A stretch of 40,859 nt of DNA from Anaerolineales bacterium (lineage in GTDB: Bacteria; Chloroflexota; Anaerolineae; Anaerolineales; Villigracilaceae), in contig JACMLM010000014.1 in NCBI GenBank assembly GCA_014379595.1, forward strand, positions 1-40,859. Direction: 5' to 3'. Both the position numbers and the translations under genes were made by a program. Of the stretch, positions 1 through 40,859 are shown in pieces; position 1 is the stretch's first letter, and the number at the start of each line of letters is the position of its first letter. The notes beneath the pieces are model-generated. The model was not told the DNA's origin. It did not search any database and was given only the letters and a program-made list of their open reading frames with translations.

Positions 1-1001
1 ACCCGTTTACCGATCAGTTCAATAGATTGCGTGAGTTTTTCGTGCGATAAGCCTGCATTATCCATCTGGAAAGTGACTCTTGAAATACCGCCAAGTGCTT
101 CACTATGCCGAAGGATTTTTGCAGCAACATTTTCAGGGGTGCCAATCAATAAGGAACCCAATGGTCCCATTTGTTCATCAAAATGTTCTCTTCGTACGGG
201 CGGCCAGCCACGCTCTTTTCCGATCTTTGTAAAAGTTTCAGCATAGCCGGGATAATAATCATCGATAACTTCCTGCATGGTATTCACCACATAGCCAATC
301 GAGTGCAAGGCGACATCTAGTTTTTCAGGGGGATGTCCTGCTTCTTTTCCTGCCTTTCTGTAAAGATCAACCAGTGGGCGAAAACGTCGTGTTTCGCCGC
401 CGATTATGGCAACCGTAAGCGGCAGCCCAAGCACCCCTGCACGAACAAATGATTGAGGTGTGCCCCCAACGCCCAGGCGAATAGGAAATGGGTCTTGCAT
501 CGGTCTTGGATAGATGGCTTGATCTATAAGCGCAGGCCGGAACTTGCCAGACCAATTAACTACTTCATTATCGCGGATATTAAGCAGGAGATTCAACTTT
601 TCAGAAAACAACTCATCGTAATCCTGAAGATCCAAACCAAACAGCGGGAAGGCTTCTATGAATGAGCCACGGCCAACCACCATTTCGGCTCTTCCCTGCG
701 AAACCAGATCCAGGGTGGCAAAGTTTTGAAATACCCGAACGGGATCAGCAGCACTAAGCACTGTTACCGCGCTGGTAAGGCGGATTTTCTTTGTACGTGC
801 CGCTGCGGCAGCAAGAATAATTGAAGGTGCAGAATCAAGGAATTCTTTTCGATGATGTTCCCCAATGCCAAACACATCAAGCCCCGCCCGGTCTGCCTGT
901 TCGATTCTTTCGAGTAATTCGGCCATAGCTTGCACCCTGCTTTTAGCAGTACTCATAGCATCATTCGACACTGCGGCAAAACTATCGATTCCAATTTGCA
1001 T
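1..1001 (-). CDS. LLM-class flavin-dependent oxidoreductase (partial, runs off left edge)
   Basis: The reading frame stays open from an ATG at 1001 to the window edge, about 333 codons, so the gene lacks only its 3' end. The translation starts MQIGIDSFAAVSN and carries features of luciferase-like monooxygenases: an early GEHHRKEF segment, a repeated beta-alpha pattern (KIRLTSAVTVLSAADPVRV), and GRGSFIEAFPLFG. These enzymes use reduced flavin (FMNH2 or F420H2) to oxidise varied small substrates, and the substrate cannot be read from sequence. A GGAG ribosome site lies about 8 nt before the ATG. It follows the LUD gene by 58 nt on the same strand and is probably the last gene of a TetR-controlled operon. 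Family assignment is firm, the reaction unknown. Confidence 0.87.
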   Translation of the reverse strand, partial: MQIGIDSFAAVSNDAMSTAKSRVQAMAELLERIEQADRAGLDVFGIGEHHRKEFLDSAPSIILAAAAARTKKIRLTSAVTVLSAADPVRVFQNFATLDLVSQGRAEMVVGRGSFIEAFPLFGLDLQDYDELFSEKLNLLLNIRDNEVVNWSGKFRPALIDQAIYPRPMQDPFPIRLGVGGTPQSFVRAGVLGLPLTVAIIGGETRRFRPLVDLYRKAGKEAGHPPEKLDVALHSIGYVVNTMQEVIDDYYPGYAETFTKIGKERGWPPVRREHFDEQMGPLGSLLIGTPENVAAKILRHSEALGGISRVTFQMDNAGLSHEKLTQSIELIGKR

Positions 1002-1059
1002 GATTCTTTTTCTCCAACTACTTCTTTAAGATTTGTGAGAGTAGTTAATTAATTTCTTT

Positions 1060-1707
1060 TTAGAAACCGATTTCTTCCTTGACAATTATCATAGTAATGC
1101 GGTTCGGACGGAGTTCCCGATTAACGATCAACACTTTACTAATGGCAGTGCTGACTTTATAGAGTTCCTGCATATGTTGCTCTTCGAGAGAAAGGACATG
1201 ATCCTCGAGGCGGCGAAAACCTTCATTTAAATCTTTCACGATTTTCTGAGAGCCAACGACCCAGATTACCTTGCCAGCGCTGGAAGCATACGGGCCAAGT
1301 TGACTGCCGGTGTTTGATGCGATCAGCACATGACCATCTTCGGTCACTGCCTGGACACTGCCTGCAGCATAATCGGGTGCGCCCATCATCTTGCGAATTT
1401 CACGACCTTGAGTCTCACGATTCATCGCGAACATTTTAGGGCGAAGTGCATCGAAACGTCCTGATTTATCGATTTCCTCTGTAATGCCCAGCTTTTCAAG
1501 TGTTACGGAAGAGCCAAGAAAAACCTCGGCTCCTTCAGGGACCAGTTCAAAGAATAATCTTTTGGCTTCGGCAGCATTTTCAGCGATCAATGTTTTGATG
1601 CCATTAGCTTCAAGTGCTTTTGAGGTGCGCTCGATTTGCGCGTCATTTGCCAGTTTGGCAAATTCTTCAATTGGAGTAGTTGTAATATTTTTATTTAATG
1701 TAACCAT
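1060..1707 (-). CDS. LUD-domain protein (LutC/YkgG-like)
   Basis: This 215-residue protein matches the LUD domain seen in lactate-utilisation proteins. It has the early helix with K/R-rich turns (about residues 20-60), the central GSSVTLEKLGI segment (about 65-75), and the conserved HVLIASNTGSQLGPYAS stretch (about 125-142). LUD proteins of this single-domain type are often found away from lutAB and their biochemistry is poorly known. Here there are no lutA or lutB neighbours. The gene lies 59 nt downstream of a doxX-like gene and 58 nt upstream of a flavin monooxygenase, all on the same strand. An AAGGAT ribosome site precedes the ATG. A redox-related role is inferred from the neighbours only. 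Confidence 0.82.
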   Translation of the reverse strand: MVTLNKNITTTPIEEFAKLANDAQIERTSKALEANGIKTLIAENAAEAKRLFFELVPEGAEVFLGSSVTLEKLGITEEIDKSGRFDALRPKMFAMNRETQGREIRKMMGAPDYAAGSVQAVTEDGHVLIASNTGSQLGPYASSAGKVIWVVGSQKIVKDLNEGFRRLEDHVLSLEEQHMQELYKVSTAISKVLIVNRELRPNRITMIIVKEEIGF

Positions 1708-1766
1708 ATTATTTATCCTTATATTTTATAGTAGTGTCCAAAGAATTGTTAAATTCGTTTTTAATT

Positions 1767-2135
1767 TTAAGAAAACAATGTAAAGCGTCCGAATATGACA
1801 AATACAGCCAATGCCAGCATAACTATATTCACAGGGATGATGTTGTATTCCTTCTTTGGTAAATGTTCTGTGAAGATCGCGAGCAATTGAATTATCGTCA
1901 AACCAATTGCGGCGAGAACCGTCAGCCAGGGCAGAATGCCTGTCACCAGCGGAAGTATCAACCCTAGTCCGCCAAGCAATTCAGAGATTCCCACGAAACG
2001 AATGAATCCATCCGAACGATCCTTTGCCCAGGGCATTTGTACCTTCACTTTTTCGACTTGAAAAGTTTTCATCACTCCAGCCATTAAAAACATGGCTGCT
2101 AACAAACCTTGTGCGATCCATAACGCAATATTCAT
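1767..2135 (-). CDS. DoxX-like membrane protein
   Basis: A 122-residue protein with four predicted membrane segments (about residues 4-20, 48-68, 70-90 and 100-118) and the DoxX-like pattern: LxAxMFxMAGxMK near the N-terminus, then ISELLGGLGLILP. DoxX-family proteins are small integral membrane proteins linked to oxidative or electrophile stress and thiol handling; several are controlled by repressors that sense quinones. AAGGAG stands about 8 nt before the ATG. It is the first gene of a likely operon with the LUD and monooxygenase genes, and a palindrome (2171-2186) lies 35 nt upstream, in a good place for repression by the divergent TetR-type protein. Confidence 0.85.
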   Translation of the reverse strand: MNIALWIAQGLLAAMFLMAGVMKTFQVEKVKVQMPWAKDRSDGFIRFVGISELLGGLGLILPLVTGILPWLTVLAAIGLTIIQLLAIFTEHLPKKEYNIIPVNIVMLALAVFVIFGRFTLFS

Positions 2136-2170
2136 CTTGACTCTCCTTGTTTTATTTGATATGATACGGT

Positions 2171-2186
2171 TGTTGCTTAAACAACA
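2171..2186. promoter_or_regulatory. Putative TetR operator O1
   Basis: TGTTGCTTAAACAACA is an interrupted palindrome with half-sites TGTTG and CAACA separated by 6 nt. It lies 35 nt before the doxX start. The same half-sites and spacing recur at 2243-2258, 72 bp away centre to centre, which is close to seven helical turns. Binding by the adjacent TetR-type protein is inferred. Confidence 0.6.
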
Positions 2187-2242
2187 GATGTTGTTAATTT
2201 ACCTTTTCATACCTTTTTCGTCAACCGACAATCCATGCGTTT

Positions 2243-2258
2243 TGTTGACTAAGCAACA
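2243..2258. promoter_or_regulatory. Putative TetR operator O2 (abuts regulator's ribosome site)
   Basis: TGTTGACTAAGCAACA shares half-sites TGTTG/CAACA and the 6-nt spacer with O1. It ends where the AAGGAG ribosome site of the TetR gene begins, 11 nt before its ATG, as expected for autorepression. Autorepression is inferred. Confidence 0.6.
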
Positions 2259-2269
2259 AAGGAGACAAT

Positions 2270-2842
2270 ATGTTGCCTAATCCCGATGAAAAATTAGATC
2301 CACGCGTCATACGGACCCGAGGCCTGATTCTGCAATCCTTTGGAGATCTCCTCGCTGAAAAAAATTTTGAGAGCATCTCTGTGCAGGATGTGACAGATAA
2401 AGCGCAAATTAACCGTGCCACGTTTTACGCACACTTTCAGGATAAATATGCCCTGCTCGATTATTCGATCAGCCAGATGTTCATGCAGGAAATCAAAAAA
2501 CGCATGCTTGATGCCTGTCATTACAGCCCTGATAATCTAAGAAATCTCATACTAGCAGTGTGTGAATTCCTCTCTCGTGTGCATGGTAGTTGCGCCCAGC
2601 CACATCAACAATTTGAGGCACTTGTAGAAACACAGATCAAGAAACAGATATTTGATTTATTAACTCATTGGCTAAAACAATCTAAATCGAAAATCCCCAC
2701 CGAACTACCTGCAACGGTTGCCACTTGGGCGATTTATGGCCTAGCATCAAATTACAGTCATAATAAAAAACGCCCCACCCTCGAAAAATTCGTGGATGAG
2801 GCATTACCGTTGGTGGCGGTTAATTTAGAACAGTTTGCGTAA
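2270..2842 (+). CDS. TetR/AcrR family transcriptional regulator
   Basis: The 190-residue protein has the TetR N-terminal helix-turn-helix: RTRGLILQSFGDLLAEKNFESISVQDV followed by INRATFYAHFQDKYALLDY (about residues 15-65), where the FYAHFQDK recognition-helix end is diagnostic. The C-terminal part (about 80-190) is the variable ligand-binding and dimer domain, close in style to the TetR_C_33-like group. It is divergent from the doxX operon, and two matching 16-bp palindromes lie in the 134-nt gap. AAGGAG at 2258-2263 supports the start. Likely it represses itself and the doxX-LUD-monooxygenase operon; the inducer is unknown. Confidence 0.9.
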   Translation: MLPNPDEKLDPRVIRTRGLILQSFGDLLAEKNFESISVQDVTDKAQINRATFYAHFQDKYALLDYSISQMFMQEIKKRMLDACHYSPDNLRNLILAVCEFLSRVHGSCAQPHQQFEALVETQIKKQIFDLLTHWLKQSKSKIPTELPATVATWAIYGLASNYSHNKKRPTLEKFVDEALPLVAVNLEQFA

Positions 2843-2845
2843 CCC

Positions 2846-2985
2846 CTTCGTCCTGAGCGGAATGACGAATACTCTTTGAGGAATGCAGTCGAAGGACAGA
2901 GTTGCGTAATAAATTTAACTTCTCCAAGTTACGCCGCGCGCTTCGACTGTGTTCGGACGATAGTCTGTCCTCACTCCGCTCAGCG
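2846..2985. repeat. GAGCG-type intergenic repeat, inverted arms
   Basis: The gap holds a left part with CTGAGCGGA (2853-2861), CAGTCGAAG (2886-2894) and GGACAGA (2894-2900), and a right part with CTTCGACTG (2941-2949), TCTGTCC (2964-2970) and TCCGCTCAG (2975-2983), the reverse complements of those words. It ends about 9 nt from the 3' end of the isomerase gene. A related element follows that gene's start at 4070-4125. It resembles REP/MITE-like dispersed repeats; genome-wide copy number cannot be seen here. Confidence 0.6.
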
Positions 2986-2993
2986 AGGAGACG

Positions 2994-4046
2994 TTATAAC
3001 ATTTTCTTAAAATTCACGAACGCATTTTCCTCAGAGGGGTCAGCGCCGTAAGCCATGGCAAGATAATATGCCATGTAATCACCAAAGATGATCAAAGTCC
3101 ATAAATGAGCAATGACTGAAGTTCCGCGTGCATCAATGACATCCGTATTCAATGCTTCGAGCATGAAAGCCTGACGCATCAAATCTGAACGCAGGCGGTT
3201 GCGTGGATGATCTGACTTGGCCCGCATAAATAACGTCATGGTATGCGCATTAAGGGTTGAGTTTGGATTCACTGTAGCAATCAATGTATTATGAGTAGCT
3301 TCTGGAATAATTTCAAAATTTGCACCTGCTTTGGCAATTTGATTAATTTGTGTCTTCCATCTGCGTGCAACGGGAGCGAGATTTTCTGTAGCGACAAACG
3401 TCACCCAACGCCCCACCAGTTGACCTGCATAACGTTTGGCGGGATTCTTCGCAGCGATGATCTCTGCAATAATATGCTGTTGCGAGCGCTTCATCATGGA
3501 AATAGCTTCAGCTACATCTGCAGAAGGGTCTGGGATTAAGCCAAGTCGGGAAAATAATGCAAGCAACAAGGCAAATGGATATGCCAGCCCCATGGTGTCA
3601 GTTCCGTTGTATGAAAACTTCCAAAGAGGAATATTCTTTGTGGAGGCACGTTTCGCAAGCTCACCGCCCGTGGAAATAATCAAGATACTGCAATCGTTTT
3701 TATTTGCCGCTTCAAATATTTCCAACACTTCTTCGGAATTGCCTGAATGTGAAATACAAATCACTAAAGTTTGTTTTCCACTTGCGAACGCGGGCAGATC
3801 ATAGCCGCGATGCACTGTGACGGGGATGCGAATGTTTGAGAAAACAGAAGCAGTGACCAGCTCTGCAGCGACCGCTGAGTCACCCATGGCAGAGATGATG
3901 ATGTTTTGGATGTCTTTAAAATCTGGAAGCGGCTGTGCCGATCCCAATTCCCATGCTTGTTCCAATTGATCAGGCAGGCCATCAATTTGGGCAAGCATGT
4001 TTTGTGTATCAAGTTTTTTGAAGCGGTCGAGGTCGTCTAGATTCAT
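2994..4046 (-). CDS. Bifunctional phosphoglucose/phosphomannose isomerase, SIS-domain family
   Basis: A 350-residue protein of the bifunctional PGI/PMI family, which interconverts fructose 6-phosphate with glucose 6-phosphate and with mannose 6-phosphate. The N-terminal SIS domain is clear: IIISAMGDSAVAAELV (about residues 49-64), the CISHSGNSEEVLEIFE signature (about 97-112) and IISTGGELAKRA (about 124-135). The C-terminal PGI/PMI half contains the RWKTQINQIAKAGA and PEATHNTLIA segments, the latter carrying the expected His-Asn. Length fits the family. An AGGA ribosome site lies just before the ATG. The gene is bracketed by two intergenic repeats and appears to be its own unit. It would supply mannose-phosphate or glucose-phosphate for sugar nucleotides. 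Confidence 0.87.
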   Translation of the reverse strand: MNLDDLDRFKKLDTQNMLAQIDGLPDQLEQAWELGSAQPLPDFKDIQNIIISAMGDSAVAAELVTASVFSNIRIPVTVHRGYDLPAFASGKQTLVICISHSGNSEEVLEIFEAANKNDCSILIISTGGELAKRASTKNIPLWKFSYNGTDTMGLAYPFALLLALFSRLGLIPDPSADVAEAISMMKRSQQHIIAEIIAAKNPAKRYAGQLVGRWVTFVATENLAPVARRWKTQINQIAKAGANFEIIPEATHNTLIATVNPNSTLNAHTMTLFMRAKSDHPRNRLRSDLMRQAFMLEALNTDVIDARGTSVIAHLWTLIIFGDYMAYYLAMAYGADPSEENAFVNFKKML

Positions 4047-4069
4047 AATGTCCTATTAGATGTGATTCC

Positions 4070-4125
4070 CTGAGCGAAAGCGAAGGGTCTCTAAGATAGT
4101 CTCAGAGATGCTTCGCTTCGCTCAG
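4070..4125. repeat. GAGCG-type inverted repeat
   Basis: The left arm at 4070-4092 (CTGAGCGAAAGCGAAGG then GTCTCT) pairs with the right arm at 4104-4125 (AGAGATG then CTTCGCTTCGCTCAG), with one extra base and two mismatches around an 11-nt loop. The core word CTGAGCG/CGCTCAG is shared with the element at 2846-2985. It lies between the isomerase start and the peptidase stop. Confidence 0.65.
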
Positions 4126-4148
4126 CATGACACAACAAAAGTATTTCA

Positions 4149-5642
4149 TTAACTTGCATCCTTAATGAATTTGGTTAAGTCTTTCTTCATAGCCTTCAAC
4201 GATGGTATATGGATATACATCATGTGACCCGCGTCATAATATCCCATGCTGATATTGCCGCGCAGGCTTTTATCTAAATTGAGATGATTGAACGTGTATT
4301 CGGTGGCGAAGTATGGCGTGCCGAGATCGTAATATCCGTTGGCGACAAAGACTTTAAGATATTTGTTATAGGTCATTGATTGACGCAGGGTTTCAGCAAC
4401 ATTAAGATATTGATTTTCAAATTGTGAGTATGTCCAATTCATCCAAACTTTTTCACTGAGAATTTCATAGGGCAGATCTGATTCAAATTTAAGTTCGCTG
4501 CGGATGTAATCATAAAATGCAGCAGTGTAAGGGCCTGTCACATTGGTAAGCAACGGATCATATTCAATCGTGGCGGTTACGCCGCTGCGATCTATACCTG
4601 TGAAGCGGCTGTCGAGGCGGCCAATAGTGCGGCCACGTTCGCGCAGCAATTCTTTGAAGAAGTGCATATCGGTAATCCGCAAATTGGTTCGTTCGATAAA
4701 GTCCTGTGAGAGACCCGTATAACGGGAAAGTTTTTCAACGATATTAGTACGTTCTTCAGGTGTCAACATATCGCCCTTGAGCAATGCAGCGGCATATTGA
4801 CCTAATGCGAATTCTTCCACTTCTTTGAGAAATGTTTTTAACGGAACTTTGAAATTCAACTTGCCGTGATACCACGCAGTAGCTGCATAGCCTGGCAGAA
4901 AAAGAACATAAGGTAATTCATTGTTAAGGTTGAAATCAATCGTTGTGAAATCCAACACAGCAGAGATAAGCATCAGGCCGTTGAGATACATGCCATGACG
5001 CTCCTGCAAATAACCTGAAAGACCCGCGGCGCGTGTAGTTCCATAGGATTCACCAGCAAGGAATTTTGGCGAGAGCCAACGGTTATAACGAGTGACATAT
5101 AAACGAATAAAGTCACCAACAGACTCAATATCTTTTTTGAAGCCATGCCATTCTTTTGCCTTCTCGCCTTCTACTGGACGGCTGAAGCCTGTACCCATTG
5201 GATCGATGAAGACAAGATCGGTGTCATCAAGAACTGAATATTGATTATCGGTTAGTTTGAAAGGAGGCGGAGGCAATTCGCCTTCGTCGGTGAGCACCAC
5301 GCGTCGCGGACCTAACACACCCATATGCAGCCAAACAGACGAGGAGCCTGGTCCGCCGTTGAATGAAAATGTGACAGGGCGTTTGGCCTTGTCTTTTACA
5401 TCATCTTTTGTATAGGCGATAAAAAATATCTGGGCGCGAGGTTTTTCAACTTCGGCATCTTTATCTTTATCATGAATCTCTTCTTTGAGGATCATTGTCC
5501 CAGTTGTGACGGTGTACTTGACCGTTTTGCCAGCAATTCGTACCGAGTGTTTGCTCTGGACAAGATTATCCTTTGGAGTTGGTTTTTCCTCTTTTTTCTC
5601 CTCGGTCTTTTGTTCAGTTTTAGTTTCAATTTTAGTTGCCAT
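4149..5642 (-). CDS. Peptidase S10 family protein (serine carboxypeptidase-like)
   Basis: A 497-residue alpha/beta hydrolase of the S10 carboxypeptidase family. Visible landmarks are FSFNGGPGSSS (93-102, the oxyanion-hole region), GESYG (197-201, nucleophile Ser199), NGYYDLGTPY with Asp439, and YDAGHMMY with His473, giving a complete Ser-Asp-His triad. The first 25 residues are almost only K, E and T, with no hydrophobic signal peptide. That is unusual, since S10 enzymes are normally secreted or vacuolar; bacterial relatives usually have a signal sequence. An AGAGG ribosome site supports the ATG, which starts 9 nt after the rsmI stop, so the two genes are probably cotranscribed. Confidence 0.88.
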   Translation of the reverse strand: MATKIETKTEQKTEEKKEEKPTPKDNLVQSKHSVRIAGKTVKYTVTTGTMILKEEIHDKDKDAEVEKPRAQIFFIAYTKDDVKDKAKRPVTFSFNGGPGSSSVWLHMGVLGPRRVVLTDEGELPPPPFKLTDNQYSVLDDTDLVFIDPMGTGFSRPVEGEKAKEWHGFKKDIESVGDFIRLYVTRYNRWLSPKFLAGESYGTTRAAGLSGYLQERHGMYLNGLMLISAVLDFTTIDFNLNNELPYVLFLPGYAATAWYHGKLNFKVPLKTFLKEVEEFALGQYAAALLKGDMLTPEERTNIVEKLSRYTGLSQDFIERTNLRITDMHFFKELLRERGRTIGRLDSRFTGIDRSGVTATIEYDPLLTNVTGPYTAAFYDYIRSELKFESDLPYEILSEKVWMNWTYSQFENQYLNVAETLRQSMTYNKYLKVFVANGYYDLGTPYFATEYTFNHLNLDKSLRGNISMGYYDAGHMMYIHIPSLKAMKKDLTKFIKDAS

Positions 5643-5651
5643 ATTAACCTC

Positions 5652-6476
5652 TTATTTATTTTGACTAACTAGCGCATAAACTTCTTTTTTATTCCATCCG
5701 CTTTGTTCAGCTAATTCAGCAGAAATTTCTTTTGCGGATTTATCGGCTTTCAATTCTTTTTTAATGGCTTTTAACAATTTTTCTTCTGTCCACAATTCTC
5801 TTTCTTCTTTCTTCTTTCCCTCTATCACTAACGTAAATTCGCCGCGTGGTTCCTTTGATTTGAAATATTCGATTGCGCTGCTGACTGGACCACGCCAGAA
5901 TTCTTCGAACATCTTAGTCATTTCGCGGGCGACACAAATTTGACGATCACCGAGGACGAAGAGTATATCTTCGAGTGAGTCAACGATGCGGTGGGGAGAT
6001 TCTAAAAAGATGAGGGTATATGTCAGGTTTGAAACCTGACCTAAGGCTTTGCGGCGGTCATTTGATTTGTTAGGAAGATAGCCAAGATAGAGGAAAGAAT
6101 CTGTTGGCAGGCCGGAGGCTGTGAGGGCAGCGACGGGAGATGAGGGACCGGGAACAGGCCGAACGTCAAAACCTGAAGCGAGGGCAGCTTTCACTAACTC
6201 ATAACCAGGGTCATTGATAGCAGGCGTGCCTGCATCCGAGACCAATGCTACATCCCCATTTGAAAGTTTCTCAAGGATATAATCCAATTTGTTGAGTTTG
6301 TTGTGTTCGAAATAACTGGTTTGAGGAGTTTTTATTTGGAAGTGGCTAAGTAAAGTTCCTGTGTGACGTGTATCTTCTGCTGCAATGAGAATTGATTCAT
6401 GCAATATTCGCACAGCGCGCGGGGACATATCTTCAAGGTTTCCGATGGGTGTGGCAACGAGATAAAGTATTCCCAT
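5652..6476 (-). CDS. rsmI: 16S rRNA (cytidine1402-2'-O)-methyltransferase
   Basis: RsmI adds the 2'-O-methyl group on C1402 in the decoding centre of 16S rRNA using SAM. The 274-residue protein begins GILYLVATPIGNLEDMSPRA (2-21), the family's N-terminal signature, then has AEDTRHTGTLLSHF (33-46), SDAGTPAINDPGYELV (about 80-95) and VPGPSSPVAALTASGLP (about 107-123), all typical of the tetrapyrrole-methylase fold. The C-terminal 40 residues form the small helical HTH-like tail. The ATG has no ribosome site; a TAAAAT hexamer (6483-6488, minus strand) sits exactly 6 nt upstream, suggesting a leaderless transcript. Confidence 0.95.
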   Translation of the reverse strand: MGILYLVATPIGNLEDMSPRAVRILHESILIAAEDTRHTGTLLSHFQIKTPQTSYFEHNKLNKLDYILEKLSNGDVALVSDAGTPAINDPGYELVKAALASGFDVRPVPGPSSPVAALTASGLPTDSFLYLGYLPNKSNDRRKALGQVSNLTYTLIFLESPHRIVDSLEDILFVLGDRQICVAREMTKMFEEFWRGPVSSAIEYFKSKEPRGEFTLVIEGKKKEERELWTEEKLLKAIKKELKADKSAKEISAELAEQSGWNKKEVYALVSQNK

Positions 6477-6512
6477 AAGTTTATTTTATCACCCCGCTTC
6501 GTGACTTCACCA

Positions 6513-6541
6513 AAAATAAAATCGGGTGCTTTTGCACCCGA
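6513..6541 (-). terminator. Rho-independent terminator of the kinase gene
   Basis: On the minus strand TCGGGTGC pairs with GCACCCGA around an AAAA loop and is followed by TTTTATTTTT. It begins 5 nt after the kinase stop codon. Confidence 0.85.
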
Positions 6542-6545
6542 CTCA

Positions 6546-7994
6546 TTACTGACAACCTTTTAGGTTCACTGTAAATAAAGTACAGCCTGGCCCTTCAGGC
6601 GGCGAAGGAACACAACATTGATTAGCCGAGTCGAAAGTTGCATCGGCTGAGCATTTGTTAAGGTCTTCATTGGCAACCACAGGCGGAGTACAAACTTTCA
6701 AATCAAAGACGAGGAAACCTGTACCTGTGCAAGAGATAACATCCCTTGCACCGCTTGTTGATTCAGTCTCACATGAGGCGGCTGGGTCAAGCGGTTCAAA
6801 AGTTGCATTATCTGGAATAGTGATTGATACATAAGGTCTCTTTGAAGAGCAAAAACTTTGAGTTAATTTAACTTCAGGAAGAGCAGGAATTAAATCTGCT
6901 GTACAGAAAGGTGCAAATGGCACAACAGATGGCTCCACTACTTCCAAGGTTGGAGCAACTACAGTTAATGTCGGTAAAGGCGCAGTACTAGCAGTAGTAG
7001 GTGTAGGTTGTTCATGTGCAGTAAATAATTGATTGCGTAATAAGAAAAAACCGATAATAGCAACTAGTAAAACGACGCCCCCTACAACCAATCCCATTAT
7101 TCCACGAGATGGTTGTTGAGTGGGCGATGCATAAACCCCGGAGCGCAGCCCTGTATTAAAAGTTATATTGCCTTCGTTACCAAAAGCAAGCAGATTTAAA
7201 GCTTTTGCCAATTCAATCGTTGTGGGATAACGTTTGGTCTTATCCTTTGCCATGGATGTCTTTATGATCGTATCCATTTCAGGAGGCAGGCTTGGAAGTA
7301 CTTTCAAAATCTCAGGCACAGGCTCGGTAATATGTTTTACAACCACACCCATCGGAGTATCGGCACTATAAGGTTGCTGCCCACTTAACATCTGATAAAC
7401 GATCACACCCAGCCCGTAGACATCGCTGCGGCCATCAATTTCACTCCCACCTTGTGCCTGCTCGGGACTCATGTAAGCAGGTGTGCCAATCGTTCCGCTT
7501 CCTGTTAAACCCCCAGATGACTCTGTGAATTTGGCAACACCGAAATCAGAAATAAATGGGTCGCCATTGCTGTCAAATAAAATATTATCAGGCTTAAGGT
7601 CGCGATGAATAATTCCCTTTCTATGAGAATACTCAAGACCCTGCGCGATCTTCTCAATGATACGAGCTGTATCCTGAATGGTGAATTTTCCCTTTTCGAT
7701 CCAGCCTGAAAGGGAACCACCGGTCATGTAACGCATTACAAAATAAGGCTGTCCATCTTCATTCCCCACATCATAGACCGGCACAATGGCAGGATGTTCC
7801 AACCCAGCCACCATTTTGATCTCACGTTCGAAGCGTACGCGAAATTGTGAATCATGTAACATTTCACGCGGCAATACTTTAATTGCAACTTCACGGTCAA
7901 AGCTGGGATCATATGCACGGTACACTGTTGCCATACCCCCGCGACCGAGTTCAGATTTAATTTCATACCGACCTATTTTTGCTGGAATAACCAT
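6546..7994 (-). CDS. Membrane Ser/Thr protein kinase with Cys-rich outer domain
   Basis: A 482-residue PknB-type kinase. The kinase domain (about 8-270) has LGRGGMATVY (16-25, P-loop), VAIKV with Lys39, HRDLKPDN (130-137), DFG (150-152) and TPAYMSPEQ (171-179), so it should be active. A single membrane span lies at about 299-319, then a T/P-rich linker and an outer region with ten cysteines (about 360-482). No PASTA repeats are present. The ORF can be extended to 8030, but I chose ATG 7994 because TATACT (8002-8007) ends 7 nt before it and TTGCGC (8025-8030) stands 17 nt further upstream, which suggests a leaderless start. Its ligand and targets are unknown. Confidence 0.9.
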   Translation of the reverse strand: MVIPAKIGRYEIKSELGRGGMATVYRAYDPSFDREVAIKVLPREMLHDSQFRVRFEREIKMVAGLEHPAIVPVYDVGNEDGQPYFVMRYMTGGSLSGWIEKGKFTIQDTARIIEKIAQGLEYSHRKGIIHRDLKPDNILFDSNGDPFISDFGVAKFTESSGGLTGSGTIGTPAYMSPEQAQGGSEIDGRSDVYGLGVIVYQMLSGQQPYSADTPMGVVVKHITEPVPEILKVLPSLPPEMDTIIKTSMAKDKTKRYPTTIELAKALNLLAFGNEGNITFNTGLRSGVYASPTQQPSRGIMGLVVGGVVLLVAIIGFFLLRNQLFTAHEQPTPTTASTAPLPTLTVVAPTLEVVEPSVVPFAPFCTADLIPALPEVKLTQSFCSSKRPYVSITIPDNATFEPLDPAASCETESTSGARDVISCTGTGFLVFDLKVCTPPVVANEDLNKCSADATFDSANQCCVPSPPEGPGCTLFTVNLKGCQ

Positions 7995-8030
7995 GGGCGC
8001 AAGTATAACCATATCAATATGATGGCGCAA
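7995..8030 (-). promoter_or_regulatory. Probable leaderless promoter of the kinase gene
   Basis: On the minus strand TTGCGC (8030-8025), a 17-nt spacer and TATACT (8007-8002) are followed after 7 nt by the ATG at 7994. There is no ribosome site. Confidence 0.55.
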
Positions 8031-8059
8031 GCAATTATTTTGATACCGTAATGATGTAT

Positions 8060-8091
8060 AAAAAAAGCCGATCGATTAACGATTGGCTTTT
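8060..8091 (-). terminator. Terminator overlapping the end of the HTH regulator gene
   Basis: On the minus strand AAAAGCCAATCG pairs (one G-T pair) with CGATCGGCTTTT around TTAAT and is followed by further T residues. The upstream arm encodes the last residues of the regulator and the loop contains its TAA. Confidence 0.8.
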
Positions 8092-8696
8092 CCAAGTTTT
8101 TCATAAGTTTGTAAAAGACTGATCAAAATTTCATCTGTAAAGCTATGCATTTTATGGAACATTTCTGCAGTTTGACCCGAAGGCACGTTCGCATCACTAT
8201 AAACTTTTATCACGGACTCTATCAATGCGTTTCTGAAAAACAAAAATGCGCGAGCTGCATCTACATAACTCAAACTATAACGATGCGCACGCGAAGCGTA
8301 TTCATAACCGATGGCGTAGGCTTCACTTGCAGCTTCGGCACCGTTCGTGGCCACATAAGTCATCAGCCCATGAAACAGGGAACGGCCACTTAAGCGATAC
8401 TGAGCACGCGCGTCTTCATCCAGGTTTAGATACCATGACTCAGTTTGCAATCGTCCTTCTGATATTTGCATGCGGACAGTTTTGATGACTTCCTGCATCA
8501 TGTGTTCTGGTTCGATCTTGCGGGAATTTTGAGTGGCCTCTGCCCAAAGAGAAATTTCATTGCGCCGATAACGACGATGCCCGCCTTGCGTTTTGTGAGT
8601 TGGCAATGCACCCTTATCAGACCAAAGCCTTACAGTGCTGGGGTGCACGCCCAGCATTTTTGCAGCATCACTTAGAGAAAGCCATTCTTCATTCAT
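8076..8696 (-). CDS. MerR-type HTH regulator with all-helical sensor-like C-terminus
   Basis: The N-terminal part (about residues 4-52) is a MerR/excisionase-type winged helix: LSLSDAAKMLGVHPSTVRLWSD then GGHRRYRRNEISLW. The remaining 140 residues are helical and resemble the RsbRD N-terminal/globin-like sensor domain (YRLSGRSLFHGLMTY, AYAIGYEYASRAHRYSLSYVDAARAF), an assignment from memory and only moderately sure. The frame opens at a TTG (8720), but I chose ATG 8696 because AAGGG stands 7 nt before it. The gene follows the PucC-like transporter gene on the same strand with a short gap and ends in a terminator, so it may regulate, or be cotranscribed with, the tetrapyrrole-type genes. Confidence 0.75.
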   Translation of the reverse strand: MNEEWLSLSDAAKMLGVHPSTVRLWSDKGALPTHKTQGGHRRYRRNEISLWAEATQNSRKIEPEHMMQEVIKTVRMQISEGRLQTESWYLNLDEDARAQYRLSGRSLFHGLMTYVATNGAEAASEAYAIGYEYASRAHRYSLSYVDAARAFLFFRNALIESVIKVYSDANVPSGQTAEMFHKMHSFTDEILISLLQTYEKLGKANR

Positions 8697-8732
8697 ATCC
8701 TTACCCTTATCCATTTTCAAATTGTCGAAGGA

Positions 8733-10037
8733 TTAATCAGATGCCAAAGCAACCTTATCCATAAAAGAAGGTTCTTCAACACCTTTTTGGAATTTGCTGA
8801 CATCGATCTGCGTCAACATGATCGCAGCAATCAACAACATCACCGCTTCAATACTGAATACGACGAGATACCCGCTCATGCTCTGACCTGTCAACTGCTC
8901 CACACCATCAGCAACGACTCCTGCAAGAAGCAAACCAGTCAATCGTGAGAGTCCGTTTGAGAAGCCCCACGCCCCAATGTACAGACCAATCTTACCAGCC
9001 ACTGTTAAGTCGAACATCAAGGAGAGATTTGCAATTGTAGAAATACCTGTGCCAAAGCCAAGCAATGTGATGCCAACATAAAAGATGTTCAAGCTGTGCG
9101 AGACCCCGCTCAATATTATAAACACGAAACCAGCCAGAGCGCCGATATTGCCAACTTGTGCAATTGCTTTCCTGGGCATGCGTCCTTCCAATAAACCCGC
9201 GACGACAAATGCGATTAGTGTAAACAAACTGCTAATGGACACGATACGCGAGGTGGCTTCGATGGTCATGCCAAAGGCTAATGCGCCGAAAGGTTCCAGT
9301 AAAACATCCTGCCCAAGAATGGCGGCGAGAAGCAAAAGTAGATAGACAAAGAAAATCTTTGCAACAGGGTTTGCTGTGATGGCAAATGTCATCTCTTTGA
9401 TGGTGTGTGTATCTGCTTTAGTTGTTAATGTGGAAACACTCGAACGTCGTTCAAGTTTGAAGAGGCCAAGCAGGCCCAAGGTCAGGGCTGAGGCGGCAAC
9501 GATATTAAAGGCACGCATGAGAGTCTCTGGGGTGTATGTTGTCAGCATCACGCTCAAAGCGATCCCTGTCGCAATTAAACCAATGACCATCATAAAGAAC
9601 ATGGTTGCGATGGTTTTGCCTCGTTCCTTTTCGCCTGATAGTTCGGATGCAAGTGAGAGATAGGAAACTGCAGAGAGGTTATAACCCATACCCCATGCGC
9701 CAAATGCGAACAAGCCTGCGATAAAGCCAAGTGTGAAGTTTTCTTGCATGAGGTATGCAACGCGCGGAGAAAGAATCAAACCTGTAACGCAAAGAATCAA
9801 CCCAGCGAGAATATACGGCGTACGGCGATATCCAAAAATGGGATGTCGATCTGAAAATGCGCCAATAGCAACTTGAATGGGTGAAAATAAATATGGAAAA
9901 ACAGCAAGCAGTGTGAAGATGGTCTTGGAAATATTGAGGTCGTGGATCATCACTCGATTGAGTGTGCTATTGATCGGCACCAATGTCATTGCGACAGCCA
10001 CGTGGATCAGGCCGAGTTGAAAGCGTTTGAGGAACAT
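8733..10037 (-). CDS. PucC/BCD-family MFS transporter
   Basis: A 434-residue, 12-span major facilitator protein. The N-terminus carries the hallmark of the PucC/LhaA/BCD group: a conserved start (QLGLIHVAVAMTLVPINSTL then NRVMI), and in the first cytoplasmic loop SDRHPIFGYRRTPYILAG (about residues 62-79), which matches the PucC pattern SDxHxxxxGxRRxPYI. Members handle bacteriochlorophyll or light-harvesting complex assembly in phototrophs, but relatives occur in non-phototrophs with unknown substrate. No bch, crt or puf genes are visible. CGGAG lies before the ATG. The upstream same-strand neighbour is a haem-handling HemS/ChuX-type protein, which fits a tetrapyrrole substrate (inference). 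Confidence 0.83.
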   Translation of the reverse strand: MFLKRFQLGLIHVAVAMTLVPINSTLNRVMIHDLNISKTIFTLLAVFPYLFSPIQVAIGAFSDRHPIFGYRRTPYILAGLILCVTGLILSPRVAYLMQENFTLGFIAGLFAFGAWGMGYNLSAVSYLSLASELSGEKERGKTIATMFFMMVIGLIATGIALSVMLTTYTPETLMRAFNIVAASALTLGLLGLFKLERRSSVSTLTTKADTHTIKEMTFAITANPVAKIFFVYLLLLLAAILGQDVLLEPFGALAFGMTIEATSRIVSISSLFTLIAFVVAGLLEGRMPRKAIAQVGNIGALAGFVFIILSGVSHSLNIFYVGITLLGFGTGISTIANLSLMFDLTVAGKIGLYIGAWGFSNGLSRLTGLLLAGVVADGVEQLTGQSMSGYLVVFSIEAVMLLIAAIMLTQIDVSKFQKGVEEPSFMDKVALASD

Positions 10038-10187
10038 GTTTTCTCCGGTACAATATTACTTGTTAAACACAGGAAGGGCGTTTTCTGCGCCCTATCTCTG
10101 ATAATTGAATTGTACTTTTTGGGGCAAATTACACAATATAGATTTATATAGATATTTACTAGAACTTGGTGAGCAAAATTAATGTAA

Positions 10188-10730
10188 TTATTGTTTTGCA
10201 AATTTTTGGATCAGCTCATTATATGTCTGCATAAGTTCAGGAGACGGATCGTGCCCGCCAAAATTGAGGAACACTTTGAAGGCGGAGTTGCCACGACGAT
10301 CATAAAATTGGAAACTAAGCGATTCATGTTTGTCTAAGTGGCTTGGTTTCTTGAAAGCAAACACAGAAGCCAATTCCCAGCCGCGAATGTGCATATCCAA
10401 TGAATCAGTGCGGATGTTTAAGAAGCCGTCTTTGTTGAAAAATTTTCCGAATTGACCAAAGACTTCGATAGTCGTCGCACCGTTTGAGACAATCACGGTC
10501 ACCTCGCCAAGTGCTTCAAAGTCGCGGATGATTTCTTCCCAGCGAGAAGAATCCAATTCGTAAGCCGCATCACCTTGTAAGGCACGTAAAATTTCAACCT
10601 CTTGAATCTTTAATTGATGAGCAAGCATTAAAGTCATTTGGGAGCGGTCTTGGTTGTACGCATCTCGAATCGCAGAGAGTCTTTCGTCGGCAGTCATTTC
10701 GGGGTTAAGCTTTACATCAGTTTCAAGCAT
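10188..10730 (-). CDS. HemS/ChuX-type haem-handling protein
   Basis: The 180-residue protein resembles one HemS/ChuX/HutX unit. Landmarks are LMLAHQLKIQEVEILRAL (about 33-50), EVTVIVSNGATTIEVFGQFG (about 76-95), the region NIRTDSLDMHIRGWELASVF (about 105-124) corresponding to the LFLxxW-type haem-facing strands, and LSFQFYDRRGNSAFKVFL (about 138-155), matching the SLQFFDxxGxAxxKxxL signature. Such proteins bind, carry or degrade haem after uptake. ChuX/HutX are single units of about 165-180 residues, as here, whereas HemS is a double unit. GGAG precedes the ATG. No haem ABC uptake genes are in the window. The gene precedes the PucC-like MFS by 150 nt. Confidence 0.75.
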   Translation of the reverse strand: MLETDVKLNPEMTADERLSAIRDAYNQDRSQMTLMLAHQLKIQEVEILRALQGDAAYELDSSRWEEIIRDFEALGEVTVIVSNGATTIEVFGQFGKFFNKDGFLNIRTDSLDMHIRGWELASVFAFKKPSHLDKHESLSFQFYDRRGNSAFKVFLNFGGHDPSPELMQTYNELIQKFAKQ

Positions 10731-10775
10731 TTTCGTTTCTCCATTTCTATATAATCCATAGGATTAAAAAATTAA

Positions 10776-10803
10776 TTGTGATAACAGTAGACGATAGTAT
10801 AAT
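10776..10803 (+). promoter_or_regulatory. Possible promoter of the fructokinase gene
   Basis: TTGTGA, a 16-nt spacer and TATAAT (10798-10803) face the ROK kinase. This would give a leader of about 165 nt. A weak palindrome ATTTTCT-GGTACT-AGAAAAT follows near 10922-10941. Confidence 0.4.
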
Positions 10804-10976
10804 TTTATAATCTCCCTAAATCTAGTTGTTTATATAAAAATCGGTTTGCCTGTCGATGATAATTGTTTTCAACCAGGTTGATAATTTAACTTTCAGCCCA
10901 TTTTATACGGAACTTCCCACAGATTTTCTGGTACTAGAAAATTAATCATTAACGACAATTTTGAACGGAGTTAAAC

Positions 10977-11888
10977 ATGATCTTTGGCGGCATTGAAGGC
11001 GGCGGGACAAAATTTATTTGTGCAGTTGGAACAGCGCCAAATGACATTTGCGCTGAAACCCGTATTCCTACTACAACTCCTGAAGAAACATTAACCAACG
11101 CGATAACTTTTTTCAAGGAACAACAAAAACAACTGGGGCCACTCAAAGCAATCGGAATAGCAAACTTCGGTCCATTAGATGTTCGGCTTGATTCGCCCAC
11201 CTACGGTCAGGTGTTACCTACGCCCAAACCTCATTGGTCTGGTGCAAATCTACTTGGCATGTTACATAATGCTTTTGACATCCCCATTGGCTTTGACAAT
11301 GACGTCAACGCTTCAGCATTGGCTGAACATCTGTGGGGCGCGGCACAGGGATTGGATACATTTATTTATTTGACAGTGGGTACAGGCATTGGCGCAGGCG
11401 TGTTCACAGAGGGAAAGTTATTACACGGATTGCTTCACCCAGAAATGGGACATATTCCATTACCACATGATCTCGCACAAGATCCATTTGAAGGCACATG
11501 TCCATTTCATGGTGACTGTTTTGAAGGATTAGCTTGCGGCCCCGCCATGGAAAAACGTTGGGGCCAACGCGCAGAGACTTTGCCTGATGATCATCCCGCC
11601 TGGAAGTTGGAAGCTCAATACCTTTCACAAGCTTTGACATCTTTTATTTACACCATATCGCCACAGCGAATTATCATCGGCGGCGGAGTGGGATCAAATT
11701 TGAATTTATTGAAAATGGTTAGAGAGCAAACTCAAGCACTTATTAATGGATATATTCCATCGCAAGCTATTTTGAATGAAATCGATTCATATATCGTCTC
11801 ACCTGATTTGGGAAATCGTGCAGGTGTATTGGGTGCGATTGCTCTTGCAGAAGAAGCCTGGAATCAAAAACAGGAAAGACCACAATAA
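10977..11888 (+). CDS. scrK: ROK-family fructokinase
   Basis: The enzyme phosphorylates fructose with ATP to fructose 6-phosphate. The 303-residue sequence has the ROK phosphate motif GGIEGGGTKF (4-13), a substrate loop with NDVNASALAEHLWGAA (about 107-122), LTVGTGIGAGVF (about 128-139), and the zinc motif formed by HPEMGHIPLP and CPFHGDCFEGLACGPA (about 155-190). The PFHGDCFEGLA form and the compact length are typical of the GmuE/YdhR-like fructokinases rather than glucokinases. GGAG lies 8 nt before the ATG. It appears monocistronic and ends in a shared hairpin terminator. Specificity for fructose is inferred from the family. Confidence 0.85.
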   Translation: MIFGGIEGGGTKFICAVGTAPNDICAETRIPTTTPEETLTNAITFFKEQQKQLGPLKAIGIANFGPLDVRLDSPTYGQVLPTPKPHWSGANLLGMLHNAFDIPIGFDNDVNASALAEHLWGAAQGLDTFIYLTVGTGIGAGVFTEGKLLHGLLHPEMGHIPLPHDLAQDPFEGTCPFHGDCFEGLACGPAMEKRWGQRAETLPDDHPAWKLEAQYLSQALTSFIYTISPQRIIIGGGVGSNLNLLKMVREQTQALINGYIPSQAILNEIDSYIVSPDLGNRAGVLGAIALAEEAWNQKQERPQ

Positions 11889-11902
11889 TATGGTCTTTCC
11901 TG
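11871..11902. terminator. Bidirectional terminator shared by convergent genes
   Basis: CAGGAAAGACCA pairs perfectly with TGGTCTTTCCTG around an 8-nt loop. The fructokinase TAA lies in the loop. On the minus strand the stem is followed by TTTTT, so it can also stop transcripts from the PLP enzyme gene. Confidence 0.85.
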
Positions 11903-11925
11903 TTTCATTATCATTTTTAGTTGAT

Positions 11926-13185
11926 CTACCCAGCAATCTTTCTCAACGCTTCACCGAATCTTGCGATCTCATCCAACGTGTTGTAATGCGCTGCGCCAAC
12001 ACGTACCATTCCGCCGCTCTCCAACAAACCTAATCGTTCAAGAACTGCCAGCGCATAATAATGACCATCCCAAACATAAAAGCCTGCATCACCTAATTGT
12101 TTTGCAACATCGTTTGAATGTTTGCCATCCAATGTAAATGAAACTGTGGAGACGCGTTCATCAAGCCGCTTCATATCTGTGAGGCCATAAATGCGCGTGC
12201 CTTTCACAGATTGGATCGTTTCAATTAATGCGCGTGACAATTCAAATTCATAAGCCTTCAAAGCGGACATAGCCTGTTTGAAAATTAATCTGCGACCTGT
12301 GAATCCCGCATCTTTCCATACTTGAGCTTGATCACCGCCAAATTGATTCCCGATCCACTCGAAGTATTCCAATGCGCCCAATACACCTGCAATACCTTCA
12401 TGATTCTGCGTACCTGTTTCAAATTTATAGGGCAATTCATTCGAAGCTGGACGTACTTTATACGGCTTCAACTCATTCAAAAGATCATATCTTCCATATA
12501 AAGCAGCTGCATGTGGACCAAAGAATTTATATGAAGAACATACAAGAAAATCACAGCCTAGATCCTGTACATCAATTGGGCCATGCGGCGCGTATTGTAC
12601 AGCGTCAATATAAACCAGTGCGCCTGCATCCTTTGCCATTTTTGTTAATTGACGAACAGGGTTAACTGTCCCTAAGGCATTCGAAGCATAGCCAAATGCT
12701 ACGATCTTTGGCTTGCGTTCCATGGCTTTGGCAAATTCATCCACTTTGAGCGTGCCATCTTCCACGTCAAAATCGATCCATGTGAGTTTGCATCCTTTAT
12801 CTTCGGCCACCAACATCCACGGTGAGATATTTGCATCATGGTCAAGCCGTGTGACAACGATCTCATCACCTGCTTTCAAATTACGCGCAAGGGTACGGGA
12901 AAAATATAATGAAAGAGTAGTCATATTATTGCCAAAGATAATTTCCTCTGGCCGTGAGGCATTTAGAAAATCTGCCATGGCAACATGCGCTTGATGCAAA
13001 ACTTCATCTGATCTTCGGCTGGTTTCGAACATACCTTCGTGATTGGCATTTGATTCGAGCAAATATCTGTTAATGCGATCCAGCGACGGTTTTGCAATTT
13101 GTGTTCCACCTGGATTGTCAAAGAAAACAGCAGGACGATTAAGCGAAGGAAATTGCTCACGAATTAAATTAAGATCAAGAGACAT
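11926..13185 (-). CDS. Cysteine desulfurase-like class V aminotransferase
   Basis: A 419-residue PLP enzyme of the cysteine desulfurase-like group (TIGR01976 type). Landmarks are FFDNPGGTQIAKP (21-33), GNNMTTLSL (85-93), RLDHDANISPWM (113-124), YIDAVQYAPHGPIDVQDLGCDF with the PLP-binding Asp (about 192-213), and CSSYKFFGPH with Lys220 as the probable Schiff-base lysine. The C-terminal domain has VRVGAAHYNT. The mobile active-site cysteine loop of IscS/SufS is not evident, so real desulfurase activity is uncertain; relatives act on other amino acids. AAGGAG precedes the ATG. It is transcribed alone between two strong terminators. Confidence 0.87.
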   Translation of the reverse strand: MSLDLNLIREQFPSLNRPAVFFDNPGGTQIAKPSLDRINRYLLESNANHEGMFETSRRSDEVLHQAHVAMADFLNASRPEEIIFGNNMTTLSLYFSRTLARNLKAGDEIVVTRLDHDANISPWMLVAEDKGCKLTWIDFDVEDGTLKVDEFAKAMERKPKIVAFGYASNALGTVNPVRQLTKMAKDAGALVYIDAVQYAPHGPIDVQDLGCDFLVCSSYKFFGPHAAALYGRYDLLNELKPYKVRPASNELPYKFETGTQNHEGIAGVLGALEYFEWIGNQFGGDQAQVWKDAGFTGRRLIFKQAMSALKAYEFELSRALIETIQSVKGTRIYGLTDMKRLDERVSTVSFTLDGKHSNDVAKQLGDAGFYVWDGHYYALAVLERLGLLESGGMVRVGAAHYNTLDEIARFGEALRKIAG

Positions 13186-13254
13186 GCAAGACTCCTTTAA
13201 AAAAGCAGAAAGATTTTATGGCAAGATTGTACCCCACACATACATTTGTTAAAT

Positions 13255-13290
13255 AAAATTCACCCCGTATAAAAATACGGGGTGAATTTT
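13255..13290 (-). terminator. Strong terminator, 16-bp stem
   Basis: AAAATTCACCCCGTAT pairs perfectly with ATACGGGGTGAATTTT around AAAA. It lies 32 nt past the stop of the small membrane protein gene on the minus strand and can work in both directions. Confidence 0.85.
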
Positions 13291-13321
13291 ATTTTTATTT
13301 AATTCTAGCCAGGTCAATACC

Positions 13322-13597
13322 TTAGATGGTTCTTCGAGTGAATAAACTAAGCAAAGCTACAAAGAGGGTTGAACCGATCACAGACCACACTACTGGAAAT
13401 GACTCGCCGTCTATCGTAACTCGTAATGGTTCGGGCAAACCCAACTGACCTGCAAGCCACATCCCGACTAAAGCACCTATGAATCCCACACCTGCAGAAA
13501 CCAGGCACCCGCCAAAGGAATAACCTGCCAACATCTGGCCGAGCATACCGCAAACTGCTGCAACTAAAAGCAGCAACAAGAAACTAGTGATAGACAT
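13322..13597 (-). CDS. Small membrane protein, GlsB/YeaQ/YmgE-like
   Basis: The 91-residue protein has three hydrophobic segments (about 4-22, 28-50 and 66-85) rich in glycine, including GMLGQMLAGYSFGGCLVSAGVGFIGALVG split over the first two, like the transglycosylase-associated/GlsB family of stress membrane proteins. A soluble loop of about 15 residues lies between spans two and three (LGLPEPLRVTIDGESF). AGGAG precedes the ATG. It is monocistronic, with a terminator after it. Function in this family is poorly defined, and the match is by pattern. Confidence 0.65.
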   Translation of the reverse strand: MSITSFLLLLLVAAVCGMLGQMLAGYSFGGCLVSAGVGFIGALVGMWLAGQLGLPEPLRVTIDGESFPVVWSVIGSTLFVALLSLFTRRTI

Positions 13598-13728
13598 GTG
13601 AATCTCCTTCTACTGCTTACAACGAGTAGCAAATTTATATGTTATGTAATTTTTCCTTTATTGAAAAGCTATCATTTCAAATTAATAATTTTTAATTCCC
13701 CGTATTGCGACTATTTATCTTAATTAAA

Positions 13729-13763
13729 AATGAGCAAAATATAATCCTTATGCTTTGCTCATT
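13729..13763 (-). terminator. Terminator of mobA
   Basis: On the minus strand AATGAGCAAA pairs with TTTGCTCATT around a 15-nt loop and is followed by a T-rich run. It starts 25 nt after the mobA stop codon. Confidence 0.75.
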
Positions 13764-13787
13764 TACTGATCTAAATGTAAACTTTTA

Positions 13788-14384
13788 CTATTCGTTTGCA
13801 CGCATTTCAGCTTCAGAAAATTCCTCTGGTGTATTTATATTTGAAAACGCCAAGCCTGATGGATCAAAATGTTTTAATTCTTCAGTTGTAAGGATGCGAA
13901 CTTTTACATGAGGAAACCACGATACAACTTTCCATTGATCTGCATCAATCGCAGATTCAATTGCAGGAAGACAAGTCTCACGGCGATATAAAGCATGCAG
14001 AGGTTCATAGCCTGCACCTGTTTTTGAAATCATGACATCCGCTTCTTCCTCGACCATGAGCCTGCGCGCGCCTTCGAAAAACAGCCAACTCGCGAAAGGC
14101 ATATCACATGCCACTACTGCCACCAGTGGATGAGTAGCAGATGCAATCGCAGTGTAGAGTCCGCCCAAGGCGCCGCGCCCAGGCTTGAGGTCCGAAACGA
14201 GGCGCACATTAAGAAAAGTATATTCAGCAGGCCGATTCGTCGTTACAATCAATTCATCTGCAATTGGAGTTAGCCTGTCAATCACGCGTTGAATGAGAGG
14301 ACGGCCAAGAAATGGTTTCAAGGCTTTATCTTCGCCCATACGAGAAGATTGTCCGCCTGCTTGAATCACTACCGTTAGTAACAT
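13788..14384 (-). CDS. mobA: Molybdenum cofactor guanylyltransferase
   Basis: MobA attaches GMP from GTP to molybdopterin-Mo to make the MGD cofactor of DMSO-reductase-family enzymes. The 198-residue protein shows VIQAGGQSSRMGEDKAL (6-22), the nucleotide-binding LxGGxSxRMGxDKA signature, LVSDLKPGRGALGGLYTA (about 62-79) and VVACDMPFAS (about 91-100) with the metal-binding Asp. It starts with no ribosome site. TATAAT (minus strand, 14396-14391) ends exactly 6 nt before the ATG, suggesting a leaderless mRNA. It diverges from amrS with only 13 nt between start codons. No molybdoenzyme is in the window. Confidence 0.92.
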   Translation of the reverse strand: MLLTVVIQAGGQSSRMGEDKALKPFLGRPLIQRVIDRLTPIADELIVTTNRPAEYTFLNVRLVSDLKPGRGALGGLYTAIASATHPLVAVVACDMPFASWLFFEGARRLMVEEEADVMISKTGAGYEPLHALYRRETCLPAIESAIDADQWKVVSWFPHVKVRILTTEELKHFDPSGLAFSNINTPEEFSEAEMRANE

Positions 14385-14397
14385 AGGTATATTATAG
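14385..14397. promoter_or_regulatory. 13-nt divergent intergenic region with overlapping -10 elements
   Basis: The whole gap between the mobA and amrS start codons is AGGTATATTATAG. Read leftward it gives TATAAT 6 nt before mobA, and read rightward TATATT 4 nt before amrS. Any -35 element must lie inside the opposite gene. Confidence 0.5.
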
Positions 14398-15510
14398 ATG
14401 AGCTCGCTCGCAAATGTATTGGATGATCTAACAGTTGAAGGGGAACTGTACGAATCGCTGCCAGATAACGCGTTACGATGTTACGCGTGCGGACACGAGT
14501 GTTTAATACGTGATGGCAAACGCGGAATTTGTCAGGTACGATTCAATGAGGGAGGGAAACTGCGCGTGCCATGGGGATATGTAGGTGCATTACAAAGCGA
14601 CCCAATTGAAAAGAAACCATTTTCACACGTAATGCCTGGAACAAACGCGCTGACGTTTGGAATGTTAGGCTGTGACTATCATTGCGGGTACTGTCAAAAC
14701 TGGTTAACGTCGCAAGCCATGCGTGACCCTGCTTCAGATGCATCTGCTCAATTGGTGAGGAAGATCACGCCTGCACAAATGGTGGAACATGCAAAAAGAA
14801 CAAATGCTTCCGCTGTTGTGTCTTCATATAATGAGCCGCTCATTACAAGCGAATGGGCTGTGGAAATTTTTAAAGCAGCAAAGCAAGCGGGATTAATGTG
14901 TGCCTATGTATCCAATGGAAATAATACAGCAGAAGTAATGGAATATCTGCGGCCATATTTGGATGCATATAAAGTTGATTTGAAATGTATGACCGATAAA
15001 AATTATCGTAAATTAGGCGGGGTATTGCAGCGTACTTTAGATGGAATCAAACGGGCACGTGAAATGGGGCTATGGGTGGAAGTAGTTACTTTAGTTATTC
15101 CAGGCTTCAATGATTCAAATGAAGAATTATGGGATGCAGCACGTTTTCTTGCAGAGTTATCAATTGATATTCCCTGGCATGTGACTGCTTTTCACAAAGA
15201 TTATAAAATGACAGAGCCTGATAACACCGATTCAAAAACATTATTACGCGCGGCAGAAATCGGGCGCGAGGCTGGGTTGAGATATGTATATGCCGGGAAC
15301 TTACCGGGCAATGTTGGAGAGTATGAGGATACCCATTGTCCGAGATGCAGTATTCAGCTTGTGAAGCGAAGAGGGTATGTCATCCGCGAATATAAAATTA
15401 CCAGCGCAGGAAAATGTCCGCAGTGTGGGGAGAAGATCGCCGGGCTGTGGCCGAAAGACCCCTCCAAAGTAGGGTTAAACGGAATCGGTTATCCGCTGCC
15501 TGTATGGTAG
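14398..15510 (+). CDS. amrS: AmmeMemoRadiSam-system radical SAM enzyme
   Basis: A 370-residue radical SAM protein of the AmrS type. The cluster motif is CDYHCGYC (Cys92, Cys96, Cys99) directly after the TFGMLG strand, preceded by the family's CYACGHEC and GICQVR segments (about 28-47) and KPFSHVMPGT (about 72-81). The C-terminus has a zinc-ribbon pattern, CPRC and CPQC (about residues 315-345). AmrS enzymes are usually encoded with Memo (AmrB) and AMMECR1 (AmrA) homologues; neither is present here. The start has no Shine-Dalgarno sequence and lies 13 nt from the divergent mobA start. The exact substrate is unsettled in the family. Confidence 0.9.
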   Translation: MSSLANVLDDLTVEGELYESLPDNALRCYACGHECLIRDGKRGICQVRFNEGGKLRVPWGYVGALQSDPIEKKPFSHVMPGTNALTFGMLGCDYHCGYCQNWLTSQAMRDPASDASAQLVRKITPAQMVEHAKRTNASAVVSSYNEPLITSEWAVEIFKAAKQAGLMCAYVSNGNNTAEVMEYLRPYLDAYKVDLKCMTDKNYRKLGGVLQRTLDGIKRAREMGLWVEVVTLVIPGFNDSNEELWDAARFLAELSIDIPWHVTAFHKDYKMTEPDNTDSKTLLRAAEIGREAGLRYVYAGNLPGNVGEYEDTHCPRCSIQLVKRRGYVIREYKITSAGKCPQCGEKIAGLWPKDPSKVGLNGIGYPLPVW

Positions 15511-15512
15511 TG

Positions 15513-15518
15513 TATAAT
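15513..15518 (+). promoter_or_regulatory. Possible -10 element of the ABC transporter operon
   Basis: A perfect TATAAT stands just after the amrS stop, about 110 nt before the binding-protein GTG. No good -35 hexamer is visible. Confidence 0.4.
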
Positions 15519-15627
15519 TCTTTCACAAATACAAGTTTGAACGGAGGTGCCTTACTCGAGAGTACCAATTCCCTTTCCCCTATTTAAATCAACCCAATTT
15601 TAAATCAAAATTCTCTTGGAGGAGAAC

Positions 15628-17367
15628 GTGAAAAAAAACATTTCTGTTTTACTTTCGCTGATAGTGTTGGCAAGCCTTATGCTTGCAGCCTGCGGCACCC
15701 CGGCAACGGAAGCACCTGTAGCTACTGAGGCTCCTGCTACCGAAGCACCTGCCACTGAAGCACCCGCTACCGAAGCACCTGCTGCCTATGAAGGCATGAT
15801 GGTGGAAGCACCCGACTGCGAATATGGTGGTCAATTCAAATCCATCGAAGCTGTCGATGAATTAACTGTCAAGATGACACTCTGCGTGCCAGATCCTGCT
15901 TTCCCATCAAAGATTGCTTTTACATCCTTTGCGATTCAGCCATCTGAGTATCTTGAATCCACTGGCGGCAATGGTGATCTGCTTGAGAAACCCATCGGTA
16001 CCGGCCCATACATGATCGAATCATGGGAACGCGGCAACCAATTGGTCTTAACAAAGAACCCCAATTATTGGGGTGAGAACATTGGCGCTGAAACCCTGGT
16101 CTTCCGCTGGGGTACTGAGTCTGCTCAACGCTTACTCGAACTTCAATCCGGTACCGTTGATGGTATCGACAACGTTGGTCCCGATGATTTCGCTACAGTT
16201 GAAGGTGATTCAAACCTGGCTCTGTTCAATCGCCCGGCTCTCAATGTTATGTATATCGCTTTCAATAACAACCCCCAAGTTGAAGGCTTCGACAACACCA
16301 CAAACCCATTAGCCAACGAAATGGTACGCCAGGCTATTGCCATGGGTATTGACCGCAATCGTATTGTAGATAATTTCTATCCAGCCGGCTCAGAAGTTGC
16401 TTCCCATTTCACTCCTTGTTCCATTCCAAATGGTTGTGTTGGTGATGAATGGTATGCCTTTGATGCTGCTGCAGCAAAAGCTTTGCTCACCGAAGCTGGT
16501 TACCCAGACGGCTTCGAAACCGTATTGAATTACCGTGATGTTGTGCGTGGTTACCTGCCTGACCCGAACGTTGTAGCCCAGGATATTCAGGCTCAGTTGA
16601 AAGAGAACCTGAATATTACCCTCAACATCGAGGTAATGGAATCTGGTGCCTTCCTCGCGGCGTCTGACGCTGGTCAATTGCAGGGCTTGCACTTGCTCGG
16701 TTGGGGCGCTGACTATCCTGACCAAACCAACTTCCTTGGTTATCACTTCGGTGACGGCGCTTCAAAACAGTTCGGCGATCATTGGCCTGACATTACTGAA
16801 GCTTTAGCACAAGGCGCACAATTGGCTGACGATGCTGACCGCGAACCTTTCTACACCACTGCCAACAATGCAATCCGCACTCACGTGCCGATGATCCCTG
16901 TTGCTCATGGTGGTTCTGCTTTGGCTTTCAAAGCATCAGTTGAAGGTGCATTTGCCAGCCCGCTTGGCAATGAAGAATTCTCTGTGATGTCCAATGGCAC
17001 AGACACTTTCGTCTGGATGCAGAACGCTGAACCCATCTCACTTTACTGTGCTGATGAGACCGATGGTGAATCACTGCGCGCTTGCGAGCAGATTACACAA
17101 TCCCTCTTGAGCTACGAAACTGGCGGTACCGCAGTTGAGCCAGCTCTTGCTGAATCCTATGAAGTCAACGATGATTTGACCGAGTGGGTATTCAAATTGC
17201 GCCCAGGCGTAGTGTTCCACGATGGTTCTACGCTCGATGCGAACGATGTGGTAACTTCACTTTCCGTTCAATGGGATGCTGGCAATCCTCTCCACACCGG
17301 TAACACAGGTGCATTCTCCTATTGGAGCGGTTTGTTTGGTACATTCTTAAACGCTCCCCCAGAGTAA
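15628..17367 (+). CDS. Family 5 extracellular solute-binding lipoprotein, apparently circularly permuted
   Basis: A 579-residue binding protein for a peptide/nickel-type ABC importer. The start is GTG 15628, after GGAGGAG (15618-15624); a TTG at 15616 overlaps that site. A lipoprotein signal ends LAAC (Cys22), then come (A)TEAP repeats (to about 52). The order of the body is unusual. Residues 70-465 hold what is normally the middle and C-terminal part: SIEAVDELTVKMTL, GTGPYMIESW, NPNYWGE, MVRQAIAMGIDR and ALLTEAGYPDGFET. Residues 468-579 hold what is normally N-terminal: ISLYC, ITQSLLSYETG, EPALAESYEVNDDLTEW then VFKLRPGVVFHDG, and DANDV. This is a swap of segments compared with DppA/OppA. 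The gene is intact and followed by two permeases. Confidence 0.88.
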   Translation: MKKNISVLLSLIVLASLMLAACGTPATEAPVATEAPATEAPATEAPATEAPAAYEGMMVEAPDCEYGGQFKSIEAVDELTVKMTLCVPDPAFPSKIAFTSFAIQPSEYLESTGGNGDLLEKPIGTGPYMIESWERGNQLVLTKNPNYWGENIGAETLVFRWGTESAQRLLELQSGTVDGIDNVGPDDFATVEGDSNLALFNRPALNVMYIAFNNNPQVEGFDNTTNPLANEMVRQAIAMGIDRNRIVDNFYPAGSEVASHFTPCSIPNGCVGDEWYAFDAAAAKALLTEAGYPDGFETVLNYRDVVRGYLPDPNVVAQDIQAQLKENLNITLNIEVMESGAFLAASDAGQLQGLHLLGWGADYPDQTNFLGYHFGDGASKQFGDHWPDITEALAQGAQLADDADREPFYTTANNAIRTHVPMIPVAHGGSALAFKASVEGAFASPLGNEEFSVMSNGTDTFVWMQNAEPISLYCADETDGESLRACEQITQSLLSYETGGTAVEPALAESYEVNDDLTEWVFKLRPGVVFHDGSTLDANDVVTSLSVQWDAGNPLHTGNTGAFSYWSGLFGTFLNAPPE

Positions 17368-17391
17368 TTCATCAATCAAGTAGATCTATTG

Positions 17392-17423
17392 GACCCCCGT
17401 CAAGAGTCATCTTGACGGGGGTC
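17392..17423 (+). ncRNA. Strong intercistronic hairpin between binding protein and permease
   Basis: GACCCCCGTCAAGA pairs perfectly over 14 bp with TCTTGACGGGGGTC around GTCA. No T run follows. It ends 13 nt before the permease ATG. Such hairpins commonly protect the upstream message or damp downstream expression; here that is inferred. Confidence 0.7.
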
Positions 17424-17436
17424 TCCCCAAATTGTT

Positions 17437-18516
17437 ATGGCCACTTATATTCTTAGAAGACTCCTGCTCAGTATTCCCGTATTATTTGGAATCTTATTTG
17501 CCACTTTCGCATTGGCACGTTTAATTCCTGGTGACCCTTGCCGTGCCATGTTAGGTGAGAAGGCTACCAAAGTAGTCTGTGATGAGTTCAACCATCGCCA
17601 TGGTTTGGACAGGCCCATACCGATTCAGTTTGGGGTATACGTTAATGAAATCGCTCACGGCGATTTTGGAAATTCCTTCCGCTATTCCAAGCCCATCACT
17701 GAATTACTGATGGAACGCCTGCCCACCACCCTTGAGTTAAGTATTTCGGCACTTTTAATTAGCATTTTTATTGGTATTCCATTAGGGGTGATCGCAGCAG
17801 TCCGCCACAACTCATGGGTCGATGTAATTACGATGATGTGGGCCAATGTCGGCGTATCCATGCCTGTATTCTGGCTCGGGTTAATGCTTGCGTATATTTT
17901 CGCGCTTGCCCTAAAAGACACATTTTTCCAACTTCCACCCTCAGGACGTCTTAGTCCCGGAATTATTACAGTCCCATTTTTTGAAACCTGGGCCATGCAA
18001 CTGAGCGAAGACTCTTTTGCATTTACCATTTTTGATTTTGTCAGCCGTATGAATATTCCCAATGCAATCCTCAGTGGCAATGGAGAATTACTTAAAGACG
18101 CAGTAACTCATTTAATTCTCCCAGCTTTTGCACTCAGCACAATCCCCACAGCCCTCATTGCCCGCATGACGCGTTCTGCCATGCTTGAAGTTCTTGGGCA
18201 GGATTACATCCGAACGGCGCGTGCCAAAGGATTGGTTCGGCGCGCTGTTATTATGAAACATGCATTTCGTAATGCTCTATTACCTCTTGCCACCGTGATC
18301 GGTTTATCTTTAGGCGGTCTATTGGGCGGCGCAGTATTAACAGAAACAGTTTTCAATTTATCTGGAGTTGGCCGTATTCTTTATGATGGTATCACTGCCC
18401 GCGATTACGGCATTATACAAGGATTTACAGTAGTCATTGCAATTTTCTTTGTTGCTTTGAACTTGATCGTGGATATTTCCTATGCCTATCTTGATCCTCG
18501 AATCCGCCTTAACTAA
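17437..18516 (+). CDS. ABC transporter permease, DppB/OppB type
   Basis: The 359-residue membrane protein starts YILRRLLLSIPVLFGILFATF (4-24), the standard first helix of DppB-type permeases, followed by ARLIPGDPCRAMLG and a conserved periplasmic loop. The C-terminal transport domain has about five spans and the EAA coupling loop DYIRTARAKGL (about 261-271) that contacts the ATPase. Length is slightly above usual because of an insert at about 158-205. There is no Shine-Dalgarno sequence before ATG 17437; a hairpin lies just upstream. It forms the membrane channel with the next gene. Confidence 0.93.
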   Translation: MATYILRRLLLSIPVLFGILFATFALARLIPGDPCRAMLGEKATKVVCDEFNHRHGLDRPIPIQFGVYVNEIAHGDFGNSFRYSKPITELLMERLPTTLELSISALLISIFIGIPLGVIAAVRHNSWVDVITMMWANVGVSMPVFWLGLMLAYIFALALKDTFFQLPPSGRLSPGIITVPFFETWAMQLSEDSFAFTIFDFVSRMNIPNAILSGNGELLKDAVTHLILPAFALSTIPTALIARMTRSAMLEVLGQDYIRTARAKGLVRRAVIMKHAFRNALLPLATVIGLSLGGLLGGAVLTETVFNLSGVGRILYDGITARDYGIIQGFTVVIAIFFVALNLIVDISYAYLDPRIRLN

Positions 18517-18524
18517 TAGCTGAT

Positions 18525-19481
18525 ATGACAACCCAAACAGCATCTCCCCTCAAACTTGACACTGAAGGTCTCTCCCTCGATTCGGTGAGTCTCTGGCAGA
18601 TCACACGGCGGCGACTCTTCCGTCGCAAATCATCGCTCCTGGGTATGATCATTCTCGCCATCTTAATAGTGATCGCCTTAACCGCGCAATGGATCGCTCC
18701 TTACGACCCCATTCTTTCCATGTTGGATGCTAACCCGCCGCAGGATATCGGAAAACGCTCTTCTCCATGTATTCATGCTTTAGGCTGTGCAGTAGATCAA
18801 CCTCAGCACATTATGGGAACGGATGGCAATATCCGTGACGAGTTCAGCCGCATGGTTTACGGCGCACGACTGAGCTTATTGATCGGCATCTCCACTGTTA
18901 CGTTTGCCATCATCATTGGCACGGTTCTCGGCGCGCTTGGCGGTTATTTTGGGGGCTGGATAGACAATATCATCATGCGCGTCATGGATGTGCTGTTGGC
19001 TTTTCCCTCTTTACTTCTCGCCATTGCCATTGTCACGGTGATTGGCCCTGGGCTTATTAATGCGTTGATCGCAATTGGCATTGTCTCCATCCCGGCCTAT
19101 GCTCGTGTGGTACGCGGCAGTGTGCTTTCGATCCGTGAAATGGATTTTGTCTCAGCTTCACGTGCGCTTGGCGGAAATACTTATGATATTCTCTTCCGCC
19201 GTATTTTGCCAAACGCGTTGACCCCGCTCATCGTGCAAGGCACACTGGGTATTGCTTCTGCAATTTTGGATGCTGCTGCGCTTTCCTTTTTGGGACTAGG
19301 CGCACAACCCCCCACACCTGAATGGGGCTCCATGCTCGGTGCAGAACGCAATCAAGTTTTTACAGCCCCACACCTTGTCTTTTACCCTGGCTTGGCAATT
19401 ATGCTGACGGTGCTGGCATTCAATTTATTAGGCGATGGTTTACGCGACGCACTTGACCCAAGACTCGCTCATATGAGTTAA
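18525..19481 (+). CDS. ABC transporter permease, DppC/OppC type
   Basis: The 318-residue protein has the DppC layout: a cytoplasmic head (about 1-35), a first span (about 38-58), then a periplasmic loop with two cysteines (CIHALGC, about 83-89) and HIMGTDGNIRDEFSRMVYGAR (about 96-116, split in the usual GTDxxGRD form), and the transport domain with the EAA loop (REMDFVSASRALGG, about 205-218). It starts 8 nt after the dppB-type stop. No DppD or DppF ATPase follows; a strong terminator comes 48 nt after the stop. The importer must use ATPases encoded elsewhere. Confidence 0.93.
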   Translation: MTTQTASPLKLDTEGLSLDSVSLWQITRRRLFRRKSSLLGMIILAILIVIALTAQWIAPYDPILSMLDANPPQDIGKRSSPCIHALGCAVDQPQHIMGTDGNIRDEFSRMVYGARLSLLIGISTVTFAIIIGTVLGALGGYFGGWIDNIIMRVMDVLLAFPSLLLAIAIVTVIGPGLINALIAIGIVSIPAYARVVRGSVLSIREMDFVSASRALGGNTYDILFRRILPNALTPLIVQGTLGIASAILDAAALSFLGLGAQPPTPEWGSMLGAERNQVFTAPHLVFYPGLAIMLTVLAFNLLGDGLRDALDPRLAHMS

Positions 19482-19529
19482 TTATGTAGTAACGACTTCA
19501 GTCGTCTTTTCTAGCTGAATGTACGAATT

Positions 19530-19562
19530 AAAACGCGGCCATTAATGATGGCCGCGTTTTTT
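19530..19562. terminator. Bidirectional terminator between ABC operon and rhomboid gene
   Basis: AAAACGCGGCCAT pairs perfectly with ATGGCCGCGTTTT around TAATG and is followed by TT. It lies between convergent genes and has T runs on both strands. A weaker ACGACT/AGTCGT hairpin precedes it near 19491. Confidence 0.9.
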
Positions 19563-19579
19563 GTTTAATTGTTTGCTTC

Positions 19580-20356
19580 TTAAAACATTCCCCACACCGC
19601 CAGCATACCAAAAATAATAACGACCAACCCTGCTCCTAAAATGATCTCACGCGATTCACGTTCATCCTGTAACTTCAATCCAAGCGACGTGCCCATCACT
19701 TCCCAACGCGGACTGGCAAACCACGCGAACATGGCACCGCCTAATAACCCACCTACATGCCCCCAATTATCAATGCCAGGTGTTAGGCCAATGAACAGGT
19801 TAATCGCAATAATAAAAACCGAGTTACTAATTGCCTGGCGTGCAAAATTGCCAAATAATTTTCTGTTTTGGTAAAAGAAGATCAACTGCGCCCCAACCAA
19901 CGCAAACACAGCCGTAGACGCGCCCACGGAATATCCATTTTCACCGGTGAGCAAAAAGGAGAATACATTTCCTGAAAATGCTCCGAGAAAATATAATAAT
20001 ATAAATCTTCCATGGCCAAATTGTTTCTCTAAAAACGATCCAATGGAAAGCAAAGCATACATATTGAAGAAAATATGCGGCATAGAACCATGTAAAAATA
20101 CAGGTGTAATGAAGCGCCACAATTCACCGGCGCGAATGGCTGAATTAAATCGTGCACCGTATACTTCGAGCCAGTCAATTTGATTGGCAGCATAGCCCAG
20201 AACGGCAACGCTCAACAATTGCAAAATATAAACGAACACAGTGAAGCCGATCAAGACATACGTCACCGTGGGCACGAGAGAGGGCAAAGCGACAGCTACT
20301 TCCTGAGGTGACGGAACAGGCTCAACGTTAAAGGATGCTTCGGGATCTTGATTCAT
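19580..20356 (-). CDS. Rhomboid-family intramembrane serine protease
   Basis: A 258-residue membrane protein. The rhomboid core has ELWRFITPVFLHGSMPHIFFNMY (about 78-100) with the HxxxN pair, the nucleophile loop GYSVGAST (Ser147), and HVGGLLGGAMFAW with His200, so the Ser-His dyad is complete. It has six core spans plus an extra C-terminal span (about 236-256), and a soluble N-terminal tail of about 28 residues. Rhomboids cut membrane helices of other proteins; the substrate is unknown. It overlaps the gmk stop by 4 nt (ATGA), so gmk and this gene are translationally coupled. Confidence 0.93.
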   Translation of the reverse strand: MNQDPEASFNVEPVPSPQEVAVALPSLVPTVTYVLIGFTVFVYILQLLSVAVLGYAANQIDWLEVYGARFNSAIRAGELWRFITPVFLHGSMPHIFFNMYALLSIGSFLEKQFGHGRFILLYFLGAFSGNVFSFLLTGENGYSVGASTAVFALVGAQLIFFYQNRKLFGNFARQAISNSVFIIAINLFIGLTPGIDNWGHVGGLLGGAMFAWFASPRWEVMGTSLGLKLQDERESREIILGAGLVVIIFGMLAVWGMF

Positions 20357-20970
20357 AATGTCACCTTGCGATGTTGCACACGTAGATGTTCGGCGGAGAT
20401 AATGGCGCGCACCTTATTAATTGTGTCATCCAAATGAAAATCCTGATTGACGATCACATAATCAAAGGCTTCAATGCGTTGTAATTCCTTGCGGGCAGTG
20501 GCAATTCGCAGGGATAAAGAATCAGCGGTCTCAGTTTTTCGTTCGCGCAAACGTCGCTCAAGTTCTTCTTCGCTTTCACAGGTAATAAAAATCAGCAAGG
20601 CCTCAGGTGCAAGCTTTCGCACAGTTTCTGCGCCCTGCACATCAAGCCGCATCACAACATCTTTGCCGCTCGCAAGGGCCTCGCGCACCTGTGCTTTTGG
20701 AATGCCTTTGTAATCACCATATACGATTGCATATTCGATCAATTCATTCTGTTCGATCATGCGGGCAAATTCATCTTTTGAAACAAATAAATAATCTTTT
20801 CCATGCGTTTCGGATTCACGTTTTTCGCGGGTAGTGGCTGTCACTACAAAATGGAATGGAAATCCGCGCTCGATCATGCGCTGTACAACAGAATCCTTCC
20901 CAACACCGGACGGGCCTGAAACAACAATTAAAAGCGGACTAGGTTTGCGGAGATTGAATGTAGTGGGCAT
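20353..20970 (-). CDS. gmk: Guanylate kinase
   Basis: Gmk phosphorylates GMP to GDP with ATP. The 205-residue protein has the P-loop SGPSGVGKDSV (about 18-28), TATTREKRESETHGKDYLFVS (about 47-67) with the GMP-binding TTR and GxDY motifs, IVYGDYKGIPKAQVREALASGKDV (about 83-106) and the RLRERKTET lid (about 150-158), all typical. The start lacks a ribosome site; TAAAAT (minus strand, 20982-20977) is exactly 6 nt before the ATG, suggesting leaderless transcription. It diverges from the FmdB-type gene, which has the same arrangement on the other strand, and is the lead gene of the gmk-rhomboid operon. Confidence 0.96.
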   Translation of the reverse strand: MPTTFNLRKPSPLLIVVSGPSGVGKDSVVQRMIERGFPFHFVVTATTREKRESETHGKDYLFVSKDEFARMIEQNELIEYAIVYGDYKGIPKAQVREALASGKDVVMRLDVQGAETVRKLAPEALLIFITCESEEELERRLRERKTETADSLSLRIATARKELQRIEAFDYVIVNQDFHLDDTINKVRAIISAEHLRVQHRKVTL

Positions 20971-21039
20971 GAGTTTATTTTACCAAAGAGACTCACCGCT
21001 TCTTTCGCACCTCAGCCTGATTCGCAGTACAATAGATTT
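20971..21039. promoter_or_regulatory. Divergent pair of probable leaderless promoters
   Basis: Minus strand: TAAAAT at 20982-20977, 6 nt from the gmk ATG. Plus strand: TACAAT at 21028-21033, 6 nt from the FmdB-type ATG, with a weak TTCGCA 18 nt further upstream. Neither start has a Shine-Dalgarno sequence. Confidence 0.55.
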
Positions 21040-21420
21040 ATGCCAACTTATGACTTTATCTGCAACTCTTGCGAAAAACGATTTGAAGTCTTTCTGACTT
21101 TCAGTGAATACGGGGAAAAGGCCGTTCAGTGCACACACTGTGAAAGCAAAAATATCCGCCGCCGCATGACGAAGGTGCGAATTGCCAAATCGGATGAAAG
21201 CCGAATGGAATCAATGGCGAATGATTTTCCAGGTTTTGACGGCCTTGAAGATGACCCAAAAGCTCTCGGCCAAATGATGCGCAAGATTGGAGCTGAAACG
21301 GGGGAAGCCATGCCCGCTGAATTTGATGAAGTAGTGGATAGATTGGAAGCAGGTCAAAGCCCTGAAGAGATCGAATCGGTTCTACCCGATCTGGGCTTGG
21401 ATAATTCAAATGATGAATAA
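21040..21420 (+). CDS. FmdB-type zinc ribbon protein
   Basis: The 126-residue protein begins MPTYDFICNSCEKRFEVF, the FmdB/CxxC_CXXC_SSSS signature, with metal-binding pairs CNSC (8-11) and CTHC (32-35). The rest (about 50-126) is acidic and helical, with a DGLEDDPKALGQMMRKIG segment often seen in longer FmdB proteins of Chloroflexota. The family is common but its role is undefined; names refer to a formamide regulator and may mislead. The ATG has no ribosome site and lies 6 nt after TACAAT. A strong terminator follows. Confidence 0.85.
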   Translation: MPTYDFICNSCEKRFEVFLTFSEYGEKAVQCTHCESKNIRRRMTKVRIAKSDESRMESMANDFPGFDGLEDDPKALGQMMRKIGAETGEAMPAEFDEVVDRLEAGQSPEEIESVLPDLGLDNSNDE

Positions 21421-21454
21421 AGCCTGATAAAAAATTATCGGCAGTTTTAAATAG

Positions 21455-21499
21455 CAGGGCATCGATTTCTGAAAATATGGAAATCGATGCCCTGTTTTT
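21455..21499 (+). terminator. Terminator of the FmdB-type gene
   Basis: CAGGGCATCGATTTC pairs perfectly with GAAATCGATGCCCTG (15 bp) around a 10-nt loop, followed by TTTTTG. Confidence 0.9.
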
Positions 21500-21513
21500 G
21501 TGTATGGGAATTT

Positions 21514-21541
21514 TTGACATGCTCATGCTTATATTTATAGT
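21514..21541 (+). promoter_or_regulatory. Strong sigma70-type promoter of the cytochrome cluster
   Basis: TTGACA (21514-21519), a 16-nt spacer and TATAGT (21536-21541) predict a start near 21548, giving a leader of about 300 nt before the decahaem gene. It lies just after the FmdB terminator and is the best consensus promoter seen in the window. Confidence 0.65.
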
Positions 21542-21567
21542 CTAAATCATCCCCTTTTTCTTAGCTG

Positions 21568-21597
21568 ATTGTTCTCCCCCAAGTGGGGGAGAACAAT
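21568..21597 (+). ncRNA. Leader stem-loop 1
   Basis: ATTGTTCTCCCCC pairs perfectly with GGGGGAGAACAAT (13 bp) around AAGT. No T run follows, so it is not a standard terminator. Confidence 0.65.
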
Positions 21598-21669
21598 ATC
21601 CCCTTAACGACGGGTACAGCTGGGAAGACTTTGTTGTAAGATGAATTAATGGTCTGTATATATCTGACA

Positions 21670-21703
21670 GACGCAATGCTGAGTATTTACTAAGCATTGC
21701 GTC
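21670..21703 (+). ncRNA. Leader stem-loop 2
   Basis: GACGCAATGCT pairs perfectly with AGCATTGCGTC (11 bp). After one G/A mismatch the inner AGTA and TACT can pair as well. No T run follows. Confidence 0.65.
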
Positions 21704-21846
21704 ATGCTATTGGATATACCTGATGAAATCATTGGGGGAATCAGACAAATGGCTAAACTATTAACCGCGATGTCAATCTGTCTTATAGAATCATGACAAA
21801 GAGATAATTGAATAGATTTCCCTGCTGAATGGAAGGAAATGCTGAA

Positions 21847-24033
21847 ATGAAATTCAAGAAGATGCTCGTTTTGCTCGGTATGATCCTCGTAATCGGCGCA
21901 ATTTTAGCTGCCTGCAGCGGTAACGAAACCACACCTGCCCCGGATGCAACAGCTGCCCCTGTTGTTGCTCCGATTCCAGATACTCCGTATCTGGCTGAAT
22001 GGCAAGGCTCAGGTCACGCGGATATAGCCAGTGAACCTTTCCGCCACTGGGATGCTGAAGACCCTGCTGAAGTACCCACCACTTGTGCCAAATGTCATAC
22101 CAGCGATGGCTATCGTGATTTCCTTGGTGCTGATGGCTCCGAGGCTGGCACGGTGGATATTGCAGTAGCTGCTGATCATGCACAAGGCGTTCAATGTATA
22201 GCCTGCCACAATGCGGTAACAATCTCCAAGACTAGTGTTGTTTTCCCTTCTGGTGTTGAGATCAAAAATATCGGCGATGATGCGCGTTGTATGGAATGTC
22301 ATCAAGGACGCGAGTCCAAGGTCAGTGTAGACGCGCAGATCGAAAAATTTGCAATTACCGATATGGATGCAATTGTTGCTCCCATCAAAGATGAACAGGG
22401 CGAAGATGTGCGCTTTGGTTTCCGTAATGTTCATTACTATGCCGCAGCAGCGACTCTTTACGGCGGCATGACACATGGCGGTTATGAATATGAAGGCAAG
22501 ACTTACGACGCGAAGAATACCCACGTTGAAGGCTACGCCACATGCACAGGCTGTCATGACCCGCACACTCTTGAAGTTAAAATTAATGAATGCGCGAACT
22601 GTCACGAAGATGTTGCCACAGTGGAAGACCTCAAGAATGTCCGCATGGTCTCCTCCAATCCAGACTATGACGGCGATGGCGATGCACAGGAAGGCATGTT
22701 CTATGAAATTGAGAGCCTGCAGGCAACCCTGATGGCTGAGATCCAAAAGTATGCCAAAGATACAGCCGGCACCGGTATAGTATATGATGCTGCTGCATAT
22801 CCTTACTGGTTCGCTGACGCCGATGGCGATGGTGCAGCCGATCAGGGTGATAATGGCTCAGTTGGTTATAACACTTGGACCGCACGCCTGCTCAAAGCCG
22901 CCTATAACTACCAGGTATCTCTCAAAGACCCCGGTGCATTTGCTCATGGCAACAAATACATCGTCCAACTAATTTATGATTCAGTGGAAGACCTTGGCGG
23001 GGACACAAGCACACTCGTCCGTACTGATGCAGGTCACTTCGCCGGCGATACTCTACCCTTCCGCGATTGGGACTTTACCGAAGATGGCGAGCCAAATTAT
23101 GTTGTTCCGTTTGGCTGCGTGAAATGCCATACCGCACAAGGCTTGCCTACTTTTATCAAAGATGGTGGCACAACGGTCGTGACATCCACTGGTACAACCT
23201 CCACCACTGGCGTTCAGTCCCTGCCTTCCAGCAATGGCTTCCTATGCTCTACTTGCCATAATACAGAAGCCTTCCCCGAACGCTATACAGTTGCCTCCGT
23301 TGTCTTCCCCAGCGGCAAATCAGTCAGCTTTGGGGGCAAGGATGCCGATGGTAACTTTATAGCCGACGACTCGAACCTGTGCATCTCCTGTCATATGGGA
23401 CGCGAATCCACGACTAGTGTGAACAGCGCCCTCAGAGGCAAAGAGGATGATACAGTCGATGCGAAGATCCGCTTCAAGAACATCCACTACTTTGCCGCAG
23501 GTGCAACCATCTTCGGTGGTGAAGTGCAAGGCGCTTACACGTATGCGGGCAAGGAATATGTTGGCCAGAACATGCACGCCAGCGAAGAAGGCAAGATGAA
23601 TAAGTGTCAGGATTGTCACGACGTCCATGCGCTTGAACCGAAAATTGAAACTTGCGAAACCTGCCACAACACCACAGACCCAACAACCATCCGCGAGACT
23701 GATGTTGATTACGATGGCGATGGCGATATAACTGAAGGCATCAAAGGCGAAGTTGATACACTCGCAGAAGCCCTGCTTGCTCAACTCCAAATGTATGCAG
23801 CAGCGAACGGCGGCGCAATTAAATACGACACAGTTGCCTATCCTTACTTCTTTGGTGCAGACGACAAAGCCTATGCAGCATGGACTCCTCGCCTGCTTAG
23901 GGCCGCTTTCAACTATCAATACAGCCAGAAAGACCCGGGTGCGTACGTCCACAATCCGAAATTCGTCATTCAATTCCTGATCGACTCGATTGAAGATTTA
24001 GGCGGTGATGTGAGTACGTACACTCGCCCATAA
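21847..24033 (+). CDS. Decahaem c-type cytochrome lipoprotein with internal duplication
   Basis: A 728-residue exported cytochrome. I chose ATG 21847, which has AAGGAA upstream, over the in-frame ATG at 21829. The lipoprotein signal ends LAAC (Cys23). Ten CxxCH haem motifs start at residues 80, 117, 148, 233, 249, and 424, 467, 512, 587, 603, so the second five repeat the first at an offset near 350. Each half also has VVFPSG, CHxGRES, HYxAAxAT, DYDGDGD (possible calcium loop), AYPYxF, KDPGAxxH and EDLGGDxST. The protein is probably anchored outside the cytoplasmic membrane and carries electrons. A membrane multihaem cytochrome and cytochrome b follow. The fold family is not recognised by name. 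Confidence 0.92.
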   Translation: MKFKKMLVLLGMILVIGAILAACSGNETTPAPDATAAPVVAPIPDTPYLAEWQGSGHADIASEPFRHWDAEDPAEVPTTCAKCHTSDGYRDFLGADGSEAGTVDIAVAADHAQGVQCIACHNAVTISKTSVVFPSGVEIKNIGDDARCMECHQGRESKVSVDAQIEKFAITDMDAIVAPIKDEQGEDVRFGFRNVHYYAAAATLYGGMTHGGYEYEGKTYDAKNTHVEGYATCTGCHDPHTLEVKINECANCHEDVATVEDLKNVRMVSSNPDYDGDGDAQEGMFYEIESLQATLMAEIQKYAKDTAGTGIVYDAAAYPYWFADADGDGAADQGDNGSVGYNTWTARLLKAAYNYQVSLKDPGAFAHGNKYIVQLIYDSVEDLGGDTSTLVRTDAGHFAGDTLPFRDWDFTEDGEPNYVVPFGCVKCHTAQGLPTFIKDGGTTVVTSTGTTSTTGVQSLPSSNGFLCSTCHNTEAFPERYTVASVVFPSGKSVSFGGKDADGNFIADDSNLCISCHMGRESTTSVNSALRGKEDDTVDAKIRFKNIHYFAAGATIFGGEVQGAYTYAGKEYVGQNMHASEEGKMNKCQDCHDVHALEPKIETCETCHNTTDPTTIRETDVDYDGDGDITEGIKGEVDTLAEALLAQLQMYAAANGGAIKYDTVAYPYFFGADDKAYAAWTPRLLRAAFNYQYSQKDPGAYVHNPKFVIQFLIDSIEDLGGDVSTYTRP

Positions 24034-24050
24034 GCAAGTCTCTGAAATAA

Positions 24051-24084
24051 AAAAGATGACGTACAGAAATGTACTCATCTTTTT
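24051..24084 (+). terminator. Hairpin with T run between the two cytochrome genes
   Basis: AAAAGATGA and GTACA, separated by one unpaired C, pair with TGTAC and TCATCTTTT around a GAAA loop, then more T residues. It may release part of the transcripts after the decahaem gene. Confidence 0.65.
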
Positions 24085-24111
24085 ATCTTTTTAAATATGA
24101 AGGAGAATGAA

Positions 24112-25269
24112 ATGCACCAAAGGCTGCAAATTCGCCCGCCTCGTTTCTGGACCGTGATTCTGCTCCTCGGTCTCGGGCTTTTGATCTTCGCCCTGGCATC
24201 TTTCTCTTCGCCCGCCCAGGCGGCCCCTATCATCCAAACAGATAAACCTTCCGATGACTTCTGTCTTGCCTGCCATCAGCAAGAAGGATTAGACATTAAA
24301 CTGGGAAGCGAATCCCTTCCCGTCACCATTAACCCAATTCAATTTGGCCTCTCAGTTCACAGCGAAGAAGGAATCGCCTGCGTCGATTGTCACGCGAACA
24401 TCAGTGAATATCCACATCCCGATGTCAAAGAAAAAACCATTCGTGAATTCTCCATTAGCCTCGCTGATACATGCACTGAATGTCACGAAGAGCAATCTAC
24501 AAAAGCACATGATAGTGTCCATCAAACAGCCTTCGACGCAGGCAATGAGAACGCTCCGCTCTGCTCAGACTGCCATAACCCGCACACACAACCACGCATC
24601 ATCGGCCAGGAAAGCGGACTCTTAACCATCGCTGCGCGCAAGGATGTCCCTGCCACCTGTGCGCAGTGCCATACGGAAACATATGGTCAGTACAAGAACA
24701 GCGTGCATGGTGCAGCACTTGCCGATGGAAATACAGATGTACCCACTTGTACTGACTGTCACGGCGTACACAACATTGATGATCCCACCACAGCATCCTT
24801 CCGCAACAACAGCCCCGCTCTGTGTGCAGATTGTCATGATGATCCTGCAATCATGGATAAATACGGACTCTCCACCAAAGTGACAGAGACCTATTTAGCG
24901 GATTTTCATGGCACAACTGTAACCCTCTTTGAACAGCAATTCCCCGGTCAGGAAACCAACATGGCGGTTTGCAGTGATTGTCATGGCGTGCATGACGTCG
25001 CCAAAGTAGATACTGCTGAAACAGGAATCGCCTTGGGCGAAAACCTTCTTGTGAAATGTCAGCATTGCCATCCAGATGCCACCGCCAACTTCTCCGCCGC
25101 ATGGATGGGTCATTCTGAGCCAAGCCCTGAACATTATCCGATCGTCTATTACGTAGACCTGTTTTATAAGTTCTTTATTCCTGCCGTGATCGGCGGCATG
25201 ATCTTTTTCATTCTGACCGATATCTACAGACGGTTCATCAACCGCGCGAAAGGAGCAAAGCACTCATGA
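24112..25269 (+). CDS. Nine-haem membrane-anchored c-type cytochrome
   Basis: A 385-residue exported cytochrome. ATG 24112 is chosen because AAGGAG (24100-24105) lies 6 nt before it, rather than the ATG at 24097. A hydrophobic segment (about 13-33) followed by AQA looks like a cleavable signal. Nine CxxCH motifs start at residues 51, 90, 121, 151, 183, 213, 238, 287 and 316, with extra histidines (VHQ, SVHG, DFHG, MGHSEP) that can act as second haem ligands. A C-terminal span (about 348-368) anchors it. This resembles cytochrome c3/DmsE-type multihaem electron carriers. It overlaps the cytochrome b gene by 4 nt (ATGA), so the two are likely subunits of one complex. Confidence 0.92.
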   Translation: MHQRLQIRPPRFWTVILLLGLGLLIFALASFSSPAQAAPIIQTDKPSDDFCLACHQQEGLDIKLGSESLPVTINPIQFGLSVHSEEGIACVDCHANISEYPHPDVKEKTIREFSISLADTCTECHEEQSTKAHDSVHQTAFDAGNENAPLCSDCHNPHTQPRIIGQESGLLTIAARKDVPATCAQCHTETYGQYKNSVHGAALADGNTDVPTCTDCHGVHNIDDPTTASFRNNSPALCADCHDDPAIMDKYGLSTKVTETYLADFHGTTVTLFEQQFPGQETNMAVCSDCHGVHDVAKVDTAETGIALGENLLVKCQHCHPDATANFSAAWMGHSEPSPEHYPIVYYVDLFYKFFIPAVIGGMIFFILTDIYRRFINRAKGAKHS

Positions 25270-26120
25270 ATACGGTGACACAAACATACTTGCGCTTTCC
25301 GCTTGCACGCCGCATTGAACATTGGGTGATGATGCTTTCCTTCACAACATTGGGCCTGACAGGCATTCCACAAAAATTCTCAACTTCGAATATTTCCATC
25401 TCTGTCATACAGGCACTTGGCGGTATTGAAGTTTTACGCACCATTCATCACACAGCTGCTGTTGTATTGTTGCTTGGCTCGGCATGGCACTTGCTTGTGA
25501 TGGGATATAGCGTTTTCGTTCTCAGAGACAAGCTATCTATGCTACCCACTTTGCAGGATGCAAAAGACGGTATGCATGCTTTGTTCTACAACATCGGCTT
25601 TGCGAAGACCTATCCGAAAATGGGGCGTTACACATTTGAAGAAAAAATGGAATATTGGGCTTTCATTTGGGGGACTGCTGTCATGACCATCACTGGTTTT
25701 CTGATGTGGAACCCGATCACTTCAACTAAATACCTGCCCGGTGAATTTGTCCCTGCTGCGAGAGCTGCACATGGCGGTGAAGCTGTGCTGGCTGTGCTGG
25801 CCATTCTGATATGGCATATGTATGGTGTGCATATTAAACGCCAGAACAAATCCATGTTCAACGGAAAGCAAACTGAGCAGGAGATGCTGCACGAACATCC
25901 TCTTGAATTGGCCGATATCAAAGCTGGGGTTATCGCAGACCGCCGACCCGACGCCGCGACTCTTCGCAAACGTCAGATGATCTATTACCCCATCGCTGCC
26001 ATCCTGACCGTTGCCATGCTCGGCGGAATCTATGGCTTTATCAACATTGAAGAAACCGCACTGAAGACCGTTCCTCCTATTTCACAATCTGTTGAAGCGA
26101 CAGCAACATCAGCGCCGTAG
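25266..26120 (+). CDS. Cytochrome b subunit, formate dehydrogenase gamma/cytb561-like
   Basis: The 284-residue membrane protein has five hydrophobic segments (about 20-36, 58-80, 131-148, 170-189 and 238-258). Histidines placed for haem b are His19 (ARRIEHWVMM), His61/62 (IHHTAAV), His75 (SAWHLL), His169 (AAHGG) and His184/189 (WHMYGVHI), matching the pattern of FdnI-type cytochrome b subunits that exchange electrons with quinol. It lacks partner dehydrogenase genes; instead it is translationally coupled to a nine-haem cytochrome c. The pair probably moves electrons between the quinone pool and outer cytochromes. The direction is not shown by sequence. Confidence 0.88.
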   Translation: MNTVTQTYLRFPLARRIEHWVMMLSFTTLGLTGIPQKFSTSNISISVIQALGGIEVLRTIHHTAAVVLLLGSAWHLLVMGYSVFVLRDKLSMLPTLQDAKDGMHALFYNIGFAKTYPKMGRYTFEEKMEYWAFIWGTAVMTITGFLMWNPITSTKYLPGEFVPAARAAHGGEAVLAVLAILIWHMYGVHIKRQNKSMFNGKQTEQEMLHEHPLELADIKAGVIADRRPDAATLRKRQMIYYPIAAILTVAMLGGIYGFINIEETALKTVPPISQSVEATATSAP

Positions 26121-26155
26121 GCATAAGCGTACATAAGTATATAGATATGGATGTA

Positions 26156-26189
26156 AAAACGAGTCGTCACAATAGACGACTCGTTTTTT
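26156..26189 (+). terminator. Terminator of the cytochrome cluster
   Basis: AAAACGAGTCGTC pairs perfectly with GACGACTCGTTTT around ACAATA and is followed by TT. It lies 35 nt after the cytochrome b stop. Confidence 0.9.
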
Positions 26190-26224
26190 ATACTTGTTTA
26201 CCAGTTTACGTGTTTACTTTTTCC

Positions 26225-27133
26225 TTACTCTTCCTGATGTCTTATACGCCCACCACACACTCGGCAGAATCGATCACCAGATTTTGCACGGGCCCCGCAT
26301 TGTGGACAATATGATTCTTCGGCACTTTCTTCCTCAACTTGTGCGCGTGCCCTACGCCGTGATTTTTTAGAAGTACCGCGCCCTGCCCAACCCCAATAAT
26401 AAGCAAAACCACCTACAATAATTGCAACTCCCATCCCTACCAACAGATAGGGCAGTGTATTGCTAAACGACATACGTCCCGGCGTATCCTCGCTTATATT
26501 AACAGGTTCAATTGTAAGCTGTGAAATACTAAATACATCTGATCGTTTTTCGTAACTTAAGTCAAATGAGAATTTTTCGCTGATAGCAATCGCACCAAAA
26601 TCAGCCTGATAGTATTGCAATTTATCTGAATGAACGCCATCACTTTGCAGCGCAGGCGATGTTTTCAACTTGCTGGCATCGAAAGGTTGCTGCACTGTCA
26701 CAATAAAGTTTTGGACTATGTAATCATTTAACCATTCATAATGATAGGAACGGGAGCTTCCATCTTTTTTTAAGCTGGGGTCATAATATTCCAACTGAAT
26801 GGCATGCCCAGTGGCTTGGATCGAAACGACCAACCAATTATTATCCACTTTGGTTGAAAATTGCACACCCTGATCGGTTACCTCATCCAGAGATGGCCCA
26901 ACCGCCACCACCAGCGGATTTTCAACATCTGCTGGTATTTTCAAATTAATTACAGATGGCAGGGATGTTTCAGGAGATAGCGTAATGTAATTGATAACAA
27001 GCATTTCAGCTTTATCATACTCAGGCCAGAATTGAACATTTACATTTGAAAAAATTACACCAGTTTGTGCGGATGTTATGGATGGAAATATAAAGAATAT
27101 CCCCACAATCAATACTAAGAACCACCTGCGCAT
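26225..27133 (-). CDS. Exported single-span protein with C-terminal zinc ribbon
   Basis: A 302-residue protein of unknown function. I chose ATG 27133, preceded by GGAGG at 5 nt, instead of the TTG at 27145. It has a signal peptide (about 1-22, ending ITSAQ), an outer beta-rich domain of about 190 residues, a span (about 226-247), a basic stretch (KKSRRRAR) and a zinc ribbon CPQC...CRVC (about 276-296) on the cytoplasmic side. The topology is deduced from the signal and basic charges. It is a single gene convergent with the cytochrome cluster. I do not recognise the outer domain. Confidence 0.75.
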   Translation of the reverse strand: MRRWFLVLIVGIFFIFPSITSAQTGVIFSNVNVQFWPEYDKAEMLVINYITLSPETSLPSVINLKIPADVENPLVVAVGPSLDEVTDQGVQFSTKVDNNWLVVSIQATGHAIQLEYYDPSLKKDGSSRSYHYEWLNDYIVQNFIVTVQQPFDASKLKTSPALQSDGVHSDKLQYYQADFGAIAISEKFSFDLSYEKRSDVFSISQLTIEPVNISEDTPGRMSFSNTLPYLLVGMGVAIIVGGFAYYWGWAGRGTSKKSRRRARAQVEEESAEESYCPQCGARAKSGDRFCRVCGGRIRHQEE

Positions 27134-27285
27134 GGATGCCTCCAAACAATAATAGTTTCTTTCACCGCTTTTCCTCTACATTACCAAACTTACTTTAAGA
27201 AATTATGAATAAACATAATTCGAGCTTGGTAACGCATTTGAACACGCGTGCGGTACTATTATCTTACCATGCGACTTTTATTTAA

Positions 27286-28197
27286 TCAGCCTGCCATCCC
27301 TGCCGTTGCATGAACCATTGTCCAACATGCCTTGTTGTATGGAGTGCGAATACCATGTTTCTCGCCACGCTTCATTACCGCCCCGCAGATCGCATCAATT
27401 TCGGTTGGTGCGCCACGGCTTACATCTTGAAACATGGATGAATGATTCATCGCCGTCTGGCGTGCCACATCTTCCACGGCGCTGACAGGATTATTAAATG
27501 GCAAATGAACATGCTCTGCTTCTGCCACTTCAGCAGCCTCACGTGCCAGCGCACCCATCATCTTTCGCGCTTTAGGATGTGATAACAACTCACCATTTGG
27601 AACTCGTAGTAAGGCGGTCAATGGGTTGATCGCAGCATTGATCACCAGCTTGCCCCAGATAAGCGACTCAGCATCATCAACGATCTGCAAATTGAAATTG
27701 GATGAACGAAGAACGGTCTCAAGGGGACCGAGAGCCTGATGCCGCTCTATAGATATGACTCCATCTCCGCCAGCTTTCACCAAACCTGGACCAAGCAAAG
27801 TTGCTCCAGTGGTAGTAATGCCAAGTGCAACACGAGCAGGCCCAAGGTTATGGATGAGCGTTTCACGATTGCCGAGTCCGTTTTGTAGAGTCACTGCGAG
27901 TCCATCGCTTGATAAAGATTGTTTCAGTTGATACGCAGCGCGTTCCGTTTGCCACGATTTGACCAGCACAATCGCAACTTTTGCGCCCTCTACTTCGCGC
28001 GGATCATCTGTGGCATGGACTTTATATGCGCGTTCATTTCCATTTGCATCTAGGATACGCGCGCCGTTTTGCTGCAAAGCATGAAGTCCATGCTTCCACG
28101 TGCCCAGCATCGATACAAAATGACCTGCTTCGCTTAATCGTGCGGCGAACAAAGTAGCTAATGCACCCGTGCCAACTAATAAAATATTCTGGCTCAT
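27286..28197 (-). CDS. panE: 2-dehydropantoate 2-reductase (ketopantoate reductase)
   Basis: PanE reduces ketopantoate to pantoate with NADPH in pantothenate and CoA synthesis. The 303-residue protein has the Rossmann motif ILLVGTGALATLFAARL (4-20), VLVKSWQTERAA (about 79-90), TLQNGLGN (about 104-111) and the catalytic lysine region ESLIWGKLVINAAINPLTAL (about 184-203). The ATG at 28197 overlaps the panB stop (ATGA), and AAGGAAA lies just before it; an upstream in-frame extension to 28224 is inside panB and is rejected. The panB-panE pair makes pantoate; panC and panD are not in the window. Confidence 0.93.
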   Translation of the reverse strand: MSQNILLVGTGALATLFAARLSEAGHFVSMLGTWKHGLHALQQNGARILDANGNERAYKVHATDDPREVEGAKVAIVLVKSWQTERAAYQLKQSLSSDGLAVTLQNGLGNRETLIHNLGPARVALGITTTGATLLGPGLVKAGGDGVISIERHQALGPLETVLRSSNFNLQIVDDAESLIWGKLVINAAINPLTALLRVPNGELLSHPKARKMMGALAREAAEVAEAEHVHLPFNNPVSAVEDVARQTAMNHSSMFQDVSRGAPTEIDAICGAVMKRGEKHGIRTPYNKACWTMVHATAGMAG

Positions 28198-29081
28198 TTT
28201 ATTTCCTTTTGAAACGCCACCCATTCATCATCACTCATTTCAACCGTGTGTTCTTGCGCAGGGAAACGTTTGCTTTCCACATCATCAATATAATCTGTAA
28301 ATGCTTTGTGCATTTCCGCATGGAAGTTTACATATTGCTTGACAAACTTCGGCGTAAAGCGTTCAAAGAGACCGAGCAGATCGTGCGTGACCAGTACCTG
28401 ACCATCACAGCCTGCACCTGCGCCGATACCGATAGTGGGAATGGAAATTTCCTTGGAAATAAATTCTGCCAAACGTGATGGAACAGCTTCAAGAACTAAG
28501 CTAAATACACCAGCTTCTTCCAGGATTTTCGCATCTTCAAGTAAACGTTTCGCAGCAGATGCAGTTTTTCCTTGAGCGCGGAACCCACCTAATTGATGTA
28601 CAGACTGCGGTGTAAGCCCAAGATGACCCATCACAGGAATGCCCGCGCCAACAATCGCGCGGACTGCATCAACGCGTTCGCGCCCGCCTTCAAGTTTGAC
28701 AGCATCCATGCCGCCGTTTTGTAAAAAGCGGCCCGCGTTGCGAACAGCTTCTTCAGTTGAAACTTGATAGGACATAAAAGGCATATCGCCAATAAGCAAT
28801 GAAGATTTTGCACCGCGAGCTACGGCGCGTGCATGATGCAGCATTTCATCCATGGTGACCGGCAAAGTATTTTCATAGCCAAGCACCACCATCCCGAGCG
28901 AATCGCCCACGAGAATGCAATCAATACCAGCCTGATCCATCGCCATGGCCGTGGGATAGTCATAGGCTGTAAGCATGGTGATCGGTTCCCCACGTTCCTT
29001 CTTCTGACGGAACGTAAGCGTAGTCACCTTTTTGCGTGAAGCGTTTTGTGACGTAGTTGTGGAAACAGTTGTTGTTGACAT
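28194..29081 (-). CDS. panB: 3-methyl-2-oxobutanoate hydroxymethyltransferase
   Basis: PanB transfers a hydroxymethyl group from 5,10-methylene-THF to 2-oxoisovalerate, giving ketopantoate. The 295-residue protein has MLTAYDYPTAMAMDQAGID (about 36-54), VGDSLGMVVLGYENT (about 58-72), the metal-binding Asp in LIGDMPFMSY (about 97-106), GHLGLTPQSVHQLGG (about 150-164) and IGIGAGAGCDGQVLVTHDLLG (about 213-233). ATG 29081 is preceded by GGAGGG; the frame opens at a TTG at 29114 that is not used. The first 20 residues are a T/S-rich tail not usual in the family. It is coupled to panE by a 4-nt overlap. Confidence 0.95.
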   Translation of the reverse strand: MSTTTVSTTTSQNASRKKVTTLTFRQKKERGEPITMLTAYDYPTAMAMDQAGIDCILVGDSLGMVVLGYENTLPVTMDEMLHHARAVARGAKSSLLIGDMPFMSYQVSTEEAVRNAGRFLQNGGMDAVKLEGGRERVDAVRAIVGAGIPVMGHLGLTPQSVHQLGGFRAQGKTASAAKRLLEDAKILEEAGVFSLVLEAVPSRLAEFISKEISIPTIGIGAGAGCDGQVLVTHDLLGLFERFTPKFVKQYVNFHAEMHKAFTDYIDDVESKRFPAQEHTVEMSDDEWVAFQKEIK

Positions 29082-29323
29082 GGTACCCTCCGATAATGGT
29101 AGAGTCCTTTTCAATGTGCTGACACCCTAAATATGCACACGATTTCGGTTTGATTGGTTTAACGTCGTCACGTTCGATTTGATACATGCGACTTCTACAT
29201 TATTCCATAAAAACGGGTTTTCTGCTATATAGTACTGCATGATCTTTGACAATGATATAAAATGATTTCTTACAGAATACAAAATTATTTTAGCATTTTT
29301 CACGAAAGCTAAGGAGTACTTAA

Positions 29324-29884
29324 ATGGATACAAAAAAAATCATACGTGCAGTTGGCAGTGGATTTGCTGGTTTTCTTGTACTCCTTTGCGCAGAGGGTGT
29401 TTTCCTTCTTGCTTTATCGTCTTCCTTCGACCTTTTTGGAGGTTCCCACATCCCCGTACTAATATGGTTTCTATTGACAATTCTGATACCACCGCTTGTT
29501 ATTTTGGCATCCGCACTACCCGCTATTATCATCAGTGGTGACAAAAAGACCAGCTTGATCTCTGGAATCATTGCCTGTATTTTCGTAGTAATTATTTTCA
29601 TTCAACCATTTGAGGAATCACGCGGAGTTTTTGACGTGACTGAAAGCCTTGCCTTTATTACTGCCATTGGTTTCTCAATGCTGATGTCGAGTTTTCAACC
29701 CGCCAAAGGTCGAAAAAAGCGAATGGTTATTATTTTAGTTGTTTGGGTAGTTTTTTCAATTTTAGGTCTTGTAATTGCAAGCCTATCGCAAATTGGAGGA
29801 GGTTTGACAGTCCTGTTGGCTTGGCTCGTATTACCAGCAATAGCAGCACATCTTCAGTCCGAAATAGATATTTTTTCAGGCTAA
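29324..29884 (+). CDS. Hypothetical multi-span membrane protein
   Basis: The 186-residue protein has about five hydrophobic segments (about 9-32, 43-68, 75-93, 109-122 and 132-175, the last probably two spans). Between spans there are short loops with ISGDKKTS and a basic QPAKGRKKR turn. No family is recognised. GGAG stands about 9 nt before the ATG. It is a single gene, divergent from panB. The function is unknown. Confidence 0.7.
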   Translation: MDTKKIIRAVGSGFAGFLVLLCAEGVFLLALSSSFDLFGGSHIPVLIWFLLTILIPPLVILASALPAIIISGDKKTSLISGIIACIFVVIIFIQPFEESRGVFDVTESLAFITAIGFSMLMSSFQPAKGRKKRMVIILVVWVVFSILGLVIASLSQIGGGLTVLLAWLVLPAIAAHLQSEIDIFSG

Positions 29885-30073
29885 CGTAAGAATTTCAACT
29901 AGATGAGAAATATCCACCCGAAGAGTATTTCCCAAGAGTTTCGAACTGAAATCCCTTGGGCGAAGATCGTAAAAAATCCCCTTAATAAATCCTAAATTCA
30001 ATTTATCCATCAAAAAATAGCAGTATAATTTAATTGAGAAATTTTCAAGAAACTATTATAAGGAGAGACTTGT

Positions 30074-30292
30074 ATGCGAAGAATGTTTGGTTTTCTAATT
30101 GGAATTTTGGTTGGCTCGTTGGTAGGTTCCACAGTGGCTTTGCTGATGGCACCTGAATCCGGCGAGGACTTGCGTAGTCAACTCCGCGACCGTGGGCAAA
30201 GCTTTATGAATGATATTCGTCATACCGCGGATTCGCGCCGCATTGAATTGCGTGGACGGCTTGAATCCTTGCGAGCGCCGAGAGAGATGTAA
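30074..30292 (+). CDS. YtxH-like small membrane protein
   Basis: The 72-residue protein starts with a glycine-rich span (MFGFLIGILVGSLVGSTVALL, about 4-24), then APESGEDLRSQLRDRG and a charged helix. This matches the YtxH pattern (GxxxGxxxGLLxAPxSGxxxR). YtxH-like proteins are associated with general stress, with no known activity. GGAG precedes the ATG by 7-8 nt. It ends 7 nt before a repeat-like hairpin. Confidence 0.75.
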   Translation: MRRMFGFLIGILVGSLVGSTVALLMAPESGEDLRSQLRDRGQSFMNDIRHTADSRRIELRGRLESLRAPREM

Positions 30293-30299
30293 TTTTTGA

Positions 30300-30343
30300 T
30301 GTAGGGTCATCCTGCCCAAGGGAAGGGAAACCCTGCCCCTACA
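30300..30343. repeat. REP-like hairpin element overlapping a gene end
   Basis: TGTAGGG (30300-30306) pairs with CCCTACA (30337-30343), enclosing C- and G-rich words (CCTGCCC, GGGAAGGG, CCCTGCCCC). The element contains the stop codon of the glycosyltransferase gene. It resembles the dispersed GTAGGGGCAGGG-type repeats seen in many bacteria; copy number is not testable here. Confidence 0.45.
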
Positions 30344-31496
30344 AAATCAATTTATAAAATTCATCTACTCTCTTCATATTCATTCCATATTCTGCACCTG
30401 TGGAAATTATTTTTGCATTCAGACCTGCGGCTTCATGTCGCAGGTCTTCTCTTTCTATGGCCAGCAAAATCCCATCCGCAATCGATTGCGCATCATTCGG
30501 GTCAACCAGCAAACCGTTCTGCCCATGCGTGATCCACTCGCGGATGGATTCAAGATCACCAGCAACAGGAAAACATCCGCAAGCCATGCCTTCAAGCAAA
30601 GAGTTCGGTGTACCATCGTGAATGGCTGGTGAAACAATAATTTGTGAGCTGCGAAAAACATCTGCCATTTGTGAATGTGAAAGCAAAGGATTTAATTGAA
30701 CAGCATGTTCAATATTTAATTCTTTGATCCATTCAATAGCCTGAATTTCTCCCTGCATCGAAGAACATATAAATTTTGCTTCAGGGCGTTTTGCCAAAAC
30801 AAGTGGGATAGATTTGAAAAAAATATCATTTCGCACATAAGGACGAAAGCCGCGCGGATTAATAATGACTGGTGTAGTAACAGGTTCTTTAGCGGGATAA
30901 AAAATATCGCTTCGGATTCCGCCGTTACCTGGTGCCGCCAAAGTGGGTTTATCTACGCTGAGCCCCCATTTGTGAGCCAGGTCAATATCGCGTTCTGTAT
31001 CTGCATGAAGGCCATTGACACTTTGCATTGTCAGGCGTGTGTAACGTTTCATCAAGGGCGTGGATGATGCATGTAAAGTAAAGTCATTGCCCCACACAGA
31101 AACAATAAAAGGTGGTTTAGAATCTTTTAACTTTGAATATGCATACGCAGTTAGCATACCTTCATATGGAACCCTCATCGCATGAACAAGATCAGGTTGA
31201 ACTTCTTGGATGAAATTATGTAATTGTTTCGCGGAGCGGGGAATGGTCAACGGGCCGAGCCACTGTCTGATAAGAGTACGCAGGCTCAGGGTACGGGATG
31301 ATGCGCTGCCAGGTTGTGCAGTCTTCTTTTTGGCTGAGCTAAAGGCAACAGGTATAAATTCCAGCCGCTTAATAGGGATATCCACATCACATTCAAAAGT
31401 GGATGCGAGATATATGTCATCACCGCGTTCTACGAAATAGCGGATCCAGTTTTGTGATGTGGGGGAACGGCCGTCAGCCACGAAGAGAATTTTCAT
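30339..31496 (-). CDS. Glycosyltransferase family 4 protein
   Basis: A 385-residue GT-B glycosyltransferase. The N-terminal domain begins MKILFVADGRSPTSQNWIRYF. The C-terminal domain has the sugar-nucleotide site pattern SQIIVSPAIHDGTPNSLLEGMACGCFPVAGDLESI (about 303-337) with the GTPNSLLEGMACG E-x7-E-like motif, and NGLLVDPNDAQSIADGI (about 348-364). The usual donor is a nucleotide sugar, and the acceptor is unknown. Two ATGs are possible; TATAAT (31513-31508) overlaps the region of the first (31505), so I prefer 31496 with a leader of about 5 nt. It diverges from the response regulator. Its 3' end lies in a repeat. Confidence 0.88.
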   Translation of the reverse strand: MKILFVADGRSPTSQNWIRYFVERGDDIYLASTFECDVDIPIKRLEFIPVAFSSAKKKTAQPGSASSRTLSLRTLIRQWLGPLTIPRSAKQLHNFIQEVQPDLVHAMRVPYEGMLTAYAYSKLKDSKPPFIVSVWGNDFTLHASSTPLMKRYTRLTMQSVNGLHADTERDIDLAHKWGLSVDKPTLAAPGNGGIRSDIFYPAKEPVTTPVIINPRGFRPYVRNDIFFKSIPLVLAKRPEAKFICSSMQGEIQAIEWIKELNIEHAVQLNPLLSHSQMADVFRSSQIIVSPAIHDGTPNSLLEGMACGCFPVAGDLESIREWITHGQNGLLVDPNDAQSIADGILLAIEREDLRHEAAGLNAKIISTGAEYGMNMKRVDEFYKLIL

Positions 31497-31536
31497 CAGG
31501 TTCATTGATTATACCCATGCGTGTAAAATCTACACA

Positions 31537-31565
31537 TTGCCCGTATACGCGAGACGTAGTATATT
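31537..31565 (+). promoter_or_regulatory. Probable leaderless promoter of the response regulator
   Basis: TTGCCC (31537-31542), a 17-nt spacer and TATATT (31560-31565) are followed after 7 nt by the ATG at 31573. There is no ribosome site. Confidence 0.6.
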
Positions 31566-31572
31566 AGCGGAT

Positions 31573-31998
31573 ATGAACAAAAAACGCGTCCTCGTCGTTG
31601 AAGATAACATGGATACCTATGAGCTCGTAAAGTTCATTCTTGAAAAGAATGGTTATGAAACTTTTCTGGCAATGAATGGGCGTGATGGAGTCAATGCTGC
31701 GATCAAACAAATGCCAGACCTGATCATTATGGATATGGCAATGCCTGAAATGGATGGATGGACTGCAACTTCCATCATCAAGAAAAGAGATTCAGTGACA
31801 GCTTCCATTCCATTGATCGCATTAACCGCACACGCACTGCCTGGTGACCGTCAGCGTGCGATGGATGCAGGCTGCGATGAATACATCACCAAGCCAATGG
31901 ATCTCATTGAGCTTTTAGGATCTGTAGATCAATGGGTAGGCAATCCCCAACAAGGCGGAGAGATTTCTTCATCGGGACAAACAACCTCATCACAATAA
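31573..31998 (+). CDS. Stand-alone response regulator receiver domain
   Basis: A 142-residue CheY/DivK-like receiver. It has VVEDN with acidic Asp11, phosphoacceptor Asp54 in IIMDMAMPEMDGW, Thr85 in LTAHA and Lys107 in ITKPMD. There is no output domain, only a short S/Q/G-rich tail. A longer frame from 31459 is possible but overlaps the divergent promoter, while 31573 begins with the usual first strand (KRVLVVEDN). It is 32 nt upstream of ugd, so it may be cotranscribed with it. No histidine kinase is in the window. Confidence 0.92.
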   Translation: MNKKRVLVVEDNMDTYELVKFILEKNGYETFLAMNGRDGVNAAIKQMPDLIIMDMAMPEMDGWTATSIIKKRDSVTASIPLIALTAHALPGDRQRAMDAGCDEYITKPMDLIELLGSVDQWVGNPQQGGEISSSGQTTSSQ

Positions 31999-32030
31999 CT
32001 GTATAAATCTTTTTTTCAAAAGGAAATGCT

Positions 32031-33329
32031 ATGAAACAAATTTGTGTTGTCGGCGTGGGTTACGTCGGTCTCGTCACTGCTGCGTGTTTTGCCGATCTCG
32101 GAAATCGCGTGACTGCATTGGATATAAGTGAAGAACGTGTTGAAAATCTAAAAAAAGGCATTATGCCTATTTACGAACCTGGCCTCGATGAACTGTTAAA
32201 ACGCAATGTAACGGCAGGACGAGTCACATTCACAACATCTTATAAAGATGCATTGAAGAATGCTGAATATGCTTTCATCGCAGTCGGAACTCCTTCAGGC
32301 GCAGACGGCGAAGCGGATTTGCAATATGTGGCCGCCGCAGCAAAGTCAATTGCTGAAAATATGACCGCGCCGATTGTCATAATCAACAAGTCTACGGTTC
32401 CGATTGGAACTGGAGACTGGGTTGCTGACATTGTGAAAAGTGCCCAGCCCAAACAGATCGAATTCGCGGTTGTATCTTGCCCCGAATTTTTACGTGAAGG
32501 TTCTGCCATTGCTGATTTCATGTCACCTCATCGTACAGTGATCGGTTCACTGGATAAAGATGCCGCGAACAAAGTTGCACAGTTGCATCTGCCTTTGCGT
32601 GCGCCCATTGTGATTACAGATCTGCGTACAGCTGAAATGATCAAGTATGCAAGCAATGCCTTCCTCGCTACAAAAATTTCATTCATGAATGAAGTCGCTG
32701 ACCTGTGTGAACGGGTTGGTGCAGATGTGAAAGAGGTGGCCGCAGGCATGGGCTACGATGCGCGAATCGGACGTCACTTTTTGGATGCAGGTCTGGGTTG
32801 GGGTGGTTCGTGTTTTCCAAAAGATGTGGAAGCATTGGCCTTCATGGCAAAAGAAAAGGGACTTAATCCACGCATTCTCAATGATGTGATGGAAGTGAAT
32901 CAAGATCGCCGTAAAGCTGCTGTAACCCACGTTGAAAAAATGCTTGGCGGAAATCTGAAAGATAAAACTGTTGGTTTGCTTGGTTTGGCTTTCAAACCGA
33001 ATACAGATGATATGCGTTATGCGCCGTCGATTGATATTTCTGAAGCCTTGACCAAGGCTGGCGCGAAAGTCCGCGTTTATGATCCCGTTGCCATGGAAGT
33101 CGCCCGTCCGCTTTTGCCTGAGGCAGTGGAAATGTTCAAGAATGCCTATGAACTGGCAAAGGATTGTGATGCGCTCATGATTATCACAGAGTGGAATGAG
33201 TTCAAGCAGCTTGACCTTGAAAAGGTTAAAGGCTTACTGAAAACTCCCATTATTTATGATGGCCGCAATATTTATGATCCGAAATTGATGAAAGAAATGG
33301 GTTTTACCTATCGTGCTGTGGGGAGATAG
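32031..33329 (+). CDS. ugd: UDP-glucose 6-dehydrogenase
   Basis: Ugd oxidises UDP-glucose to UDP-glucuronate using 2 NAD+. The 432-residue protein has [15 protein letters not shown] (6-20), [12 protein letters not shown]-like binding residues (about 44-55), [14 protein letters not shown] (84-97), STVPIGTGD (121-129), [10 protein letters not shown] (150-159) and the catalytic [10 protein letters not shown] with Cys261. The last third (about 310-432) is the UDP-binding domain with [25 protein letters not shown] precedes the ATG. A terminator hairpin follows at 33367. It likely feeds UDP-glucuronate to exopolysaccharide or nucleotide-sugar branches with the nearby glycosyltransferase. Confidence 0.96.
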
Positions 33330-33366
33330 TTCAGCAGTTAGATAATTAGAGAGTTCAGGGGTTGGT

Positions 33367-33408
33367 CGGATAGTCGGGTACAATAATCCCGCTATCCGAT
33401 TTTCATTT
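33367..33408 (+). terminator. Terminator of ugd
   Basis: CGGATAG plus CGGG (with one extra T) pairs with CCCG and CTATCCG around a 9-nt loop, followed by ATTTTCATTTT. Confidence 0.8.
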
Positions 33409-33424
33409 TAACGATCAAACTAAC

Positions 33425-34363
33425 ATGAACAACACTCCTCCCGTTTGTAACTACGAAGGCTCCGATTACCAAACATCTTTTTGGGATGAAGGCGGACGCG
33501 AATATGAAGACCGCGCCGAGGCTATAGCACTGAAAAGAATGCTCCCGAAAAGTGGAAAACTCATGCTTGAACTGGGTGCTGGCGCAGGCCGTAATACCCC
33601 TCGCTATGCAGGTTTTGAGCATATTGTGCTGTTGGATTACTCTACAACCCAACTGGCCCAGGCCCAACAAAAGTTAGGACGCTCCGATCCACAGGGGGCC
33701 GCACCTAAATATATCTATGTGGCTGCAGATATTTATCGCCTCCCTTTCCGCGACCAGCAGTTTGATGCTGCCACGATGATCCGCGCTTTGCATCACATGG
33801 CAGATGCGCCTAAAGCATTAAGTCAGATACGGAACGTTTTGCAATCCAACGCCGTCTTTATCCTTGAGTTTGCAAACAAGCTCAATCTCAAATCCATTTT
33901 GAGGTTCGGGCTTGGCAGGCAAAATTGGAATCCGTTTACCCTTGAGCCTGTGGAATTTGTGAAGTTGAATTTTGACTTTCATCCAAAAGCAATTCGAAAC
34001 TGGCTTGAAGGATTAGGCTTCTCCATAGAAAAGACGCTTACTGTTTCACACTTTCGCCTGGGATTGCTAAAACGCATCTTTCCTGCTAAATTCCTTGCTG
34101 CACTTGATGGATTATTTCAACCCACAGGTTCGATTTGGCAATTCACACCCAGCATTTTTGTGAAAGCAAAAGTTGAAGAAAAAAGCAATACGAAAGCTAA
34201 TGGAGTTCCTTTCAACGTGATCGAGTTATTTAAATGTCCTGAATGTAACAATCAAAATTTGGAAGAAAAAAACGATCATTTGTATTGCTCAACATGCAAA
34301 GCTCAATGGGCAATACGCGACGGCATTTATGATTTTCGCGAACGAACAAACAAAGTAGTATAA
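33425..34363 (+). CDS. SAM-dependent methyltransferase with C-terminal Trm112-like zinc domain
   Basis: The 312-residue protein has a class I methyltransferase domain (about 35-200). LMLELGAGAGRNTP (about 47-60) is motif I, VLLDYSTTQLAQAQ (about 69-82) follows, then ADIYRLPFRDQQFDAATMIRALHHM (about 101-125). The C-terminal 45 residues (about 262-312) look like a Trm112/YcaR zinc domain: LFKCPECNNQNL, YCSTCKAQW and IRDGIYDF. Methyltransferases with such tails act on lipids, quinones or small molecules; the substrate is unknown. No Shine-Dalgarno sequence or close -10 hexamer supports the ATG, but the frame start looks correct. Confidence 0.85.
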   Translation: MNNTPPVCNYEGSDYQTSFWDEGGREYEDRAEAIALKRMLPKSGKLMLELGAGAGRNTPRYAGFEHIVLLDYSTTQLAQAQQKLGRSDPQGAAPKYIYVAADIYRLPFRDQQFDAATMIRALHHMADAPKALSQIRNVLQSNAVFILEFANKLNLKSILRFGLGRQNWNPFTLEPVEFVKLNFDFHPKAIRNWLEGLGFSIEKTLTVSHFRLGLLKRIFPAKFLAALDGLFQPTGSIWQFTPSIFVKAKVEEKSNTKANGVPFNVIELFKCPECNNQNLEEKNDHLYCSTCKAQWAIRDGIYDFRERTNKVV

Positions 34364-34391
34364 ATAAATTGTTACAGGCTGGAGATAAAAC

Positions 34392-35126
34392 ATGACTACA
34401 CCGCCACAAAATCAACTACCAAAAGTCCCACCATTTCTTGTACGAAAAAAGGATGCCGCTCGCAAAAGCGGAGTAGACATGAGCGGCATGCTCAGAATCG
34501 TAACTATGCTTGTTAGCTTGACCGCACTGACGCTGTCCCTTGGCGGCGCAGGAGCATTGGTCTTCGATATTTTTAATGAGGGTATTAGTGGCAATCTGGA
34601 AGGATTACTGGTCAAGCTTGTTGTGCTTGGTTTTGCATTTATGTTTGGCTGGGCAGTGGGGTTGGTAAGCATTCGTGGGTTTGGGAATATGTTCTACCCC
34701 GTCATTATCAAATTCTATGCATTGACGATCCTGATCGCCATCTGCGTTCTTTATATTAAGGTAATTCAGAAACTTTACCTGCAGAATTATGACGCTCTGC
34801 ACTTCTGGGCATATCTGGCGATGCTGCTCGGCGGGTTATTTGTTCTAATCTTCCTGCACTTGCTCATAGAAGATCATGATCTGCGCCCCTTTGCCATCCC
34901 ATTACTGATCATCAGCGTATTGCAGTTGTGCGCCATTGTATTTCGCTATCTATTCGACAAAGACCCCAATGGATTTATGTTATTTGGAGACTTTACGATC
35001 TTCATAGTAATGATCTCTATTTCAGTTTTGATGCTGATGCACATCGGTGTACTTTCGCCCATACGCGATCAGGTAAGCGGGTTATTTAATCAAGGCACAA
35101 ATCATAATGGGAACGGAACGGAATAA
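34392..35126 (+). CDS. Hypothetical six-span membrane protein
   Basis: The 244-residue protein has a 30-residue cytoplasmic head with QLPKVPPFLVRKKDA and six predicted spans (about 33-62, 75-95, 106-128, 133-158, 162-186 and 193-222). It ends with an N/G-rich tail. No family is recognised. GGAG lies about 10 nt before the ATG, and the gene follows the methyltransferase by 28 nt, so it is probably in the same unit. The function is unknown. Confidence 0.7.
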   Translation: MTTPPQNQLPKVPPFLVRKKDAARKSGVDMSGMLRIVTMLVSLTALTLSLGGAGALVFDIFNEGISGNLEGLLVKLVVLGFAFMFGWAVGLVSIRGFGNMFYPVIIKFYALTILIAICVLYIKVIQKLYLQNYDALHFWAYLAMLLGGLFVLIFLHLLIEDHDLRPFAIPLLIISVLQLCAIVFRYLFDKDPNGFMLFGDFTIFIVMISISVLMLMHIGVLSPIRDQVSGLFNQGTNHNGNGTE

Positions 35127-35158
35127 CTCCAGAATCCCAGTTTAAAAAATTAATACTT

Positions 35159-36082
35159 CTAACTTATTTCGGTGATGATCGTCTGCCTCGCACCTGCGGA
35201 AATTAATGCACTCGCAACAGACTCCGCCTTTGCCTGCTCTGCCAGCGCGATCATATTGCCCCCTCGTCCGCCGCCACTTAACTTTGCACCCAGTGCACCT
35301 GCTTTACGTGCTGCATCTATCAATTTGTCCAGTTCGGGAGATGAGACTGTTAGTTGCTGCAATAAAGCATGATTTTGATCCATAAGTTCGCCAAGCAATT
35401 CAGGTTGTCCGCTTTCAATGGAACGGCGTGCAATAAGGGATGTTTGCCCGATCAAGTCGAATATTTCCTCGAATCTAGTTTTATCTTTTAGCCATAGCAG
35501 GCGTACGTCTCCAACGGATTCTTTTGTAGGCGCAGGAATCCCTGTATCCCCAATAACAATCGTAAAAGGTTTGCCTACAGTGAATGTTTCAATAGGTTGA
35601 CCCTTAATAAAATAAACTGGTTTGTTATATGTGATGACTGTATTGTCTATTCCTGATGGCGTTCCATGATGAAGTTTTTCAATCTCGTAAACAAGCAGAT
35701 TAACTTCGTCATCTGGGATGGGATGAAAGAGAAAAGAAGAAAGAGCACGGATTAATGCAACAGACACAGCCGCCCCAGAGCCGAGGCCTGAGGCGACGGG
35801 GATAGTGGATGTGATATTTATTTCGATGTCTGGTATTTGAGAAATTCCCAAAGCAGAAAAAAGCTTGAGAATAACCGAGGCAATTGGATGGTCAGCGGGA
35901 AGCGAATTAAGTTCGGCGTACAGGTCAATACCGGAAGCGTTAATAAAACCCCCTCTGCGGGACGAATCCGAAACTTCGACATCCACATGAACTTGTGTGA
36001 CTGGCACAGCAAGCGCGGGGCGGTTATATACTACCGCATGTTCACCAAAAAGTATGATCTTACCAGGTGCGGATGCTTTCAC
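35159..36082 (-). CDS. mvk: Mevalonate kinase
   Basis: Mevalonate kinase phosphorylates mevalonate in isoprenoid synthesis. The start is GTG 36082, which shares GTGA with the stop of the preceding gene and gives MKASAPGKIILFGEHAVVYN, the family's usual start; the longer frame from 36118 lies within the upstream gene. GHMP motifs are visible: GSGLGSGAAVSVALI (about 103-117), the catalytic Asp region GTPSGIDNTV (about 147-156) and KLSGGGRGGNMIAL (about 266-279). Length is 307 residues, as expected. Chloroflexota often use a modified mevalonate route; other route genes are absent from this window. Confidence 0.92.
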   Translation of the reverse strand: MKASAPGKIILFGEHAVVYNRPALAVPVTQVHVDVEVSDSSRRGGFINASGIDLYAELNSLPADHPIASVILKLFSALGISQIPDIEINITSTIPVASGLGSGAAVSVALIRALSSFLFHPIPDDEVNLLVYEIEKLHHGTPSGIDNTVITYNKPVYFIKGQPIETFTVGKPFTIVIGDTGIPAPTKESVGDVRLLWLKDKTRFEEIFDLIGQTSLIARRSIESGQPELLGELMDQNHALLQQLTVSSPELDKLIDAARKAGALGAKLSGGGRGGNMIALAEQAKAESVASALISAGARQTIITEIS

Positions 36083-36951
36083 GAAAGATAAAAGATAACT
36101 AGTACGGTCACTGCCCAAAGAAGCATTGCAATTTGAAATGGGCGGTCTGATAATAATATTTCTTCAGGCGCGCCGCCTGCATGTTTCACTTCAATCAAAT
36201 ATAAATAACGGAAGATTGTGTACACCACAAATGGAATGGTTAACATCATGCTGTGATTTTCGGGCACATTGGGCGCCAGGAAAGTATAAAGTGAATATGC
36301 CACAATGGTTGTACCTGAAACGATCATAATATATTGATCGAGAAGAGGCAGGGTATAGCCATCCAAAACCTTGCGGTGTGAACCTGCGCCTTGTGCCAGC
36401 AAGGCAAGTTCGGCACGCCGCTTCCCAAAGCCGAGGAATAGTGAAAGCAAAGCCATCACCGCATATAGCCAGGGTGAAAATCTCTCCACTTGAATAAGCG
36501 TGACACCTGCGTGTACTCGCAAGACAAAGCCTGTTGAAATAATTAGCACATCAACAATGGGAATGTGCTTTAGCCATTTTGAATACGCCATGTTGATCAG
36601 GAAATATAAACCTGTCACATAGGCGAAAGAAGGTTCAAGTAAATATCCAGCTACAAATGTAATCACAGCCAATAGAAAACCCGCTGCCCATGCAACGGCC
36701 ACAGGCAATTTGCCTGATGGGATCGGACGGTTTTTCTTTTCAGGGTGCTGGCGGTCAGCTTCAATATCTGCGAGATCATTAAAGATATACACACTGGATG
36801 AAATAAGACAAAATAACGCAAAGCCAGCTAGTGTTCTTAGGAACGAATCGACCACCAGTAATTGCTTGTCAAATACAAGCGCGGCAAAAATAAATATATT
36901 TTTCGTCACCCATTGACGTGGACGCATGGTTTTTATCAGGGCATTTAACAT
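36079..36951 (-). CDS. UbiA-family decaprenyl-phosphate phosphoribosyltransferase-like protein
   Basis: The 290-residue membrane prenyltransferase has the first Asp motif NDLADIEADRQHPEKKNRPI (58-77), a long YSKWLKHIPIVDVLIISTGFVLRV helix region with its second Asp, and the LSDRPFQIAMLLWAV end, all close to the DPPR synthase group (Rv3806c type). That enzyme makes decaprenylphosphoryl-5-phosphoribose, an arabinose donor precursor for wall polymers. Specificity is inferred. The ATG has no ribosome site, and TAAAAT (36963-36958) lies 6 nt before it. It overlaps the mevalonate kinase start by GTGA, which links an isoprenoid-using with an isoprenoid-making enzyme. Confidence 0.88.
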   Translation of the reverse strand: MLNALIKTMRPRQWVTKNIFIFAALVFDKQLLVVDSFLRTLAGFALFCLISSSVYIFNDLADIEADRQHPEKKNRPIPSGKLPVAVAWAAGFLLAVITFVAGYLLEPSFAYVTGLYFLINMAYSKWLKHIPIVDVLIISTGFVLRVHAGVTLIQVERFSPWLYAVMALLSLFLGFGKRRAELALLAQGAGSHRKVLDGYTLPLLDQYIMIVSGTTIVAYSLYTFLAPNVPENHSMMLTIPFVVYTIFRYLYLIEVKHAGGAPEEILLSDRPFQIAMLLWAVTVLVIFYLS

Positions 36952-37012
36952 GGAGATATTTTACCTGTGTTTATTTGCTTCAACGGAAAGGCTAAACCTG
37001 CTCTGAAATGTA

Positions 37013-38311
37013 TCATGGCGACCAGAAATTTCCGGTCATCACCATCAGACACAGCAAATTGACCGAATCTTCGTAATAATCTTCATGCGTATCATATACG
37101 GAATCATAAACCGCGTTTAACCAATCCTGTTGGGCTGGGTCATTCATAGCCGCCACACCCATGGGTGCAACAAAAAACGTACTGAAATAGTCACTACCTG
37201 AGAGAGGGGTTCCATCCAACTCGTACCCTGATCGGATATTGGCAGGGTCACCCGCTGCACTTGACTCGATCCAATGGGAAATCTTCTGCACAATAGAACG
37301 GGAAACTTCATCGTCATAAATCAAGGCATCCAAGCCCACACGCCATGGATCACGCCCCGCGTTGTAGTTATATGCGCCATCCGTTACATTCTCTAAAAAT
37401 TCTGACGGAGCTGGCTGCGGAACTTGATCCTTAATCACAATAAAATCAGGAAGCAAACCAGTCTCTGGGCTGTGATTTGTTTGAATAGCTAAAATTATAT
37501 TTTGACTCTGCAACACAACATCATTCCAAACAGGGTCGTTCGTAGCTTCACCATATGCTCGGAAGTTAACCAGCATAAAGTCAGATGAACGCGGCGTATA
37601 TTGATTGTGATTTGGTCCATGAGCATCGATCCAGTCACCCAGCATGGGCAAATGGCTCTCTGGCCCAATGGTTGATTCCAAAATACCACCGATCATCTTT
37701 TCTGCTTCGGCTTTATAGTTTACGCGACCATTGCTTCCCCATTGTGCATCTGCCAATAACAAACCAAAGGCAATATCAGCGTCGCCATCAAATGCACTGT
37801 CATTACCTTCAGGGTCGGGCACATTCCAATCCATCAGTCGGGAATCCACTTCACTGGGATGGGCGCGCGCAAATGCCCACAACCCATCAAAGATGACTTG
37901 CGCGTTAGGGTCATAGCCCGCCATAATTGGCACGATCATCATCCCATAGCCTTGTCCCTCAGAAACAGTTGTTCCTCGCGCCTCTTCACTTTTTCCAAAC
38001 GCCACACGATACAGTGGAAATCCATCATCACTTGATCCATCTTCAACTAAATATTCTGATTTCCAATAATCATAAAATACACGCACATCATTATCAAGTT
38101 CTTCCAGTGAACGGTGACTCGGCAAAATGCTGTTTGACGCGTATTCCACATGCTGCGGGAAGGGATGTGTAATTAAATCCACAACTTCTGGCTCGGTTGC
38201 AGCGGGTGACGCAGTTTCAGTTGGAGCAACAGAAGTCGCAGTAGCTTTGGGAGTACAAGCCGATATCGCAAATATAAACACCAGAGTAAAACTCAAAAAG
38301 GGGTTTCTCAT
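37013..38311 (-). CDS. Glycoside hydrolase family 8 lipoprotein
   Basis: The 432-residue protein starts with a lipoprotein signal ending ISAC (Cys19) and a T/A/P linker. The GH8 domain follows: TVSEGQGYGMMIVPIMAGYD (115-134), where Glu118 is the expected general acid, LMDWNVPDPEGNDSAFDGDADIAFGLLLA (about 159-187) with the conserved Asp-rich motif, and YNYNAGRDPWRVGLD (about 325-339), the substrate-binding arginine-tryptophan stretch. GH8 enzymes cut beta-1,4-glucan, xylan or chitosan. The target is unknown. GGAGG precedes the ATG. It is single-gene, divergent from tlyA. Confidence 0.9.
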   Translation of the reverse strand: MRNPFLSFTLVFIFAISACTPKATATSVAPTETASPAATEPEVVDLITHPFPQHVEYASNSILPSHRSLEELDNDVRVFYDYWKSEYLVEDGSSDDGFPLYRVAFGKSEEARGTTVSEGQGYGMMIVPIMAGYDPNAQVIFDGLWAFARAHPSEVDSRLMDWNVPDPEGNDSAFDGDADIAFGLLLADAQWGSNGRVNYKAEAEKMIGGILESTIGPESHLPMLGDWIDAHGPNHNQYTPRSSDFMLVNFRAYGEATNDPVWNDVVLQSQNIILAIQTNHSPETGLLPDFIVIKDQVPQPAPSEFLENVTDGAYNYNAGRDPWRVGLDALIYDDEVSRSIVQKISHWIESSAAGDPANIRSGYELDGTPLSGSDYFSTFFVAPMGVAAMNDPAQQDWLNAVYDSVYDTHEDYYEDSVNLLCLMVMTGNFWSP

Positions 38312-38360
38312 ACAGCCTCCATTTCCTCTTTTATATCACCTCTAGCAGTAAAATAGAACC

Positions 38361-39146
38361 ATGCCCAAAATTCGTTTGGATGTTTTGTTAATGGATCGTG
38401 GATTGGCTGAATCTCGCGCAAAAGCACAAGCCTTGATCATGGCTGGGCAAGTGCGAGTAAACGATCAGGTCGCCCTGAAACCTGCCACTGCGATAGATCC
38501 GAAATCCATACTGACAGTTGACTCCGGTCCACGCTTCGTCTCACGCGGTGGCGAAAAGCTGGATGCAGCGCTGGAGGCTTTTGGGATAGATGTCAAAGGA
38601 TTAGTGTGCGCTGATGTAGGCGCATCCACAGGTGGGTTCACCGATTGCATGTTACAGCGCGGCGCAGAAAAAGTCTACGCGCTTGATGTAGGCAAAGGCA
38701 TCCTCCACTGGAAACTACGAAATTATTCGCGCGTGGTGGTCATGGAAGAGACAAACGCACGCCATGTTGCATCACTGCCTGAAAAAGTTTCTTTTGTCAC
38801 AGTAGATGTTTCTTTTATTTCTTTAAAAGTATTATTACCTGTCATTAAAAACTGGTTAACTGAAAATGCTCAGCTTCTTTGTTTGATCAAACCTCAATTT
38901 GAAGCAGGCCGAAAAGATGTTTCGCGTGGTGATGGTGTGATCCGAGATCCTGAAATCCACAAGCAGGTTTTATTGGATGTGCTTTCATTCGCGAAAAACG
39001 AAGGTTTTCACTTGCGAGGATTAATCAAATCTCCGCTATTAGGGCCAAAAGGAAATGCCGAGTTTCTAGTTTGGCTTGATCTTCGTTCAGACGAAAAATC
39101 AGTTGAAGAATTAGTAGGCGAAGTTATGCAAAAGGATCTTGAATGA
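38361..39146 (+). CDS. tlyA: TlyA-family rRNA 2'-O-methyltransferase
   Basis: TlyA methylates 16S and/or 23S rRNA. The 261-residue protein begins with an S4 RNA-binding domain (IRLDVLLMDRGLAESRAKAQ, 3-22, to about 60), then a FtsJ-like domain: SRGGEKLDAALEAFGI with the catalytic Lys (about 61-76), VGASTGGFTDCMLQRGA (about 85-101), YALDVGKGILHW (about 105-116), VDVSFISLKVLLP and LIKPQFEAGR. The start has no ribosome site; TAAAAT (38349-38354) is exactly 6 nt before the ATG, suggesting a leaderless mRNA. Its stop overlaps the next gene (ATGA). Confidence 0.93.
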   Translation: MPKIRLDVLLMDRGLAESRAKAQALIMAGQVRVNDQVALKPATAIDPKSILTVDSGPRFVSRGGEKLDAALEAFGIDVKGLVCADVGASTGGFTDCMLQRGAEKVYALDVGKGILHWKLRNYSRVVVMEETNARHVASLPEKVSFVTVDVSFISLKVLLPVIKNWLTENAQLLCLIKPQFEAGRKDVSRGDGVIRDPEIHKQVLLDVLSFAKNEGFHLRGLIKSPLLGPKGNAEFLVWLDLRSDEKSVEELVGEVMQKDLE

Positions 39147-39565
39147 ACTGTCCAAAATGCAATTCTGAGTTAGCTAAGAAATATTACAAAGGTATGATCG
39201 AAGTAGATTCATGCCCGAATTGCCGCGGTATGTGGCTGGATTCAAATGAACTGGATCGGCTGGAAGATGCGGCATTTGATGACGACACACACAAGGGTTC
39301 CCTCGTGCATTTTCAGTCAAAGACAATATATCCCTGCCCACATTGCGGATCAGGCCTGGACGAATTTCAATATCGTTTATATGAATTGAAGCTCGAGTAT
39401 TGTGCTCAGAACGATCATGGCTTCTGGCTGGATGCAGGCGAAGATGAACGCGTAATAACGTTTATGCGTCAACGTGCGATGGATATTCAACGCAAAGTAG
39501 ATGCTGAATCAACATGGAAACAAACCTTAAAGGAAATGCATTCTTTTCTAAAAAAAAGAAAATAA
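39143..39565 (+). CDS. zf-TFIIB-type zinc finger protein
   Basis: The 140-residue protein has a TFIIB-like zinc finger MNCPKCNSELAKKYYKGMIE then VDSCPNCRGMWLDSNELDRL (1-40), and a second, partly degenerate copy: CPHCGSGLDEFQY then YCAQNDHGFWLDAGEDERV (about 63-104). The C-terminus is a charged helix ending KKRK. The family is of unknown function. It overlaps tlyA by 4 nt, so the two are coupled. An AAGGA ribosome site lies in the tlyA end. Confidence 0.85.
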   Translation: MNCPKCNSELAKKYYKGMIEVDSCPNCRGMWLDSNELDRLEDAAFDDDTHKGSLVHFQSKTIYPCPHCGSGLDEFQYRLYELKLEYCAQNDHGFWLDAGEDERVITFMRQRAMDIQRKVDAESTWKQTLKEMHSFLKKRK

Positions 39566-39594
39566 AAAACTCCAGTTTTCTTAAAGAATAAATC

Positions 39595-40743
39595 TTGAAA
39601 ATTCGCTCTCAGCTTATTATCTTCGTGTTCCTGCGCACCATTCTGAATACTGCTCACAGGATGGTATATCCATTTCTATCTATTTTTGCGCGCGGCCTTG
39701 GTGTGGATATTGCAAGTGTGTCCCTTATAATGACGGCTCGCGGCTTATTTGGCGCCATCAGTCCATTATTTTTTGCACCTATTGCAGATCAACGCGGGCG
39801 CAAATTTGGTATGTTGTGTGGCATTGTGATTTTTACATTTGGAGTTGGTCTCGTCGCGATTTACCCAACTTTCTGGTCCCTTGCTGCCGCCCTCATCCTT
39901 GCTATGATCGGCAAATATATGTTCGACCCATCCATGCAGGCTTACTTTGGCGACCGAATTCCATACGAAAAACGCGGGACAGCCTTAGCCGTTACAGAAG
40001 TTGCCTGGTCCATGTCATTTATTGTGGGCATTCCCGTGATGGGTTTCATAATTGGCAGATTTGGATGGTCCGCGCCTTTTCCTATTTTCACAATACTAGG
40101 GTTGATCATTTTTGCTGTGATTTGGAAGATTGTTCCAACTGAAGATACTCATCATACATTGACGAATGATTCTCGCTCTGGTTATCGTGCGGTATTTACA
40201 TCTGTTCCAGCATTGGCTGGAATTTCCATTGCAATGTGTGCAAGTGCAGGCAATGAATTGGTCAACGTGATCTTTGGCGTTTGGCTCGAAGATTCTTTTG
40301 GATTAAAGATCGCCGCACTTGCTGGCGCTTCAGCTGTGATCGGGCTTTCTGAATTAAGTGGAGAAGGATTAGTAGCATTTACCACTGACAGACTTGGAAA
40401 ACCGCTCGCTCTTACCATTGGCCTGATCGGCAATGCTCTGGCATCCATCCTACTTCCATTCATTGGGCAAACGCAAATCGGTGCATTGATTGGTTTGTTT
40501 CTCTTTTACATTACATTTGAATATATTCTCGTCAGTCATATTCCATTGATGACAGAGCTTGTCCCCTCGGCAAGGGCTACGATGCTGGCAATGAATGTCA
40601 CCGGTCACTCGCTAGGACGTGCGCTTGGCGCGTTCCTCGCAGCTTTTATATATCAACAATTCGGGTTTATGTTCATCGCGTTAATTGCCATGCTCTTCAA
40701 TGTAGCCGCTTTTTTGGCACTGCGGCGTATGCAAAAAGGATAG
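39595..40743 (+). CDS. MFS transporter
   Basis: The 382-residue protein has 11-12 predicted spans and MFS features: the first span after an RTILNTAHRMVYPFLSIFARGL start, an IADQRGRKFGMLCGI loop (about 62-76, the DxxGRR/K motif between spans 2 and 3), and a matching second half. The substrate is unknown. The start is uncertain: TTG 39595 gives the natural first helix, and the next ATG, at residue 22, would cut into it. The ribosome site is weak. It is 29 nt after the zinc finger gene, likely the last gene of that operon. Confidence 0.85.
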   Translation: MKIRSQLIIFVFLRTILNTAHRMVYPFLSIFARGLGVDIASVSLIMTARGLFGAISPLFFAPIADQRGRKFGMLCGIVIFTFGVGLVAIYPTFWSLAAALILAMIGKYMFDPSMQAYFGDRIPYEKRGTALAVTEVAWSMSFIVGIPVMGFIIGRFGWSAPFPIFTILGLIIFAVIWKIVPTEDTHHTLTNDSRSGYRAVFTSVPALAGISIAMCASAGNELVNVIFGVWLEDSFGLKIAALAGASAVIGLSELSGEGLVAFTTDRLGKPLALTIGLIGNALASILLPFIGQTQIGALIGLFLFYITFEYILVSHIPLMTELVPSARATMLAMNVTGHSLGRALGAFLAAFIYQQFGFMFIALIAMLFNVAAFLALRRMQKG

Positions 40744-40839
40744 CATTTATTGTAATCGGCGTAATATGATGTGATGTCGTATAAATCAATGGGGTTTAAA
40801 ACTGAGTCAGATCAAAGGTTAAGTAGCTTAAATAAAAGT

Positions 40840-40859
40840 GTCCCATCTTTCGACGGGAC
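40840..40859 (+). terminator. Hairpin at the right edge (cut by the window)
   Basis: GTCCC and TC pair with GA and GGGAC around TTTC with one mismatch. It lies about 96 nt after the MFS stop; its T run, if any, would be beyond the window. Confidence 0.4.

Follow-up and report, generated by a model that had tools for sequence, protein, structure and literature searches.

A probable circularly permuted family 5 solute-binding lipoprotein in an Anaerolineales genome, and its permuted relatives in Chloroflexota

TpMglB-2 (Tp0684) from Treponema, placed in 'Cluster Bc', is a naturally circularly permuted, tethered binding lipoprotein. In the available part of that report its authors suggest a link between permutation and tethering, and they describe the permuted part as poorly conserved and possibly derived from another gene (PMC4990184). 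Another circular permutation, detected by structure at less than 24% identity, separates glycine betaine-binding proteins from molybdate-binding proteins and CysB (PMC2395249, in the part available). In GlnPQ and OpuA, according to the accessible parts of two papers, binding domains are fused to the permease (PMC8025302, PMC11065425), and internal terminators after binding-protein genes are described, in the accessible portion of a further paper, as keeping the binding protein in excess (PMC9045158). A literature search with most subscription papers outside its coverage returned no report of a permuted family 5 protein. We know of few natural circular permutants that have close canonical relatives.

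The gene described here is found in a stretch of 40,859 nucleotides from an Anaerolineales bacterium (contig JACMLM010000014.1), analysed as a whole and called the window below. Frame reading gives an open frame from a GTG at 15628 to a stop at 17365-17367, and its features are collected in Table 1. Most plausibly the product is a permuted lipoprotein that works in transport; judging from sequence and predicted structure, we put the probability at about 0.9 that the gene is intact and functional, that it belongs to family 5 (DppA/OppA-like), and that it is a natural circular permutant. An earlier note, made from the letters of the window, had said that a lipobox is kept, and LAAC, which fits the lipobox pattern, can indeed be read directly. 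After the linker the motifs follow in the order EYGGQFKSIEAVDELTVKMTL, GTGPY, NPNYW, VRQAI, LLTEAGYPDGF and LGWGADYPDQTNF, and the protein then ends with ISLYCADETDGES, EPALAESYEV, KLRPGVVFHDG and LDANDV.

Table 1. Features of the permuted gene and its surroundings (window positions), and of two further permuted frames in the same genome (positions within their loci).
Feature	Position	Strand	Basis or remark
GGAGGAG, ribosome-binding-site-like, 5' of the GTG start	15618..15624	+	read directly
Start codon, signal peptide and lipobox LAAC	15628..15693	+	read directly; Cys codon 15691-15693
TEAPA linker, low-complexity	15694..15813	+	pLDDT mostly low; <50 at residues 16-36 and 38-48
Part B, residues 62-455: canonical family 5 middle and C-terminal parts, now first	15814..16995	+	Pfam, PDB and VIA matches
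Cys63, partner of Cys85	15817..15819	+	co-occurrence
Cys85	15883..15885	+	co-occurrence with Cys63
Junction: old C-terminus (PLGNEEF...) directly into old mature N-terminal strand (TDTFVWMQ)	16969..17007	+	
Part A, residues 456-578: canonical family 5 N-terminal part, now last	16996..17364	+	sequence match; separate model
Cys473, co-occurring with Cys485	17047..17049; Cys485 17083-17085	+	co-occurrence
Perfect 15-bp hairpin in the gap between binding-protein gene and permease	17391..17424	+	-30 kcal/mol, z -6.48; 0/200 shuffles as stable
DppB-type permease	17437..18516	+	profile scans
DppC-type permease	18525..19481	+	profile scans
Type 3 frames	L199:3772-6360; L200:2625-5174		cut after NPxYW region; C-terminal extension

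By score the protein is a member of PF00496 (269.6 bits against a curated cut-off of 32.4 bits), its best stretch being residues 55-378 on profile positions 46-366. The segments do not stand in the canonical order. A genome scan matches profile positions 45-366 at 15790-16764 and positions 2-55 only after that, at 17134-17295, and for this reason the protein is filed as a permuted branch. The best PDB matches are 3tpa, 5f1q and 1dpp. With phmmer, query residues 69-450 align to residues 131-507 of the 3tpa chain (i-E 1.3e-40) and query residues 457-566 to residues 7-123 (i-E 3e-8); on the chains of 3tpa, 3m8u and 5f1q, the bulk of the query aligns from about residue 125-153 to near the end, and the chain starts are matched by the last ~80-110 query residues. 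The swapped Pfam stretches and these alignments confirm the permuted order that the earlier note had proposed. Two segment HMMs find one copy each of parts A and B, abutting with a one-residue overlap. Taken with the Pfam and PDB matches, this gives a complete set of family 5 segments, each present once, and so agrees with the clean swap claimed before. What changes is the extent of the swapped last part: it had been given as 468-579, and the moved piece is residues ~456-578. A duplication with an overlap at profile positions 45-55 is ruled out because the PDB alignments have no such overlap, and the one seen with PF00496 is best read as edge extension. On these alignments the new chain ends would lie at about residue 122 of mature DppA. 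No equivalog model of NCBIfam was matched at its cut-off, the best being DppA_dipep with 174.2 of 1005.

Structure prediction, proposed earlier as a check for one complete fold, bears this out. For the full chain AlphaFold2, run on 75 sequences, predicts a single fold with confidence (pLDDT 91.4, pTM 0.86), the signal and linker being the low-confidence regions. DppA-type proteins rank first for the full model in both Foldseek and VIA. In VIA the Z scores are 30.9 to 5f1q and 30.5 to 1dpp with aligned residues within 56-457, and as both programs are sequential the full-model comparison covers residues ~56-457 and nothing of 458-578. Sequential aligners cannot follow a permutation, and residues 456-578 were therefore modelled alone (pLDDT 76.5, pTM 0.62). 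VIA places this model of part A on residues 1-122 of DppA (1dpp, Z 6.8) and on residues 8-128 of 3tpa (Z 7.2), and Foldseek gives no match to it at E <= 0.001 (best 1.9e-3, top rows family 5). The family 5 fold is thus recovered for residues 56-457 (Z 30.9) and more weakly for residues 456-578 alone (Z 7.2); for the identity of part A, the sequence match to the canonical N-terminal part is stronger evidence than the model. The sequence and the monomer model would also be compatible with a domain-swapped dimer or oligomer, in which part A of one chain completes the next and no monomer is permuted, and the title of PDB entry 8qlh describes a domain-swapped dimer formed by the binding protein AliC. 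Such an arrangement is nevertheless quite unlikely here, given that the monomer model is confident across parts A and B and that parts B and A are joined with practically no linker to spare.

Several cysteines of the permuted proteins occur in pairs. Type 1 is used here for the rotation of the window gene (B before A); the 145 type 1 rows compared include some genes that were fetched twice. Across these rows Cys63 and Cys85 are both present in 125, the first only in 0, the second only in 3 and neither in 17, the corresponding figures being 107, 0, 0 and 38 for Cys263/Cys269 and 127, 0, 3 and 15 for Cys473/Cys485, with all counts inflated by relatedness and duplicate rows and with the columns of different pairs also correlated. 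A further pair, Cys510/Cys521, is absent from the window protein (both in 74 rows, one only in 0, none in 71). Cys63 and Cys85 bracket the first hairpin past the linker, and a putative C63-C85 disulfide probably pins the new N-terminus in this way. The lipid anchor and linker would now leave the protein from the subdomain that bears the cut, and no longer from the old N-terminus. This subdomain is presumably domain II of OppA, within whose boundaries the cut would fall.

Directly downstream, as the earlier note had it, are matching permeases of the DppB and DppC types. The next listed frame past DppC is 19580-20356 on the opposite strand, which leaves the window without an immediately following ATPase gene. 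The link to these permeases holds in other genomes as well. Among the best 80 of at least 550 relatives confirmed in named bacterial genomes, DppB is found downstream in 74 loci; where more than 2.6 kb of downstream sequence is available (68 of these 80 loci), both permeases are present in 64 and ATPase(s) as well in 24. No permease lies downstream in 6 of the 80, two of which (L079 and L105) have fewer than 450 bases of contig left. The permuted protein would open and close on a peptide-like ligand and pass it to the permeases. A different role, as a sensor or adhesin domain and not as a transport component, could be argued from permuted modules that stand alongside caspase and FHA domains (L167) or within a 3232-aa frame (L046). 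For the window gene this is distinctly improbable, with its lipobox and linker retained and a DppB-type permease following both it and 74 of the best 80 of the named relatives. On the upstream side, a radical SAM enzyme of the AmmeMemoRadiSam system (TIGR04337, 285.6 bits) is found directly adjacent at 14398-15510, and a relative of this enzyme lies upstream in 17 of the 80 named loci (the best 80 of at least 550).

The permuted lipoprotein of the window is not the only rotation of family 5 in this lineage. Type 2, first represented by a 679-aa frame in G092, has the canonical residues in a different rotation: in L145, phmmer aligns query residues 240-578 to DppA 29-373 and query residues 62-237 to 374-535, covering nearly the whole of mature DppA with a cut at 373/374 of the precursor. 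Within one family, 4 of the 21 genomes have it, all in a single genus (L144-L147 in G092, G392, G391 and G393). In trees it adjoins the canonical L049 and L050, and its identity to L049 is 73-75% in the larger part and 62-64% in the smaller. Eleven loci that had been candidates for type 2 (L186-L189, L191-L193 and L195-L198) are all collinear and were rejected; their match to L049 had stopped near residue 407-414. Types 1 and 2 are both close to one canonical subfamily and might be taken for steps of a single serial permutation. This is highly improbable, with type 2 nested beside canonical L049/L050 and a joint clade of the two types rejected (AU p 1.4e-8).

Type 3 is represented by two lipoprotein-like frames of 863 and 850 aa in the window's own genome (contigs C15 and C38; L199 and L200). 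This genome therefore has three family 5 genes that are permuted, at two cut sites in all. On the 863-aa frame PF00496 is matched first by profile positions 148-349 and later by 23-141, the latter at 26.6 bits and so below the cut-off; on the 850-aa frame only positions 148-354 are matched. A profile of 13 type 3 proteins aligns its positions 68-313 to residues 323-587 of 7fi3 (i-E 1.9e-28) and positions 480-734 to residues 63-307 (i-E 2.2e-13). Collinear relatives are found in 37 of 150 class genomes, including four with identities of 28-31%, two split into two pieces and one with an internal stop; a 38th genome (G190) has a fragment. Permease-like frames, identified by reading only, follow both L199 and L200. 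Type 3 differs from types 1 and 2 in its cut and has little similarity to them, which suggests that it arose separately; judging from the sequences, this lineage appears to have seen two or more permutations besides type 1, with cuts at other sites.

The type 1 order is widespread. Homologues with the same order, whose existence in Chloroflexota the earlier note had proposed as a check, were found among relatives and in genomes of the class and the phylum. Of 101 relatives' genomes, 48 (50 genes) have full-length matches in this order across the join; 67 of the 101 have a match of any kind at E <= 1e-20, and those that are not type 1 are canonical or type 2. It crosses the join in 127 of 298 class genomes; 128 have a match at E <= 1e-60, the one in G333 ending before the join, and no match at that level was found in the other 170. 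In the phylum set the figure is 37 of 301 genomes, with 42 matched and five of these having no crossing or a doubtful one. All of the best 80 of the at least 550 named-genome relatives have the match, uninterrupted by stops, and by the segment HMMs B precedes A in every one. Carriers include Bellilinea caldifistulae GOMI-1 (L102), Candidatus Oscillochloris fontis (L117) and, outside the phylum, the actinomycete Ilumatobacter nonamiensis YM16-303 (L126), where transfer is a likely reading. G026 and G110, which also show the order, are one-contig genomes. No relative was found among viral contigs (P0001). The gap between B and A is -2 to +1 residues in 143 of the 145 type 1 rows, and 144 of them end at most 6 residues from the end of A, with L046 continuing; an order shared by 145 rows excludes chance. 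The window gene is under purifying selection, dN/dS being 0.065 against L064 and 0.063 against L065, with parts A and B alike, and 0.097 against L073; these are few pairs, with dS at 1.3-1.6 for the best two and saturated against L071, L084 and L095. The window's assembly is in 72 contigs, and a misjoin of two neighbouring canonical genes in assembly or binning could in principle give an unreal order, a reading of practically negligible probability that is refuted by independent genomes with the identical order: order and join recur in 48/101, 127/298 and 37/301 genomes, named-strain records and one-contig assemblies show them too, and the frame is stop-free with dN/dS of ~0.06 against two orthologues.

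For the origin of type 1, trees were built with A and B rearranged into the canonical order. In the first tree type 1 forms one clade (support 81). A free quick tree with more deep members has type 1 in two places (2 changes); holding it as one clade gives a log-likelihood 65 above that tree (AU p 0.969), which favours a single origin. Among canonical rows, L182-L184 and L189 lie closest to type 1 in the trees. In part A, L153-L155, which are deep rows of type 1, share 58-59% identity with L049. Type 1 most likely arose once, early in Chloroflexota. Its probable route is that a family 5 module was duplicated in frame and the outer parts were then lost, as had been suggested from the window alone; the seamless join fits this route, and no tandem intermediate of such a duplication was seen. 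The duplication might have taken place in the signal-less C-terminal domain of a fusion of two binding proteins.

Fusions of this kind are frequent. In the class-genome scan 52 of 135 type 1 rows are frames of at least 770 aa, and a Pfam scan of 26 type 1 proteins, mostly picked for their length, shows another binding-protein family in front in 18: family 3, Peripla_BP_6, SBP_bac_1 (L047) or Bmp (L046). Peripla_BP_6 is present twice in L092 and L168, and alongside family 3 in L157. Seven canonical relatives were scanned as well; six of at least 805 aa are fused, and L045, a 683-aa frame, is not. L157, L092, L168, L083 and L047 are single exported chains with 2-3 binding-protein domains of different families, the chain of L083 also holding a heme-binding-like domain. 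The frame of L167 (909-4166) joins a permuted family 5 module to caspase, HEAT and FHA domains, which suggests a sensor rather than a transporter. The frame of L046 (2306-12001) measures 3232 aa or more; it combines a Bmp domain, a partial other family 5 protein and a family 5 module of the permuted order, and long repeat-like sequence comes after these. The partner tree for family 3, with 31 rows, mixes permuted and canonical proteins (8 changes of the permuted label, at least 5 of them forced by starred branches) and so does not support one co-inherited fusion; partners have probably been exchanged. On the first tree, parsimony with equal costs leans slightly towards an ancestor of type 1 that was already fused (7 changes as opposed to 9), with the fused state of 14 rows assigned by hand, mostly from Pfam scans. 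From this mild preference one may speculate that modules become permuted while they are fused and lack a signal. Within a fusion, tandem duplication and trimming would give a working permutant with no internal signal peptide. It is possible, if rather doubtful, that the recurrent permutation (at least three times, with three cuts) is explained in this way, by duplication and trimming of signal-less C-terminal modules, the solo proteins having later lost their partner.

Beyond what the earlier note had claimed, the permutation is old and widespread, two other cut sites exist, and fusion behind other binding proteins is frequent. A single lineage here provides three cut sites in one well-studied fold, together with canonical proteins close by and sequences in the hundreds, and the set lets the origin of a permutation be tested. 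It can likewise be asked whether the anchor point of the lipoprotein affects the hand-over of ligand to an ABC importer. A further question that the set opens to testing is which loops of the flytrap fold tolerate new ends, which is useful to designers of sensors. Domain lists under-describe such genes, as Pfam gives the family and not the order.

Circular permutation has precedents in other clusters of binding proteins; its recurrence in family 5 is unusual. With DppA, OppA and HbpA (family 5, cluster C, PF00496) the window protein shares its segments, fold, lipoprotein-type export and adjacency to DppB/DppC, and it differs in being rotated, with part A (~residues 1-122 of mature DppA) last. 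Like TpMglB-2, it is circularly permuted relative to a canonical relative, and the likeness to 'Cluster Bc' is one of topology only: TpMglB-2 has the Type I/cluster B sugar-binding fold and the window protein that of family 5, and unlike the permuted part of TpMglB-2, as characterised in the available part of that report, both parts of the window protein are clearly homologous (PMC4990184). The hairpin downstream of the gene resembles the internal terminators known after binding-protein genes, as far as these are described in the accessible portion (PMC9045158). GlnPQ and OpuA are alike in having more than one binding domain per importer; their domains, in the accessible parts of those papers, are linked to the membrane, whereas here different families are joined in one exported chain (PMC8025302, PMC11065425). 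Finally, the permutation of the glycine betaine-binding proteins, as presented in the part available, lies between families (PMC2395249), while the one described here lies inside a single sequence family, at three cut sites.
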